Source of the DNA: Nitrospira sp. SB0662_bin_26
Lineage (GTDB): Bacteria; Nitrospirota; Nitrospiria; Nitrospirales; UBA8639
Assembly: GCA_009840285.1 (NCBI GenBank)
Contig: VXOF01000049.1
Coordinates: 1 to 60,423 of the forward strand
DNA length: 60,423 bases
Direction of reading: 5' to 3'
Numbering within the stretch: position 1 is the stretch's first letter; each line of letters starts with the position of its first letter. A program made the position numbers and the translations under genes. Of this stretch, positions 1 through 60,423 are shown piece after piece. Below the pieces are notes generated by a model that was not told the DNA's origin, searched no databases, and was given only the letters and a program-made list of their open reading frames with translations.

Positions 1-107
1 TGTGAACGCAGGGCTTCGCGGCTCAAGCCGACGACCACATCCGCGTTGGGATGAGAAGGGGGGGTTGAGAGAAGCAACCCCAGCTTTTTGCCTGCCAGAT
101 CGTTCAT
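1..107 (-). CDS. DsrE-like small protein, N-terminal fragment (runs off window)
   Basis: Only the first 35 codons are inside the window; the rest lies before base 1. The reading frame starts with ATG at 107 and begins MNDLAGKKLGLLLSTPPSHP. A lysine-rich start, a short beta strand (LGLLLST) and then PP.HPN are typical of the N-terminus of DsrE/DsrF/TusD-like sulfur-relay or peroxiredoxin-like proteins. The start is 9 bases after the stop of the gene at 117-545 on the same strand, so the two are probably co-transcribed. The family call rests on a short stretch and is tentative. Confidence 0.5.
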   Translation of the reverse strand, partial: MNDLAGKKLGLLLSTPPSHPNADVVVGLSREALRS

Positions 108-116
108 GGGCAACAA

Positions 117-545
117 TTATTGAATCTCGATCGCGCCGCCCTGTAAGTCGAGGTCCGCGTCTTTCAACTCCATCTTATTCCCGACGTGCCAATGTTCGGC
201 CGTGACTTCGGACACTGTCCCGCCCGGCAAGTAAAACTTGGCCTGGGGGACCTGGACGCCGTTTTCCTCGTTCCTTTTGACGAGGAACACCACGCCTTTG
301 AGCGTATTATCAATCACCGTCACCGATGCGGGCTCGGCCCGGAGTTCGAAGCGGTCCTGGTCATTGGACGCCCATTCGTTGCGTTCCAGCTTGGCAACCT
401 GTGATCCGGCGGGATTATAGAGGGCCATGCTCAGGAGGATACTCCCGTCTTCAGCCTTCTGTTCCACCTTGATCAGGTCCTGGTCCTGCGCCATAAAAAT
501 ACCGTTCGTATTGCGAAGCTGATTTGAACCGATTGAAATATCCAT
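117..545 (-). CDS. Hypothetical protein, 142 aa
   Basis: No family recognised. The start at 545 is chosen because AAAGGA lies a few bases upstream; an in-frame extension to 659 has no ribosome site and unconvincing composition. The product begins MDISIGSNQLRNTNGIFM, has no signal peptide or membrane segment, and is rich in short alternating hydrophobic/polar stretches, which suggests an all-beta fold. The C-terminal half (VVFLVKRNEENGVQVPQAKF and following) is acidic. It is the first gene of a probable two-gene unit with the DsrE-like fragment. The 210 bases up to the divergent gene at 756 probably contain both promoters, but I see no convincing boxes there. Confidence 0.6.
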   Translation of the reverse strand: MDISIGSNQLRNTNGIFMAQDQDLIKVEQKAEDGSILLSMALYNPAGSQVAKLERNEWASNDQDRFELRAEPASVTVIDNTLKGVVFLVKRNEENGVQVPQAKFYLPGGTVSEVTAEHWHVGNKMELKDADLDLQGGAIEIQ

Positions 546-755
546 GGGGTCCTTTATTCGCGGTCCGTTGTTGAGTACGGCTGAGGATTGATCCCGGCCG
601 GAGGTTCTTTTTACCCTGTTGGCAGAGACGAAGATACCGACTTGAAAAGCAGGGGTCAACCGGCAGTGACGCGGTCACGACCGGCCCATTCGTTTGCTTT
701 CCTTGCAGACCTGCGATACACCTAATCCTTCAATCAACCTTGGTGAGAGGGAGCG

Positions 756-1640
756 ATGCAAGTTTCATTGATAGGCACAGGCTTAATGGGGACAGCCATG
801 GCCGAACGGTTGTTGACGCTCGGCCATGACGTCGTGGTGTACAACCGGACGGAAGAAAAGTGCGCGGCTCTGCAACAACGGGGCGCCCTTAGGGCGCGGT
901 CAGCCGCAGAGGCGATCGAAGCTTCAAAATGCACCATTCTCATGTTGGCCGATGCGCCGGCCATACGGGAGGCCTTATTCGCTTCGGGAAAACCCGACTT
1001 TCAGAATCGGATGATTATTCAGATGGGGACGATTGCTCCATCTGAAAGTATCGCGTTCGGCCGGGAAATTCGAACGGGCATCGGAGACTATTTCGAGGCG
1101 CCGGTCCTGGGAAGTATTGCCGAGGCAAAAGCCGGCCGCCTGCTCGTCATGGTCGGAGGAAAGGCCGAAAACGCGGAGCGATGGCACGAGCTATTGAAAT
1201 GTTTTTGCGAAGAACCCCTGCTCGTGGGAGCGGTCGGGCGGGCGGCTGCCTTGAAATTGGCCTTGAATCAACTCATCGCGGCCCATATCACGGCCTTTTC
1301 CTTGAGCTTGGGCTTGGTGCAGCGATCGGGCGTGGAAGTCGAGACGTTCATGAACGTACTGAGACAAAGCGCCTTGATGGCGCCCATGTTCGAGAAGAAA
1401 TTGCCGCGTTTGTTGGCTCGCGACTACGCCCGACCCAACTTCTCGACCAGGCATCTCTTGAAGGACGTCGAGTTGTGTCTGAACGCGTCGCGAGACGCGA
1501 ACGTGGCAACTCCGGTCCTCGCCGCTATTCGCGGAATCCTGGAAGAGACCGTCCGGCAAGGCCGGCAAGACGCCGATTATTCTTCGGTTTTCGAAGCCGT
1601 AGTCCCGGGAGAAACGTCGGCCCCGTTGTCGTCACGCTAA
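756..1640 (+). CDS. NAD(P)-dependent beta-hydroxyacid dehydrogenase (HIBADH/GLYR family)
   Basis: A cytosolic oxidoreductase of 294 residues, the usual length for 3-hydroxyisobutyrate, tartronate semialdehyde and glyoxylate/succinic semialdehyde reductases. The N-terminus MQVSLIGTGLMGTAMAERL is the Rossmann dinucleotide site (GxGxMG), followed by VYNRTEEKC as the strand-2 cofactor loop. The segment YFEAPVLGSIAEAKAGRL matches the substrate loop (family D.PVSG...A..G.L), with EAPVLGS in place of DAPVSGG. The catalytic lysine region is KLALNQLIA (family K..NN). The substrate cannot be told from sequence. GAGAGGGAG lies just before the ATG. The 3' end overlaps the convergent gene at 1637 by four bases. 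Confidence 0.85.
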   Translation: MQVSLIGTGLMGTAMAERLLTLGHDVVVYNRTEEKCAALQQRGALRARSAAEAIEASKCTILMLADAPAIREALFASGKPDFQNRMIIQMGTIAPSESIAFGREIRTGIGDYFEAPVLGSIAEAKAGRLLVMVGGKAENAERWHELLKCFCEEPLLVGAVGRAAALKLALNQLIAAHITAFSLSLGLVQRSGVEVETFMNVLRQSALMAPMFEKKLPRLLARDYARPNFSTRHLLKDVELCLNASRDANVATPVLAAIRGILEETVRQGRQDADYSSVFEAVVPGETSAPLSSR

Positions 1641-2317
1641 TCTGAAAGAGGCCGAAAAAAGTACCGGACCCCGTCGACCTGTACCACGGGCATGATCAGC
1701 CCCTGTTTCTCGCCGTCATGAGAAAAGGCATAGATGATGGATTCCCAGGGAATCAACGTGCCGGTGAAGAGAATACCGATTTCCACCGGTTCGCCCTCTA
1801 CCCTGCGGTCCCGGAGTGTCGGAAGCCTGTCTGCCGAAGGCACGGCGACCATTTCATGCGGCAATTGTAGCGGCTTGAACCGGACAAGACCCCAGGTCGT
1901 TTGAGTGAACTCGGGGCCCATGACCACGGAGAATCCTCGATGGGCTTCCCGGTACTCGCCCAGGACACCCGACCACCAAAACGCCACTCGTTGACGCATC
2001 AATGGATGTTCCTCCCGTAATGCATCCCGCTGCCGGTTGAAATCGAAAAGCCTGGTTCCGAGTTCTTCACCCGGCGGGTCATGCAACTGATTCCAATCCG
2101 GCGGCTGCTTTTCCAATTCATTGAGGAACCGCTCCTGGTCCGCGGCTGTGAGAAGGGTGTGAATGGGTTCGCCGGTCAACAGGGCGCGGTCGTGAGGGAG
2201 AGACTCCAACGGTTGAATGCCTGATGGAGGGTCGGCGAGGCACTCAAGGGAGAAGCCCAGAGAGAAGATAAGCGAAAGGGATGCCGCGGTGTGGAGAAGA
2301 CGCGATCGGCGATTCAT
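1637..2317 (-). CDS. Exported protein at the end of the sugar ABC operon
   Basis: A 226-residue protein of unknown function. Residues 1-28 form a clear Sec signal peptide (two arginines, a hydrophobic run, cleavage near CLADPPSG). The mature part contains a repeated Trp-rich pattern (RVAFWWSGVLGEYREAHRGF, TQTTWGLVRF) and ends in a basic/aromatic tail. Its start codon overlaps the stop of the upstream ATPase gene by four bases (ATGA), so it is translationally coupled to the transporter. That makes an accessory periplasmic role in sugar uptake or sensing possible, but nothing in the sequence proves it. Confidence 0.7.
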   Translation of the reverse strand: MNRRSRLLHTAASLSLIFSLGFSLECLADPPSGIQPLESLPHDRALLTGEPIHTLLTAADQERFLNELEKQPPDWNQLHDPPGEELGTRLFDFNRQRDALREEHPLMRQRVAFWWSGVLGEYREAHRGFSVVMGPEFTQTTWGLVRFKPLQLPHEMVAVPSADRLPTLRDRRVEGEPVEIGILFTGTLIPWESIIYAFSHDGEKQGLIMPVVQVDGVRYFFRPLSD

Positions 2318-3402
2318 GGCGACTGCAATGGAATCCGGCGTTCGTTGATGAACAGGTGAAAGTTTTTCACGTGGATCGTGATGGACTCTCCCGCGTGTTG
2401 CCGAAGACTGGATGAGGTTCGTGCCATCAGAGACTGTCCTTTGACCATCATATGCATGATGGAATCATGGCCGAGGTTTTCAATCAAGTCGATGGTTCCG
2501 GTGATCGCAACGTGTCCCGACCCCTGAGGTTCAAATGTTACGTCTTCGGGACGGACCCCCAAGGTCGCCATTCCATTGTCTGCGCCGATGAGTTCGTGAG
2601 CCTGAAACGGAAATCGCAACGTCAAGTCTCCTACGCGGAATTCGAGTTGCCGTTGGTCGAGGCTAAAAGAACCCTCGAACAAATTCATCGGAGGGTTGCC
2701 GATGAACCCGGCGACAAAGGGATTAGCGGGCTCATGATAAATCTGCTCGGGCCGTCCGATCTGCTGAATCCTGCCGTGATTCATAACGACAATGGTGTGC
2801 CCCAGCGTCATGGCTTCGGCTTGATCATGCGTCACGTAGACCATGGTGGTGCCCAGGCGCTGGTGCAATTTCTTCAATTCTACCCGCATCGATGCCCGGA
2901 GGCGGGCATCCAAGTTTGACAGTGGTTCGTCAAAAAGAAACAATTTGGGTTTCCGAACAATGGCCCGCCCCATGGCAACGCGTTGCTGTTGACCGCCCGA
3001 GAGTTCCCTGGGTTTCCGGTCAAGCAGGTCGTGAATTTCCAATAACGCAGCAGTTTCAGCGATACGTGCTTCGATCATGGGTTTGGGGTCCCGCCGCATT
3101 TTCAACCCGAAGGCCAAGTTTTCCCTGACCGTCAGGTGTGGGTAGAGGGCATAGTGTTGAAAGACCATGGCGACGTCGCGATCCGGAGGGGAAAGGTCGT
3201 CCACGCATTGTCCTCCAAAGAACACCGAGCCGCGGGTCTGCGGTTCAAGCCCGGCGATGATGCGCAGCAACGTGGATTTGCCGCATCCCGACGGACCCAG
3301 CAACACAATGAATTCGCCGTCGCCGACCTCGAACGACACGTCATGCAGAACCCGACTCCGACCGAACGTTTTCTCGATGTGTTGCAGTTCCAGTCCGGCC
3401 AT
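2314..3402 (-). CDS. Sugar ABC transporter ATP-binding protein (MalK/UgpC/SugC type)
   Basis: ATPase of a carbohydrate importer, 362 residues, the full MalK-type length. Visible motifs: Walker A GPSGCGKST (about 37-45), Q-loop in VFQHYALYPHLTV, signature LSGGQQQR (about 136), Walker B LFLFDEPLSNLDA and switch His in VTHDQAEA. The C-terminal third has the regulatory OB/TOBE fold of the family (LGVRPEDV at about 277). It lies between a permease gene (3 bases upstream) and an exported protein (4-base overlap), inside a tight five-gene operon. Confidence 0.93.
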   Translation of the reverse strand: MAGLELQHIEKTFGRSRVLHDVSFEVGDGEFIVLLGPSGCGKSTLLRIIAGLEPQTRGSVFFGGQCVDDLSPPDRDVAMVFQHYALYPHLTVRENLAFGLKMRRDPKPMIEARIAETAALLEIHDLLDRKPRELSGGQQQRVAMGRAIVRKPKLFLFDEPLSNLDARLRASMRVELKKLHQRLGTTMVYVTHDQAEAMTLGHTIVVMNHGRIQQIGRPEQIYHEPANPFVAGFIGNPPMNLFEGSFSLDQRQLEFRVGDLTLRFPFQAHELIGADNGMATLGVRPEDVTFEPQGSGHVAITGTIDLIENLGHDSIMHMMVKGQSLMARTSSSLRQHAGESITIHVKNFHLFINERRIPLQSP

Positions 3403-3405
3403 GCC

Positions 3406-4221
3406 TTACCCCTTCACCGCCCCGGCCGATAGGCCGTTGATGATCCCGCGTTGAAACAGGAGCACGAGGATGATCAACGGCAGCGTGGCGATCACGGAGG
3501 CCGCTGCGATTTCTCCCCACGGCATGATAAATTCGCCCTGAAACAGGGCAATGCCGACCGGCAGGGTTTGGCGTTCGGGATCCGTGAGAATCAGCAAGGC
3601 GAAGAAAAATTCGTTCCACGCGTAGATAAACGTGAGGATGGCCGCGGTAAACAGCCCGGGTGCCGCGAGGGGGAGCATGATTTTGTACAACGCCTGCCAC
3701 GTTGTGCAGCCGTCGATGCGTGCGGCTTCTTCCAACTCGACCGGCAGTTCGTGAAAGAACGTGGTCAAAATCCACACGGCCAGGGGCAGGGTCAGTGAGA
3801 CGTAGGGCAGGATCAGTCCCCAATGGGTATTCAGCCCACCGAGACGTTCCAGGATTTGCCAGACCGGTCCCGCGATGACGATAGGCGGAAACATCGCGAC
3901 ACAGAGCAGCCCGCCCAGGATCCACGTTTTGCCCGGCAACCGCAGCCGGGCCAAAGCATAGGCGGCCGGAGTCGCGACGACCAGCGCAACGACGGTGGTA
4001 GCACCGGCAACGATCAGGCTGTTCGTGACGTAGTGCAACAATCGATGCTCGACAAGTGCCGAGGCATAAAACACGAGACTGCCGTCCGGCCACCAGGTTG
4101 GAGGGATCGCTTCCACTTGGATTTGTGACTTGAACGAAGTCAGGGCAAACCAGAGAAAAGGACACAGGCTGCCGAGCACGGCCAGGAGAATCCCGCTAAT
4201 CAACGCCGGGCGATTTGTCAT
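3406..4221 (-). CDS. Sugar ABC transporter permease (MalG/SugB type)
   Basis: Inner-membrane permease of 271 residues with about six hydrophobic segments. The cytoplasmic EAA loop, EEAARIDGCTTWQALYKIML (about 166-185), is the contact for the ATPase. It starts at ATG 4221 and overlaps the preceding permease gene by four bases (ATGA). With the MalF-type partner encoded upstream it forms the heterodimeric channel. The substrate is unknown; trehalose, maltose or glycerol-phosphate-like sugars are typical for this subfamily. Confidence 0.92.
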   Translation of the reverse strand: MTNRPALISGILLAVLGSLCPFLWFALTSFKSQIQVEAIPPTWWPDGSLVFYASALVEHRLLHYVTNSLIVAGATTVVALVVATPAAYALARLRLPGKTWILGGLLCVAMFPPIVIAGPVWQILERLGGLNTHWGLILPYVSLTLPLAVWILTTFFHELPVELEEAARIDGCTTWQALYKIMLPLAAPGLFTAAILTFIYAWNEFFFALLILTDPERQTLPVGIALFQGEFIMPWGEIAAASVIATLPLIILVLLFQRGIINGLSAGAVKG

Positions 4222-5105
4222 GCCGGCTCCCGTTGCAGGAGTTTGGACCCGACAGTACGGACGTAGAACAGGGAGAGAATCGCCATCGCGACAAAGACCG
4301 TAACAGAGATCGTGGTCCCATAGCCCACGCGTCCTTCGGTAAAGAGAGTCTTATAGCCGTAGAATTGAATCACTTGCGTGGCGTCACCGGGACCGCCTTG
4401 CGTCATGACGAAGACGAGGTCAAAGACCCGAAACGCATCAATGGTCCGAAACAAGAGCGCGGTGAGAAGCGCGGGCTTCAGCAGGGGGAGAGTGATGTAC
4501 CGGAAACGTTGCCATGCCGTGGCTCCATCGACGCGCGCCGCGTCATAGGTCTCCTCCGGAATGACCTGCAAGCCCGCCAGGACAAGGAGTCCGGCAAACG
4601 ACGACGTTTTCCAGACGTCGGCCAGGACAATGGCGCCGAAGGCCATCCATGGATCGGCCAGCCACGGGACGTAGGCCTCCACCCGGTCACCGAAGAGGAT
4701 TGCGTTGATTGCGCCGTATTGATCGTTCAACAGAAACCGCCACATCTGTGAAGCCACCACGGTGGGAATCGCCCATGGGATCAGCACGGCCGCCCGGACC
4801 CATCCTCGCCCTCTAAAGCGTTCGTGAACGACCAGTGCAATGCCCGTGCCCATGAGCAGTTCCAGCGCCGTCGAGAACAGGACGAAGCCCAGTGTGACGA
4901 TGAACGCCTGATGAGCGACGGCGTCCTGCAACAGTTCCGCGTAATGGCCGAAACCGACGAAGGACCGTTCCGGGCCGGGGAAGTCCGAGTACAGGCTCAG
5001 CAAGAACGAATCCATGGCCGGATACAGGGAAAAGACGGCCACGAACGTCAGGGCTGGAAAGGCCATCAACCAGCCGGTGGTGTGCTCTTGGGTCGATTTC
5101 GTCAC
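4218..5105 (-). CDS. Sugar ABC transporter permease (MalF/SugA type)
   Basis: Inner-membrane permease of 295 residues, shorter than E. coli MalF and of the LacF/SugA size, with six hydrophobic spans. The EAA loop is EETYDAARVDGATAWQRFRY (about 197-216). The gene overlaps the solute-binding protein gene upstream by four bases and the second permease downstream by four bases, so all components are translationally coupled. Pairs with the MalG-type permease. Confidence 0.92.
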   Translation of the reverse strand: MTKSTQEHTTGWLMAFPALTFVAVFSLYPAMDSFLLSLYSDFPGPERSFVGFGHYAELLQDAVAHQAFIVTLGFVLFSTALELLMGTGIALVVHERFRGRGWVRAAVLIPWAIPTVVASQMWRFLLNDQYGAINAILFGDRVEAYVPWLADPWMAFGAIVLADVWKTSSFAGLLVLAGLQVIPEETYDAARVDGATAWQRFRYITLPLLKPALLTALLFRTIDAFRVFDLVFVMTQGGPGDATQVIQFYGYKTLFTEGRVGYGTTISVTVFVAMAILSLFYVRTVGSKLLQREPA

Positions 5106-6430
5106 AAATCACGGAATAAGGCCAAAAACCGGTTGATCTTCCGACCGGCTTCTTCCGCCTCTTCTCTAATATCCGTTTCGGGAAAAGCCAACACACGACT
5201 AAAATACCGTTGAAGAATGTGCGAAACAATGGGATAGACAGGCGTGCGGGGCCGCGCACGGGCAGTTTGAAAGACCGGAAACAAATCCTTGTATTGAGGA
5301 TTGGCGTGGAGGACCTCCGGATCGGCATACAGCGCAAGCCGGGAAGGAGCCAATGAAGCGTGGATCGCAAAATGCTTCTGTATCTCGGGACTGGCCATGA
5401 ACTCGATAAAGGCCCATGCCTCATCAGGATGTCGCGAATAGGCGCTGATCCCGTAGAGCCATCCGCCCAAGGCGGCCGTGCTCCTGCCTTCGGAAAAACG
5501 TGGAAGGGTCGTCACGCCGATCTTGCCCACGATCTTCGAATGCCGCGGATCATTCCCTAATCCCCACGCATACGGCCAATTGCGGTGAAACACCGCGTTG
5601 CCCTGGAGAAACACCGCGAGGGACTCGGACTCCTGATAGGTCAGCGCGGCCGGAGTCGCCAGTTGTTGAATGATCTGCTCCCGGACGAATCGCACCGCTT
5701 GCAAGGATTCGGACGCCGTCAGATTCGAGCGCCTGCCGTCGTCCGTCAGAAACGAGCCGTTGTGGCTACCCACGAACTCCAGCATGTCGCACACCAGTCC
5801 TTCATACTGCTTGAACTGGCCGCTGTAGCCCCTGAGGAGTGGGTGTGCGGTTCGTTCTCCTACCAGTATTGCCTGCGCTTGGCGCACCATTTCATTCCAC
5901 GTGGCGGGGGGCAAAAACCCATATTTTTCCAAAAGGTCCTTGCGGTAATACAGCATGCCGCTGTCGATACGGGAAGGGACCCCGTAGATATGGTGCCGAT
6001 ACATGCCCGAGGCAATCGTGGCCGGCAAAAAATTCTCACGTTCGTTTTGGGGAAAATATTCGTCAAGCGGGAGGGCCCATCCCGCGGCAGCGAACTCCGC
6101 GGGCCAGATCACGTCCATAAAGAACAGGTCGAGTGACACGTCGCGGTTCCGCAACTTCTGCGTCAGCAGATCGTGATAGGCCGTGGAGGAATGCGGTGCA
6201 ATTTCCCGCTTGATATGGATGTGCGGGTGGACCTGCTCAAACCGTTGAATGGCCTCATCCCAGGCCCGAGGATGGTCCGCCTTCCACGTCACGAAATGAA
6301 GAGTGATCGGGGATGACGCGCGAGGTTCGGCCACGAAGTCCCGGCAGTGCGCGAAGGGGGCGTTGAACAGGAGTGCCGCTACGACAAGCCCGGCTGCCCA
6401 CGATGAGAGGCGACGAAGATTCGATGCCAT
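5102..6430 (-). CDS. Sugar ABC transporter solute-binding protein
   Basis: Periplasmic family 1 extracellular solute-binding protein, about 443 residues from the start chosen here (MASNLRRLSSWAAG...), which gives a normal Sec signal peptide ending near FAHC. An in-frame ATG at 6490 would add 20 residues before it. The mature N-terminus (ITLHFVTWKADHPRAWDEAI) and the body (DLFFMDVIWPAEFAAAGWAL, YGVPSRIDSGMLYYRKDLL, GGWLYGISAYSRHPDEAWAF) match the trehalose/maltose-binding LpqY/ThuE-like group. It is the first gene of the operon 6430-1637. Ligand specificity is inferred only at the level of sugars. Confidence 0.88.
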   Translation of the reverse strand: MASNLRRLSSWAAGLVVAALLFNAPFAHCRDFVAEPRASSPITLHFVTWKADHPRAWDEAIQRFEQVHPHIHIKREIAPHSSTAYHDLLTQKLRNRDVSLDLFFMDVIWPAEFAAAGWALPLDEYFPQNERENFLPATIASGMYRHHIYGVPSRIDSGMLYYRKDLLEKYGFLPPATWNEMVRQAQAILVGERTAHPLLRGYSGQFKQYEGLVCDMLEFVGSHNGSFLTDDGRRSNLTASESLQAVRFVREQIIQQLATPAALTYQESESLAVFLQGNAVFHRNWPYAWGLGNDPRHSKIVGKIGVTTLPRFSEGRSTAALGGWLYGISAYSRHPDEAWAFIEFMASPEIQKHFAIHASLAPSRLALYADPEVLHANPQYKDLFPVFQTARARPRTPVYPIVSHILQRYFSRVLAFPETDIREEAEEAGRKINRFLALFRDL

Positions 6431-6666
6431 GCTCCAAACAGACTGCAATAATCCGGGCGTCAAAGACAACGTTGCCGGTTGTCTGTCCATGGGAAGTCAC
6501 GTCATGCACACAGGAAGGGTACCGATTATCCGGCAACAAAAGCCTGCCGGTCGAACAATGTTTAGCTGGGACAGCTTCAATTGTTTTCTTGTACCATCAT
6601 GGCAATCGTGACAATGTTTCCTGACGTTGTTGGCTCACCTCCACCAAGCACGAACGGGGAGAAACC

Positions 6667-7425
6667 ATGCTTGCCCTCACCCGCCGGCCCGCGTTTGCGC
6701 TCGTCGATTGTGAAGTCGAGTACGCGCCGCGCCAAGAAATCGATCTGCATCTGGCGTTTCGACAACATGAAGCCTATTGCCGGGCCTTGCGGCAATTGGG
6801 TGTGGAAGTTGAAATCCTTCCGCCTGAAGAAGCATTTCCCGATAGCGTCTTTATCGAGGACAACGCCGTTATCCTGGATGAATTGGCGGTGGTGTCTTCG
6901 ATGGGGATCCCGTCGAGGCGGGGTGAACCCGAGTTGCTCCTTCCGGTGCTCGATCGTCACCGTCGCCTCGTGACCATAGCGCCGCCTGCGACGATCGAAG
7001 GCGGGGACGTCTTGCGCATGGGCAAGACATTGTACGTCGGAGTCTCGACCCGAACGAATCGCGAGGGTGTGGTAGCCCTTCGGGCGATTGTGGAACCCTT
7101 GGGATACCAAGTGACGCCCGTCGGCATACGGGCGTGCCTCCATCTGAAGACGGCGTGCACCTCCCTCGACGATGAGACCGTGTTGGTGAATCCGGCTTGG
7201 ATCGATTCGGATGCCCTGGGGGCGTTCCGGTTGTTACACGTCCCGGCCGAAGAACCGTTCGGGGCGAACGTCCTGCGCTTGCCCGGTGGGGTGCTGGCTC
7301 AAACCTCCTCTCCATTGACGCGCGACGTGATCGAGTCACAGGGTTTTGCCACCACGTGCGTTGATCTCGGCGAGTTCACCAAGGCCGACGCGGGCCTGAC
7401 GTGTTTGAGTCTTCTCATCGGGTAA
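6667..7425 (+). CDS. Dimethylarginine dimethylaminohydrolase-like guanidino hydrolase
   Basis: A 252-residue member of the amidinotransferase/DDAH superfamily. Expected active-site elements are in order: FIEDNAV (about 59-65), EGG in PATIEGGDVLR (about 107), the His in RACLHLKTACTSL (about 157) and the C-terminal nucleophile Cys in AGLTCLSLLIG (about 247). Family members hydrolyse N-omega-methylated arginines to citrulline plus methylamines, or act as agmatine/arginine deiminases; length and motifs fit DDAH best. GGGGAGAAACC precedes the ATG. It is divergent from the sugar operon, and no arginine pathway genes are nearby. Confidence 0.8.
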   Translation: MLALTRRPAFALVDCEVEYAPRQEIDLHLAFRQHEAYCRALRQLGVEVEILPPEEAFPDSVFIEDNAVILDELAVVSSMGIPSRRGEPELLLPVLDRHRRLVTIAPPATIEGGDVLRMGKTLYVGVSTRTNREGVVALRAIVEPLGYQVTPVGIRACLHLKTACTSLDDETVLVNPAWIDSDALGAFRLLHVPAEEPFGANVLRLPGGVLAQTSSPLTRDVIESQGFATTCVDLGEFTKADAGLTCLSLLIG

Positions 7426-7518
7426 TCCGAAAATTTGGGATTCGATTCGTGAGAGATCCTTCTCTGTATTCCCGCTTGCAATAGGCCTGACTTCCTACCT
7501 ACAATCCGGGCACGGCCC

Positions 7519-8229
7519 ATGACGCGTCCAGCCAAGACTCCCAAACAGTCCAAGTCGACTCCATCGCTACCGGCCAAGCTCGACCGGGGTATCAAGCGTC
7601 GTTTCCAAATCCGTTTACTGAAATGGTATGACCGGTTCGGACGGGATCTGCCCTGGCGGCGGACCGCGGATCCGTACAGGATTCTCGTCTCCGAAGTCAT
7701 GCTTCAGCAGACACAGGTAGACCGGGTCATTCCCAAGTACCATGAGTTCCTGGAAAAATATCCGACGCTCAGAGATCTGGCCGAAGCCGAACCGGATGAC
7801 GTCCGGGAGACGTGGTACCCCCTCGGGTACAACGTGCGTCCGTACCGCCTCCACAGCATCGCCTGTGAGGCGGTGGCCCATTACGGCGGAAAGATTCCGC
7901 GCGATGCCGAACAATTGCAGTCGATGAAAGGGATCGGCCGGTACACCGCGGGCGCGGTTCGATCCTTTGCCTTTCAAGAAGATGCCCCGATTCTTGATAC
8001 GAACGTGATGCGTGTGCTGCATCGAGTTTTTGTCGGAAAGGGCGATCCGAAAACGCAAAAATCGAAACTCTGGGTTTTGTCTGAAGCCCTGATCCCCAAG
8101 GGCAAGGGCTATGACTTCAATCAGGCCCTCATGGATTTCGGCGCGGTGGTGTGTACGGCACGCAATCCGTACTGCCTGTATTGTCCGATGAGGGAATTTT
8201 GCAAGGCGTATCCCGTGGACACGAAATAG
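7519..8229 (+). CDS. mutY: MutY-lineage A/G (or Mig-type) mismatch DNA glycosylase, short form
   Basis: A base-excision repair glycosylase that probably removes adenine opposite 8-oxoguanine. Motifs: catalytic Glu in SEVMLQQTQVDRVIPKY, helix-hairpin-helix MKGIGRYTAGAV, catalytic Asp in PILDTNVMRVLHR, and the 4Fe-4S ligands C-x6-C-x2-C-x5-C in CTARNPYCLYCPMREFC at the C-terminus. At 236 residues it stops right after the cluster and lacks the roughly 110-residue C-terminal domain that recognises 8-oxoG in classical MutY. The residue after DTNV is Met, not the Lys of E. coli MutY, so a Mig-like specificity (T/G) is possible. A Nudix gene follows 11 bases downstream. Confidence 0.82.
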   Translation: MTRPAKTPKQSKSTPSLPAKLDRGIKRRFQIRLLKWYDRFGRDLPWRRTADPYRILVSEVMLQQTQVDRVIPKYHEFLEKYPTLRDLAEAEPDDVRETWYPLGYNVRPYRLHSIACEAVAHYGGKIPRDAEQLQSMKGIGRYTAGAVRSFAFQEDAPILDTNVMRVLHRVFVGKGDPKTQKSKLWVLSEALIPKGKGYDFNQALMDFGAVVCTARNPYCLYCPMREFCKAYPVDTK

Positions 8230-8240
8230 CGGTGCCGGAT

Positions 8241-8654
8241 ATGGCTGAAAGGGAAATTCTCCAGGTCGCCGCCGCCGTGATTGAACACCGGGGTCGGTAC
8301 TTGATTACCTGCCGGGAAGCCGGCGTTCACTTGGCGGGCTATTGGGAGTTTCCCGGCGGGAAGCGCGAAGCGGATGAAACGTTCGAGGCCTGCGCCCGCC
8401 GTGAGGTGTTCGAAGAAGTGGGCATTGAAATCACCGCCCCGAAACCGTTGACGGTGACGCGTTACGACTATCCGGACAAGAGCGTAGAACTGCATTTTTT
8501 CACGTGTTCCCTGTCCCAGGGTGACCCGCAGCCATTGGGTTGCGCGGAATTCCGGTGGGTGACGCCCGAGGAGCTGGCCGAGTATTCATTTCCTCCCGCG
8601 GACGGGCCGGTCGTGGCTCACTTGACGAAACCGGCCGGGAGCCGGGAAACGTAA
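8241..8654 (+). CDS. Nudix hydrolase, MutT-like
   Basis: A 137-residue Nudix protein probably acting on oxidised nucleotides such as 8-oxo-dGTP. The Nudix box is complete: G-x5-E-x7-REVxEExG in GGKREADETFEACARREVFE and the residues after it (about 40-62). The N-terminus ILQVAAAVIEHRGRYLIT and the C-terminal FRWVTPEELAEYSFP are typical MutT features. ATG 8241 is used; GTG 8232 is an alternative. It starts 11 bases after the glycosylase, so the pair is an operon and could functionally replace the C-terminal MutT-like domain missing from the glycosylase. Confidence 0.85.
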   Translation: MAEREILQVAAAVIEHRGRYLITCREAGVHLAGYWEFPGGKREADETFEACARREVFEEVGIEITAPKPLTVTRYDYPDKSVELHFFTCSLSQGDPQPLGCAEFRWVTPEELAEYSFPPADGPVVAHLTKPAGSRET

Positions 8655-8682
8655 AGGAGGACTGCCATTCGGTTGGCAGCCC

Positions 8683-9399
8683 ATGAAAGTCGTGCTGGAC
8701 ATAGAAACGATTCAAGCGCCACGGGAAGAATGGGCGCGTCTTGCCGGGATCGATTCGGTTGCCCTTGAATCCTGCGAAGGGGAGGACACGGGTGATTTAT
8801 TCACTCAGGCCGAGGCTCGGGAGCAAAGACAGAAAGAAGATGAAAAATATGAGCAGTCGTCGTTCGACGGCACCTTCAGCCGGATCGTGTGCATCGGGCT
8901 CCTGGTATTCTCCGATGCCATGGAGTACCGCGGGGCGGTGAGTTGGTACGGTGTCCAGGAGGAGGAACTCCTTCGGCAGTTCTGGAATCGTCTGGGTGAA
9001 CTGCGGCCCTCCCTGTTCATTACGTACAATGGATTGGGCTTCGATCTCCCGTTTCTGAAAAAGCGTTCGATCATTCACCGCGTCAAACCGTCGATGGAGA
9101 TCAGTTTGGCCAGATTTCGCACGGAGCCGGTCTATGACGTGATGGCCGTATGGAGCAACTGGGACAACCGGGGCTGGGTCAAATTGGACGCGTTGGCCAG
9201 GGCGTTACAGGTCGAAACCAAATCCGGAAGCGGCAAACAAGTGGCTGAAATGTGGGCCCAGGGACGAAGACTGGAGATCGCCGAATATTGCCTGCGGGAC
9301 ACCTATGTCACCTATGCTTGTTACCAGCGGATGACGTTCCGTGCCCCGCTCGGCAGCGACGTGATCCTGAAGAATCCTCAACTGATCGAGGTGGGTTAA
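8683..9399 (+). CDS. Predicted 3'-5' exonuclease, PolB-exonuclease-like (DEDDy)
   Basis: A 238-residue stand-alone exonuclease domain. Exo I is LDIET near the start (VVLDIETIQAP), Exo II is ITYNGLGFDLPFL (about 107-119) and Exo III is YCLRDTYVTY (about 204-213), giving the D-E-D-D set with a tyrosine. This matches the family of predicted exonucleases related to the proofreading domain of B-family polymerases. It follows the glycosylase and Nudix genes in the same direction (gap 28 bases), suggesting a small DNA-repair operon. The 3' end overlaps the convergent lipoprotein gene by four bases. Confidence 0.85.
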   Translation: MKVVLDIETIQAPREEWARLAGIDSVALESCEGEDTGDLFTQAEAREQRQKEDEKYEQSSFDGTFSRIVCIGLLVFSDAMEYRGAVSWYGVQEEELLRQFWNRLGELRPSLFITYNGLGFDLPFLKKRSIIHRVKPSMEISLARFRTEPVYDVMAVWSNWDNRGWVKLDALARALQVETKSGSGKQVAEMWAQGRRLEIAEYCLRDTYVTYACYQRMTFRAPLGSDVILKNPQLIEVG

Positions 9400-10352
9400 G
9401 GGGACTTCCGTTGTTTCTTCAAGCGTTCGATTTCCTGTTTTTGCCTGGACAATTCGCGCCGCAAGGATCGAATTTCCTTCATGAGAGCCTCGGAAGGAGG
9501 AGCTTCCAACCGGATAATGGGGCGATCCGGAGGAATGACCGGCGGCGCAACGCGGGGTGTCGCGACATCGGGTTTCGAGGGTGTCTTGGCGCTGTCCTTG
9601 GAAACGGATGCGGGAGAAGGGTCCAGCCGCTGGGGAGGAGTGGCTTGAGGAATGACTTTCGGGGCAATGAGGCGTGGCGCGTCATCGGGCGGCGAGGGCT
9701 GTGCGGAGCTGTCCTCGAGGCCCGATCCGTCCGGCATCGCCAGCGAAGCGATATCAATGGTGAGGTTTGTGACCGTTTCCTCATCCCAGGACGTCTTGAT
9801 GGCGGTCTTGGGTAGAAACACGATTGTGGGTCTTGTGACCCCCAAGGCCTCGGAGTTCCTGGGTTTGGTTTTGGAATGCGGGCGCCGGCCCGAGAAACCG
9901 GATAAACTCAAGGCCATATGCAGGTCGTTCTGTTCGAAGGATAGCATGCCGGTCAGGTTTTGAATCTCCGGTGTTGACGGCAAGGGAATGCGCATGAAGA
10001 CTTGTTCTTCAGCCGTGACTTGCAGAAAAGCGCGTCGTAAACGAGGGGCCCAAAACGCGACCTGTTCCGGGGCAAGCAGGGGCGACGATTTTGTCCCGCT
10101 GTCCATCAGCCGTTGCAGCCACCTTGCAGGGGACCGTCGATAATGGATGCCGGTTAAAATCTTTTCGAAGGTTTCGACCGAGACGTGAGCCGGATGGGAA
10201 GTCCGGAGCGAGCCTTTCGAGACGGTTTGCAGCACAAGGGAGCCCTCCGGCCCATCATGAACGGAAGTCTCGATTTGAGGAGTTCCTACACATCCACTAA
10301 GGAACAACGTCCCCAGAAAAACAATCGGCAAAATGCGTGGGCGAATATTCAT
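9396..10352 (-). CDS. Lipoprotein with proline-rich linker and C-terminal coiled coil
   Basis: A 318-residue protein. The signal peptide ends in a lipobox (FLSGC, Cys 21), so it is probably lipid-anchored. Residues 25-200 form a globular part with SLRTSHPAHVSVETFEKIL, resembling small outer-membrane-associated lipoproteins. Residues 205-285 are a low-complexity Pro/Ala/Ser linker with repeated RLxxPxVIP-type units. Residues 288-318 (KEIRSLRRELSRQKQEIERL) are a strong coiled coil ending in a basic tail. Function unknown; the layout suggests an envelope spacer or oligomerising lipoprotein. Confidence 0.7.
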   Translation of the reverse strand: MNIRPRILPIVFLGTLFLSGCVGTPQIETSVHDGPEGSLVLQTVSKGSLRTSHPAHVSVETFEKILTGIHYRRSPARWLQRLMDSGTKSSPLLAPEQVAFWAPRLRRAFLQVTAEEQVFMRIPLPSTPEIQNLTGMLSFEQNDLHMALSLSGFSGRRPHSKTKPRNSEALGVTRPTIVFLPKTAIKTSWDEETVTNLTIDIASLAMPDGSGLEDSSAQPSPPDDAPRLIAPKVIPQATPPQRLDPSPASVSKDSAKTPSKPDVATPRVAPPVIPPDRPIIRLEAPPSEALMKEIRSLRRELSRQKQEIERLKKQRKSP

Positions 10353-10487
10353 GGCATCACCGGAGTCTCGAATCCTACCATATCAAAAATTTGAGAGGGT
10401 TGTAATGCTCTTTTTTGGCGAACTTCGTGGCCCCGATGCCTGCCTTAGGTTGTGCGGTTTTGAAGGTTTGAGCGTAAAGGAGAGAAC

Positions 10488-10847
10488 GTGGAACTGAGTG
10501 CGAAAACGTTATGGCCCCTGTTTCCCTTGCTCTTGTTGGTGGTGGTCGTGTGTTTGACGACGGCCTTGGTAGTGGTCGTCCGCCGGAACATGGATCGGAC
10601 TACGGTCAGGCTTCAAGCCGGGGCCCTCGCGTGTTACGGCTTGGCGGCCGTCACGGCGATTGCCAGTGAAGGTGGCGGGATGTCGTCTCACGTGCATCGG
10701 CCTTTTTCGATCCTGACGCAAGTCCTGATTGTGTGGGCGATCGCTCGATCTTGGGGGAAACAACGGCGTTCCCTGGTTGTCTTGAACGTCGCGGCGTTGG
10801 CTGCAATTCTGGGAGATGCCGCTCTGCATTATCTCCTCGTGCGGTGA
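10488..10847 (+). CDS. Small integral membrane protein, 119 aa
   Basis: No family recognised. It starts at GTG 10488 behind a strong AAAGGAG (10476-10482). The product has about four hydrophobic segments: LFPLLLLVVVVCLTTALVVV (10-30), LACYGLAAVTAIAS (45-60), PFSILTQVLIVWAIA (70-86) and SLVVLNVAALAAILGDAALH (95-114), joined by short basic loops. It stands alone between two minus-strand genes; the palindromic repeats at 10851-10920 follow it. Confidence 0.6.
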   Translation: MELSAKTLWPLFPLLLLVVVVCLTTALVVVVRRNMDRTTVRLQAGALACYGLAAVTAIASEGGGMSSHVHRPFSILTQVLIVWAIARSWGKQRRSLVVLNVAALAAILGDAALHYLLVR

Positions 10848-10850
10848 ACC

Positions 10851-10920
10851 ACGCTCCGCGCGGGGTTTCGCCCCCGCACGACGAGGTTCCTTCGACAGGC
10901 TCAGGACAGGCTCAGGCCGT
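10851..10920. repeat. Palindromic repeat cluster (two repeat families)
   Basis: The first part contains the palindrome GCGGGG-TTTCG-CCCCGC followed by CGACGAGG; the same block recurs at 48857-48880. The second part, 10889-10916, holds CCTTCGACAGGCTCAGG followed by a second partial copy ACAGGCTCAGG. Relatives of this second family occur at 45658-45680, 49089-49112, 58113-58137 and 60009-60058. It sits between the convergent ends of the genes at 10488 and 10969. Confidence 0.75.
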
Positions 10921-10968
10921 CCCCTACCATAGATATGACAGATTTGGGCTGTTTTCGTACTAAAGGCT

Positions 10969-11718
10969 TTACGGCTGCCTGAGGCCGCAGGCCCGGGCAA
11001 TGCCGTCACGGTATTGGAGCCATACGTTCAATCCTGTTTCCAATTTCTCCAGGATCAAATTTTTGGTGCCGGATTCCACGGCTTCTTTGACGATCAGGTC
11101 ATAGACGACGGAGCGGTTGCAAGGTTCGATCATCTCGCGCGCGCGGATCAGGTCAAGGTGTTCCGGGGAGAGTCCGTGGTAGACCACGAGGGGATGTTTC
11201 TTCACGATATCTTCAACGTCCGCATTGGATTTTGGGGTTTTCTGATTCATGACTTCGTCCCGGTCGTGGACGGAGCCTTCCACGAAAATGGTGAGCACCG
11301 CCGCGCCCACAATCCACTCTTCCCGGTCGCAGATTTCATCAAGCCATTCCCGATACGCATAACTTCTTGACAGCAATTCGACGTCACGAAATTCAGCCCG
11401 TTTGTACCCTAAGCCCATCATCATTTGCAGAAAGAGTTCCTGGTGCGGTTTGCCCAGCGAAAGCCTGCCGGTTTCTTCTTCGTAAATCGTCGTGGCCAGG
11501 TGACGGCGGATCTGCCAGGGGGGATTTTTCCCGACGATTCTCGCGAGCAGGACGGCAAAATCGCGAAGATAGACGGCGTATTCCTGGCGGAAATGAACGT
11601 TGAGTTGTTCCTTGGTGACGGTGCTGCCGTTGAAGTGGGCTGTCGACCAGTGTTGCTTACGGCCGAGAACGTCGAAAATGCGGTCGCGGAACTGTTCAGC
11701 CGAAAGCTTCCACATCAT
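10969..11718 (-). CDS. PqqC/TenA-like (CADD-type) heme-oxygenase-fold diiron protein
   Basis: A 249-residue all-helical protein of the heme-oxygenase-like family that includes PqqC, TenA and the self-sacrificing p-aminobenzoate synthase CADD of Chlamydia and Nitrosomonas. Potential metal ligands are spaced as in the metal-binding members: Glu in IYEEETG (about 78-84) with His in GKPHQEL about ten residues on, Glu in TIFVEGSVHD (about 143-152), and His in VVYHGLSPEHLDL (about 173-186). HFRQEYAVYLRDFAVLL is the family first helix. A role in PABA or another cofactor pathway is an inference; no pqq genes are nearby. Confidence 0.75.
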   Translation of the reverse strand: MMWKLSAEQFRDRIFDVLGRKQHWSTAHFNGSTVTKEQLNVHFRQEYAVYLRDFAVLLARIVGKNPPWQIRRHLATTIYEEETGRLSLGKPHQELFLQMMMGLGYKRAEFRDVELLSRSYAYREWLDEICDREEWIVGAAVLTIFVEGSVHDRDEVMNQKTPKSNADVEDIVKKHPLVVYHGLSPEHLDLIRAREMIEPCNRSVVYDLIVKEAVESGTKNLILEKLETGLNVWLQYRDGIARACGLRQP

Positions 11719-11871
11719 GGAGCAGGATAGATGATTGATCTACGATCACGTGCAGGTGGAATGTGAATATGAGCAGAACATGTATGCCGAGACGCGACTA
11801 TTTGCGTTTCCCGTTTTGGGCACCCTACAATGCCCTTTTAACCAGCATACCATAACCAAGGTAAAAACAAC

Positions 11872-12162
11872 ATGGCTTTTGATCCGGTCTCGTTGGCGGA
11901 CCCTGATGAAATTCTGACTTTCCTGTCGCATGTGGCCTTGCGGGGAAAAGGGATGACCACTGAAAATCTGATGGACTACGTTCTGGATGAAGGATTTACG
12001 GAGCCGACCTATCTGAGTGCCAAGGGCGAGGATTCGCAAGCGTTTTTCCAAGGACAGCCCAATGCCTGGGCCGTCTATCAGATTCGAGAATGGAAACGGG
12101 TGCTCGTGGTCAGTGGGGGCGACGAACGGGAGCGGAGGGTTCAGATTACGGAAACCCCATGA
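11872..12162 (+). CDS. Hypothetical protein, 96 aa
   Basis: Small soluble protein with no recognisable family. It starts with MAFDPVSLADPDEILTFLSH behind AAGGTAAAAACAAC. The N-terminal half is predicted helical (DEILTFLSHVALRGKGM, TENLMDYVLDEGF) and the C-terminal half beta (AWAVYQIREWKRVLVVSGG), a plausible alpha+beta fold. It lies 16 bases before the convergent stop of the gene at 12179. Confidence 0.55.
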   Translation: MAFDPVSLADPDEILTFLSHVALRGKGMTTENLMDYVLDEGFTEPTYLSAKGEDSQAFFQGQPNAWAVYQIREWKRVLVVSGGDERERRVQITETP

Positions 12163-12178
12163 GGCCGAGCGAAGGGGG

Positions 12179-12595
12179 TCATTTCCATCCCCCGACCAGG
12201 ACGCCTTCTTCAAAATACAGATAGCGGTGCTTGACGGATCCCGCCTCGATCCAGTCTTCGTAGACCCATTCTTCCCGGCGGACGCCGCGGTCGGTATACG
12301 TGATGTTCATCTGGTAGGGCGAGCCCCAGGCCTCAATCGCTTGTTCCCGCGTCATGCCCACGATGACGTCCTTGTCCTCGATATGGCGTTCGAACGTCGG
12401 GTCCAGGAACCCCGGCAGAAACCCCCAGGCGAGCATGAACACGGCAAAGGCGCCCAGGAACACAGAGAGGGTGATCCGGACGGAGCGCCGGTGCGGGAAA
12501 GAAATCGATGGCCCTGCCGACCGGTCGTTCTGAAGAGCCGCGTCGTGGGGAGTATCCGGAGCAACGGAAGTGGGGAGGGATTCTGGAGGTTGCAT
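12179..12595 (-). CDS. Membrane-anchored SmpA/OmlA-like protein
   Basis: A 138-residue protein with a proline/serine-rich cytoplasmic N-terminus, one membrane segment (LSVFLGAFAVFMLAWGFLPG, about 44-63) and a small outer domain. The outer domain contains VIVGMTREQAIEAWGSPYQM, the helix-turn pattern of SmpA/OmlA (BamE-like) domains (GMT..EV...LG.P), then WVYEDW and YLYFEEGVLVGG strands typical of that fold. The anchor is a transmembrane helix instead of the usual lipobox. Role unknown. Confidence 0.62.
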   Translation of the reverse strand: MQPPESLPTSVAPDTPHDAALQNDRSAGPSISFPHRRSVRITLSVFLGAFAVFMLAWGFLPGFLDPTFERHIEDKDVIVGMTREQAIEAWGSPYQMNITYTDRGVRREEWVYEDWIEAGSVKHRYLYFEEGVLVGGWK

Positions 12596-12648
12596 GGGTA
12601 GCGCAATCAGTCTAGCAACCGTGAATAAAAGCCGTCAATACGGGGGCG

Positions 12649-13014
12649 ATGATGTTTATCGAGGTGGAACAGAACCCCAACAGTGAAACGTCCGTCTTTC
12701 TCCGGTTTAAGGAATTGGGTCCCGCACAGCGGCTGCGACAAGTGAAGAGTTACGAACGCTCGTCGCGGGGCGAGTGGTGCGACATCGTGGGATGGACCGA
12801 TGATGAAGACCGTCCGGAATGTCAGGCCATGGCTCAGCCCGTTGAGGAATCCGGACGCGGGGCGGCGTACCTGGTGTATGGCGGCATGTGGGGAGTGCGT
12901 TTGAAACCGGAGGAAGTCCGGGAGGCCTGGAATCTGGAAAGTCCCAACCAGTGGGGCGAAGCCTACCTGCTGCTATCAGACGCGCACGATCTTCGATTGG
13001 AAGAAGGAGACTGA
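12649..13014 (+). CDS. Hypothetical acidic protein, 121 aa
   Basis: No family recognised. It starts with MMFIEVEQNPNSETSVFLRF at 12649, without a clear ribosome site. The product is soluble and acidic with a conserved-looking aromatic core (EWCDIVGWTDDEDRPECQAM, YLVYGGMWGVRL). It is divergent from the SmpA-like gene at 12595 (53 bases) and convergent with 13023. Confidence 0.5.
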   Translation: MMFIEVEQNPNSETSVFLRFKELGPAQRLRQVKSYERSSRGEWCDIVGWTDDEDRPECQAMAQPVEESGRGAAYLVYGGMWGVRLKPEEVREAWNLESPNQWGEAYLLLSDAHDLRLEEGD

Positions 13015-13022
13015 AGGCGCGG

Positions 13023-13802
13023 CTATTCGGCGTAGACCGGAACCGGAATGGTTTTCTTGGGCTTGGGCGGTGCGGGGGGGCGTTGGGCAAATTCCACGGA
13101 GTAGGGGTTCATGATAGGTTCATGGGTATGCCGGCCGATTTGGTGAATCCGCGACAGGCTTTGGATGTTGAATTCCAACCGGTCGATGGAGGAATTCACG
13201 GTGAGGTAGTCCGGGAGACCGTTCACGGAAAATAATTGATACGCCAGCGACCATTTCCCGTCCGCCTTATCCCATTCCTCTACAACAAGTTCCGCTTCCT
13301 TCGACGGAGGCCCCTTGAACAGCAGGACCCACAGATTCGATCGAAACGCCGGGTCTTTCGGGCCGACAGACGGGTTGAATTCGTTGACCAGCGCAGGGAT
13401 GGCCTTCAAGGGGACGCTGGGCGTGAATTCGACTTCAACCCGTTTCACGTGCAGCGTGGGAAAATCCACGGCCTCGCGGAAATCCGGCTTATAGACGAAC
13501 GAATAGCGAACTTGAACACCGTTGCGCGAATACGTGTACACGTCCTCCCCGTTCTGAGGAGACACGAGCTTGCTGAAATATTTTTTCCAGTCCTTGGGTG
13601 AATAATAACTGAACACCCGAAGGGCGGCTTTTCTCGAACGGATGGCGTGAGGCGTGCCAAGCTTGGCATGGACTTCCTCTTGCGTGAGCCCGAGAAACCC
13701 GTCCTCAAAAAACGGCTTGGAGGAGGCTGGCGGCGGAACAAGCAGCAGGCCGGCGGTCAAGAGCAGAAACAGAGGAGTTTGCTGGGAACAAAGGCGTTGC
13801 AT
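13023..13802 (-). CDS. Exported protein with N-terminal SmpA/OmlA-like domain
   Basis: A 259-residue secreted protein. The signal peptide covers about 28 residues (PLFLLLTAGLLLVPPPASSK). The mature N-terminus, FLGLTQEEVHAKLGTPHAIR, is an SmpA/OmlA-like helix, followed by a strand (RVFSYYSPKDWKKYF) and a larger beta-rich domain of unknown type. The C-terminus is proline/lysine-rich (RPPAPPKPKKTIPVP). It is the third gene within about 1.6 kb with the same type of domain or layout. Role unknown, possibly cell envelope. Confidence 0.65.
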   Translation of the reverse strand: MQRLCSQQTPLFLLLTAGLLLVPPPASSKPFFEDGFLGLTQEEVHAKLGTPHAIRSRKAALRVFSYYSPKDWKKYFSKLVSPQNGEDVYTYSRNGVQVRYSFVYKPDFREAVDFPTLHVKRVEVEFTPSVPLKAIPALVNEFNPSVGPKDPAFRSNLWVLLFKGPPSKEAELVVEEWDKADGKWSLAYQLFSVNGLPDYLTVNSSIDRLEFNIQSLSRIHQIGRHTHEPIMNPYSVEFAQRPPAPPKPKKTIPVPVYAE

Positions 13803-14032
13803 GAATCGACTCGATCAGACTCAATGAAATTCATCCTAACCCCGCATTGCAATCGAGTCAAGGAAACGGAGCCGGCTTCCGGATCCGGCCGATTTTGACC
13901 GGACGAGACGGGGTTCAGTATAGTCACTCCTTTTAATCAGAAGCACTTTTTCTCCTTCTCCCACTGGAAGAGGGCCGGGTGATTGGGCGCAGGCATAGTG
14001 TTTGACAATGATTTGATAATGAGATTGACGCA

Positions 14033-17710
<3,678 letters not shown>

Positions 17711-17824
17711 AAGGCCTGTGCCGCTCCTTTGTCAGGTTTTAGAACTTGTGGTTCCAGATCGTTGTAGAAATTGGCTCATCTTGAATTGTTGACGTTCAGG
17801 TTCTCCTCCGGTCGGATGAGAAGC

Positions 17825-18265
17825 CTACACGGCTCCCGCCGACATCATCAAAATTTCGCCTTCCATGCCCTCGTGGATGGAGCATTTGAATTGATACCGT
17901 CCGGGTTTCTCGATGGTAAAGCGGACCGCGACCTCCCCTCCCGGTTCAATATAGACCCCGCGAATTCCTTTTCCATAAGCAATCGCAGGCAACGCCTCAA
18001 CGCGGGTATGACTCCCGTCAAACACTTCGGAGCTGAAATCGTGACGGACATCATCCGTGTTTCGCAGGTAGATGACGGTTGGCAGGTGCAGTTGAAGAGG
18101 CATTTGAGTCGTCTCGAAGGTATAGTTTCGAATGGTCACAACGATTTGCTGCTCGGATTGCGCGAGAACACCGGGGAATCCGCCAAGACACAGCGTCCCC
18201 ACCAGGATGGCTTGGACCACCATGAGAAGGCTGCGTGATCGATGATCGACCGTGTTCTGTTTCAT
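17825..18265 (-). CDS. Periplasmic cupredoxin (type 1 copper protein)
   Basis: A small blue-copper-like electron carrier, 146 residues from the chosen start, which gives a 4-base ATGA overlap with the cytochrome gene. A signal peptide ends near GVLAQSEQ. Copper ligands are visible: His in DDVRHDF (about 76-82) and the C-terminal loop CSIHEGMEG with Cys, His and Met. It is the last gene of the operon 19741-17825, with a c-type cytochrome directly upstream, so it probably exchanges electrons with periplasmic redox proteins such as that cytochrome or the giant multicopper oxidase at 23990. Confidence 0.88.
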   Translation of the reverse strand: MKQNTVDHRSRSLLMVVQAILVGTLCLGGFPGVLAQSEQQIVVTIRNYTFETTQMPLQLHLPTVIYLRNTDDVRHDFSSEVFDGSHTRVEALPAIAYGKGIRGVYIEPGGEVAVRFTIEKPGRYQFKCSIHEGMEGEILMMSAGAV

Positions 18266-18876
18266 GGTTCGCCACAACATGGTTCATTCCCTCCTCGATG
18301 ATGACCAGGACCACTTCTTGGCATCATAGGCCCTCTCCCATGCCGGCGGCCTCGTTCGCCCGGCGGCCCGGATCTCCGTGAAAACGTTCTTTCATATTGT
18401 ATGATTGTCCAAATCTCTTTGTCGGAAAGGAGCCCCCCAAAGGGAATCATGGCTGTGCCGGGGCTGCCATGTTTGATCACCCAAAAGATTTCTCCTTCCG
18501 TCCGGTGGCGCCAAAACCCGTGATGCCGGAAATTCCGGGGAGCTGGATTCAGATTGACGGCCCCCGGCCCTCGACCGTTTCCGTTCATGCCGTGACAGTT
18601 TGCGCAGGTGCCTTTCCCCTCGTACAACATTTTCCCCCGGGCGACGACTTCAGGGGAATATGCCAGAGGACTGGTCAGCACTCGCGCCTCCTCCAGTTGG
18701 GCTCGGGGGACCCTTGGCTGCATCATGTGCGGGCCTTGGGCCTCGCCCAGGGTAATCGTTCCCATGAGGAACGCCGCACATGCGAATGAAATATTCGTTC
18801 GTCGCTTCCTCGGGTTGCATGCGTGATTCAACGGCTGCCGGAGCCCCACGGCCGTATGAGACGAAAGACGAGTCAC
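18262..18876 (-). CDS. Mono-heme class I cytochrome c
   Basis: A secreted c-type cytochrome of 204 residues. A long signal region (1-47) ends near GEAQG. The heme-binding CANCH motif sits at about 91-95, and the distal Met is in GSPGTAMIPFGG (about 137-148), a normal spacing for a roughly 90-residue class I domain. The C-terminal tail (from about 168) is Arg/Gly/Pro/His-rich (RRHGRGPMMPRSGPGHHRGG) and ends in CC, which could bind metal. The start is 7 bases after the Hsp20 stop, and the end overlaps the cupredoxin. Confidence 0.88.
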   Translation of the reverse strand: MTRLSSHTAVGLRQPLNHACNPRKRRTNISFACAAFLMGTITLGEAQGPHMMQPRVPRAQLEEARVLTSPLAYSPEVVARGKMLYEGKGTCANCHGMNGNGRGPGAVNLNPAPRNFRHHGFWRHRTEGEIFWVIKHGSPGTAMIPFGGLLSDKEIWTIIQYERTFSRRSGPPGERGRRHGRGPMMPRSGPGHHRGGNEPCCGEP

Positions 18877-18883
18877 GGATTGA

Positions 18884-19339
18884 CTAGCCCACGGCGACTT
18901 CGATTTGCTTGGGTTTCACGGTTTCGGTCTTAGGCAGATGGACGTGCAAAATCCCGTCTTTGAATTCAGCAGAAACCTTTTCGCCGTCGGAATTCTCGGG
19001 AATGGTAAACCTTCGGGAGAAACTGCCGTACGCTCTCTCAACCCGATGAAATTTTTTGTCTTTCTCTTCCTTTTCGTATTTGCGTTCACCGGACATGGTC
19101 AACACGTCGTTTTGGATTCCAACTTTGATATCTTCCTTTTGCAATCCGGGAAGCTCGGCTGTGATGACGTACTGGTTGTCGTCCTCCACGATATCCACCA
19201 CGGGGGCCCATTCCGCGACGGTCAGGGCTTCTTGCTGCTCGCCATTTGTTTTGACCGGCGTCCGTCCAAGCAGCGTGGAAAAGCGTTTTTGTAATTCATC
19301 CAATTCCCGAAAGGGATCCCAACGTGTCAGAGCATTCAT
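18884..19339 (-). CDS. Small heat-shock protein, Hsp20/alpha-crystallin family
   Basis: An ATP-independent holdase of 151 residues. The N-terminus MNALTRWDPFRELDELQKRF is the usual bacterial form. The alpha-crystallin domain runs from APVVDIVEDDNQYVITAELP to FKDGILHVHLPKTE, including the GxLxxxxPK signature; the C-terminal tail is KPKQIEVAVG. AAGGAGG lies just before the ATG. It is the second gene of the sigma-54 operon, after the zinc-ribbon gene and 7 bases before the cytochrome. Coupling of a chaperone to periplasmic redox proteins is unusual. Confidence 0.94.
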   Translation of the reverse strand: MNALTRWDPFRELDELQKRFSTLLGRTPVKTNGEQQEALTVAEWAPVVDIVEDDNQYVITAELPGLQKEDIKVGIQNDVLTMSGERKYEKEEKDKKFHRVERAYGSFSRRFTIPENSDGEKVSAEFKDGILHVHLPKTETVKPKQIEVAVG

Positions 19340-19393
19340 GGCAAACCTCCTTCTTGAATGACTAAAAAGAGTTGTGAAAACGAAATGATATTC

Positions 19394-19741
19394 TTACGTA
19401 CGAACATCCGGGTCTTGCCAGCCGCAGACCATACAGCTGTGCAGTTCTTGCAGCGTTTTCTTTTTTCTCCCAAGTCCGTCAAGCGACAAATCGTTGTGGC
19501 AAGACGGACAAGTTGGATTGATACCGTCGTACGCGGCCAAACATCCCCACGAATACAAAACAGCTTTACCCATCTCGATAACCGATCCGTCGTCAAGCAA
19601 AAAGACTTCGGAGCGGCCCAGGAGCGAATGGCATTCGTCTATGCGAACACCGGGTGAAAACCGCGGGATCGCGTAAGAGTCGGACTGTCTCGATTTCGCG
19701 AGAATTTGTAGGATCAGAATGTCTGCTTGTGTTTGGTTCAT
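19394..19741 (-). CDS. Zinc-ribbon protein, first gene of a sigma-54 operon
   Basis: A 115-residue soluble protein of unknown function. The start at 19741 is supported by AAAGGAACC upstream. The N-terminal part (NQTQADILILQILAKSR) is helical; the middle (VFLLDDGSVIEMGKAVLY) is beta-like. The C-terminus carries two CxxC pairs, CPSC and CMVC, about 20 residues apart, a zinc ribbon. A perfect sigma-54 promoter lies 76-91 bases upstream (19817-19832). It could be a metal- or redox-linked accessory protein, but there is no direct evidence. Confidence 0.75.
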   Translation of the reverse strand: MNQTQADILILQILAKSRQSDSYAIPRFSPGVRIDECHSLLGRSEVFLLDDGSVIEMGKAVLYSWGCLAAYDGINPTCPSCHNDLSLDGLGRKKKTLQELHSCMVCGWQDPDVRT

Positions 19742-19816
19742 GGCCGGTTCCTTTGTTAGGAAAGAAAGGATGGATTCCGCTTTTGATCGATCTTTCTTTC
19801 TCCTACTTGAAGAGAA

Positions 19817-19832
19817 CGCAAAATGTGTGCCA
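19817..19832 (-). promoter_or_regulatory. Sigma-54 promoter of the zinc-ribbon/hsp20/cytochrome/cupredoxin operon
   Basis: On the minus strand the sequence is TGGCAC-ACATT-TTGCG, which matches the sigma-54 consensus TGGCAC-N5-TTGC at every defined position (GG-N10-GC spacing exact). The predicted start of transcription is near 19806, leaving a leader of about 65 bases before the ATG at 19741. Upstream, the dyads GGTTG-TTTG-CAACC (19877-19890) and GCAAAC-N15-GTTTGC (19860-19886) are candidate activator sites. Confidence 0.8.
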
Positions 19833-19859
19833 GAGAAAAGGCCTGATAGACAATGGCTG

Positions 19860-19890
19860 GCAAACTTGAATTCTCGGGTTGTTTGCAACC
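19860..19890. promoter_or_regulatory. Candidate enhancer dyad upstream of the hsp20 operon
   Basis: Two overlapping inverted repeats: GCAAAC (19860-19865) with GTTTGC (19881-19886), and the palindrome GGTTGTTTGCAACC (19877-19890). They lie about 28-73 bases upstream of the -24 element of the sigma-54 promoter, somewhat closer than most enhancer sites. A TTTGCAAC half-site is shared with 21014-21021. Binding by the NtrC-type regulator at 21095 is a guess. Confidence 0.35.
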
Positions 19891-19972
19891 AAATGCTGAT
19901 GAAGGCAATTGAGGATTGCTGCCCCACCCCTCAGGTTCTCTATGTAGCCAATGGCGACACAGGACTGCCTTC

Positions 19973-20848
19973 TTAACTCCCGGATGACCGGACGACCAGA
20001 ACGGGAGCAGTCGCCTGATGAACCAGGCTATGAGAGACGCTCCCGAGTAGAAACCCGGATAATCCGTGGCGGCCATGCGACCCAACCATGATCAGGTCCG
20101 GCTTGATTATTTTGGCCTGCTCGAGAATCGCAAACGCCGGATCGCCTAAGCCCACGATTGCCTGACTCGAAAAATGCTTGGCTTCAGCCTGTTGCGCGAC
20201 TTCTTCGGCCATGTCACGAGCGTGTGCCAATGCGCGCTCTTCCAATAATTTGCTTTGTGACAACGTCTCCGGCCAAGGCAACTGCGGTTGAGGCCATACC
20301 GACATGACACTAATGCGTGGCTTCGTCACAAAGGGAAGAGAAAACAAATAGTGAAGCAGGCATTCTGCATCTTCCTTTCCTTCGATTGGCATCAAAAGGT
20401 GTTGGAGTGCGGGAAAGGGATTTTTCACGGTGAGGGTGGAACATGGCGCATGTAAAAGGACCCTATGGGAAACACTGCCCAGGACCAGTTCTTTGATCGG
20501 TCCGAGGCCTCGGGCCCCCATCATGATGAGATCCGGTTTGACGGATTTGGCAGTATCTAAAATGACCATCGCCGGGAAGCCGATTTGATGAATCCGCTTT
20601 ACCTTCCCCACCCTCGTGGGGAGGCCGGAGAGGCATTGCTCCAACAACGCCTCACCTTTCGGCCTGAGGGTGTTTTCCATTTCCTGCATCGCGTTTTCCC
20701 TTATGTCCGGAGGGATCATGGGGTGATTAAGGTCCGGAAAATGGAGCGCGTGAACCAGAGCGAGTTCGTCAACCGGCCCGAAATGTGCAAGAGCTTGGAT
20801 AGAATAGAAGGACTGCGGTGATCCATCGATGGCTATGAGGATTTTCAT
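19973..20848 (-). CDS. Tandem universal stress protein (two UspA domains)
   Basis: A 291-residue cytosolic protein with two complete Usp domains. Domain 1 begins MKILIAIDGSPQSFYSIQ and ends with the ATP-site pattern MMGARGLGPIKELVLGSVSH (G-x2-G-x9-G-S). Domain 2 ends with VGSHGRHGLSGFLLGSVSH. Both phosphate-binding loops are intact, so nucleotide binding is likely. It has its own sigma-54 promoter at 20904-20919 and is divergent from the NtrC-type regulator, which probably activates it. Confidence 0.92.
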   Translation of the reverse strand: MKILIAIDGSPQSFYSIQALAHFGPVDELALVHALHFPDLNHPMIPPDIRENAMQEMENTLRPKGEALLEQCLSGLPTRVGKVKRIHQIGFPAMVILDTAKSVKPDLIMMGARGLGPIKELVLGSVSHRVLLHAPCSTLTVKNPFPALQHLLMPIEGKEDAECLLHYLFSLPFVTKPRISVMSVWPQPQLPWPETLSQSKLLEERALAHARDMAEEVAQQAEAKHFSSQAIVGLGDPAFAILEQAKIIKPDLIMVGSHGRHGLSGFLLGSVSHSLVHQATAPVLVVRSSGS

Positions 20849-20903
20849 GCGGCGTCTCCATTCAAGAGTCGAGAGGGTTCAATTCGAGGAATAACTCATG
20901 ACT

Positions 20904-20919
20904 AGCAAGAAAAATGCCA
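20904..20919 (-). promoter_or_regulatory. Sigma-54 promoter of the universal stress protein gene
   Basis: The minus strand reads TGGCAT-TTTTC-TTGCT: nine of ten defined consensus positions, with the obligatory GG and GC separated by exactly 10 bases. The expected start is about 20893, 45 bases before the ATG. The inverted repeat GCAAATTTC-N20-GAAATTTGC at 20982-21019 lies 63-115 bases upstream of the -24 element and is a candidate activator site shared with the divergent regulator gene. Confidence 0.75.
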
Positions 20920-20981
20920 CTCTTCGAGAGGCACGTTTCTATGCGGCACAGGACAGGGCAGTCCGGAGAACAGGAGTGCCG

Positions 20982-21019
20982 GCAAATTTCGCGCCGACAT
21001 CAGTTGTGAGGAAATTTGC
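20982..21019. promoter_or_regulatory. Inverted repeat in the usp/regulator divergent region
   Basis: GCAAATTTC at 20982-20990 and its exact complement GAAATTTGC at 21011-21019 are separated by 20 bases. The placement suits an enhancer for the sigma-54 promoter of the Usp gene and/or autoregulation of the regulator at 21095. No consensus could be derived from it and the dyads at 19860 and 23740 beyond TTGC/GCAA half-sites. Confidence 0.35.
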
Positions 21020-21094
21020 AACAACTTTATTTTTGTGTTCCAAATATCCACATGTAGAGTAAAATGGCAGATTCACAAGAAATGTAGGTGGCAC

Positions 21095-22459
21095 ATGGCA
21101 GCACAGTCTATTCTGATTGTTGATGACGACAGGGAAATGCGAGATCTTCTCAAAGACGTCCTGGAGGATCACGGCTATTCTGTCGCCGTGGCGCGAGAGG
21201 GACGCGAAGCACTTGAACATCTGGAGCGTGACGAATTTCTGGTAGTGGTGGTGGATCTCAGGATGAAGGGAATGGATGGAGCCGAACTCTTGCACGAGCT
21301 TGTTCAACACCATCCCACCTGTAACGCCATCATGATGACGGCATTCGGTACGGTGGAGTCGGCCGTGGATGCGATGAAACGGGGGGCCTTCGATTATCTG
21401 ACGAAGCCCATCAAAACGGACGAACTATTGGTCACGATCGAGAAGGCCCTTCGTGAGGCGTCCCTTCGCCGGGAAGTAGAACATCTGCGGAAACAGGTCA
21501 ATCGTGAATACTCCTTCGATCAAATTTTCGGGAAGAGCAAACCCATGCGGGAAGTGTTTGATCTCATTCGCCGTGTGGCCGACTCCCAAGCGAATATTCT
21601 CATCACCGGCGAGAGCGGGACGGGGAAAGAGCTGGTGGCCAAGGCCATTCATTTCAACAGCAGCCGAAAGGAGGAGCCGTTTCTTCCGGTGAATTGTGCG
21701 GCGATCCCCGAACAGCTTTTGGAAAGTGAATTGTTCGGGCACGTGAAAGGGGCCTTTACGGACGCCAGGTCGGATAAACGCGGGTTGTTCGAAGAGGCTC
21801 AAAAGGGCACGTTGTTTTTGGATGAGATCAGCGAAATGCCGATGCTGCTGCAAGCGAAATTGTTGCGGTCCGTCCAGGAACGGGAAATTCGCCGGGTGGG
21901 CGCGACGCAATCCATTCCCGTGAACGTCCGGATCATTGCGTCCACGAATCTATTGTTGGCGGAGGAAGTGGAGGCCAAACGATTTCGGGAAGACTTGTAC
22001 TACCGTCTGAACGTCATAGAAATCCGGCTTCCTCCCTTGCGCGATCGCAAGGAAGACATTCCACTGCTGTGCAACATGTTGCTGCACAAGATGGCGAGAG
22101 GAACGGACAGGCAGCCGGCCGGCATCGCCGAATCGGCCCTCGGTTTGTTGATCGACTACCATTGGCCGGGCAACGTGCGGGAATTGGAAAACGTGATCGA
22201 ACGCGCTGTTACCCTGGCGTCTGGGGATATCGTGACCGTGGAGGCGTTACCCGCCACCATTCGCGAGGCGAAAGGAGAACGGCGACTGATCGAGGAGGGC
22301 AGTGAACGATCGCTTTCGATGGAAGAAGTCGAGGGCTTGTACATCAAAAGGATTCTGGAAAAGACTCGGGGCAACAAGCTGCAGGCGGCGCAGATCCTCG
22401 GCATCGACCGCAAGACCCTCTACCGGAAACTGGGAGGAATGGAGCAAGCAGCTTCCTGA
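21095..22459 (+). CDS. NtrC-family sigma-54-dependent response regulator (GAFTDA variant)
   Basis: A 454-residue activator. The ATG at 21095 is preceded by AGGTGG; an upstream in-frame start gives a poor extension. Receiver domain: LIVDDDREMRD acidic pocket, phospho-Asp in VVVDLRMKGMDG (about 53), Lys in DYLTKPI (about 103). AAA+ domain: Walker A GESGTGKE, the L1 loop GAFTDA (consensus GAFTGA), Walker B FLDEIS, arginine finger region EDLYYRLNVIEI. C-terminal Fis-type HTH: NKLQAAQILGIDRKTLYRKL. The kinase gene follows after 21 bases. It is the obvious activator for the three sigma-54 promoters nearby. Confidence 0.93.
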   Translation: MAAQSILIVDDDREMRDLLKDVLEDHGYSVAVAREGREALEHLERDEFLVVVVDLRMKGMDGAELLHELVQHHPTCNAIMMTAFGTVESAVDAMKRGAFDYLTKPIKTDELLVTIEKALREASLRREVEHLRKQVNREYSFDQIFGKSKPMREVFDLIRRVADSQANILITGESGTGKELVAKAIHFNSSRKEEPFLPVNCAAIPEQLLESELFGHVKGAFTDARSDKRGLFEEAQKGTLFLDEISEMPMLLQAKLLRSVQEREIRRVGATQSIPVNVRIIASTNLLLAEEVEAKRFREDLYYRLNVIEIRLPPLRDRKEDIPLLCNMLLHKMARGTDRQPAGIAESALGLLIDYHWPGNVRELENVIERAVTLASGDIVTVEALPATIREAKGERRLIEEGSERSLSMEEVEGLYIKRILEKTRGNKLQAAQILGIDRKTLYRKLGGMEQAAS

Positions 22460-22480
22460 AGACCCCGTCGGTAACACAGC

Positions 22481-23704
22481 ATGGCGCCTCACCCCTCCAA
22501 AGCTGAGTTGATAAAAGAGGTCGAGACTCTTCGACGCGAACTTGCCGAACTGCGAACTCATGAAACCCTGTCCCGGCGCACCTCAAAAGGGTTGCAAATC
22601 GTTGAACGCCAACTGGCCGGAATCATTCAGTCGACCATGGATGCCATCATCACCATTGACGATGAACAACGCGTGGTGCAGTTCAACGCCGCCGCGGAAA
22701 GCATGTTCGGTTGTTCAGCGAATGAGACCATGGGGAAACCGATCGATCGGTTTCTTCCCGAGCGGTTTCGCGCCAATCATCGTCAACACGTGAAGAATTT
22801 CGGTAAAACGCAGATCACCGACCGGCGCATGGGAGCCTTGGGGGCGGTATCGGGGCTGCGTGTCAATGGAGAAGAGTTTCCCATCGAAGCGTCCATTTCC
22901 CAATTCAAGAAAGGCAAACAACGGTTTTTTACCGTCATTCTTCGGGATATCACGGAACGGAAGGGATTGGAACGCCAACTTCGGCAGACGGAACGATTGG
23001 CTGAATTGGGCACGCTGGCCGCGGGTATGGCTCATGAAATCGGAACGCCCATGAACGTCATTCTCGGACGAGCCGAATATTTGATGCGAAAGACGTCGGA
23101 GGAATCGACCAAGAAAGAGTTGACCACCATTGTGGCGCAGGTCGAGCGCATCACGAAAATCATGAATCAATTGTTGAGTTTCGCCAGGCAAAGACCGATA
23201 GAACGACACCCGCTTGCCCTCTCGCTGGTGGTGCATGAAATCGTGGATGTCTTTCGAGAACGACTGGAGAAGCAACGAATCCGGCTGGAAGTGGACCTGG
23301 AGCCGCACTGTCCGACCGTCCCGGCCGACCGGGACCAGATGGGACAGGTCCTGTTGAATCTGATCGTCAATGCCATTCAGGCGATGTCCGGAGGAGGGAC
23401 TCTTTCCCTCACACTTCGTTGTCGCAACGATCACGTGCTCCTGTCGGTCTCCGATACCGGATGCGGGATCCCCGCTGACCACGTTCCGAAACTCTTCACC
23501 CCCTTTTTCTCCACCAAAGAAGTGGGGGAAGGGACAGGGTTGGGACTCACGGTCGTGCACGGCATTATCGAAGAGCATCAGGGGTCCATCACGGTGGACA
23601 GCGAACCAGGACGCGGAACCACGTTTCACATTCACCTGCCCGTACAGCAGGCGCTCGCAGAACCTTCACCACCCCGTGGGAGAGGGCAGGGTGAGGAGGC
23701 GTAG
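22481..23704 (+). CDS. PAS-domain histidine kinase, partner of the NtrC-type regulator
   Basis: A 407-residue cytosolic sensor kinase with no membrane segment. An N-terminal coiled coil (KAELIKEVETLRRELAELR) is followed by a PAS domain (about 45-165: GIIQSTMDAIITIDDEQRVV ... VILRDITERK). The HisKA box has the phospho-acceptor in GMAHEIGTPMNV, and the ATPase domain shows N-box LNLIVNAIQAMSG, DTGCGIP and GTGLGLTVV. The PAS shows no obvious heme or flavin residues, so the signal is unknown. The last 14 residues (SPPRGRGQGEEA and neighbours) are the translation of a palindromic intergenic repeat that has become the C-terminal tail. Confidence 0.92.
   Translation: MAPHPSKAELIKEVETLRRELAELRTHETLSRRTSKGLQIVERQLAGIIQSTMDAIITIDDEQRVVQFNAAAESMFGCSANETMGKPIDRFLPERFRANHRQHVKNFGKTQITDRRMGALGAVSGLRVNGEEFPIEASISQFKKGKQRFFTVILRDITERKGLERQLRQTERLAELGTLAAGMAHEIGTPMNVILGRAEYLMRKTSEESTKKELTTIVAQVERITKIMNQLLSFARQRPIERHPLALSLVVHEIVDVFRERLEKQRIRLEVDLEPHCPTVPADRDQMGQVLLNLIVNAIQAMSGGGTLSLTLRCRNDHVLLSVSDTGCGIPADHVPKLFTPFFSTKEVGEGTGLGLTVVHGIIEEHQGSITVDSEPGRGTTFHIHLPVQQALAEPSPPRGRGQGEEA
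23660..23700. repeat. Palindromic repeat read into the kinase C-terminus
   Basis: CTTCACCACCCCGTGGGAGA and the following GGGCAGGGTGAGG are a member of the CCCTCACCC...CTCTCCC repeat family also present at 30882-30916, 49138-49170, 51651-51710 and 53585-53628. Here the kinase reading frame runs through it and stops just beyond. Confidence 0.6.
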
Positions 23705-23739
23705 CGTAACCCCACAAGCTTTTCATCCCTTGATGTGCG

Positions 23740-23769
23740 GCGGCAAGCCCACTTGTTCCTTCTTGCCAC
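23740..23769. promoter_or_regulatory. Candidate enhancer dyad for the multicopper oxidase promoter
   Basis: GGCAAG at 23742-23747 and CTTGCC at 23762-23767 form an inverted repeat with a 14-base spacer; extending to G[C]GGCAAG / CTTGCCAC gives 7 of 8 paired positions. The centre is about 150 bases upstream of the predicted start of transcription, the normal place for an NtrC-type activator site. It has no U-tract, so a terminator for the kinase gene is less likely. Confidence 0.45.
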
Positions 23770-23878
23770 ACTTGACTCTTTGTAGCTGACGCTTTTATCC
23801 ACACGACGGCTTCCATTCATCGGACCATTTCCTTTTACATTCAGTGAGTTGGATGAAGTACCTTTCAAAAGCCTCCTG

Positions 23879-23895
23879 AGGCACCATCCTTGCAG
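23879..23895 (+). promoter_or_regulatory. Sigma-54 promoter of the giant multicopper oxidase
   Basis: AGGCAC-CATCC-TTGCA: nine of ten consensus positions, with -24 GG (23880-23881) and -12 GC (23892-23893) exactly 10 bases apart. The start is predicted near 23905, giving a leader of about 85 bases that ends with the strong ribosome site AGGAGG before the ATG at 23990. Confidence 0.78.
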
Positions 23896-23989
23896 ATTGT
23901 CCCGGTAGGTGCTCTGTCACACGTGTATGCACCTGTGAGGAATGAAGTTTTCATCCACCTATTTCTTATTTGAATCAGGAGGCTAAACG

Positions 23990-26900
23990 ATGTGTTACAC
24001 GACACGGTCCATATTCATGGTCATGGTGGCCTTGGCGGCTTGGGGAGGAGCCATGCTGTTCGACATGAACGCTTCGGCCAACTCAGCTTCTCCCCATAAG
24101 GTGTCCATGTCTTCCCAGTCACCGGGATGGGCTGAGCGGCTCAAAGGCCAGACCATCATGGAAAACGCAGTGGAAGGACGCGCCGAGCGCGCGGCTCTGG
24201 TTGAGTTGCAACATCAGCGTTTGATGCAGCAGATGCAGAAAGACATGCAGCATAAGGGCGATGCATCAGGCGCCTTCAATACCATGTCGATGATGCACCA
24301 GTACGGGGCCGGGCCGGCCAACGGCTTGCTGGCCTCCAATTCCGACGTCGAGCCGGTTTCGATGAAGGGGGGATTGTGCCCCAAAACCGCGCCGGTGAGG
24401 CACTATGACGTCTCCGCCATCAACGTGGAGATCACCCTGAATCAATGGCTGGATTTCTATCCCGGCTATATGTACGCCCTGACCGAAGACATTCCCAGGA
24501 TCCGCGAAGAAGAAGCGAAGAACGCGGCGGCTCGGGAGAAAGAGGGCCATCATGACCCCGGTGGCGTGAAAAACGGGATCCAGGATCAATGGATTCAGCC
24601 CTTGGTGATTCGCGGCAACCAGGGCGATTGCGTGAAAATCACGCTGCGCAACGCGTTGGAATTCGGCGAGGAGGTCAGCCTGCACATCAACGGGTCCGAC
24701 ATGGTCATGAGCAAAACAGGGCAGCCGGCGACCACGACGAATCCCGATTCGGTGGCGGGCGGTCCTTCCGAAGATTGTGAAAAGGATTGCGTCGGAGAGG
24801 CCATCGGGATGGAATGGTACATTCATCCGGAGACCCAGGAGGGGGGACGGCAGTTCCATACGTACAGCAATGACCGGGAACTCACGGTCATGGGCCTGTT
24901 CGGGGTGTTCGTCGTCGAACCGCGCGGGTCGGAGTACTACGATCCGTTGGGAACGGGATCGGCCCCGAGGGATCGAAGCGGCTGGCAGACGATGATCAAG
25001 AACGGCACGGGTCCGGATTTCCGCGAGTTCGTGTTGATTTATCATGAAGTGGGTGATGAAGCGTTTCGTCCGGTGAACAAGCACGGCGACTTCCTGCCCC
25101 AACGCGACCCGCTGACGGATGCCTATCGACCGGGCGCGCGTGCCTTGAACTATCGCAGCGAACCGTTCGGCATCAACAACATGCACGTGCAACACGAATA
25201 TTTCGGGTTTGAAGATGAATCCATGGCGTACAGTTCCTATACGTTCGGGGATGCGGCGCCGACGATTCCGCGCAGTTATTTGGGGGATCCCGCGAAGTTC
25301 CGCGTCGTACATGGCGGATCGGAAGTGTTCCATTCTCATCATCCGCATGGCGGAGCCATTCGTTGGCAGCGCAGCCCCCGGGCCACGCAAATGCCCGTGT
25401 GGAGCACCGGTCAGAACGGGCCCGTGAAGTATCCGGTGGTTCGCACCAAATCCGATCGCGTGGACGTGGAAGTGATCGGACCCTCCGAAGCTCTGGATCT
25501 GGAAACGGAATGCGGCTCCGGGTTGTGTCAATGGCTGGCCGGGGATTTCCTGTTCCACTGCCACGTGGCCCATCACTACGTTGCGGGCATGTGGGGGTAT
25601 TGGAGAGTCTACAACACCTTGCAGGTTCCCGGTATCCAGAATGACGTGATGGCCCCGTTGCGGGAATTGCCGGACCGGGTCGGACGTATCAACAGGCCCG
25701 TGACGTCGGATCAGTTGGTCGGAACGACCGTGAACTGGTTCGGCAGTCAATTCAAGATCGTGGAAAGCGGCAAGACCGATTGGAAAGCCGAGCCTCCGGT
25801 GGTCACTCTGAAAGATTGGGTGTCCATGCAGCTCAGCAACCAGGGCAAACCGGGCCACAAGGACGACGAACTCGGTCAGCTCAAGGCCTATGACGCCACG
25901 GTGGTCGATTGGGTATGGAATAAAAATCGCGCGATGAGCGAAAAAGAGCCCTCCATCGGCGACAATCCGAAATATCAGCCCGAATGGCAAGGCTATGAAC
26001 CCGGAAAACGGCGCCCCATCTGGTTCGAGCCGGCCACCGGGAAAGTGGCGTGGCCTTGGTTGACGCCGCATTTCGGCAAACGCGCGCCGTTTTCCAACGA
26101 CCACAATCCGGCTCCGTGGCTGGAAATGATTCGACTCAACGACGACGGAACACGGTCGGTGGGACCGGCCGAGCCGGGAGAAAACGGGAACTGGAGCCTG
26201 TGTCCGGACCGGGCGGGTTCCCAGGATTACAACATTCATTTCATCAAGCTGCCCATTGAATTGTCCGCGGCACAGGGTAAGGAGCCGGCCATCGTCGACC
26301 CCAACGGGTTGCTCTACGTGGTCCACGAAGAAGAGGCGGACGTTCGAGCCGACAACGACAAGAAGTTTCCACTGGTCGTTCGAGCGAACGTGTATGATTG
26401 TATCGATTGGACGCTAACCAGCGAGTGGTTGGACGACGACTTCACCAATTTTCAATCCTCCAAGATCAATACGCATTTCCATTTTTTCCAGTTTGACAAT
26501 CAGGCCTCCGACGGCGTGATTTCGGGCATGTCGTACGAGCAGTCGATGCGGCCCTTTACGCAGTTTTCGAAAGACACCGAGAAAGGGTTGCCGGTGCCGA
26601 TGAACGCCAAAGTCGCCAAGGCGGCAAAGGCGGGAGATACAATCATTCACGTGACGAATGCCAGGCAGTATCACGTGGGCATTCCCATTTTGGTGGGAGC
26701 GGATAACGTGGAGGGGAAGGAAGTGCGTCGCATCGCCGCCATCGGGGACAAGACCCTCACGTTTGACGCGCCCCTGGAACACGCGCATCCGGCCGGGGAC
26801 ATCGTCACGGTGGAGTATGTGCGGCAACGGTTCTGGGTGGATGCGGACGTGGGCAGCGTCTTCTGGCACGACCACGCCTTTGGCGGCACGACATGGCCAC

Positions 26901-28879
26901 ACGGGGCCGTGGGCACGATGATTGCCGAGCCGTTCAACTCTACGTGGCACGATCCCAAAACGGGCGAACGGATCAGGACCGGCCCGGTGGCGGATATTCA
27001 TGCGACCGAACGGGTCGGCCATGACGTCGCCGGCAGTTTCCGTGAATTGATGGTGCACATCATGGACACCGTCCCGCATACGGTGAACGTGGTGACGGCC
27101 GGGAATCCTCCCGGGCAACCGGTGGAAGTCGCGCTGGAAGCGGGGCGGACGGTATCGTTCCAGATGCCGCCCAACGAGACCATCAAAATGACTCCCATGC
27201 CCTTCCTTAATGGAGGGACCCATACCACGGGAGGGGCGCTGAATTTCCGGGCCGAGCCGTTTGCCCAGCGTTTGGCAAACGATCCGGATCCTTCGAAGCT
27301 GTTCAGCAGTCGCGTGCACGGTGATCCGAGTACGGCGATGCTGCGCGCGTATCTGGGCGATGCCCTCGTGTTTCGGTTGCTGGACGTCACGATGAACGAA
27401 AGCAACGTGTTTACGATCTCCGGGCATACGTTCTGGTCGGAACGGTACGCGGAGGAAGCCAATCGAAAGAATGCCCTGCACGTCGGCATCGCCGAGCGGT
27501 ATGACCTGGTGATTGCCGAAGCCGGCGGACCTCGCCATAGACCGGGGGATTACATGTTCTTCAACGGGCGGAATTCCAAGTTCTCGGAAGGGGCGTGGGG
27601 GCTCATCAGAGTATTGGATGCCCCGGTTTCTGATCTTCAACCATTGCCCAACAAGGCGTATGGCAGAGAAGGCATACCTGAACCGCTGCCGGTGTGTCCG
27701 CCGGATGCCCCGGTCAAGCAATTTAACGTGGTGGCAATGGACCATCCGGGCATGAGCTTCAATTCCAATGCTCCGGAAGCCATTGAAGTCGACTTTGAGC
27801 GAAAGATCAAACTGCGCAATCCGGAAGCCAAAATTTACGTGCTCGAGGATGACGTCAAGAGGGTGTCCGGGGACGCGCAACCCATGCCGTTGACCCTGCG
27901 AGCTAACGTGGGCGACTGCCTCAAGGTTAAGCTCACGAATAAGCTCAAGGAGGGGCGGGCGTCGTTTTCAGCCTTCGGGTTGGCGTTCGATCCGAAGGAT
28001 TCCCAAGGAGTCAATCTCGGCAACAACCCCGGAGATCAAACCGTGGCTCCAGGGAAGTCCCGCACCTATACCTACTATGCCGATCCCTTTAACGGCGAGG
28101 GGCAGACGTTGGTGTGGGATTGGGGGAACGTGACCACCAATCCTCGAAACGGCTTGTTCGGCGGAGTCATTATCGGTCCCGAAGGCTCGACGTATCGTGA
28201 TCCCAAGACCGGGGAAGACATTTCCCTGAAAAATAGCTGGAGAGCGGACGTCATCGTGGATCGCACCATACCGGGGAATGAAGGCCGCGCAAACTATCGT
28301 GACGTGGCGCTGTATTTCCAGGATGAGGACAACATCATCGGCACCAGCTTCATGCCCTATGTACAAAACGTGGCGGGGTTGACGGGGGTGAACTACCGGG
28401 CGGAGCCGTACCTGTATCGTGAAGACGCAGGGTGCTCACTCGGTCGCATGTTCCAACCCTGTGAAGTCGAGAATCCGCAGGATCCCGTCACGCCGGTGAT
28501 TGAGGCGCATGCGGGAGATCCTGTCCGCATTCACGTCTTTGGTGCCAGCAGTGAACAGAACGGAATGTTTACGGTGGAAAAACATGAATGGCCCATTGAA
28601 CCCTTCCTCCCCGGAGCGGATATGATCAGCACGGTGGAGTTTGCCGGTTCGGAAGGCCTGGATGTGTTCCTGTCGTCGGCCGGGGGAAAATGGGCGCTGC
28701 CCGGGGATTATGTATGGAGCAACGGGCGGCTGCCTTATTCCCAATCAGGTCAATGGGGTTACCTCAGGGTGCTCTTCGCCGATGATCAGCGAATACTGCC
28801 ACTCGGAGTTGGTTCCCCCAGTCTGCGGCAAGTGGAGGTTGATCCGGGCTTTAAAGTTTCACCGGCGTCTTTGAAGTAA
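23990..28879 (+). CDS. Giant multicopper oxidase, three repeated cupredoxin-pair units
   Basis: A 1,629-residue secreted protein; signal peptide at about 1-30 (FMVMVALAAWGGAML). Three units begin with related strands: CPKTAPVRHYDV (130), CPDRAGSQDYNI (738) and CPPDAPVKQFNV (1236). Unit A keeps FHSHHPHGG (447-455) and the T1-type loop HCHVAHHYVAGM (523-534). Unit B keeps HFHFFQFD (829-836), WHDHAF (959-964) and WPHG (969-972). Unit C has lost nearly all histidines. At the place of HCH, units B and C read NGR...GxWG. The size and His pattern recall MnxG/MofA manganese oxidases and Geobacter OmpB-type proteins, so extracytoplasmic metal oxidation is plausible but unproven. It is sigma-54 driven, with its own terminator. 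Confidence 0.85.
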   Translation: MCYTTRSIFMVMVALAAWGGAMLFDMNASANSASPHKVSMSSQSPGWAERLKGQTIMENAVEGRAERAALVELQHQRLMQQMQKDMQHKGDASGAFNTMSMMHQYGAGPANGLLASNSDVEPVSMKGGLCPKTAPVRHYDVSAINVEITLNQWLDFYPGYMYALTEDIPRIREEEAKNAAAREKEGHHDPGGVKNGIQDQWIQPLVIRGNQGDCVKITLRNALEFGEEVSLHINGSDMVMSKTGQPATTTNPDSVAGGPSEDCEKDCVGEAIGMEWYIHPETQEGGRQFHTYSNDRELTVMGLFGVFVVEPRGSEYYDPLGTGSAPRDRSGWQTMIKNGTGPDFREFVLIYHEVGDEAFRPVNKHGDFLPQRDPLTDAYRPGARALNYRSEPFGINNMHVQHEYFGFEDESMAYSSYTFGDAAPTIPRSYLGDPAKFRVVHGGSEVFHSHHPHGGAIRWQRSPRATQMPVWSTGQNGPVKYPVVRTKSDRVDVEVIGPSEALDLETECGSGLCQWLAGDFLFHCHVAHHYVAGMWGYWRVYNTLQVPGIQNDVMAPLRELPDRVGRINRPVTSDQLVGTTVNWFGSQFKIVESGKTDWKAEPPVVTLKDWVSMQLSNQGKPGHKDDELGQLKAYDATVVDWVWNKNRAMSEKEPSIGDNPKYQPEWQGYEPGKRRPIWFEPATGKVAWPWLTPHFGKRAPFSNDHNPAPWLEMIRLNDDGTRSVGPAEPGENGNWSLCPDRAGSQDYNIHFIKLPIELSAAQGKEPAIVDPNGLLYVVHEEEADVRADNDKKFPLVVRANVYDCIDWTLTSEWLDDDFTNFQSSKINTHFHFFQFDNQASDGVISGMSYEQSMRPFTQFSKDTEKGLPVPMNAKVAKAAKAGDTIIHVTNARQYHVGIPILVGADNVEGKEVRRIAAIGDKTLTFDAPLEHAHPAGDIVTVEYVRQRFWVDADVGSVFWHDHAFGGTTWPHGAVGTMIAEPFNSTWHDPKTGERIRTGPVADIHATERVGHDVAGSFRELMVHIMDTVPHTVNVVTAGNPPGQPVEVALEAGRTVSFQMPPNETIKMTPMPFLNGGTHTTGGALNFRAEPFAQRLANDPDPSKLFSSRVHGDPSTAMLRAYLGDALVFRLLDVTMNESNVFTISGHTFWSERYAEEANRKNALHVGIAERYDLVIAEAGGPRHRPGDYMFFNGRNSKFSEGAWGLIRVLDAPVSDLQPLPNKAYGREGIPEPLPVCPPDAPVKQFNVVAMDHPGMSFNSNAPEAIEVDFERKIKLRNPEAKIYVLEDDVKRVSGDAQPMPLTLRANVGDCLKVKLTNKLKEGRASFSAFGLAFDPKDSQGVNLGNNPGDQTVAPGKSRTYTYYADPFNGEGQTLVWDWGNVTTNPRNGLFGGVIIGPEGSTYRDPKTGEDISLKNSWRADVIVDRTIPGNEGRANYRDVALYFQDEDNIIGTSFMPYVQNVAGLTGVNYRAEPYLYREDAGCSLGRMFQPCEVENPQDPVTPVIEAHAGDPVRIHVFGASSEQNGMFTVEKHEWPIEPFLPGADMISTVEFAGSEGLDVFLSSAGGKWALPGDYVWSNGRLPYSQSGQWGYLRVLFADDQRILPLGVGSPSLRQVEVDPGFKVSPASLK

Positions 28880-28900
28880 CAAAGAGCGGCTCAATGGGCA

Positions 28901-28932
28901 TGGGGGAGCCAGTCCGGCTCCCCCATTTTTTT
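28901..28932 (+). terminator. Rho-independent terminator of the multicopper oxidase gene
   Basis: GGGGGAGCC (28902-28910), loop AGTCC, GGCTCCCCC (28916-28924): a perfect 9-bp GC-rich stem followed by ATTTTTTT. It lies 22 bases after the stop codon and before the convergent gene at 28997. Confidence 0.93.
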
Positions 28933-28996
28933 GCATATCTGTTGAAAGGGAACACATGTCGGCAGGGTTTGCCGACCGATAGTCATCCGATGACCG

Positions 28997-29743
28997 CTAA
29001 TCCCCCGTGGCTTTCTTGAACACGATGTCACCGTAATAGGCCACGGCGGATTCCCGGGTGTTGTCTGTATCCGTCATCACAGCCACCCCGGAGATCGCAG
29101 GCGGGTCATCCCCGAACGCTGTTCGATAGTCCTCGTACAGGTTGCGCGATTCGGTCACCCACTGCCCGGCTTTGGCCTCCCCGCTTTCAATGACGATCAT
29201 CATGGCGCGATCAGTGTAGGGATTGGGAACAATAGTCCCGACGGGACTGTGACTCTCCCAGATGTACGTGATGGCTCCGGTCGGGGGATACTTCCCGTGG
29301 AGCGCCCGGGCCATTTCATATTGCATTTGATCCAAAAAGTCGATTTTGCTCTCGTCGTAAGCGAACGTGATATACAACCGGGCAGGGTAGTCGTCTCCCT
29401 GCTTGGTGGTGACGTCGCCCTTTTGCAACACGTTCTCGATCTTCCAGCGCCATTCGACAATGGGATAGAGTTTGGGGTCGATGTTCACCTCACGGGTCAG
29501 CCCCGACGAAGAGCCGCGACTCACGGCTTTGACGACCACGGTGCCGTCGTCTTCCACCAACGAATATTCGGTATGCTCGTCGATCTTATGGAACGTGAGG
29601 GGCTTCCAGAAATCAGGAAAGGGACCGCCGGCCTCTGCGCGGGAAAAGGCTCCCACGTGAACGGCAGACGGCGATTCCGCCTGGATGGTTCCGGCAAGCA
29701 AGACAAGCCCTAAGCCTATAACAATTCTAGACAGATACTCCAT
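28997..29743 (-). CDS. DUF3047 exported protein
   Basis: A secreted protein of about 248 residues; the ATG at 29743 gives a signal peptide MEYLSRIVIGLGLVLLAG ending near IQAESPS. A TTG start at 29803 would overlap the PhzF stop by four bases but adds 20 poor residues. The body matches DUF3047: VVKAVSRGSSSGLTREV, YPIVEWRWKIENV, YITFAYDESK, ITYIWESHSPVGTIVPNPYT and VAYYGDIVFKKA. The fold is probably a beta-sandwich. Function unknown. It is downstream of, and probably co-transcribed with, the PhzF gene. Confidence 0.8.
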   Translation of the reverse strand: MEYLSRIVIGLGLVLLAGTIQAESPSAVHVGAFSRAEAGGPFPDFWKPLTFHKIDEHTEYSLVEDDGTVVVKAVSRGSSSGLTREVNIDPKLYPIVEWRWKIENVLQKGDVTTKQGDDYPARLYITFAYDESKIDFLDQMQYEMARALHGKYPPTGAITYIWESHSPVGTIVPNPYTDRAMMIVIESGEAKAGQWVTESRNLYEDYRTAFGDDPPAISGVAVMTDTDNTRESAVAYYGDIVFKKATGD

Positions 29744-29799
29744 ACAACAAGCCAAAGAACATAATCTTCGTACCCCGATTCCTTTGCCGTTGAGGTAGG

Positions 29800-30585
29800 T
29801 CAAATAAGGAATTTTCCCCGTGCAACGGTTAAGGCTTTCCCCCCCAGGATCGCCTTGTCGTCAGTCACGAAAACTTTCACAATCCCGCCCCGTCTTGATG
29901 CTTGGTACCCTATTAGCTCGGGTTTTCCGATTTTTTGACTCCAATATGGACCCAACGCACAATGTGCAGAGCCGGTAACGGGGTCCTCCGGAATACCGGA
30001 CCGCGGAGCAAAAAATCGTGAAATAAAATCATGGGAACCGTTTTGAGTGCGGCTTGTTATGATGATTCCCCTGCAATCTATCTTCCTGCAAACGTCCAAA
30101 TCCGGCACCGTGTTTTTCACGATGTCCTCTGATTTCACCTCAACGAGATAATCAAATCTGTTCCTGCCAATATAGACGGGATCCACATTCAAAGCGTCTC
30201 TCATTTCTTTGGGATATTCTGTTGCCCATGGCGTCTCAAGCGGGAAATCCATTTCGATATGATCATCTCTCTTCCTGGCCGTTAGGATTCCGCTTTTCGT
30301 GTCAAACGTGACGGTCTGGTTTTGAGACAGCACCCCCTCTTCCCAGAGAACGTGTGCAGAGGCCAGTGTGGCATGACCGCAGAGATCAAGCTCTGTCGTG
30401 GAGGAGAACCACCGCAGAGTATAAACGTTGCCTTGTTTTCGCACGAATGCGGTAGCTGAAAGATTGGTCTCCAATGCAAGACCCTGCATCACATCGTCCG
30501 GGACCGGGTCGGTTAATATCACGACCGCTGCAGGATTACCTGCAAAAGCTCGTTCGGCAAAAGCATCGACAAGATAATAGTGCAA
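29800..30585 (-). CDS. PhzF family isomerase/epimerase-like protein (copy 1)
   Basis: A 261-residue protein with the diaminopimelate-epimerase fold. Motifs: N-terminal VDAFAERAFAGNPAAVV, the conserved catalytic Glu position replaced (TNLSATAFV where family members have LSETxF), LCGHATLASAHVL, and EDPVTGSAHCALGPYW near 210. The family catalyses isomerisations such as in phenazine synthesis, but most members are uncharacterised. A second PhzF protein at 37981 keeps LSETVF. The Glu-to-Ala change means activity is uncertain. Confidence 0.85.
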   Translation of the reverse strand: MHYYLVDAFAERAFAGNPAAVVILTDPVPDDVMQGLALETNLSATAFVRKQGNVYTLRWFSSTTELDLCGHATLASAHVLWEEGVLSQNQTVTFDTKSGILTARKRDDHIEMDFPLETPWATEYPKEMRDALNVDPVYIGRNRFDYLVEVKSEDIVKNTVPDLDVCRKIDCRGIIITSRTQNGSHDFISRFFAPRSGIPEDPVTGSAHCALGPYWSQKIGKPELIGYQASRRGGIVKVFVTDDKAILGGKALTVARGKFLI

Positions 30586-30955
30586 TTGATCGCGCTTGTT
30601 ATTTATCTAAATGTGGATGGCGACTACGCCGGCGGTCTTTTGTTTTTTCTGGCCTGCCGCGGGATGCGTCTAGTACTGGCACCGTTCAGTAGGGAGTCGG
30701 GTTTGCGGAGAAAGGTAAAGGAGCCCGACAATGCCGACGGCCATATATTACCGCTTCGCTTGTCAAAATCAAAGTCAATCTGGCGCGGATATAGAGATCA
30801 ACTACAAAGACGCTGGATCCCCGATCAAGTCGGGGATGACAGAAAAAGAGAAGTACAAAAGGGAATGGCAATGCATTCCCCCTCACCCCAACCCTCTCCC
30901 ACGGTGGGGAGAGGGTTTAGTCGGTTATATTTGTACAATGGCAGCGGTCTCGTTG
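30586..30955. repeat. Gene-free region with palindromic repeats
   Basis: No gene is visible. The region holds the hairpin CCCCGATCAAGTCGGGG (30818-30834) inside a GGATCCCC...GGGGATGACA repeat whose relatives occur near 48830 and 53170. A CCCTCACCCCAACCCTCTCC repeat with its inverted partner GGGGAGAGGG lies at 30882-30916. The left part (30590-30780) is relatively AT-rich with no recognised signal, probably containing the promoter for the PhzF gene. Confidence 0.6.
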
Positions 30956-30983
30956 TCCTTGACGGTAGTGGCTCAGTTTGAAT

Positions 30984-31103
30984 TTTGCCTCCGGTAGGGT
31001 CCGCGAGCCCTTGGGGCCGGGTCACCCGCAGGGTCTGGTGGATGTGGCAGAAGTTGTAGTAAAGGTAGTGAAGGCTCACCATGTTACAATCTAGCGATGT
31101 AAG
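30984..31103 (-). pseudogene. Transposase C-terminal remnant (DDE, IS1-like)
   Basis: About 40 codons remain in frame, including MVSLHYLYYNFCHIHQTLRV and then TRPQGLADP. This is the typical end of a DDE transposase in which a conserved YNF.R.H.TLRVTP segment precedes the stop. It abuts the left inverted repeat, as expected for the 3' end of a transposase gene. The upstream part of the gene is missing, replaced by the passenger gene. Confidence 0.7.
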
Positions 31104-31133
31104 CCGTTCCCGAAGAATAAGGAGTATGCGAAC

Positions 31134-31883
31134 ATGTCCATAACAATACTCATCATCGGACTGGTTTTGGTCGGGTTGCCGTTTATATCCTTCCAATTCA
31201 GTCGCCGCAAGCCAACAAAGATGGGTCAACGTATCACATACGTAATTCAAGTCACTTTAGGAATAATCTTGGTAGTGTTGAGTTACTGGGCCAGTATCAA
31301 GACCGAGGACCAAATACAACTGGCCCATGACCAAGGTTCCGAAGCTATTGTACGAGCAGATAAAGCGCAGGTACAGATAACTGAAATCAGAACGCCGAGG
31401 CGCATGGAGCCAGAAACTAGGCGCATGTTAGCCGCAAGGCTGAAGCCGTTTGCGGGGCAGAAGTACGACATGAAGGTATTCAGAGACCAGGATTCCCTAG
31501 AACTGGCAACGGCTATCCAAGCCATTTTGGAAGAAACAGGCTGGGTGTACACGAATGTGTACCCGAGATATGCAACTGTTTACGCGGAGACACGCGATGA
31601 CGGTGTGTGGTTAATATCGGGCAAGGTAAAAACAAGAAGGACCTCCGAAGCCAGGGTGGCTCTGCATGGTGCACTGAATGAAGCAGGTCTGTACGATGAC
31701 TCGACGGCTCTTACTCCCGTCTCTTGTGTCGAGAGTACCGGGCCAATCCAAAAAGGCACTAAATTCACGCGAATCCCGTGCTCGGAGTCGCCAATCCAAT
31801 CTATCGAAGTTGACTTTACCGTCCATGACGATGTCATCCCTGAGGATACGCTCGTACTACATATTGGCAAGAAACGACTGTAG
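31134..31883 (+). CDS. Passenger gene of the IS1-like element: membrane-anchored protein, unknown
   Basis: A 249-residue protein with two N-terminal membrane segments (TILIIGLVLVGLPFISFQF, 3-21; YVIQVTLGIILVVLSYWASI, 36-55) and a soluble domain of about 190 residues. The soluble part has helical TRRMLAARLKPFAGQKYDMK and a beta-rich half with paired cysteines (PVSCVESTG, TRIPCSES). AAGGAG precedes the ATG. The base composition is visibly more AT-rich than the neighbours, in keeping with transfer. I recognise no family; the position between transposon ends suggests a cargo function. Confidence 0.75.
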   Translation: MSITILIIGLVLVGLPFISFQFSRRKPTKMGQRITYVIQVTLGIILVVLSYWASIKTEDQIQLAHDQGSEAIVRADKAQVQITEIRTPRRMEPETRRMLAARLKPFAGQKYDMKVFRDQDSLELATAIQAILEETGWVYTNVYPRYATVYAETRDDGVWLISGKVKTRRTSEARVALHGALNEAGLYDDSTALTPVSCVESTGPIQKGTKFTRIPCSESPIQSIEVDFTVHDDVIPEDTLVLHIGKKRL

Positions 31884-32223
31884 TGGTTCAGGCCCGAGCA
31901 ACCTTGGCTTCGGCTACTGATTCCTGAACGACCTGAAAGGCAAGTTGGTTGCCCTCTCGCGGGCGTGGGGGGCTTCGGTCTTGGTGGTAGCGTGAGCGAA
32001 CGGGTGCAGCATCAGCGGATTGGGTCAAGACATCGGCTCACAAATCCTTCTCCTCGGCGAGCCCTGACCGCGGGTCTGCGGGGGGCAGCGGACAGAATTT
32101 CAAACTGAGCCACTACCTCCTTGACCGGGTATTTCCCTAAAGATAGAATAGCCGTCATCAAGGGGGTCCTTGTCAGGGATAGTCTTTTCTTCTGCCCGGA
32201 TTCGGCCCCGAGAAGTGACAATT

Positions 32224-34119
32224 ATGAGGATCGACTATAATAAAGGCGGGCTGATCAGCCCGCAGCTTCTGAAGCAGCGCCGTACGGAATCCCAGTCTGA
32301 CGGCGGACCTAAGAAGAAGGTCATGCTGCTCTTCCCTCCGGATTGGTATCCCTCCGAGCCCTACCTGAGTCTTCCGACGTTGACCGCGTTCTTGCGCCGC
32401 GCCGGGCATGACGTGGTGCAGAAGGATGTCAACCTCGAAATGTACGATTGGTATTTCAGCGCGGACTTTCTCAAGCGCGTGCTGAAACGAGTACCCCAGC
32501 AACTGGATCGTTTGAAGAGACTGGCCAGGGACCGGGGGCTTACGGAAGAAGAAACCCAGTTGCAGATGGCCTTGTGCGAATCCACGCGGTCTCGCGTGGC
32601 GGACCTGATCGAACAGGCCGAGCGCGCCAAGGCGATCATCCGATCCCCGGAGTTCTACGAGGCGGAAAAACTCGAATGGGCCATGAACGTGTTTCGGGAG
32701 GTGACCGCGACGATTTCCCTGGTGTACGCGCCCGCGCGTATTTGTATGCCGCCGATGGAAACGGACCTGTCATATAAACTCTTCATGTCGTCGGAGGTCC
32801 TGGCCGCGGTCGAGGATACGCAGGTCAACGTCTATCGCGACGTGTTCGAGCATATCGTCAAGCCGGCTATTCTCGAAGAAAAGCCGGAGATCATCGGCAT
32901 CTCCATCGTCTTGCGGCAGCAACTGTTTTCCACCATGACCTTCTGTGCCATGATCAAGGAGCAGTTCCCCGAGATCCACGTGACCATTGGCGGCAATACC
33001 GTGACCCGGTTGCGCGACGTGCTGCCCGCGACGCCCAACCTGTTCGCGCTGTTCGACACCGCGGTGGTGTACGAAGGCGAGACGGCGTTTCTTCAATTGG
33101 TGGAAGCGGTTGGGACGAATCGGGACTTCAATGAGATTCCGAACCTCCTGTGGCGGGACGATGCGGGCATTCATACGTCGCCGGTCACGTCTTCCGAAAA
33201 CATGGCGGACCTGCCGCCCCCGGATTTCGACGGGCTCCCGATGGACCGCTACTTCGTGCCGGAACCCGTGCTCCCCTATCTTGCCACGCGGGGGTGCTAT
33301 TGGGGCCGGTGCGAGTTCTGTGATCACGGCGAAGGGTATACGGCCGGCTACCGGACCAAGAAGATCCAGGAAATCATCGAGGAGGTCCGGTTCCTCCGCG
33401 ACAAGTATCACACGCGGCATTTTCACTTTACCGACGAATCCTATCCCCCGGCGCTCTTCCGCAAACTGACCCGTCAGCTCAAGGAACACCAATTGGGCAT
33501 TGCGTGGACCACACACATCCGTTTCGAGAAGAGCCTGTTGGACGACGAGGTATGGCAGGATGCCGAGGATTCAGGGTGCAAGTTCCTCCACATGGGTTAT
33601 GAATCCGGCAGCGAGCGGGTCCTGAAACTCATGGACAAGGCCACGACCACCGAGGTGATTCAACGGAGCCTGGAACTGTCTTCGAAACATGGTGTGTGGA
33701 ATCACGTGATGGGATTCTTCGGGTTTCCGGGCGAACGGTATGAAGACGCGAAGTTTTCCATGGATTTCCTGGAGGATAACAAGGAGCACGTGCATTCCAT
33801 CGGCTTCGGCACGTTCGATCTCAGCAAACATACCCCGGTGGCCAAGGACCCGGAGCGATGGGGCATTACGTTCTACAAAAATCCCGAATGGGACCTGGCC
33901 CTGGATTATTACTTTACCGTGAAGGAAGGGCTGGGCGTCGAGGACGCCGAACGGGTGTTTGAGGAGTTCGAGCAGAACCATTATGCCGGCTGGGATTTGA
34001 AGATCTACATCCGCGAATACGTCTTCCTCTACGTGGCGCATTTTGGAACCAACAAGCTACCGGCCCTGCAATTTCGCATCACGCCGGATGAGAGTTCCGA
34101 AGAATTGGCGAACGTCTGA
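32224..34119 (+). CDS. B12-binding radical SAM enzyme, paralogue 1 (C-x4-C-x2-C)
   Basis: A 631-residue cytosolic enzyme. Residues about 30-85 (KKKVMLLFPPDWYPSEPYLS ... GHDVVQKDVNLEMYDW) and 235-300 form a cobalamin-binding Rossmann-like domain without the DxHxxG ligand, as is usual for this class. A long helical insert lies between them. The radical SAM core starts at TRGCYWGRCEFCDHG (about 357), where the cluster cysteines are spaced C-x4-C-x2-C, not the canonical C-x3-C-x2-C. SAM-site elements follow (HFTDESYPPALF, MGYESGSERVLKLMDK, GFFGFPGE). Its stop overlaps the start of the paralogue (TGATG). Reaction unknown; methylation or C-C chemistry is typical. Confidence 0.88.
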   Translation: MRIDYNKGGLISPQLLKQRRTESQSDGGPKKKVMLLFPPDWYPSEPYLSLPTLTAFLRRAGHDVVQKDVNLEMYDWYFSADFLKRVLKRVPQQLDRLKRLARDRGLTEEETQLQMALCESTRSRVADLIEQAERAKAIIRSPEFYEAEKLEWAMNVFREVTATISLVYAPARICMPPMETDLSYKLFMSSEVLAAVEDTQVNVYRDVFEHIVKPAILEEKPEIIGISIVLRQQLFSTMTFCAMIKEQFPEIHVTIGGNTVTRLRDVLPATPNLFALFDTAVVYEGETAFLQLVEAVGTNRDFNEIPNLLWRDDAGIHTSPVTSSENMADLPPPDFDGLPMDRYFVPEPVLPYLATRGCYWGRCEFCDHGEGYTAGYRTKKIQEIIEEVRFLRDKYHTRHFHFTDESYPPALFRKLTRQLKEHQLGIAWTTHIRFEKSLLDDEVWQDAEDSGCKFLHMGYESGSERVLKLMDKATTTEVIQRSLELSSKHGVWNHVMGFFGFPGERYEDAKFSMDFLEDNKEHVHSIGFGTFDLSKHTPVAKDPERWGITFYKNPEWDLALDYYFTVKEGLGVEDAERVFEEFEQNHYAGWDLKIYIREYVFLYVAHFGTNKLPALQFRITPDESSEELANV

Positions 34120-36077
34120 TGTCTTCCCTCATCCACATCGATAACGCGGCGCCGAAAGCCAAGAGCGGCCGGAAGTTGAAAACCATGCTGCTCTTCCCGC
34201 CGGAATGGGTGCCCACGGCTCCGTACCTGGCGTTGCCGAGTCTCACGGCCGTGCTCCGGGACAACGGGCATGAGGTCGTGCAGCGGGACATCAACATCGA
34301 AATGTACGAGTTGTTCTTCAGCGACATGTTCCTGATCTGGGTCAATGCGCGAATGGTCCAACAACTGAAGGCGCTCGAAGCCAAGGGCGCGGGGTTGAGT
34401 GACAAGGAGATCGACCAGAAAGCCTGTCTGGAGGAGGCCCTGGCCTTCGACGTGATGGAATTGGCCGCGAACGCCGAGGAAGCGAAACGCATCAACCGGA
34501 GCGACGATTTCTACGAAGCCGATAAACTCGAATGGGCGTTGAACGTGTTTCGTGACGTCATGCGGTACATCTCCGCGGCGTATTTCCCCGCCTCGCTGGT
34601 GTATTACCCCATGGAGAGCAATCTGGGGTACCGGCCCGGCGTCTCAAAGGAAGTCCTTGAGTGTTTGGACGACGAGCAGGTGAACGTGTATCGGGACGTG
34701 TGCCGGCAGTTGGTGCTGTCCTCGGTCGCCAAGGAACGCCCGGACGTGGTCGGCGTCTCCATCGGGACGAAGATGCAAATGATCGCGGGCTTCACCTTCT
34801 GCAAAATGATCAAGGAAGCGTTCCCGGATATCCACGTCACGGTCGGGGGGAACGTGATCACGCGGCTTCAGGAAGACCTGGCGAAACAGGAGCCGTTTTT
34901 CTCGTCCGTGTTCGATTCGGCCATCATGTATGAGGGCGAACATGCCCTGTTGTGGTTATTGGAAGCCCTGGTAGGGGATCGAACGTGGCAATCGTTGCCG
35001 AACCTGATGTACCGGGAACACGGGCACGTCCGGATCAATTCGGAAATTTACACGGAAAAGACCACGGCGCTCCCGTTGCCCGATTTTCAAGGGTTGCCCC
35101 TGGATTCCTATTTCGTGCCTACGCGCATCCTTCCGTATTTGGCGACCCGGGGCTGTTACTGGGGGCGGTGCACGTTCTGCGATCACGGGCAAGGGTACTT
35201 CGACCAGTATCGCGGCAAGCCGGCCCAGGACGTGGTCCGGGAAGTCAAGGCCCTCAAGGACATCTATCAGGCCGATCACTTTCTCTTTGCCGATGAATCG
35301 TATCCGCCCGCGCTCTTCAAAAAGGTGTCCCAACTCCTGGTGGAAGAACAGGTGGGCATCAAATGGACCACGTTGATCCGTTTTGAGGAGACGCTCCAGG
35401 ATCCTGAAACTTGGCGACTGGCTGCGGAGTCCGGCTGCAAGACCCTGTACTACGGGATGGAGTCGGCCAATGAGCGCGTATTGGAACTTATGGACAAGCA
35501 CGCGCGGAAGAGCGTGATCGAAAACAATTTACGGGAAGCCGCGAAGGCGGGGATTTGGAATCACGTCATGGCGTTTTACGGGTTCCCGGGCGAGACCAGG
35601 GAAGAAGCCGAGGAGACGAGGCAATTCCTGCTCGACAACAGCACCGACATCCATTCGGTGGAGTTGTTTTACTTCGTGGCCTATCGCCATACGCCGATGG
35701 TCAGGAATCCCGACAAATTCGGCATCACGATTCAGAAGCAGGACGAATATGACATGCCCCTGGATTACTATTACACGCTGAACGAACCGGGGACTCTGAA
35801 TTGCCTGGATGCCATGCAGTTGTGCGAGGAGTTTTATCAGAACGATTTTGAACCCTGGGCCGTGCGGATCAACGCCCGTGAGCAGATCTTCCTCTACATT
35901 TCACGGTTCGGCACGAACCGGTTACCGCAAATCTATGCCACCCGGCATAGTCCTGCCGACGCCGCGCCCGATACCGTGGCGGGGTTGATCACGTGGCCGG
36001 TGGCCAAGGTGGACCCCGAAGGCGGCAAAGAGGGGGAACCGGGCATGACGCGGGTGGTCAGCCATTCGACCACGTAG
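34119..36077 (+). CDS. B12-binding radical SAM enzyme, paralogue 2 (C-x4-C-x2-C)
   Basis: A 652-residue paralogue of the preceding enzyme, collinear over its whole length: KTMLLFPPEWVPTAPYLALP at the N-terminus, EADKLEWALNVFRDV in the insert, TRGCYWGRCTFCDHGQGYF with the same C-x4-C-x2-C spacing, DESYPPALFKK, YGMESANERVLELMDK and FYGFPGE. A short C-terminal extension of about 35 residues is unique. Overlap by one base with the first gene implies coupled synthesis, possibly a heterodimer or two consecutive steps on a related substrate. The substrate is unknown. Confidence 0.88.
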   Translation: MSSLIHIDNAAPKAKSGRKLKTMLLFPPEWVPTAPYLALPSLTAVLRDNGHEVVQRDINIEMYELFFSDMFLIWVNARMVQQLKALEAKGAGLSDKEIDQKACLEEALAFDVMELAANAEEAKRINRSDDFYEADKLEWALNVFRDVMRYISAAYFPASLVYYPMESNLGYRPGVSKEVLECLDDEQVNVYRDVCRQLVLSSVAKERPDVVGVSIGTKMQMIAGFTFCKMIKEAFPDIHVTVGGNVITRLQEDLAKQEPFFSSVFDSAIMYEGEHALLWLLEALVGDRTWQSLPNLMYREHGHVRINSEIYTEKTTALPLPDFQGLPLDSYFVPTRILPYLATRGCYWGRCTFCDHGQGYFDQYRGKPAQDVVREVKALKDIYQADHFLFADESYPPALFKKVSQLLVEEQVGIKWTTLIRFEETLQDPETWRLAAESGCKTLYYGMESANERVLELMDKHARKSVIENNLREAAKAGIWNHVMAFYGFPGETREEAEETRQFLLDNSTDIHSVELFYFVAYRHTPMVRNPDKFGITIQKQDEYDMPLDYYYTLNEPGTLNCLDAMQLCEEFYQNDFEPWAVRINAREQIFLYISRFGTNRLPQIYATRHSPADAAPDTVAGLITWPVAKVDPEGGKEGEPGMTRVVSHSTT

Positions 36078-36100
36078 GGTGTGGCCCGTCCGGCCCGCCG

Positions 36101-36172
36101 CCTGTCCTGAGCGTTCTTCGACTTCGCTGTCGCTACGCTCAGAACGAACGGGAGAGCGGAGCCGAAGGGTCA
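36101..36172. repeat. Palindromic repeat between convergent genes
   Basis: CCTGTCCTGAGCGTTCTTCG, then CTGTCGCTACGCTCAGAACG and GAGCCGAAGGG: a diverged member of the CCTTCGAC..GCTCAGGACAGG family. It occupies the gap between paralogue 2 and the J-like gene and may act as a bidirectional transcription or mRNA end signal. Confidence 0.5.
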
Positions 36173-36439
36173 GGAAGGCGCGTGACCGTGGTGTTCCAGA
36201 TACTCCTTCAGCAGTTTGTACGCGGCCTGCACGTCCTTGGTCATCGCCTCCGCTTTCTTGTACATTTGCATATACTTGGTGGGATTGTTCGTCAGGTTCG
36301 CGTACCGGTGCGGGTGCCAGGTGACCAGAAGTTCCTGATATCGTTGGTGCAGCGTCGTGGAGTTCAGCGGCAGGGTGAGATTGAAGAGCTCAAGAGCTTG
36401 AGCCACCGGCTCTTCCGTGTTTGCAGTCGGTGAAGACAT
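36170..36439 (-). CDS. Degenerate J-domain-like protein (HPD replaced by HPH)
   Basis: An 89-residue protein whose central part follows the J-domain layout: helix I (VAQALELFNLTLPLNST), helix II (LHQRYQELLVTW), the loop HPHRYANLTNNP, then helix III (YMQMYKKAEAMTKDVQAAYKLLKEYL). In DnaJ the loop tripeptide is HPD, needed to stimulate DnaK; here it is HPH, so DnaK activation is unlikely. It resembles short uncharacterised DnaJ-like proteins used as scaffolds. It lies on the opposite strand between the radical SAM genes. Confidence 0.7.
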   Translation of the reverse strand: MSSPTANTEEPVAQALELFNLTLPLNSTTLHQRYQELLVTWHPHRYANLTNNPTKYMQMYKKAEAMTKDVQAAYKLLKEYLEHHGHAPS

Positions 36440-36535
36440 AGTCGTAGACAGGGTTCTCGCGCATCGAAGTGTGGCAAACGAGTCGTAGCGGTGTCAATGA
36501 ATGAGTGAACGCCAAAAAAGAGGACGGTTGTAGCA

Positions 36536-37774
36536 ATGGGAAGTGATCTGCCGGTCTTGGAGCCGACGCTGGTACTTCAGGACAAAGGCTATCGGGAAGT
36601 ATTGATCCGCGAAATGGACGCGGGCAAGATTCCCTTGAGCCTGGGCAAGAAGTGCCCGGTCGAATGCACCTTTTGCTACGAGCTCGACCATTCCTACCGC
36701 GAGACCCAGGATCCGCCGAAAACCACGCAGGATGATTGGGAATTCATCCTCAATTACATCAATGCCAAGCCCACGGATCCCATGCAGTTCTGGTGTTTGG
36801 GCGGCAACGAATACATGGAATGGACCGACCTGTTCCTCCACCCCAAGGCCATGGAATGGGTGGAGGATTTTCTGAAGTACACCGACAAGAACATCCAATT
36901 CTTCACGGTAGGCTTCGTGCACGTGCCCAAGATTCATAAACTGGTGGAACAATATCCCGGACGGATCAACTTTGAATTGTCGGTCATTACCCTGAGCCGG
37001 TACCGGCAGCAGATGATGCCGCATGCGCCGTCCGTGCGGCACCTGATGAAAGTGCTGGATGGCCCCGCGGTCTCATCGGCCAACTTTTACGCGTTTGACG
37101 AACACACCATGTCCGAGGACGCGAAGGAGATTTCGAAAGTCAATCAAAAGTGCGTGTTATGGATGGGCTGTCTCACGCCCGTGCGGGGCGTCACGGATGA
37201 AACCGCCGGTCTCATGCGCCAGGGGCGGAAGGCGCTGGGTGTGGAAGCCGAACGGATTTACGACGCCGGGTTGCCGAATATGACCACGATCCACACCGAA
37301 GCCTACGTGACCGCGTTTCTCAACCGGAAGCGTATCGTGAGCGCGTTCGATTCCCTGGAACTGGAGAAAAAAGATACGGTTGTGATGGCCAAGAGCGTCC
37401 ATAAGATCCTGAACATGTATCGAAAGCACCGGGCGAAATTCCTGTTTGTGCCGAATACGACGCTGGGCGGGGATTCCGATTGCACCGTGCTGCTCACGTT
37501 CGAGGACGTCCGCGAACGGCTGACCGGCCAGAAACGGTTGCACATCCCCAAATGCATCATGGAATCGGGCCGGGGGACGAACATGGATATCAAGGGAGTG
37601 ACCCTGGACGAATTCACGAAGAAGACCGGGGTGAAGGTCAATGTCCTCCATAAGATCGACACCAAATTCGCCAATTCACGACTCTACCGGAACGGGACCC
37701 TGAAAAATTTCGTGGAAGACTACGTTCGGAATCCCTGGGCTGCCGAGTATGAGGCCTTGCCGTTCAGTGCGTAA
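36536..37774 (+). CDS. Radical SAM protein, third of the cluster
   Basis: A 412-residue enzyme with a canonical cluster motif, KKCPVECTFCYE (C-x3-C-x2-C, about 38-49), followed by a short barrel (FWCLGGNEYMEW, FFTVGFVHVPK, FELSVITLSRYRQQM). No cobalamin domain or SPASM domain is seen. The C-terminal third (KFLFVPNTTLGGDSDCTVLL, LHIPKCIMESGRGTNMD, GVTLDEFTKKTGVKV) is not one I recognise. GAGGACG precedes the ATG. It follows the two B12 enzymes in the same direction and could belong to the same pathway, but the distance (459 bases) allows a separate promoter. Its stop codon directly abuts MITE copy 1. Confidence 0.82.
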   Translation: MGSDLPVLEPTLVLQDKGYREVLIREMDAGKIPLSLGKKCPVECTFCYELDHSYRETQDPPKTTQDDWEFILNYINAKPTDPMQFWCLGGNEYMEWTDLFLHPKAMEWVEDFLKYTDKNIQFFTVGFVHVPKIHKLVEQYPGRINFELSVITLSRYRQQMMPHAPSVRHLMKVLDGPAVSSANFYAFDEHTMSEDAKEISKVNQKCVLWMGCLTPVRGVTDETAGLMRQGRKALGVEAERIYDAGLPNMTTIHTEAYVTAFLNRKRIVSAFDSLELEKKDTVVMAKSVHKILNMYRKHRAKFLFVPNTTLGGDSDCTVLLTFEDVRERLTGQKRLHIPKCIMESGRGTNMDIKGVTLDEFTKKTGVKVNVLHKIDTKFANSRLYRNGTLKNFVEDYVRNPWAAEYEALPFSA

Positions 37775-37920
37775 GGAACCGCTGATTTATTGCACTATCG
37801 GGCGCATGGCTGCGTTGTGTCCTCGCTCAACCCTCACCTATCTCTCTGATAAGCCTCGGGTTTCGCTCCGGGACGCCTTGCCCTGCATCCCGCTATCACC
37901 ATAAATCAGAGGTTCCGTAA
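37771..37920. mobile_element. MITE copy 1 (about 142 bp, inverted ends, GTAA target duplication)
   Basis: Element at 37775-37916. Left end GGAACCGCTGATTTATTGCA and right end (reverse) GGAACCTCTGATTTATGGTG pair over about 36 bases with several mismatches. The flanks are GTAA (37771-37774, which includes the stop codon TAA of the radical SAM gene) and GTAA (37917-37920), a 4-bp target duplication. The middle (CTGCGTTGTGTCCTCGCTCA onward) is nearly identical to copy 2 at 41484. No coding capacity. Ends starting GGAACC and 4-bp duplications suggest mobilisation by an IS5-like transposase. Confidence 0.85.
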
Positions 37921-37980
37921 CGCGGTGACGACCTCCGGCTTCATCGTGCAGACAGGGACGTGGCTGCGGGTTCCCCGCGT

Positions 37981-38913
37981 ATGACGACTCCCACCCGATC
38001 GCTTCCGTTTTACAAGGCGGATGTGTTCGCGGAAGAGCCGTTCGGCGGCAATCCCGTCGCCGTGATTCCCGACGCCACGGATTTGACCGAGCGGGAATTC
38101 CAGCAGATCGCCCGTGAGATGAATCTCTCGGAGACTGTCTTCGTGGTGCCCCCGACGGACCCGGCGGCGATCGTCAAACTTCGTATCTTTACTCCCACCC
38201 AGGAAATTCCGTTTGCCGGCCATCCGGTGATCGGCACCTTTTTCGTTCTCAGCTCACTACAAAAATTTCCCTTGACGCAACCCGTGACGCGGTACGTCTT
38301 CGAATGCAATATCGGCCTCTTTCCCGTGGAATTGCACGTGGTGGACGGACAGGTGGACAACGTCATCATGACCCAGCCCAAGCCGCAGTTCTTGGGAACG
38401 GCCGAAAGCATTCAGGACCTCTACGAAGTCAGCCTGGCGTTGGGGGTGAACAAGACCGCCATTACGGAAACTCACCTGCCCATCGAAGTGGTATCGACCG
38501 GCTTGCCGGTCGCCATCGTCCCGGTCCGGACCCTGACCGCAGTCAAATCGATTCGAGTCGACCCGGCGGGCATCAAGGAAGTCTGCGATAAACTCGGGGC
38601 CAGCGGCATCATGGTTTTTACGCCGGTGACCGTGGAAGAATGGGCGCACGTGCATACGCGCATGTTTGCGGCGCCCATCGGGGTTTGGGAGGACCCGGCC
38701 ACGGGCAGCGCCAGCGGCGCCCTCGGCGCGTATCTCGTCAAAAACGGCGTCGTGGACGTCGGCCCGACCACCGAAGTGTTCATGGAACAGGGCTATGAAA
38801 TCGACCGACCTTCCCGGATTACGGTTCAGGTGTTCTCCGACGACGATGCCATTCAAGAGATCAAGGTGGGAGGCCAGGCCGTGATGGTGGCCGAAGGAAA
38901 ACTCCTGTTCTAG
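37981..38913 (+). CDS. PhzF family isomerase/epimerase (copy 2)
   Basis: A 310-residue PhzF protein from ATG 37981. Motifs: ADVFAEEPFGGNPVAVI, the catalytic Glu in MNLSETVFVV (about 45), FAGHPVIGTFF, and WEDPATGSASGALGAYLV (about 238-255). All conserved residues are present, unlike copy 1 at 29800. It is followed after 13 bases by a quinone oxidoreductase-like gene. Substrate unknown. Confidence 0.88.
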   Translation: MTTPTRSLPFYKADVFAEEPFGGNPVAVIPDATDLTEREFQQIAREMNLSETVFVVPPTDPAAIVKLRIFTPTQEIPFAGHPVIGTFFVLSSLQKFPLTQPVTRYVFECNIGLFPVELHVVDGQVDNVIMTQPKPQFLGTAESIQDLYEVSLALGVNKTAITETHLPIEVVSTGLPVAIVPVRTLTAVKSIRVDPAGIKEVCDKLGASGIMVFTPVTVEEWAHVHTRMFAAPIGVWEDPATGSASGALGAYLVKNGVVDVGPTTEVFMEQGYEIDRPSRITVQVFSDDDAIQEIKVGGQAVMVAEGKLLF

Positions 38914-38926
38914 ATAGACTCTCCCC

Positions 38927-39973
38927 ATGAAAGCCGTCACCTTCCATCAGCACGGAGGCCCGGAACAACTCACGTGTGAAGACGTCCCGGTTCCCTCGCT
39001 CGAGGCCGGTGAAGTTCTGGTCAGAGTTAGAGCCTGCGCGCTGAATCACTTGGACATTTGGATCCGCCAGGGGATACCCACGTACTCGATCCCGCTTCCG
39101 CACATTTCCGGGTGCGACGTGAGCGGCGTAGTCGAACAAATCGGAGAGGGCACGGACGCGGCCTATCCCATCGGACAATCGGTGGTCATTTCCCCGGGCA
39201 TCAGTTGTTGGCAGTGCGAGGCCTGCCTGGCCGGGAAGGACAATTTCTGCCCGACGTACCACCTCGTGGGCGCCGGGGTTCATGGAGGCTACGCAGAATA
39301 CGTCAAGGTCCCGGCAAGAAACCTCCTGCCGATGCCTCCCGGGTTGACCTTTGAGCAAGCCGCGGCCTATCCCCTGGTGTCGGTCACGGCCTGGCACATG
39401 GTGAAAACCCTGGGGGACATTCAACCCGGGGAAACCGTGCTGGTGATGGGAGCCGGGAGCGGCGTCGGCAGTATGGCGATCCAACTCGCCCGCCGGCTTG
39501 AGGCGCGCGTGATCGGTACGGTGGGAACCGACGACAAAATCGAAAAAGCCCAAGCGATCGGCGCGGCACTGGTGATCAACCATGCCAGGGAGGACGTGAC
39601 TCAACGCGTCCTGACGTTCACCGATGGCCGCGGGGCGGACGTGGTCATCGAGCATATCGGCCAGGCGGTATGGGACCAGTGTTTGCGATCATTGACGCGC
39701 GGGGGACGATTGATTACTTGCGGTGCCACGTCCGGACCGGAGAGTCCGTTGGATATGCGCTACGTCTATTCCCGGCAATTGACGATCCGAGGATCCTACA
39801 TGGGCACCCGTGCCGAACTCCTGGAAGCCGGCCGGTTCATCGAAGCCGGAACCGTCCATCCGGTCGTGGACTCGGTCTTCCCCTTATCCGAAGCCCGCCA
39901 GGCCCAGGAACGAATGCTCTCCCGCAAGATGTTCGGAAAAATCATCCTCGTGCCGGAAGCTTCTGAATCCTGA
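38927..39973 (+). CDS. Zinc-containing alcohol dehydrogenase / quinone oxidoreductase family
   Basis: A 348-residue MDR-superfamily NAD(P)H-dependent oxidoreductase. N-terminal GroES-like domain with CALNHLDIWIRQG and GCDVSGVV; the structural-zinc lobe CWQCEACLAGKDNFC (about 96-110) is intact; the Rossmann site is VLVMGAGSGVGSMAIQLAR (about 169). The catalytic-zinc Cys of true alcohol dehydrogenases is replaced by Asn in ALNHLD, so a reductase of enones or quinones, or a crotonyl-CoA-type reaction, is as likely as alcohol oxidation. Probable operon with the PhzF gene. Confidence 0.86.
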   Translation: MKAVTFHQHGGPEQLTCEDVPVPSLEAGEVLVRVRACALNHLDIWIRQGIPTYSIPLPHISGCDVSGVVEQIGEGTDAAYPIGQSVVISPGISCWQCEACLAGKDNFCPTYHLVGAGVHGGYAEYVKVPARNLLPMPPGLTFEQAAAYPLVSVTAWHMVKTLGDIQPGETVLVMGAGSGVGSMAIQLARRLEARVIGTVGTDDKIEKAQAIGAALVINHAREDVTQRVLTFTDGRGADVVIEHIGQAVWDQCLRSLTRGGRLITCGATSGPESPLDMRYVYSRQLTIRGSYMGTRAELLEAGRFIEAGTVHPVVDSVFPLSEARQAQERMLSRKMFGKIILVPEASES

Positions 39974-40036
39974 CCAGAAAGACGCACCCTATTCTGGTTC
40001 TTGTAGGGAATAGCCCGCGTGCCGTCTTGCCTGACG

Positions 40037-40585
40037 TTATTTCCGCATTTCCCCGACAATGTGCGGGAGTTCGGGAAGGATGAGCGCTTCCATGGCCAAG
40101 CGGACTGCGCCGCTCGAGCCGGGAATCGAGAACAGCACGATCCCCTGATACAGCCCGGCGGTGGCGCGACTGAGCATCGCGGGCGAGCTGATCTCCTTGT
40201 AGGACAGGTAGCGAAAGAGTTCGCCGAAGCCCGGCAGTCGTTTTTCCAAGAGGCCGTCCACGGCCTCAAACGTGGAGTCGCGACGGGAAATGCCGGTGCC
40301 GCCGTTGATGATCAATGCCTCGAGTCCAAGCTGTGCTCCCAATTGCCGGACCAGTTCCCGGACTTCGACCGGCTCGTCCTTCACCACGTGATAGGTGCCG
40401 ATGCGATGGCCGGCCTGCGTCAGCAACTCCTGAATGAGCTTCCCGCTCTTATCGGTTTCCGGGGTCCGCGTATCGCTGCACGTAATGATACCGCACTCGA
40501 TGGAAACGGGCCCGCGCGCCTTGTGTTCGGCAGGGGGGGGCTGATGCCCGGGTTCGTGCCCGTGGGGGGCGTGCTGCTCAGACAT
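40037..40585 (-). CDS. moaB: MoaB/MogA-type molybdopterin adenylyltransferase-like protein
   Basis: A 182-residue protein of the MoCF-biosynthesis fold. The N-terminal 22 residues are His/Pro-rich (HAPHGHEPGHQPPPAEHK), possibly metal-binding. Core motifs: CGIITCSDTRTPETDKSG, LIINGGTGISRRDSTFEAV (the GGTG loop) and LFSIPGSSGAVRLAME. These match MoaB, which activates molybdopterin with ATP or serves as a paralogous scaffold. A molybdenum cofactor is expected in an organism with nitrite oxidoreductase, but no other moa genes are here. A thioredoxin-like ferredoxin gene lies just upstream. Confidence 0.87.
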   Translation of the reverse strand: MSEQHAPHGHEPGHQPPPAEHKARGPVSIECGIITCSDTRTPETDKSGKLIQELLTQAGHRIGTYHVVKDEPVEVRELVRQLGAQLGLEALIINGGTGISRRDSTFEAVDGLLEKRLPGFGELFRYLSYKEISSPAMLSRATAGLYQGIVLFSIPGSSGAVRLAMEALILPELPHIVGEMRK

Positions 40586-40600
40586 ATTGGGAAATCCGGG

Positions 40601-40927
40601 CTAAGTCCAAATGGCATCGGGATTACACTCAGCCACCGGCGTTCCCTTTTTGATATGTTCATCCAGGATTAAGGGCACCTGCTCTTCTTTGACTTTGGAG
40701 TACCAGATACCGTCCGGGTAAACGACCACGGTCGGGCCATTTTCACAGGGACCGAGGCAGGTACTTCCGGTCACGAGCACTTCTCCCGGTTGAAATCCCC
40801 GTTCCATCAGACCCATGTTGAGGTTCATCAGGATATTTTGAGAGCCCTCCGCGCCACAGGATGGTTTCGGGTGTCCCGGCGGCCTGGTATTGGTGCAGAC
40901 GACGATATGGTATTTAGGCTTGGGCAT
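40601..40927 (-). CDS. Thioredoxin-like [2Fe-2S] ferredoxin
   Basis: A 108-residue protein of the Clostridium/Azotobacter-type [2Fe-2S] ferredoxins with thioredoxin fold. Cluster cysteines: Cys 11 in HIVVCTNTRPPGHP, Cys 24 in PSCGAEGS, then VTGSTCLGPCENGPTVVVYP with two Cys (about 57 and 61). GVWY.K-type ending GIWYSKVKEEQVPLILDEHI is typical. AAAGGAG lies upstream of ATG. It sits 15 bases before the MoaB gene. Confidence 0.92.
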   Translation of the reverse strand: MPKPKYHIVVCTNTRPPGHPKPSCGAEGSQNILMNLNMGLMERGFQPGEVLVTGSTCLGPCENGPTVVVYPDGIWYSKVKEEQVPLILDEHIKKGTPVAECNPDAIWT

Positions 40928-41002
40928 GACGACTCCTTTCGGTAGCAGTATGTATGAGAGTTGGCAGAATATGAAGGACTGGACGCAGCCATTGCCCGAA
41001 GG

Positions 41003-41449
41003 TTATTTCCGGGGGCGAAACAGTTCCCACGTCTCGATACATTCTTCCGGCAAGTCCCAGTGCTTGACGCCTTTTCCAACGAAATCCAGGTAGTCGTCCT
41101 TGACGCGAAATTTGCCGATAGGATTGGCCGCGTGGGTGGTCACCAATTCTTTCTGCTCGTCTTCCGTCATCACGGTCACTTCCAGATGACGGAATGCCCC
41201 TTCCGGGACTTCCCCGTCATAGACATCCAGGATCTTCAGATCTTCGTCCGTGAGATCAAACACCGCCCCCCACACGCGTTCTCCCGGCGACGGGGTGATG
41301 CTGCCCAAGCCGCACCGCCATTGTGAGGAAAAGCGCGGGAAGTGAATGGTGTGATCCGGGAGGTAGGCCTTGAATAAAAACTTATGTTCCGGGGCCCGTC
41401 TTTTTAATTGGTTCGGGTTCAGGTTTTCGGCGTAAATAAAAACTCGCAT
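41003..41449 (-). CDS. Gamma-glutamylcyclotransferase-like (AIG2/GGCT fold) protein
   Basis: A 148-residue protein. The N-terminus MRVFIYAENLNPNQLKRRAP corresponds to the YGSNL loop of GGCT enzymes, WGAVFDLTDEDLKILDVYDG to the WG.vy.l....l..LD..EG region, with DGE supplying the acidic residue near the catalytic position. Family enzymes open gamma-glutamyl amides to 5-oxoproline. It precedes MITE copy 2 (on the promoter side). Confidence 0.78.
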   Translation of the reverse strand: MRVFIYAENLNPNQLKRRAPEHKFLFKAYLPDHTIHFPRFSSQWRCGLGSITPSPGERVWGAVFDLTDEDLKILDVYDGEVPEGAFRHLEVTVMTEDEQKELVTTHAANPIGKFRVKDDYLDFVGKGVKHWDLPEECIETWELFRPRK

Positions 41450-41479
41450 ACGTAATCAGCCTCTTTGTGATCAAGATGA

Positions 41480-41630
41480 CAAAGGAACCTCTGATTTATG
41501 GCACTATCGGGATGCAGGGCTGCGTTGTGTCCTCGCTCAACCCTCACCTATCTCGATGATAAGCTTCGGGTTTCGCTCCGGGACGCCTTGCCCTGCATCC
41601 CGATAGTGCCATAAATCAGAGGTTCCCAAA
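41480..41630. mobile_element. MITE copy 2 (143 bp, perfect 36-bp inverted ends, CAAA target duplication)
   Basis: Element at 41484-41626. The left end begins GGAACCTCTGATTTATGGCA; its 36 bases are the exact reverse complement of the right end. Flanks CAAA (41480-41483) and CAAA (41627-41630) are a 4-bp target duplication. The core between the arms (CTGCGTTGTGTCCTCGCTCA ... TTCGCTCCGGGACGCC) is shared with copy 1 at 37775. The perfect arms make this the younger copy. It may fold into a long hairpin in RNA and lies upstream of the GGCT-like gene. Confidence 0.9.
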
Positions 41631-41764
41631 CATGTCCTTCTATCATACCGGCGCGTTTGCTTGTCAAGATTGTACACGAGTGGGCCGCTAGTCCAACGGA
41701 GATCAAGCACACGGCATTGAGAGGGAACTGAATTTCTTCGGGCTAGCCCGGATTTCTCGCCAGG

Positions 41765-42553
41765 CTAAGTTCGTTGACGCAGGAAGCCCCAAATTTTTTC
41801 CATCCCCATTTCAAGCAAGGTGCTCCCGGTTTCATGCGCCGTGTTTTCTTCGGCATGCCGGTCCGCCCAATCCAGGGCAATGGGGAGGGGAAGCAATCGC
41901 GCCGGGCCTCCGGTCAGCTTCGCCCACATGAGACTCAAGACCGTGGCGATGCGAAACGGCACGGAGACAGGTTTGACCGCGGGGTCCGTCATGTCCTGGC
42001 AGAACGCAGCCGGGGAGGTCACAAGGTATTCCCGGCATGCCGCGGGGCGAAATTCATAAATGCTGCACGATTCATCTTCCAGAAAAACGCATGGGAGGCG
42101 CTGGGCGTAATAGGCCTGGTTGATGGGCTCCATATCCTCGTCGGACAACTGTGTGCGGGTTTCGGACAATTGCACGAGCCGGCCGAGGAGTCCCGCCTCG
42201 TTCAAGGCGTCCTTGACCGCGGAAAGACGCTGACGAATCCGGTCTCGATGCGGGGCGGGCAATTGCTCGACCCCTTGCTTGAGCGTAAAGGCTTCCGGGG
42301 GAGAAACCGGAACCATCACGCGGCAACAGGCGCCACACCCTTTTTGACAGGAAATCGTTTGTCCGGCCTGTTGGACCTTCGCCTCCTCGAGTTTGAGCGC
42401 TTCTTCCCCCAAGGAACGCATCAACGGGACGATGTCCGACACCGGAATAAAAGTTGTCGGGACGGAAATCTCGGCTTGGAGGTCGCCGGCAGGAGTCGGG
42501 AGGGAAAGGCGAAAAGTGTCGAGGGGGTTCGACGAACTCTGTTGTTTCGGCAT
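41765..42553 (-). CDS. YkgJ-type cysteine-cluster protein
   Basis: A 262-residue protein with the metal-chelating cysteine cluster of the YkgJ/Fli-B-like family: CQKGCGACCRV (about 69-79) and PCVFLEDESCSIYEFRPAAC (about 155-174). The family is predicted to bind zinc or an iron-sulfur cluster; the biochemical role is unknown. A helical N-terminus and a C-terminal helical tail (AHETGSTLLEMGMEKIWGFL) flank the core. Confidence 0.82.
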   Translation of the reverse strand: MPKQQSSSNPLDTFRLSLPTPAGDLQAEISVPTTFIPVSDIVPLMRSLGEEALKLEEAKVQQAGQTISCQKGCGACCRVMVPVSPPEAFTLKQGVEQLPAPHRDRIRQRLSAVKDALNEAGLLGRLVQLSETRTQLSDEDMEPINQAYYAQRLPCVFLEDESCSIYEFRPAACREYLVTSPAAFCQDMTDPAVKPVSVPFRIATVLSLMWAKLTGGPARLLPLPIALDWADRHAEENTAHETGSTLLEMGMEKIWGFLRQRT

Positions 42554-42654
42554 GGGATGCCACCAAGAATATTCGGATTCTCACTATAGCGCGACGTGCC
42601 GGCTGGGGCAAGCCCGCTTGCCACGATTGAGAGGTTTGGCTTATTCTGCGCGCG

Positions 42655-43062
42655 ATGACGATCTTTCAAAAAATCCTGGACGGCGAGATTCCGTGTCATA
42701 AGGTATATGAAGACGAGCACGTACTGGCCTTCCTTGATATCTATCCCTTGTCCCATGGCCATACCCTGGTCATTCCGAAAGAGCCGGCTGAAACCTTGGA
42801 CCAACTGTCGGATGAATCCGCCGCGGCCATCGGTCGCGTGTTGCCGCGCCTGTGCCGTGCGGTGCGTAAGGCTACGGGGACCGCGGATTTCAACGTCCTG
42901 CAGAACAACGGCGCCCCGGCCCACCAGGCCATTGGGCACGTGCACTTCCACATCATTCCGAAGGAAGGCGATGGTTCGGGTTTGGGGATAGGGTGGAACG
43001 CCAAGTCTCTCGACGACGGGGCTGCGCTTGCCGAGAAGATCGCCGGCTCCTTGGAATCCTGA
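42655..43062 (+). CDS. HIT family (HINT-like) nucleotide hydrolase
   Basis: A 135-residue protein. The histidine triad is HVHFHIIP (about 102-109); the N-terminus TIFQKILDGEIPCHKVYEDE and the strand VLAFLDIYPLSHGHTLVIPK are classic HINT features, with FNVLQNNGAPAHQAIGHVHF preceding the triad. It hydrolyses adenosine phosphoramidates or related nucleotides. Expressed alone from a short intergenic region. Confidence 0.94.
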   Translation: MTIFQKILDGEIPCHKVYEDEHVLAFLDIYPLSHGHTLVIPKEPAETLDQLSDESAAAIGRVLPRLCRAVRKATGTADFNVLQNNGAPAHQAIGHVHFHIIPKEGDGSGLGIGWNAKSLDDGAALAEKIAGSLES

Positions 43063-43193
43063 CCGCGTTTTGACGAATCCATTTCCAGAGTGAGAATCCG
43101 TTCACCTCTCCCATGGCCTTTTGCGATGGATCACTGCTTATTGGCTAAAATCAACCGTTTGTCTGAAAATAAAGACCATTCACATGGAATGCA

Positions 43194-43222
43194 TTGTCGC
43201 ACGTTGTCCCGTCCCCTATACT
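43194..43222 (+). promoter_or_regulatory. Candidate sigma-70 promoter of the LytS/LytTR operon
   Basis: TTGTCG (43194-43199) and TATACT (43217-43222) are separated by 17 bases: four of six and five of six consensus positions at optimal spacing. The -10 box is about 32 bases before the kinase ATG, so the leader is short; GGAAGACGAAG lies before the ATG. Confidence 0.5.
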
Positions 43223-43254
43223 GCCAGTAACCTCGTTCCCGGAAGACGAAGAAC

Positions 43255-45252
43255 ATGACGAACACAGCCGTAGGCCTGCTTGCGCACCCCATCGGGTTCA
43301 TCACCGGTGCGATTCTCTACGCCATGATCCTGGTGCTGGTGTTGCAGACGCCCCGGAACTCCGTCTCACGAAACGTGGACGGTGCGCGGGTGACGCCCTT
43401 GAGGCGCTTGTCGCTGTGGACCGCGGTCCTGGGCTTACTATGGAACGTCGGAGGATTGGCTTCGTTTCTCCTGCCGGTCGTCTCGCCTGCTTGGCTGCAT
43501 CACGTGCTGCAAGTGACGGCGTTGTCCGCTCTCGGCTTTCTCCCGGCCGTTGTGGTCCATTCATTTCTGCAAACCGGGATGCGCCGCGGCGCCGGGCGGA
43601 ACCGCCACGTCCTCCTCGCGGGCGCGTATGCCTTGAGCGCCGGAGCCGCCGTGTTCAACGTGTTGGCCGTCATACCCGGAACAACCATCATGGCGGTCGA
43701 AGCCATCAGCCTGCTGGCCATGGGTTTTGTCCTGCTGCTGGCAATCGTGCTGGTCGATACCGTCAGGCAACAAGGGTGGGATCACCACGCCGGGGTGGTG
43801 ACCCTGGCCGTCGTGGCCGCGGCTGCGATCCCGTTCAGCCACCATCAATCCGGCGAATACGCGTGGTGGATGGAGTTGATCGGGCACCATGCGTCATTGC
43901 CGCTGGCCGTCGCCATTTTGTATCAGGACTTTCGTTTTGCCTTCGGCGACATTTTCTTGAAACGGGCGCTCTCGCTCATGGGTTTGGTCGGCATTGCGAT
44001 GGGGCTGTATGCGGGGCTGGGGGCCTCTCAATTGATCCCGCGGTCCGAGCAGCCGAGCCCGTTCATGGACGCGATCCTTATCGGATTGTGGGTCGGGACC
44101 GCGTTGCTCTATCCCTCTGTCTCTCGCGGCGTGTCGTGGGTCGTCGATACGGTGGTCTTGCGGCGACCGGATTACGAGAAATTCCAGGACGACGTGGCCC
44201 AAGCCATCATGCGGCGGGATACACCGGAAGCCATCCTGGATCAATGTTGTGCGATGTTGAAACCCGTGCTGTCCACGGAAGAGATCGAATGGGCGTCCAT
44301 GCAGGAACGCGAAATCGACGGTCCGCCGACTCGTTCCCCGTCGAGAAAACCGATCGTAGCGCGTGACGCTCCCCATGTGACCGTAGAGATTCCGACGGTC
44401 GATCCCCCTCACTATTGCATCAAAATCGGACCGCTCCCCCATGGGCGGCGGCTTTTATCCGATGACCTCTATCGCCTGGAATCACTGGCCCACCTGCTTT
44501 CCCGTCGTATTACGACGGTACGGGTCACGCACGAACGCTGCGAGCAAGCCCTCCGGGAACAGGAGATACAACAGTTGGCGACCGAAGCGGAACTGCGGGC
44601 GTTGCGCGCGCAATTGAATCCCCATTTTCTGTTCAACGCCCTCACCACGATCGGCTATCTGATCCAGACGTCTCCGGCGAAGGCCGTTGACACGCTCATG
44701 CGATTGACCGATCTCCTGAGAAGCGTGTTGAAGCGGTTGGATAAAGAGTTGACAACCGTTGGGCATGAAGTGGATTTGATACGGGCCTACCTGGAAATTG
44801 AAAGGATGCGTTTCGAGGATCGGCTGACGGTCTATATCGACGTGCCGGAGTCGGTTCGCGACGTGCCGATCCCCGCGTTGATCGTCCAACCATTGGCGGA
44901 GAACGCCGTCAAGCACGGCATTCAGTCTTCGGCAGCCGGGGGACACGTGCGGATTACGGCATGGATTGAAGAAGCATGCGATTGCAGGGAACAGAGCATC
45001 CCGCCTCGGCTGCACTTTCAAGTATGGAACACGGGGGGTGAAACAGGACCCGCCCCCAACGGGGGTGGCCGGGGAACCGGGCTGGGTCTGTCCACGATCA
45101 GACAACGGTTGTCGCTGCACTACAGCGAACGCGCGACCATGGACGTCAAAAGCAGTGCGGAGCAGGGAACCGTGGTGAACCTCGTGATTCCTCTCGACGG
45201 CCATGAGGTGAAGCAGGCCTTGTCACTTCCGCAGGGACAGGGAGTGGCATGA
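43255..45252 (+). CDS. LytS-type membrane sensor histidine kinase
   Basis: A 665-residue kinase. Residues 1-300 contain about eight hydrophobic helices (HPIGFITGAILYAMILVLV ... FMDAILIGLWVGTALLY), a membrane sensor of unknown ligand. A GAF-like linker is followed by a coiled coil (HERCEQALREQEIQQLATEA) and the His_kinase domain with phospho-acceptor in LNPHFLFNALTTIG (about 459). HATPase: PLAENAVKHGIQ, TGLGLSTIRQRL. The gene overlaps the LytTR regulator by four bases (ATGA). Confidence 0.92.
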   Translation: MTNTAVGLLAHPIGFITGAILYAMILVLVLQTPRNSVSRNVDGARVTPLRRLSLWTAVLGLLWNVGGLASFLLPVVSPAWLHHVLQVTALSALGFLPAVVVHSFLQTGMRRGAGRNRHVLLAGAYALSAGAAVFNVLAVIPGTTIMAVEAISLLAMGFVLLLAIVLVDTVRQQGWDHHAGVVTLAVVAAAAIPFSHHQSGEYAWWMELIGHHASLPLAVAILYQDFRFAFGDIFLKRALSLMGLVGIAMGLYAGLGASQLIPRSEQPSPFMDAILIGLWVGTALLYPSVSRGVSWVVDTVVLRRPDYEKFQDDVAQAIMRRDTPEAILDQCCAMLKPVLSTEEIEWASMQEREIDGPPTRSPSRKPIVARDAPHVTVEIPTVDPPHYCIKIGPLPHGRRLLSDDLYRLESLAHLLSRRITTVRVTHERCEQALREQEIQQLATEAELRALRAQLNPHFLFNALTTIGYLIQTSPAKAVDTLMRLTDLLRSVLKRLDKELTTVGHEVDLIRAYLEIERMRFEDRLTVYIDVPESVRDVPIPALIVQPLAENAVKHGIQSSAAGGHVRITAWIEEACDCREQSIPPRLHFQVWNTGGETGPAPNGGGRGTGLGLSTIRQRLSLHYSERATMDVKSSAEQGTVVNLVIPLDGHEVKQALSLPQGQGVA

Positions 45253-46070
45253 CCATGACGTTGCGCGTGATCGTGGCCGATGATGAACGTCCGGCAAGGG
45301 AATTTCTGACAACCATGCTCCGCTCATTTGAAGACGTCGAGATCGTGGGGGAAGCCAAGAGCGGAAAGGAAACCATGCGGTTGATCGAGCAAACACAACC
45401 CGACTTGGCTTTCCTCGATTTGCAAATGCCGGAAATGGACGGCCTGTCCATCGTCCGCTCCTTGCGCCAGGGAAGAATCCCGCTGGTGGCCTTTGTGACG
45501 GCGTTCGAAGAGCACGCGGTAAGTGCCTTTGAAGTTGAAGCGTTGGATTACCTCCTTAAACCCGTTGACCGAGGCCGTCTTCGAACCACGATCGATCGTG
45601 CCTACGAAAGACTCGAACGGGGCTCGGTGGCGGAACAGGAACTCTTCGACTCCGCTTCCTTCGGCTACGCTCAGGACAGGCGTGACAGGCCGTCGACACC
45701 CGCGTTTCGTGAATTGCCGGCGCTTGAGGGGCAGTATATCGATCGGTTTCCTATTCGCAAACACGACGATATTTATTTGTTGCCCGTTCACCGCATTGCT
45801 TCGGCGGTCTCGGAGGGGGAGTTGATGCACGTGACGACGATTGATAAGGAACGATATACGATGAACTACCGGTTGAAAACGCTGGAAGCCAAGCTGGACC
45901 CCAAGCGGTTTCTTCGAGTCGGTCGCGGAGCCCTGGTCAACGTCGAGACGATCAGGAAAATTACTCCCATGCCGGGAGGATCCTATCTCCTCACGTTGAC
46001 GAATACCCAACAATTGCGAGTGAGCCGCAGTCAGTCTCGCGCACTCCGTAGCCACCTCCTGCAGGTGTAA
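45249..46070 (+). CDS. LytTR-family response regulator
   Basis: A 273-residue regulator. Receiver: VIVADDERPAREF, phospho-Asp in LAFLDLQMPEMDGL, Lys in DYLLKPVDRGRL. The linker (about 125-155) contains SASFGYAQDRRDR, encoded by an intergenic-type palindromic repeat (45658-45680). LytTR DNA-binding domain: LLPVHRIASAVSEGELMHVT, then RFLRVGRGALVNVETIRKI and LRVSRSQSRALRSHL. Operates with the LytS-type kinase upstream; targets unknown. Confidence 0.93.
   Translation: MTMTLRVIVADDERPAREFLTTMLRSFEDVEIVGEAKSGKETMRLIEQTQPDLAFLDLQMPEMDGLSIVRSLRQGRIPLVAFVTAFEEHAVSAFEVEALDYLLKPVDRGRLRTTIDRAYERLERGSVAEQELFDSASFGYAQDRRDRPSTPAFRELPALEGQYIDRFPIRKHDDIYLLPVHRIASAVSEGELMHVTTIDKERYTMNYRLKTLEAKLDPKRFLRVGRGALVNVETIRKITPMPGGSYLLTLTNTQQLRVSRSQSRALRSHLLQV
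45658..45680 (+). repeat. Palindrome-family repeat inside the LytTR regulator gene
   Basis: CCTTCGGCTACGCTCAGGAC followed by AGG: the same family as the intergenic repeats at 10889, 49089, 58113 and 60009. It is in frame and encodes part of the interdomain linker, so it is tolerated there. Confidence 0.7.
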
Positions 46071-46125
46071 CGGGCCGGATGGAATGGGTACTCGTGAGAG
46101 AAGAAAGATGAAGGAGCTTTGCAGG

Positions 46126-46572
46126 ATGAAGCACGTCCGGATGTTTCTCGTGATGATGAGTGCCTTGCTGGCAACGAGCCCTCCGTTAGTGTGGAGCCAG
46201 GTCGATGCCTCCACCCATGAGTTGGATCATTTGGAGGATGAACAGGTGGAGGTCCTGGAAACCGTGCACGTGCATGGATTCAAGTTGAACAAGGACCAAC
46301 AGCTTGGTCCGGTCCCCAAGTACACGCCGTGGCCCACCATGCCGCCGTCGTTACAAGGACAGGAAGTCGATGACTGGATGAAGGCCCGCATTCTCGTCAG
46401 TAGGGCGGCGGAGACCACACTCGTGGTTTTGGTGCCCGCGAAGAACCGCCTTATCAACCTGGCCGGAGTATACGCGCTCAAACAATGGAGGTTCGATCCC
46501 CAAATGAACGGCGACGAACCAGTCGATGGCGAACTGACGGTCAGACTTCACTTCAAAACGCAAGAGAAATAG
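46126..46572 (+). CDS. Secreted protein with TonB C-terminal-like domain
   Basis: About 148 residues. The start at 46126 is chosen because AGGAG is 9 bases upstream and MKHVRMFLVMMSALLATSPP is a clean signal peptide; in-frame ATGs at 46084 and 46108 would lengthen it. The mature region has an acidic stretch (HELDHLEDEQVEVLETVHVH), then a TonB-like fold: WPTMPPSLQGQEVDDWMKAR, TTLVVLVPAKN and ALKQWRFDPQMNGDEPVDGE (the W.F.PA...G.PV motif), VRLHF. It lacks the membrane anchor of a true TonB. Follows the LytTR operon by about 55 bases. Confidence 0.7.
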   Translation: MKHVRMFLVMMSALLATSPPLVWSQVDASTHELDHLEDEQVEVLETVHVHGFKLNKDQQLGPVPKYTPWPTMPPSLQGQEVDDWMKARILVSRAAETTLVVLVPAKNRLINLAGVYALKQWRFDPQMNGDEPVDGELTVRLHFKTQEK

Positions 46573-46639
46573 CGACACTGACAAGTCTCCCGCGGTCTGA
46601 GAGTGATCGCTTTTCATCAATGCGAGGAGAACGATCAGG

Positions 46640-47314
46640 ATGTGTGGACGTTATACCTTGACCTGCACGCCCGAGGTCCTCGCCGAAGCGTTTCGACTCG
46701 AAGCCGCCCCGGACCACCAGCCGCGCTATAACGTGGCTCCCTCCCACTCGGTTGTTTGTGTCAGAGCGGCGCTTCCTGCACGCAAACGCGAGGCGGTCAC
46801 GCTGCGGTGGGGCTTAATCCCGTCGTGGGCCGGGGAGCCCGCCAAGGGGATGAACCTCATCAATGCCCGGGCAGAAACCGTGGCGGAAAAGCCGTCCTTT
46901 CGAAAACCGTTTCGGGAACGTCGCTGTCTGGTGCCGGCGGACGGCTATTATGAATGGAAACGGGAAGGCTTACGAAAGCAGCCCTACCATATCCGGTTGA
47001 ACAGTGAACGTCCGTTTGCGTTCGCCGGGCTTTGGGACCGGTGGACGGGTGCCGATGGGAAGACCATCGAATCATGCGCGATCCTCACCACGACGCCCAA
47101 CGAACGCTTGGCCTCGATTCATGACCGGATGCCGGTCATTTTGCCGCCCGTAGCGTATGAACCGTGGCTGGATCCCGGGTCACAGGATGCAACTCGTCTT
47201 CTCCCGTTCCTGGCGTCCTATCCCGCAGACGAGATGATCGCGGTGCCGGTCAGCCGGTTGGTCAATGATCCACGAGTGGATGACGCGCGCTGCCTCGAAG
47301 CCTTGGACGAATGA
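46640..47314 (+). CDS. yedK: SOS response-associated peptidase / abasic-site crosslinker (YedK/HMCES)
   Basis: A 224-residue SRAP-domain protein that covalently protects abasic sites in single-stranded DNA. The catalytic Cys 2 follows the initiator Met (MCGRYTLTC), so the start is certain. NARAETVAEKPSFRKPFRER, GYYEWKREG (Glu) and the His in IHDRMPVILP complete the active site. Stands alone. Confidence 0.95.
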   Translation: MCGRYTLTCTPEVLAEAFRLEAAPDHQPRYNVAPSHSVVCVRAALPARKREAVTLRWGLIPSWAGEPAKGMNLINARAETVAEKPSFRKPFRERRCLVPADGYYEWKREGLRKQPYHIRLNSERPFAFAGLWDRWTGADGKTIESCAILTTTPNERLASIHDRMPVILPPVAYEPWLDPGSQDATRLLPFLASYPADEMIAVPVSRLVNDPRVDDARCLEALDE

Positions 47315-47321
47315 AACGCAT

Positions 47322-48152
47322 TCAAGATGCGGGGCCTGACCGGGTTGACAGCTTGGTGATTCGCCCAACGGTTTTGATGAGGAACATCCGTGGCAACCAT
47401 TTTATCGCCAGAGCCGTCAGCTTGCCTTGCCAGCCGATGGTGACGACGGGGCCCTTGTTCGGCAATGCGGCCAGGGACGTGTGGGCCACCTGGTCGGCCG
47501 TTTGCATGGGCAAAAGGCCGGGTATACGATAACCGGCCGTGCTATGAAAATCGGTCTCCGTTTGTCCCGGGCAACAGGCTTGGACCACCACGCCGGTGCC
47601 GCGCGTTTCCTCGGCCAATGCTTCTGAAAACGACACCAGAAACGCTTTGGTAGCGGCGTATTCCGCGAAATGCGGAATAGGGAGCAGGCCGGCGATGGAG
47701 GCCACGTTGATGATGGTCCCGGACCCGCGCTCAAGCATCCCCGGCAGGAACAACCGGATACTTTCCGCCACGGTTCGTACGTGCACGTGCAGCATCTCCT
47801 GGATGCGCGGGAGCGGGTGGGACACGAATTCTCCGTACAATCCGAACCCGGCGTTGTTGATCAGCATATCCGGGGTTTGCCGGTATCGCCGGCTTTCCAC
47901 GAATAATTGATGGGCGGCGTCAGGCTGAGCTAGGTCGGCAATGAACACGTGGGCCTGCACGCGGTGGTTTGTCTCGAGTTCACGGGCAAGGTGCGTGAGT
48001 CGCGTCTCGTCACGGGAGACCAGCAACAGGTCATAGCCCCGGCTTGCCAGGAGGCGGGCATACGCCGCCCCGATACCCCGTGAAGCCCCGGTGACTAAGG
48101 CAAAAGGCCTCTTGTCCGTGCGTTCGACAACGGGATGATCCGGATTCGGCAT
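47322..48152 (-). CDS. Short-chain dehydrogenase/reductase
   Basis: A classical SDR of about 276 residues from ATG 48152. Cofactor site ALVTGASRGIGAAYARLLA, NNAG motif in LINNAGFGLYGEF, catalytic Ser in INVASIAGLL and YxxxK in YAATKAFLVSF. An extended C-terminus (KLTALAIKWLPRMFLIKTVG) may contact the membrane. It begins 10 bases after the stop of the exported protein gene upstream, so both may be one transcript. Substrate unknown. Confidence 0.9.
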   Translation of the reverse strand: MPNPDHPVVERTDKRPFALVTGASRGIGAAYARLLASRGYDLLLVSRDETRLTHLARELETNHRVQAHVFIADLAQPDAAHQLFVESRRYRQTPDMLINNAGFGLYGEFVSHPLPRIQEMLHVHVRTVAESIRLFLPGMLERGSGTIINVASIAGLLPIPHFAEYAATKAFLVSFSEALAEETRGTGVVVQACCPGQTETDFHSTAGYRIPGLLPMQTADQVAHTSLAALPNKGPVVTIGWQGKLTALAIKWLPRMFLIKTVGRITKLSTRSGPAS

Positions 48153-48162
48153 GGCTGTCGAG

Positions 48163-48717
48163 CTAAGGAATAACGGCAGCGTTCCAGGTGTCTCGCTGGG
48201 CTTGGGCGTGAGCGGCATCCTGGTAGACGACGTGAATGATCATATTCCCGAACGGGCGCCGGACCAGCTTCAATAGCACAAAGCCCTCCGCAAACCCGAA
48301 TGTCAGTTCCTGGGCACTCCCATCTCTAAAGACCGCCAGTTCCTGGTCGGTGGGCTCGTGCGTGGTGGGGTATTGAGTGGTCAACACCTCAAAGACTTCC
48401 AGAAACCATTCCTGCGTGTAAGTGCCCATTTCAATGTCGATGTGGCTCAGGGTGGCCGGCGTGGCTCCGTCCCCAGACGAAGCGCCGGGGCCATAGGCCA
48501 AGGTGAAGTAGCGATTTTTCCCCAGGAGGTCATACAGGCATTCGGTCTGGCTTGAGCAATCCTCGAGCGCTACGACTTCTGCGGGGGTCATGCCGAATTT
48601 CAAGGTGCCGAAGCCCTGAATCGTGGCAGCCTGAAGCGGAGCAGTTATGGCCAGCAGGTTCACGAAGCTGAAAGCCACGATGGGCAACCGGACGGTTGTT
48701 CTCAACCATTGCATCAT
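48163..48717 (-). CDS. Exported protein of unknown function with SmpA-like start
   Basis: A 184-residue protein; start at 48717 chosen for the strong AAAGGAGTT upstream. Signal peptide MMQWLRTTVRLPIVAFSFVN ends near LQAATIQ. The mature N-terminus GFGTLKFGMTPAEVVALEDC resembles an SmpA/OmlA helix, followed by ECLYDLLGKNRYFTLAYG and a second strand-rich half (LTFGFAEGFVLLKLVRRPFG, IIHVVYQ). Two cysteines may form a disulphide. Role unknown. Confidence 0.65.
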   Translation of the reverse strand: MMQWLRTTVRLPIVAFSFVNLLAITAPLQAATIQGFGTLKFGMTPAEVVALEDCSSQTECLYDLLGKNRYFTLAYGPGASSGDGATPATLSHIDIEMGTYTQEWFLEVFEVLTTQYPTTHEPTDQELAVFRDGSAQELTFGFAEGFVLLKLVRRPFGNMIIHVVYQDAAHAQAQRDTWNAAVIP

Positions 48718-49362
48718 GAGTGCAACTCCTTTGAAGGTGACAAGAGACCCCATGATGCTCTGTATAAGAAGGGAAACACAAGTCTCTTCCGTCATCCTCG
48801 ACATCCCCTCCTGTTATGCCCGGCTTGATCGGGCATCCAGCGTCTTTGCTTTTTCATGCGGGGTTTCGCCCCCGCGCGACGAGGTCCTTTTGTTTCGGCA
48901 AAAGGACCCAAAACCATTGGCGCCCGGGCGTGGCCCCACGGGGTCCCTTTGCCCCAGTCCCGCTTGCTTGGGCTGCGGAACTCGCTTCGCTCAGACAGTC
49001 CTCGCCTGCAAACAAGCATCGGGACCGGGGCGCAGCCACGCCCGCAGGCGCCGGGTCGGGGATGACAGGATTGTAGGGGAGGCCGGAGCCTGCCCTGAGT
49101 TTGTCGAAGGGCGCCCTCCCGAATCGACCTGTTTCCCTTTCCCCATGTGGGAGAGTGCAAGGTGAGGGGGAGATAAGGCATGCCCGATGCGGCTATGCGG
49201 CCTCTCCGTAGTTGTAGCTGCCGCATCTTATGCGGCTTGGAGAGGTCGCTTTCGGAGAAGCGCCATAAGATGGCGCGGTTACCCAAAAAAGGGAAGCAGG
49301 CGCGCTCTTAACAAGGAGGAGGAATTGAAGAGGCGCCTGCCCGGCAGGTGGCGTCATCCTTC
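48718..49362. repeat. Gene-free, repeat-rich region (about 640 bp)
   Basis: No credible gene. From left to right: a GCCCG-GCTTGAT-CGGGC hairpin with ATCCAGCG (48820-48842); the GCGGGGTTTCGCCCCCGC block shared with 10857 (48857-48876); a GC-rich block to 49075 with GGGGATGACA; a CCTGAGTTTGTCGAAGG family repeat (49089-49112); a CCCTTTCCCCATGTGGGAGA repeat (49138-49170); two adjacent palindromes CCGCATCTTATGCGG and GCGCCATAAGATGGCGC (49221-49275); and AAGGAGGAGGAATTG (49311-49325). Composition and density suggest repeated insertion of small elements. Confidence 0.65.
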
Positions 49363-49797
49363 CTAGAAGGTTTTATATTCGAGCCACTTGCCGTTCAAGG
49401 TGATCTTGCAGCGATCTTCTCCCTGGCTTCCCTTGACCTTTTCCATATCGAGCGAGAAATCAATGGCGCTCATGATGCCGTCTCCGAACATCTCATTGGC
49501 CATCTCCCGCAAGGCATCACCGTACACGCCGATCACCTCAAGCAGCCGGTACTTGAACGGATCACTCATGTTGGGAAAGTCATCCCGCACCGGAAACCGG
49601 CTCAAGCTGGCGGTGGATTCCTGATCCAGACCCAACAGTTTCCCGACGGTCGCCGCTTCCTTCGACGTCAACCGGTGATTCCCGGTCAAGGCGGCGGCGA
49701 CGAAAGTCGGACTTTTTTTCACCGCTTTCGCGACGTCGGCAATCTTGACTTTTTTCTTCAGACGTTTGGCTTTTATGGCGGCTGTGGCATCACTCAT
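49363..49797 (-). CDS. cynS: Cyanase (cyanate hydratase)
   Basis: Decomposes cyanate with bicarbonate to ammonia and CO2. 144 residues, about the family length. The N-terminal helical HTH-like part (KIADVAKAVKKSPTFVAAAL) and the catalytic C-terminal domain are present; DPFKYRLLEVIGVYG supplies catalytic Arg and Glu (E. coli R96, E99) and FGDGIMSAIDFSLD the Ser (S122). AAAGGAG precedes the ATG. It is the last gene of the transporter operon, 15 bases after the ATPase, so the imported anion is very probably cyanate. Confidence 0.97.
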   Translation of the reverse strand: MSDATAAIKAKRLKKKVKIADVAKAVKKSPTFVAAALTGNHRLTSKEAATVGKLLGLDQESTASLSRFPVRDDFPNMSDPFKYRLLEVIGVYGDALREMANEMFGDGIMSAIDFSLDMEKVKGSQGEDRCKITLNGKWLEYKTF

Positions 49798-49812
49798 GAT
49801 GATGGCTCCTTT

Positions 49813-50697
49813 CTAGTGTGTGACTGCGGGTTCATACGTGTTCGTCGCCCGATTGCGGAAGTTGATCTCGACGGGGCCGGACCGTTTTGCGTCATCCCCG
49901 CTCTCATCCGCTTGTCCATGCGAGGCATGGCGGACGAGAAAATGGATGATATGGTTGCGGATCTTGTAATAATGTTTGTCCTCGATAATCGTTTCCCTTG
50001 ACCGCGGCCGGGGGATGGTCACGTCCACGATCTCCGCGATCCGTGCTGAAGGACCGTTGGTCATGAGCATGATGCGGTCGGAAAGCAGGATGGCCTCATC
50101 CACGTCATGCGTGACCATGAAGACCGTATTGCGGGTGGCATTCCACATCTGCACCAATTCCTCCTGAATCACGCCCCTGGTCAACGCGTCGATTTGCGCA
50201 AACGGCTCGTCCAGCAAAAGGACCTTCGGCTCAATGGAGAACGCGCGAGCCAGCCCGACCCGCTGTTTCATCCCCCCGGACAGGGCCGTGGGTTTTTTCG
50301 TTTCGGCCCCTTGCAGGCCGACGAGCGTGATGTATTTCTGCACGTGCGCTTTGATCTCCTGCGAACTCCACGTGGGATAGGCCGAACGGACGGCCAGGGC
50401 GACGTTCTCGAAGACCGTCATCCAGGGCATCAACGCGAAACTTTGAAACACCACCATCCGGTCCAATCCCGGGCCCGTGACTTCCTGTCCGTTCAGGATG
50501 ACGCCGCCTTCGGTCGGCGTTTCCAACCCGGCGATGATGTTCAGCAGCGTACTTTTCCCGCACCCCGAATGGCCGATCACGGTGACGAACTCCCCTTTGT
50601 TGATCTTGACCGTGACGTCTTCGAAGATGCAGACCTCGCCGTTCCCGGAATGACTCGGGAAGTACTTGTTCATATGATCGATTGCAAGAAAAGACAT
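49813..50697 (-). CDS. cynD: Nitrate/cyanate-type ABC transporter ATPase
   Basis: A 294-residue ATPase of the NrtD/CynD/SsuB group; start at 50697 behind GGGAG. Walker A IGHSGCGKST, Q-loop VVFQSFALMPW, signature ALSGGMKQR, Walker B VLLLDEPFAQIDALTRG, switch His in VTHDVDEA. The C-terminal extension (about 255-294) is hydrophilic. There is no NrtC-type fused binding domain. Symbol assigned by context with cyanase; nitrate/nitrite or bicarbonate cannot be excluded. Confidence 0.9.
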   Translation of the reverse strand: MSFLAIDHMNKYFPSHSGNGEVCIFEDVTVKINKGEFVTVIGHSGCGKSTLLNIIAGLETPTEGGVILNGQEVTGPGLDRMVVFQSFALMPWMTVFENVALAVRSAYPTWSSQEIKAHVQKYITLVGLQGAETKKPTALSGGMKQRVGLARAFSIEPKVLLLDEPFAQIDALTRGVIQEELVQMWNATRNTVFMVTHDVDEAILLSDRIMLMTNGPSARIAEIVDVTIPRPRSRETIIEDKHYYKIRNHIIHFLVRHASHGQADESGDDAKRSGPVEINFRNRATNTYEPAVTH

Positions 50698-50701
50698 GAC
50701 G

Positions 50702-51595
50702 TTACTCCCGATAGGTGACCAAACCGGCCAATCTGTTAAACCCGGAATCCAGAACCACGCCGACGGTCCCCACCACCAGGATGGCGAAAATGACCCCGGC
50801 AATATCCAGGTTGTTCCATTCAATCCAACTCAGGTAGCCCACGCCCAGTTCCCCCAGCAGCATCTCCGCCGGCACCACGGCCACCAGCGCGCTCCCGAAC
50901 GAAATGCGGAGGCCGTTCACGATGGTCGGCGCGGCTCCGGGCAGAATCACCTTGTACAGCCGCTTGAACCACGACAGCTGGAGAATGGCGGCTACCTGCA
51001 AATACTCCTTCCTGAGCGAGTTCACGCCGAAGGCCGTGGTGGCCAGGGTCGGCCAGACTGCGGCCATGAACACCACCAGGACCGCCGTCCATTTCGGGTC
51101 CTTGACCGTGTACAGGAGCAAGGGCATCCAGGCTAAGGGTGAGATGGGCTTCAGAATCTGAATGAACGGGTTCAGGGCGCGAAAGAGCATCTGGTTCAAT
51201 CCCAGAACGATCCCCACCAGAATGGCCACCAGGGAAGCCGCCAGAAACCCTGCGGAAAATCGCGAAACCGTATAGCCCACCAGGAAGGCGATCCCATGAT
51301 CATTGGTCCCTTTGATCACGAAGGCTTCGTTCAATTCGATCCAGGCTTTCTCCAGCACCGTCAGGGGTCCCGGCACCCCTTTCACCTTTTCTTTTTCCGG
51401 GTTCCAGACGTATTGGCCGTCGTCGGTTTGCATGATATCGCCGTTGAACTCCATGACCATCAGTTCCTCGTCCGTCTTGCCCGTGGGGTCGAACGGGGCA
51501 CTGATCGTGGCGACGTGCCACGCAAACAGAAAAATCCCGAGGAAAAATACGGAGATAAAAAACGGATGTTGTGTCGATTTGATGCCCATCGTCAT
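50702..51595 (-). CDS. cynB: Nitrate/cyanate-type ABC transporter permease
   Basis: A 297-residue inner-membrane permease of the NrtB/CynB/SsuC family. One hydrophobic segment near the N-terminus (FFISVFFLGIFLFAWHVATI), a periplasmic loop of about 60 residues (rich in charged residues, GQYVWNPEKEKVKG), then five helices. The EAA-like cytoplasmic loop is SLRKEYLQVAAILQLSWFKR followed by LYKVILPGAAP. It lies 4 bases before the ATPase start. Downstream of a 207-base gap with a long hairpin after the binding-protein gene. Confidence 0.92.
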   Translation of the reverse strand: MTMGIKSTQHPFFISVFFLGIFLFAWHVATISAPFDPTGKTDEELMVMEFNGDIMQTDDGQYVWNPEKEKVKGVPGPLTVLEKAWIELNEAFVIKGTNDHGIAFLVGYTVSRFSAGFLAASLVAILVGIVLGLNQMLFRALNPFIQILKPISPLAWMPLLLYTVKDPKWTAVLVVFMAAVWPTLATTAFGVNSLRKEYLQVAAILQLSWFKRLYKVILPGAAPTIVNGLRISFGSALVAVVPAEMLLGELGVGYLSWIEWNNLDIAGVIFAILVVGTVGVVLDSGFNRLAGLVTYRE

Positions 51596-51802
51596 TCCCG
51601 TCTGTATTTACTGAGCCCGCCCCGACATTTAAATCGGGGGTTGATAATTTCCCCCCTCACCCCAGCCCTCTCCCTATTTCCCGCTTAATGCAGGAAATGG
51701 GAGAGGGGGAGTCTACCTGCCGTCCCTCCCTTCCCCTCCTTTGTAAGGACGGGGACTTTTTCCGAAGAGGGAAAAGTCGGGAGGTGAGGCGTCATTTTCC
51801 CC
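51596..51802. repeat. Intercistronic region with long hairpin between binding protein and permease genes
   Basis: CCCTCTCCC-T-ATTTCC (51666-51681) pairs with GGAAAT-GGGAGAGGG (51693-51707), a 15-bp stem with one bulge and an 11-base loop. It belongs to the CCCTCACCCC...CTCTCCC repeat family. A second family member (TTTGTAAGGACGGGG ... TCCGAAGAGGGAAA) lies at 51740-51775. In RNA the hairpin could protect the binding-protein message and reduce read-through to the permease, which would explain unequal stoichiometry; this is inference. Confidence 0.6.
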
Positions 51803-53155
51803 CTACGCCGCCATGCTGTGAATCGGAAAACTCTGCACGTAGGCTTCCGGTCTCAGGGGATCGAACGTCTTGCCCATGATGACATGCTTCGTCATGGTCT
51901 TGGCATGCGTGGGATAGCCCAGACCTTCGGACACCTTGTCGCACTCTGCCGCAAGATAGACCCGCTCCGCGACCTTTCGATAATTCACGTCTCCCTTCAA
52001 ATGGCCCCACCGTTTCATTTGGGTCAGGATCCAAACGGCCATGGAATGCCAGGGATACGGATCGAAATCGATGCGACTCGGAACCTTCTTGATGCCGCCC
52101 AACCCGTCGGCAAACGTCCCGGTCAGCACTTGTTCCAGCACGATTCTCGGCTGGTTCAAATAGTTCGCCGGGGCAATGGCCTTGGCGATTTCCTTCCGGT
52201 TGGCCGGGTTCGACGCGTAATGGGTGGCATCGACGATTGCCCGGAACAACGCGAGGAACGTATTCGGATACGTTTTTGCGAATTCCTGTGAGATCGCAAA
52301 CGCGCAGCAGGGGTGTTTGTCCCAGATGTCCTTGGAGAGCTTGTAGATAAACCCGACGTTCTCGTACACCGCGCGTTGGTTGAACGGATCGGGCGCCAGA
52401 TAGCCGTCCACGTTGCCCGCCTTCAGGTTGGCGACCATTTCCGGGGGCGGCACCACGCGGATCTGCACGTCCTTGTCCGGATGCACGCCGCCGTCGGCCA
52501 GGAAGTACCGCAACAGGTAATTGTGCATGGAATAATCGAAGGGCACGCAAAAGCGAAACCCTTTCATGTCCGCGGCTGTTTTCACGCCTCGATGTTTGTT
52601 GTGCAGGGTGATGGCCTGCCCGTTGATATTTTCCACGGCCGGCATGTAGAACGGGACCTGGGGTGAGCCCGCGCCCAGGGTGATGGCCAAGGGCATGGGC
52701 GAGAGCATGTGCGCGGCATCCACGTCCTTGTTGATCGCCCAATCCCGGACCATGGCCCACCCCGCCGCCCGTTTGACTTTCGCGTTCAGACCGTGCTTGC
52801 TGTAGAACCCCATGGGTTCGGCCATGATAATCGGCGTGGCGCAGGTAATGGGGATGAACCCGATCCCGAGATCCGTTTTTTCCGGTTTGCCCACGGGGTC
52901 CGCGGCCAGTGCCTGCAATTGGGAAAGAGGAAGAAACTCGCTGATCAGGCCGACCAACGCCGCGCTTCCGACGCCGGCGAGCACTTGCCGTCGAGTCGGA
53001 CCGCTGGCCTGCAACACGGCTTTCGTCACGGCGACCTCGACAGTCTTGGACAGGTATTCCTCAGAGGTGAGGGGTTGCTCCCGATTCACGGCGTCAGGGG
53101 CTGGGTCTTTCGATAAAACCGGATCGTAACGGTGATTGTGAATGGTCTGTGCCAT
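51803..53155 (-). CDS. cynA: Nitrate/cyanate-type ABC transporter binding protein (NrtA/CynA family, Tat signal)
   Basis: A 450-residue binding protein. The start at 53155 is fixed by AAGGAGGAG; the upstream in-frame extension is repeat sequence. An unusually long N-terminal segment (about 50 residues) precedes a twin-arginine signal, TRRQVLAGVGSAALVGLI. The mature domain has NrtA features: GFIPITCATPIIMAEPMGFY, KVKRAAGWAMVRDWAINKDV, AHMLSPMPLAITLG, CVPFDYSMHNYLLRYFLA, YLAPDPFNQRAVYENVGFIY. First gene of the operon with cyanase last; so probably a cyanate (or cyanate/nitrite) receptor. Controlled by the attenuator-like leader at 53250-53366. Confidence 0.9.
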   Translation of the reverse strand: MAQTIHNHRYDPVLSKDPAPDAVNREQPLTSEEYLSKTVEVAVTKAVLQASGPTRRQVLAGVGSAALVGLISEFLPLSQLQALAADPVGKPEKTDLGIGFIPITCATPIIMAEPMGFYSKHGLNAKVKRAAGWAMVRDWAINKDVDAAHMLSPMPLAITLGAGSPQVPFYMPAVENINGQAITLHNKHRGVKTAADMKGFRFCVPFDYSMHNYLLRYFLADGGVHPDKDVQIRVVPPPEMVANLKAGNVDGYLAPDPFNQRAVYENVGFIYKLSKDIWDKHPCCAFAISQEFAKTYPNTFLALFRAIVDATHYASNPANRKEIAKAIAPANYLNQPRIVLEQVLTGTFADGLGGIKKVPSRIDFDPYPWHSMAVWILTQMKRWGHLKGDVNYRKVAERVYLAAECDKVSEGLGYPTHAKTMTKHVIMGKTFDPLRPEAYVQSFPIHSMAA

Positions 53156-53171
53156 GGCTCCTCCTTCTTCT

Positions 53172-53203
53172 GTCATTCCCGCGAACGCGGGAATCCAGGG
53201 GTC
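53172..53203. repeat. Palindromic repeat TCATTCCCGCGAACGCGGGA
   Basis: ATTCCCGCGAACGCGGGAAT is a near-perfect palindrome followed by CCAGGGG, directly upstream of the ribosome site of the binding-protein gene. It is a common dispersed bacterial repeat type, and relatives lie near 30818 and 48830. It could influence translation of the gene. Confidence 0.65.
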
Positions 53204-53249
53204 TTTTTTGTTTTTCCAGTTGCCGCCTTTCAGGTCCAAGCCCAGTGCC

Positions 53250-53296
53250 AAAAAAAACGCCAAGCCGAGAGTTCAGCAAAACTCTCAGGCCTGGCG
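53250..53296 (-). terminator. Intrinsic terminator in the leader of the cyn operon (attenuator)
   Basis: On the minus strand CGCCAGGCCTGAGAGTT pairs with AACTCTCGGCTTGGCG around a 6-base loop and is followed by eight Us (53257-53250). The stem has one wobble/mismatch and one bulge. It lies 95 bases before the binding-protein ATG, well downstream of the promoter, so it would stop transcription unless prevented; the 5' arm overlaps the hairpin at 53291-53306. Confidence 0.85.
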
Positions 53297-53327
53297 TCAT
53301 TGCCAGAACGGCTTCGACTGCTCTGTC
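53291..53327 (-). promoter_or_regulatory. ANTAR-type dual hexaloop antitermination motif
   Basis: On the minus strand: GAC-AGAGCA-GTC (53327-53316), a 9-base linker, then CTGGC-AATGAC-GCCAG (53306-53291). Both loops are six bases long with A at position 1 and G at position 4, the known signature of RNA bound by ANTAR antiterminators (NasR, NasT, AmiR, EutV). The second hairpin shares GCCAG with the 5' arm of the terminator, so the two are mutually exclusive. The first stem is only 3-4 bp. A further hexaloop hairpin, GAGAC-ACGAAG-GTCTC, lies at 53362-53347. Confidence 0.6.
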
Positions 53328-53375
53328 AGATTACAAGGCTTCCGTCGAGACCTTCGTGTCTCTATAAACAGAGTT

Positions 53376-53392
53376 AAGCAAAAACGATGCCA
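53376..53392 (-). promoter_or_regulatory. Sigma-54 promoter of the cyn operon
   Basis: The minus strand reads TGGCAT-CGTTT-TTGCT: nine of ten consensus positions, GG-N10-GC spacing exact. The start is predicted near 53366, producing a leader of about 210 bases that contains the hexaloop hairpins and the terminator. The divergent NifA-like activator gene at 53955 is the obvious regulator. Confidence 0.75.
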
Positions 53393-53399
53393 CCTTCAT

Positions 53400-53660
53400 T
53401 TCCCTAACCAAGCATTGGATATTATTGGAACATTATTGAAGTTCGACGGAATAGACGTCGCGCATCTTTGTCAGGGTCACGACATCTTTGTCCGAACCCG
53501 ACAATTTTGTCGGGTTTGTATTTTCCTCCCCTTTGTAAGGGGAGGGTAGGGTAGGGTGGGGTAGAGATAGTTGGGTAGGTCGTGTCAGTTGCCTGCTCCC
53601 TCTCCCGCCGGGAGAGAGGGGAGGGGAAATGGTCAACGACTGACGCGACCACTGCGCCCC
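53400..53660. repeat. Divergent intergenic region with repeats
   Basis: No gene. Contains CCTCCCCTTTGTAAGGGGAG (53525-53544) and CCCTCTCCCGCCGGGAGAGG (53599-53618, palindromic). An AT-rich segment (53395-53450) lies upstream of the sigma-54 promoter and could hold activator sites; I see no clear UAS consensus (TGT-N10-ACA) there. Confidence 0.5.
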
Positions 53661-53681
53661 ATTGACAAAAAGAGAAAAGTA

Positions 53682-53792
53682 CGGTTAACTACAACCGACA
53701 ATGACAAAGTCGTCATTGCGCTGACTGAGACAAGTTGCGCGAGGACAATGAACGTCCTTCCCCCATGAAGATGGGGAGAGGGCGTTTTTTTT
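53682..53792 (+). promoter_or_regulatory. Second hexaloop/terminator leader, upstream of the NifA-like gene
   Basis: Plus strand: hairpin CGGTT-AACTAC-AACCG (53682-53697), then CAATGAC-AAAGTC-GTCATTG (53699-53718, loop with A1 and G4). A terminator-like hairpin follows at 53753-53784 (CGTCCTTCCCCCAT / ATGGGGAGAGGGCG) with eight Ts (53785-53792). A further hairpin AGGAC-AATGAAC-GTCCT (53742-53758) overlaps its 5' arm. The layout mirrors the minus-strand cyn leader, but the first loop lacks G4 and no promoter is firmly identified. The terminator is about 160 bases before the activator start. Confidence 0.45.
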
Positions 53793-53954
53793 GGCCGAAG
53801 AGAAGGCTCGTCGTACATCCGTCGAGTACGGGGAACTTTCTTATTCGGACAGTCGATCGTGTACCAAGGCAAAGGCGCCGGGAAGCCACGGAGCAACGAG
53901 TTTGCACGTGGACCTACCGGGGCCTTTTGTTTTTTATGCAGACGTGAACGGAAC

Positions 53955-55166
53955 GTGAAACGAGAACTCTCAAAGGACGACGACAAGCTCATAACCCGAC
54001 TGTGGGCCATTCTAGATCGAGAGGATGCTCCCGAAGCCCGGATTGGCCAAGCCCTGGACTTGTTGAATCAAGAATCCGCAGCGGGAAAGGCTCCGGGCCG
54101 TTCTTGCGAGATTGCCGAGTCATGCCCACGCCTCAAGCAAGCCGGTGATGCACCGAAACCGTCGAGCGACCGAAGGAAAAAGAACCGGGCGCCGGTGCTT
54201 ATTGGAAACAGCGCGGCGATGCAAGCAGTGGACGCTGCCATCCAGCGGATCTCGAACACCTCGGCCACGGTATTGCTTCGCGGCGAAAGCGGGACGGGCA
54301 AGGAATTGGTGGCGCAAAGGATTCACTGCTTGAGTGAGCGTGCCGATCAACCCTTCGTGGTGGTGCATTGCGCGGCGATTCCGGAAACCCTGATTGAAAC
54401 GACCCTGTTTGGACAGGAACGTGGAGCCTTCACGGGTGCAAATCAGGCCAGAAAAGGACGACTGGAACAGGCAGCCGGCGGAACGTTGTTTCTGGATGAG
54501 GTCGGGGATATTCCCCTGTCAACGCAGGTGAAGCTTCTTCGCGTTCTTCAGGACAAAACCTTCGAGCGAGTCGGAGGTGAGGAAACTTTCTCGGTCAACG
54601 TCCGGGTGATTGCCGCGACGCATCGTCATCTCGAAGCCATGGTCCATACCGGCGAGTTTCGGGAAGATTTGTATTATCGGCTGAACGTCGTGCCGCTCAC
54701 GCTTCCTCCCTTACGTGCCCGGCGGGACGACGTGCCCTTGCTCATTGTGCATTTTCTCGACAAATTCAATCGCGCCAATAGCCGCCACATTCAATTGGGA
54801 CAGGATTTGGTTCACATGATGAGTGTCTACCATTGGCCCGGAAACATTCGTGAATTACAAAATTGCATTGAACGGCTGGTTGTCCTTGCAGAGACCTCGC
54901 TGGTCAATTTGGAAGCCATTCCTGAATCGCTCACGCCGTATTTTGACCACATGCGAACCGTTCAATCTCAGCCCACCACCAAGTCGAACGGCCCTGCAGC
55001 CCAGCAAACACTCTCCGCACGCTTGGATGCGATCGAACGGGACCGTCTTCGAGAAGCCCTCAGGAAAACAGGATGGGTCAAGGCGAAGGCAGCCAGACTG
55101 TTGGGCATGACCCCGCGTCAAGTCGCCTATCGTATCGCCAAATATCAGCTTATCGAAGAACCCTGA
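53955..55166 (+). CDS. NifA-like sigma-54 activator without sensory domain
   Basis: About 403 residues from GTG 53955 (MKRELSKDDDKLITRLWAIL); the in-frame upstream part looks non-coding, but the start is uncertain. The N-terminal 90 residues are helical/low-complexity with no receiver, GAF or PAS domain. AAA+ domain: GESGTGKE, GAFTGA intact, LFLDEVGDI, EDLYYRLNVVPL. The C-terminal HTH GWVKAKAARLLGMTPRQVAY is the NifA type. It is divergent from the sigma-54-driven cyn operon and thus probably its activator; without a sensor domain, activity may be set by expression or a partner protein. Confidence 0.88.
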   Translation: MKRELSKDDDKLITRLWAILDREDAPEARIGQALDLLNQESAAGKAPGRSCEIAESCPRLKQAGDAPKPSSDRRKKNRAPVLIGNSAAMQAVDAAIQRISNTSATVLLRGESGTGKELVAQRIHCLSERADQPFVVVHCAAIPETLIETTLFGQERGAFTGANQARKGRLEQAAGGTLFLDEVGDIPLSTQVKLLRVLQDKTFERVGGEETFSVNVRVIAATHRHLEAMVHTGEFREDLYYRLNVVPLTLPPLRARRDDVPLLIVHFLDKFNRANSRHIQLGQDLVHMMSVYHWPGNIRELQNCIERLVVLAETSLVNLEAIPESLTPYFDHMRTVQSQPTTKSNGPAAQQTLSARLDAIERDRLREALRKTGWVKAKAARLLGMTPRQVAYRIAKYQLIEEP

Positions 55167-55271
55167 CCGTAGAAACCCGGCTTCGTCAATCACAAAGTTG
55201 AAATCATCGGCAATGACGATACGCTTGAGGATTTTAGAGAACGAAGATGAACTAGTCAGGAAGAGGGAGGT

Positions 55272-55359
55272 TGGTGCCGAAGGCGGGATTTGAACCCGCA
55301 CACCCCCAAGGGGCGCTAGACCCTGAATCTAGTGCGTCTGCCAGTTTCGCCACTTCGGC
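55272..55359 (-). tRNA. tRNA-Leu (anticodon CAG)
   Basis: An 88-base class II tRNA. Acceptor stem GCCGAAG/CTTCGGC, anticodon stem CTAGA/TCTAG with loop TTCAGGG (anticodon CAG), long variable arm (CGCCCCTTGGGGGTG) and T-loop GGTTCAAATCC. The discriminator is A, followed by an encoded CCA. Confidence 0.97.
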
Positions 55360-55426
55360 ATGGAGTTTGTCCTAAACGGAGAGAAGGAATAACAATTATC
55401 AGCTTTTGCCCGGATGGGCGTCAAGC

Positions 55427-56908
55427 TTAGGGTGCGGAAGCGGAATGGGAGGGTTCGGAAAGGTGTTCAGGGTATTCCTGGCGCCAGAGTCGATTCGGGC
55501 CCTGGAGGTCCCGGGTGTCTCCGGCGATGATGATCTGTTCTCGAATGAGCCCGGCGACGCCGAGTAAAAACGGGGCCGGAATGTGCGGGGCATTTTCGGC
55601 GATCAACACGTCGAAGCGCATGCGTTTGAATAGGGGATCGGTCACGATTCTTCCCGGGGTCGCCACGACCAACCGTTTGTTCTGCATGAAGGCCTGCCGG
55701 TTGGTGGCCTCGCTGGCGGCCAGCATTTCACGAACTTTCTGGGTCCCCCCCAGCTTGGAAATGTCGTCTTTCAACGCTTCGTATTCCGGCCGCATCTCTT
55801 TCGGCATCGCGGCCTCGGGAGACAATTCGCGGATCCGGGCCTGTGCGATCTCCACCTCTTTCATCAGGGCCGCAATGTTGCCGGTATAGAGTTTCCGGTA
55901 TTCGCTCAGGGTTTCCACGTTCTTGCCCATGGTCTGCATGCCGAGCCGTTTCCAGATGGGCAGGCTTTCGTACTTGGCGAGCAGGTGGTCGATCTCCTTG
56001 ATTTTCCGCTGGAACTCGCTCACCTGGGCCATGAGCCGCCATTCCAGTAATTTGACTTCATCCATGTCTCGTTGTTTCTGCCCTTTGTAGGCCAGAATGG
56101 GGATGAGCTCTCGAAAACGCTCATATTTCTGGCGAAGGGTATCCTTGTGCGACCAGGATTTGGCGAAGAATTTGTGCATTTGCACTTCGAATCCGAATTG
56201 CCCGAGTGGAATCCCTTCGGCTTGCTGAAGCGCCGCAATTTCGTAGCGGCTCAAGAGACTGGTAAACGGCAGGGCGGCGTTCCGCAGGGTTTTGGCCAGG
56301 AACCCGAGTACGCGATCCGCGGCGTCGTGCGTAGGCGCCACCAGCAGCACGCGTTTATTGTGTCGCATCAGGTTCACCGCCAGTGTGCCGAGTTTGGTCC
56401 AACGCGCAACCTGATCATCATGCCACATGGTCGTCAGAATGGCCGCCGATGCCCCGGTCCTGGCCGAAGCATTGGCTTCGTTGTGTTCCGGGTCCAGCCA
56501 GGGCGCCAGCCGTTCGGCGGGTCCCAAGGCGTAGGATTCGGGGTGCGCCGCCATGTCGGCCAGTCGCTCGGAGGCCAAGCGAAAGAATTCCACGGTATCC
56601 GGTACGAGGGTGTTGTCGAGGGTGGATTGTCCCAATGTATCCTGGGTTTGGACCAGGGCAGCGTCGCCCTGTCGCCGCAGGAGGAAGCCGCCGGTAGGTT
56701 CCAGGTCTCCGGGCGGCACGATGGTGACGGGGACGTCTTCCAGAAACGTCGTGCCCGCGGGGGCCTCCATGGCATACAGGTGCAGGGTGCCGGCTGTTCC
56801 GAGATCCCGGGTAGCGCGGGATTCGATCAACGGGTCGGACGCTCTCGCGGCGTCTTTATGGTCCGCCAACCGGGTGGCAAACGCGTCGAGGAGGTCAGGC
56901 AGTTTCAT
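55427..56908 (-). CDS. Degenerate superfamily 1 (UPF1/DNA2-like) helicase-related protein
   Basis: A 493-residue protein; start at 56908 gives a 4-base overlap with the gene upstream. It shows the layout of the first core domain of UPF1-like helicases: motif Ia-like RVLLVAPTHDAADRVL (about 184-199), a large helical/coiled-coil insert (about 225-400; EVKLLEWRLMAQVSEFQRKI), then motif II/III-like FDVLIAENAPHIPAPF and IIIAGDTRDLQGPNR. The Walker A GxGKT is absent (AILTTMWHDDQVARWTKLG instead), motif II DE is changed to AEN, and the second core domain is missing. ATP hydrolysis is therefore unlikely; a structural or nucleic-acid-binding role is possible. Confidence 0.65.
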   Translation of the reverse strand: MKLPDLLDAFATRLADHKDAARASDPLIESRATRDLGTAGTLHLYAMEAPAGTTFLEDVPVTIVPPGDLEPTGGFLLRRQGDAALVQTQDTLGQSTLDNTLVPDTVEFFRLASERLADMAAHPESYALGPAERLAPWLDPEHNEANASARTGASAAILTTMWHDDQVARWTKLGTLAVNLMRHNKRVLLVAPTHDAADRVLGFLAKTLRNAALPFTSLLSRYEIAALQQAEGIPLGQFGFEVQMHKFFAKSWSHKDTLRQKYERFRELIPILAYKGQKQRDMDEVKLLEWRLMAQVSEFQRKIKEIDHLLAKYESLPIWKRLGMQTMGKNVETLSEYRKLYTGNIAALMKEVEIAQARIRELSPEAAMPKEMRPEYEALKDDISKLGGTQKVREMLAASEATNRQAFMQNKRLVVATPGRIVTDPLFKRMRFDVLIAENAPHIPAPFLLGVAGLIREQIIIAGDTRDLQGPNRLWRQEYPEHLSEPSHSASAP

Positions 56909-57423
56909 GGCTCGCGGCCGGGATCGAGCGACTGCTGAATACAAATGGCCACGCAGCCCAGTCCTCCCGTGACTGGACGTCGATCAAAGGCGCACCCTCG
57001 ATTTTCGGCGCAGGCCGTGACAAACGGAACGTGCTGCGCGAAATCGAGGTCGTCGAGCACGTAGGCGTGCAGGCGACCATTGTCAAGCACCGACAAAATG
57101 AGGGCACGGTTATGATTGTCATCTTCCAAAACGGCGGATTTGGGCGACGGCGCAATCTTGGCGCGAGCTGCTTGCACGTGCGGCAACTCGACGACGGCTT
57201 TGACCAGATGCTTCGGCGGATGAATCGCCCGTTGACTCAGTCGGACATTGAGCGACGTCAGGTCGAGGAGGTCCCGGTCAGCGGCCTGCGCCAGGGCGAC
57301 GTCTTCGGCCCGTTGCGCGACCAACGCATGAGACATGAGCAGGGTCAAGACCAGACACCCCACGCTCAGGACCCACATCACCGCCGTTTTCGCGGGAGCA
57401 AGCCTGGTGCAATGCTGCAGCAT
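56905..57423 (-). CDS. Membrane-anchored protein of unknown function
   Basis: A 172-residue protein with one N-terminal membrane segment (VMWVLSVGCLVLTLLMSHAL, 15-34) and an extracytoplasmic domain. The domain contains two Cys pairs (TACAENRGCAF and GGLGCVAICIQ) that could form disulphides, and a strand LILSVLDNGRLHAYVLDDLD. It overlaps the helicase-like gene by four bases, implying a shared function, which remains unknown. Confidence 0.6.
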   Translation of the reverse strand: MLQHCTRLAPAKTAVMWVLSVGCLVLTLLMSHALVAQRAEDVALAQAADRDLLDLTSLNVRLSQRAIHPPKHLVKAVVELPHVQAARAKIAPSPKSAVLEDDNHNRALILSVLDNGRLHAYVLDDLDFAQHVPFVTACAENRGCAFDRRPVTGGLGCVAICIQQSLDPGREP

Positions 57424-57579
57424 GAAGGCATTGTAGAGGACGCTTGCCGAACGTGTCCAGCGTGATGGAGCCGGGATGGCGCAACGACCGGTGTGCTATG
57501 CTCCGGCTCCAAATTGACATTTCCCCCATACGGACCTTATGATGCTACGCTTTGATGGAAAAGAGGAGGCAGAGTGACG

Positions 57580-58140
57580 ATGAAGGTGATTCTTCAAGAA
57601 AATATCGACAGTTTGGGGTATATGGGAGACGTGCTCGACGTGGCCGACGGGTACGCCCGGAATTTTTTGCTCCCCCGTCAAAAAGCCTTGGAGGCCAATC
57701 CCCGTAACGTGAAGGCCTTAGAACATGCCAAGCGAGTGACGGCCCATAAGGCCAAGAAGGTCGAACACGAACTCCAGGGCCTGGCGACGAAATTGTCTAA
57801 GGTCGCGCTCACCTTTCCGGTCCAGACCGGCAAGGAGGACAAGCTGTTCGGGTCCGTGACCACGAAGGACCTGGAAGCCGGGTTGGCCGCCGAAGGATTC
57901 GACGTGGATCGCCGAAAAATTCAATTGGCAAATCCCCTGAAAGAATTGGGTACGTTTACCGTCGGCGTCAAGCTGCATCGGGACATCATCGCGAATGTGT
58001 CCGTGAGTCTTGTCAAACAGGGTGGAGAGGCTGGGGCCGAGACCCCGACCGATGAAGCCGCGGATGCGACTGCCGCCGCCGTTGCTCCGGAGGAAGCGCC
58101 GGAGCCGCAGGACCCTTCGGCTTCGCTCAGGGCAGGCTAA
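57580..58140 (+). CDS. rplI: 50S ribosomal protein L9 with extended C-terminal tail
   Basis: Binds 23S rRNA. Start at 57580 ([20 protein letters not shown]); GTG 57574 is an alternative, GAGGAGG lies upstream. The N-domain with [16 protein letters not shown], connecting helix and C-domain ([19 protein letters not shown]) are complete. The protein is 186 residues against about 148 normally: an Ala/Glu/Pro-rich tail (about 36 residues) ends in DPSASLRAG, encoded by a palindromic repeat. The stop overlaps the glyA start (TAATG). Confidence 0.96.
58113..58137 (+). repeat. Palindrome-family repeat at the end of rplI
   Basis: CCCTTCGGCTTCGCTCAGGG followed by CAGGC, the same family as at 45658 and 60009. 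It encodes the last residues of L9 and directly precedes the stop/start overlap with glyA. Confidence 0.7.
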
Positions 58141-59396
58141 TGGGCTACGTCGTCGGGACCCTGAAAGCCATTCAACAAGAAGATCCCGAGGTCTACGCGG
58201 CTTTTCGCGCAGAAGAGAAACGACAGCGCGACAAGCTGGTGTTGATCGCTTCGGAAAATTATGCGAGCCCCGCAGTCCTGGCCGCGCAGGGGTCGCTGAT
58301 GACCAACAAATACGCGGAAGGCTATCCTCGGCGGCGCTATTACGGCGGCTGCCAGTTCGTGGACGAAGTCGAAGAGTTGGCCATTGCCCGGGCCAAGCAG
58401 TTGTTCGGGTGCGAGCACGCCAACGTCCAGCCGCATTCCGGTTCGACCGCCAACATGGCGGCGTACCTTTCGGTCCTGAAGCCCGGTGACACCATCCTGG
58501 GCATGGCCCTCTCACAGGGCGGCCATTTGACCCACGGCAGTAAAGTCAATTTTTCCGGAAAGCTGTTCCAGGCCTATTCCTACGGGGTCGATCGCGAAAC
58601 CGAGTTGATCGATTACGACGGGGTACAGCAAAAGGCCGAAGAAGTCCGCCCGCGCATGATTATCGTCGGGGCGAGCGCCTATTCGAAAATCATCGACTTC
58701 CCGCGGTTTCAGCAAATTGCGAAATCCGTGGGCGCGTATCTGCTGGTCGATATCGCGCATATCTCCGGCCTGGTGGCGACGGGGCTGCACCCCAGCCCGG
58801 TGCCCTATGCCGATTTCGTCACCACTACCACCCACAAAACGCTACGCGGGCCTCGCGCCGGCATGGTGATGTGTAAAGAAGAACACGCGAAAGCCGTGGA
58901 TAAGATCGTCTTCCCGGGCCTGCAAGGCGGGCCGCTCATGCACGTGATCGCCGCCAAGGCCGTGGCATTCAAGGAAGCCCTGGCCCCGAGTTTTACCGCC
59001 TATCAGCAACGCATCCTGGACAATGCCAGGGCCTTGGCGGACGGGTTGGCTGCACGAGGTTATCACGTGGTGTCCGGCGGGACGGATACCCACCTGTTTC
59101 TGCTGAATCTCAATTCCAAAGGGGTGACGGGTAAAGAAGCCGAGGAGGCGCTCGACGCCTCGGGGATCATCGTCAATAAAAATGCCGTGCCGTATGACGA
59201 AAGACCGCCGGCGGTGGCCAGCGGTATTCGAATCGGCACTCCCATCGTGTCGACTCGGGGGATGGGTGTGGCCGAGGTGTCACAAATCGTGGCGTGGATG
59301 GACGAGGTACTGCAACATCCCACGAAGAAACGAATCCAGAGCCGGATTCGCAAGGAAGTCAAGGCTCTGTGTGCCCGTTTTCCGGTCTTTTCGTAA
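58140..59396 (+). CDS. glyA: Serine hydroxymethyltransferase
   Basis: Interconverts serine and glycine with tetrahydrofolate; PLP enzyme, 418 residues, full length. [37 protein letters not shown], the PLP-lysine motif [14 protein letters not shown] (about 227-240) and [20 protein letters not shown] are conserved. Translationally coupled to rplI by the TAATG overlap; nrdR follows 137 bases later. Confidence 0.98.
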
Positions 59397-59533
59397 CGCG
59401 TTACCGCCATTTCAAGGCCTGTCCCGAGCATAGCAAAGGAACCAATGAGGAATCCGCCGTTACGCACCAGTCTTCCGGCCGGTGAGGCGATGACTCTTTT
59501 TTGGGGAATGCGCGGGGGTGTTCCAGGCGCGTC

Positions 59534-59998
59534 ATGAAATGTCCGTTCTGTAATCGACTCGACGACAAGGTGATTGATTCCCGCACGGCCCGGGAAGGCG
59601 AGGTGATTCGCCGTCGCAGGGAATGTTTCGGATGTCGTCGTCGCTTCACAACGTATGAACGGATCGAAGAGAATCTTCCCACGATCGTCAAAAAAGACAA
59701 CCGGCGAGAAACGTTCGACCGCGCCAAAGTCATGGCCGGTCTGAAAAAGGCATGTGAAAAGCGGCCGATCAGCAGCGACATGCTGGAAGCCGCGGTAGAC
59801 CGGATTGAAAAACGCCTGCAGGACTCGGGCGAATCGGAAGTCCAGGCCAGGGTGATCGGCGAGGAAGTCATGCGGGAACTCCATGGGTTGGACCAGGTGG
59901 CCTACGTGCGGTTCGCCTCCGTGTATCGCGAGTTCAAGGACATTGATCAATTCATGGAAACGATCAAGTCTCTTGCGCAGGATCGAGGAACCACCTGA
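59534..59998 (+). CDS. nrdR: Transcriptional repressor of ribonucleotide reductase NrdR
   Basis: A 154-residue nucleotide-sensing repressor. Zinc ribbon [17 protein letters not shown] with the second pair in [18 protein letters not shown], followed by the ATP-cone ([20 protein letters not shown] ... [17 protein letters not shown]). Start at 59534 fixed by the MKCPFC N-terminus. The glyA-nrdR order is common in many bacteria. Confidence 0.97.
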
Positions 59999-60000
59999 TG

Positions 60001-60140
60001 TGCAATGACCCTTCGCTTCGCTTCCTTCGACCCTTCGACAGGCTCAGGGCTCAGGACAAGCAGGCAGGCGCCGGAGGGTTCCTTCCCTTTGTAAGTGGGC
60101 GCATTTCCGAAGAGGGAATGCGGGTGGGGTAGAGGCACTT
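60001..60140. repeat. Repeat cluster downstream of nrdR
   Basis: 60009-60058 contains CTTCCTTCGACCCTTCGACA followed by GGCTCAGGGCTCAGGAC, two partial copies of the CCTTCGACAGGCTCAGG family. 60078-60133 contains CTTCCCTTTGTAAGTGGGCG and TCCGAAGAGGGAATGCGGGT, a family also seen at 51740 and 53525. Confidence 0.65.
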
Positions 60141-60423
60141 ATGCCTTCCGCTAGCCGTTCCATTCAAAAAGCCGGATCCCGCCGGGTTTCGGCTTCCGTT
60201 CCGCAACGCAAAGCCAAAGCGGCGTCCAAACCGGTTCGCCGGCGAGCGGCTCCGGCCACTCGTGTGGCAATTCTGGGAGGCGGACGCGGTGGGCGCGCCC
60301 TGCTGGAGATATTTGCGCAGGACCCGTTGGCCCGTATCGTCGGATTAGCCGAGATCAAACCGCGGACGCTCGGGACCAGGCTTGCCCGGCAGTTGGGCGT
60401 TCCGGTGACGCAGGACTATCGCG
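60141..60423 (+). CDS. Rossmann-fold protein, N-terminal fragment (runs off window)
   Basis: The first 94 codons only. A basic N-terminus (SIQKAGSRRVSASVPQRKAK, about 1-38) precedes a nucleotide-binding motif, VAILGGGRGGRALLEIFAQD, followed by ARIVGLAEIKPRTLGTRLAR and LGVPVTQDYR, i.e. beta-alpha-beta with an acidic second strand typical of NAD(P)-binding or similar Rossmann domains. The same type of domain occurs at the N-terminus of some bacterial sensor kinases, but the rest is outside the window. Confidence 0.6.
   Translation, partial: MPSASRSIQKAGSRRVSASVPQRKAKAASKPVRRRAAPATRVAILGGGRGGRALLEIFAQDPLARIVGLAEIKPRTLGTRLARQLGVPVTQDYR

Follow-up and report, generated by a model that had tools for sequence, protein, structure and literature searches.

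A six-domain multicopper oxidase of the MnxG kind in Nitrospira sp. SB0662_bin_26, with one predicted copper centre and a conserved sigma-54-type promoter motif

Described six-domain oxidases and the architecture of the Nitrospira protein

In bacterial six-domain multicopper oxidases (MCOs), domain 2 alone carries a T1 copper and the trinuclear site lies where domains 2 and 3 meet (2013; PMC3600357), whereas ceruloplasmin has a T1 copper in each even-numbered domain (2, 4 and 6) and its trinuclear site where domains 1 and 6 meet; the same source describes the ligands that MCOs use for a T1 copper and a trinuclear cluster (PMC3600357). Large secreted MCOs include OmpB and MofA (PMC5566968), and an MnxG-like MCO is common to Nitrospina and Ca. 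N. defluvii, with a Mn(III)-based ROS defence proposed (PMC3578206).

The oxidase gene analysed here lies in a stretch of 60,423 nucleotides (the window; contig VXOF01000049.1 of assembly GCA_009840285.1), and the features of the locus are collected in Table 1. A Sec-like signal peptide was recognized by eye at the N-terminus of the product. Three internal units had been described in the initial annotation as starting with CP at residues 130, 738 and 1236, and C130-P, C738-P and C1236-P were found exactly there, each followed further downstream by a second invariant cysteine (C214, C804 and C1310, respectively). Profile-profile comparison (hhalign) confirmed that the units are homologous (A-B 98.3%, E 1.5e-14; A-C 99.5%, E 1.4e-22; B-C 99.7%, E 3.8e-26). 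At the level of single domains, domains 1, 3 and 5 matched one another, as did domains 2, 4 and 6 (the weakest pair being 2 and 6, at 75.7%), and odd domains gave no hhalign match to even ones; each unit is thus a two-domain cupredoxin pair, giving six domains in total. Three homologous units of this kind are one of the features by which bacterial six-domain MCOs are recognized (Vasin 2013). A misassembled or fused ORF was ruled out by full-length orthologues of 1600-1700 aa in dozens of genomes.

Table 1. Features of the oxidase locus (window positions)
Feature	Position	Strand	Basis or remark
Response regulator of the NtrC type (sigma-54 activating), likely regulator	21035..22459	+	homologue near MCO in many relatives
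PAS histidine kinase, probably paired with the response regulator	22481..23704	+	gene neighbourhood
Sigma-54 type -24/-12 promoter-like site, AGGCAC-CATCC-TTGCA	23879..23894	+	~96 bp 5' of ATG
Six-domain multicopper oxidase gene	23990..28879	+	ATG ORF, 1629 aa product, secreted
Unit A, residues 130-737	24377..26200	+	domains 1 and 2, linker extension ~561-737
Domain 2 HxxHxH motif: H448 (T1), H451 and H453 (trinuclear)	25331..25348	+	aligned family members
Domain 2 HCHVAHHYVAGM: H523, H525 (trinuclear); C524, H529, M534 (T1)	25556..25591	+	aligned family members
Unit B, residues 738-1235	26201..27694	+	domain 3 (with insert) and domain 4 without copper ligands
Domain 3 HxH: H829, H831 (trinuclear)	26474..26482	+	aligned family members
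Domain 3 HDH: H960, H962 (trinuclear)	26867..26875	+	aligned family members
Unit C, residues 1236-1629	27695..28876	+	domains 5 and 6, both without copper ligands

The closest solved relative by sequence was MnxG of Bacillus sp. PL-12 (PDB 9bxa, Mnx complex; E 3.7e-76, or 2.5e-141 with a profile), which shares the six cupredoxin domains and three units and is colinear along the whole chain. A comparison with MnxG had been proposed in the initial annotation, and each half of the protein found its best structural match in MnxG, where T1 loops are missing at the same places. The AlphaFold model of units A and B (residues 118-1236, mean pLDDT 60) superimposed on MnxG 1-804 with Z 21.8 (rmsd 4.7, 653 residues; next-best structure Z 14.5), and that of units B and C (residues 735-1629, mean pLDDT 67) on MnxG 440-1216 with Z 22.3 (rmsd 3.6, 659 residues; next-best structure Z 19.0). 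These models, built from shallow alignments (41 rows, 64-88% identity), suit fold matching and are too poor for copper geometry; model residues 326-425, spanning much of domain 2 with the HxxHxH and HCH stretches, have pLDDT below 50, so the copper-site geometry discussed below rests on sequence and homology. Compared with MnxG (identity 24-28%), the Nitrospira protein is ~400 aa longer, with an N-terminal extension, a domain 2-3 linker longer by ~115 aa, and an insert of ~88 aa in domain 3 between HFH and HDH.

Copper ligands

A complete set of 12 ligands for one T1 copper and one trinuclear cluster is present in the 1629-aa oxidase. The T1 ligands H448, C524, H529 and M534 fall in domain 2 only, and the eight predicted trinuclear histidines are split between domain 2 (H451, H453, H523, H525) and domain 3 (H829, H831, H960, H962). 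With H448/C524/H529/M534 and the eight histidines, the protein has every ligand known in MCOs for a single T1 copper and its trinuclear cluster. The H448xxH451xH453 motif of unit A is a further ligand motif that the initial annotation had not listed. As that annotation had noted, only unit A keeps the T1-type loop HCHxxxHxxxxM (H523-C-H525-VAH-H529-YVAG-M534-WGY); the equivalent place, with its NGR...GxWG framework, reads GDYMFFNGRNSKFSEGAWG in unit B (~1186-1204) and GDYVWSNGRLPYSQSGQWG in unit C (~1572-1590). Its proposal that the unit B motifs HFHF (829-832) and WHDH (959-962) complete a trinuclear centre together with unit A agrees with the alignment, in which H829, H831, H960 and H962 would join the domain 2 histidines. 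Complete copper sites made from other residues were not seen in units B and C, as domains 4, 5 and 6 are ligand-free in the alignment: GDYxxxNGR...GxWG or a similar sequence stands in for the T1 loop in domains 4 and 6, which have no HCH loop, and domain 5 carries no ligands. Domains 1, 4, 5 and 6 thus hold no copper ligand set, the same as in MnxG, where the HCHxxxHxxxxM loop is likewise in domain 2, HxH and HDH are in domain 3, and domain 4 has a ligand-free GDYLW...GTWG. The 9bxa structure is that of the MnxG H340A mutant, and H529 aligns to the mutated T1-loop position (position counted by hand).

The histidine and cysteine ligands were invariant in 27 of 27 diverse Nitrospiria homologues, and M534 was kept in every row of the domain-ligand alignment. 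A single HCHxxxHxxxxM loop was present in all 26 homologues in a list of divergent or partial sequences reaching down to ~25% identity, some of them plasmid-borne (Priestia, Halalkalicoccus, Streptomyces and Alphaproteobacteria).

Family distribution, promoter motif and gene neighbourhood

The oxidase family was present in 58 of the 60 Nitrospirales genomes searched (relatives up to order level), and a scan of genome contigs gave matches almost all from Nitrospirota, with no named MofA or OmpB among them; a phylum-wide search found homologues in the sampled class members, with distant matches only elsewhere in the phylum. Among the named relatives, identity was 64% for Ca. Nitrospira defluvii and 94-96% for Nitrospira MAGs. 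An 85% identical copy on an Opitutales MAG contig (JAJFLV010000092) probably represents a misbinned Nitrospirales contig. The genome itself encodes another copy, in a longer reading frame, on a separate contig (C37, 3721-8952 of locus L036; 79-81% identity), in which ~70 extra residues follow the residue-918 position and FCHDH replaces FWHDH in domain 3. Oxidase copies formed several well-supported groups in the tree, their deep order being unsure owing to long branches. Some genomes of Nitrospira relatives contain at least three six-domain oxidase copies, and adjoining copies were seen at three loci (L030, 4618-9546 and 10387-15267; also L027 and L028). Directly 3' of some oxidase copies lies a CarboxypepD_reg/fn3-like domain protein (L030 15388-17130; L097 10891-11925), and a Tll0287-like protein is also found downstream of the oxidase copy in L030; both are possible partners. 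On a Priestia megaterium plasmid (L121), two small ORFs (695-1339) directly 5' of the MnxG-like gene resemble an mnxE/mnxF arrangement.

Regulation is the new element of this locus: a conserved sigma-54-type promoter motif, often with an NtrC-type activator gene close by. Across the whole window, sigma-54-like sites are about as frequent as chance predicts when up to two mismatches are allowed, so that the lone site 5' of the oxidase gene proves little. Among relatives, with one mismatch at most allowed to TGGCAYN5TTGCW, 42 of 120 upstream regions had a site, where chance would give 1.8 and the reverse strand gave 0; within the close orthologue clade (at least 82% identity) this held for 33 of 35 loci. 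These counts draw on partly duplicated regions from related genomes and are not independent. The upstream region of the own-genome paralogue on C37 had no such site at this threshold. NtrC-type regulator genes lay near the MCO in 38 loci, partly as a different subtype (43-49% identity). Judging from motif and gene order, transcription of the oxidase is most likely driven by sigma-54 via the adjacent NtrC-type two-component system. Two further sigma-54-like sites lie on the minus strand beside the same two-component system (20904-20919 and 19817-19832, with 0 and 1 mismatch, respectively), one just 5' of a universal stress protein gene (19973-20848) and one 5' of a small ORF near an Hsp20 gene; they possibly mark a sigma-54 stress regulon. 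Elsewhere in the window (32170-36077), two adjacent long ORFs are similar in length and sequence, the first matching a radical SAM protein with a B12-binding domain.

Proposed activity and comparison with known systems

The protein is most probably a functional, secreted or periplasmic six-domain MCO of the MnxG kind, with a single centre and sigma-54/NtrC-driven expression, acting most likely on a low-valent metal ion. By homology, its three two-domain units would close into a pseudo-threefold ring with catalytic copper at one interface only, between domain 2 of unit A and domain 3 of unit B. The T1 copper in domain 2 would take single electrons from the reduced substrate, most likely Mn(II), Fe(II) or Cu(I); the electrons would cross the HCH bridge to the trinuclear cluster, to which domain 3 also contributes, and reduce O2 to water there, and domains 1, 4, 5 and 6 would close and stabilise the ring.

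The loss of the T1 loop from units B and C had been read in the initial annotation as asymmetric decay, suggesting that labour is divided within the molecule or that dead oxidase domains form a scaffold. Some loss did occur: domain 1 retains leftover histidines (H232 and H290), and class-level relatives (L129-L134, HIH...HSH) and a distant homologue (L024) keep a full HxH...HSH pair there, which would equal half of a D6-D1 site; an HxxH remnant is found in domain 4 of paralogues of 50-54% identity. These remnants fit the published loss model. A second active site at domains 6/1 was rejected, with neither HCH nor HxxHxH in domain 6 of any member read. The same layout recurs, however, in every homologue read, including Bacillus MnxG and sequences of 25-32% identity, and is published (PMC3600357); units A and B moreover would jointly build one MCO centre and do not count as two separate oxidases, dead or otherwise. 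The wide conservation of the single-centre layout contradicts lineage-specific decay, which we regard as very improbable, and the loop-loss pattern was already known, since MnxG lacks the same loops and the six-domain layout had been described. The idea of a new asymmetric enzyme is accordingly withdrawn, one active centre per six domains being the standard plan.

Within the preferred reading, that of a single-centre oxidase of the MnxG kind, the choice of substrate is divided. Mn(II) is a possible substrate, and a true Mn(II) oxidase like MnxG, yielding Mn(III)/Mn(IV) and perhaps protecting against ROS, can be put forward tentatively: MnxG is the best solved relative, the proposed Mn(III)-based defence concerns an MnxG-like MCO of Nitrospina conserved in Ca. 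N. defluvii (PMC3578206), and the gene lies close to universal stress and small heat-shock genes. Against it stand the low identity to MnxG given above, a score of 124 bits where the NCBIfam MnxG equivalog (NF041487) has its cut-off at 3100, and the failure to match MnxE/MnxF-like genes in the own genome, in a weak search with short putative MnxE/F queries (two Priestia ORFs) and no positive control. A ferroxidase or cuprous oxidase handling iron or copper in the periplasm, or an oxidase like OmpB/MofA at the outer surface and tied to extracellular electron transfer, can equally be put forward tentatively. In its favour, OmpB and MofA too are MCOs of large size that are secreted (PMC5566968), and genes for a c-type cytochrome and a cupredoxin lie 5-6 kb upstream; yet no gene of mofB (PPIase), mofC (cytochrome c) or SCO1/SenC type directly adjoins the oxidase gene, the cytochrome c lying 5 kb away beyond the two-component system. 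That a core, multi-paralogue Nitrospiria oxidase, with one paralogue under conserved sigma-54/NtrC control, performs metal- or stress-linked oxidation in nitrifier physiology is a speculative extension that we consider rather unlikely.

Among the known systems, human ceruloplasmin shares the six cupredoxin domains (fold match Z 13.9 and 19.0), but the Nitrospira protein, with its T1 ligands in domain 2 only and the predicted trinuclear site at domains 2/3, departs from the ceruloplasmin/hephaestin layout. The Pseudomonadota-type MnxG (NF041487, 1894 positions) has the same single-centre plan and gives a weak profile match along the chain, but differs in forming a separate tree branch that holds L122, a sequence scoring 1409 bits. 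With the MnxG-like MCO of Nitrospina and Nitrospira (PMC3578206) the likeness holds at the level of the family, which includes Ca. Nitrospira defluvii (FP929003), and not of the paralogue, as there are several paralogues per genome. Almost every Nitrospiria genome carries the family, frequently in at least two copies, and one clade has the conserved sigma-54-type promoter; promoter and spread together offer a handle, through the inducing signal and the substrate, on the old suggestion of an MnxG-like enzyme in Nitrospira-type nitrifiers.
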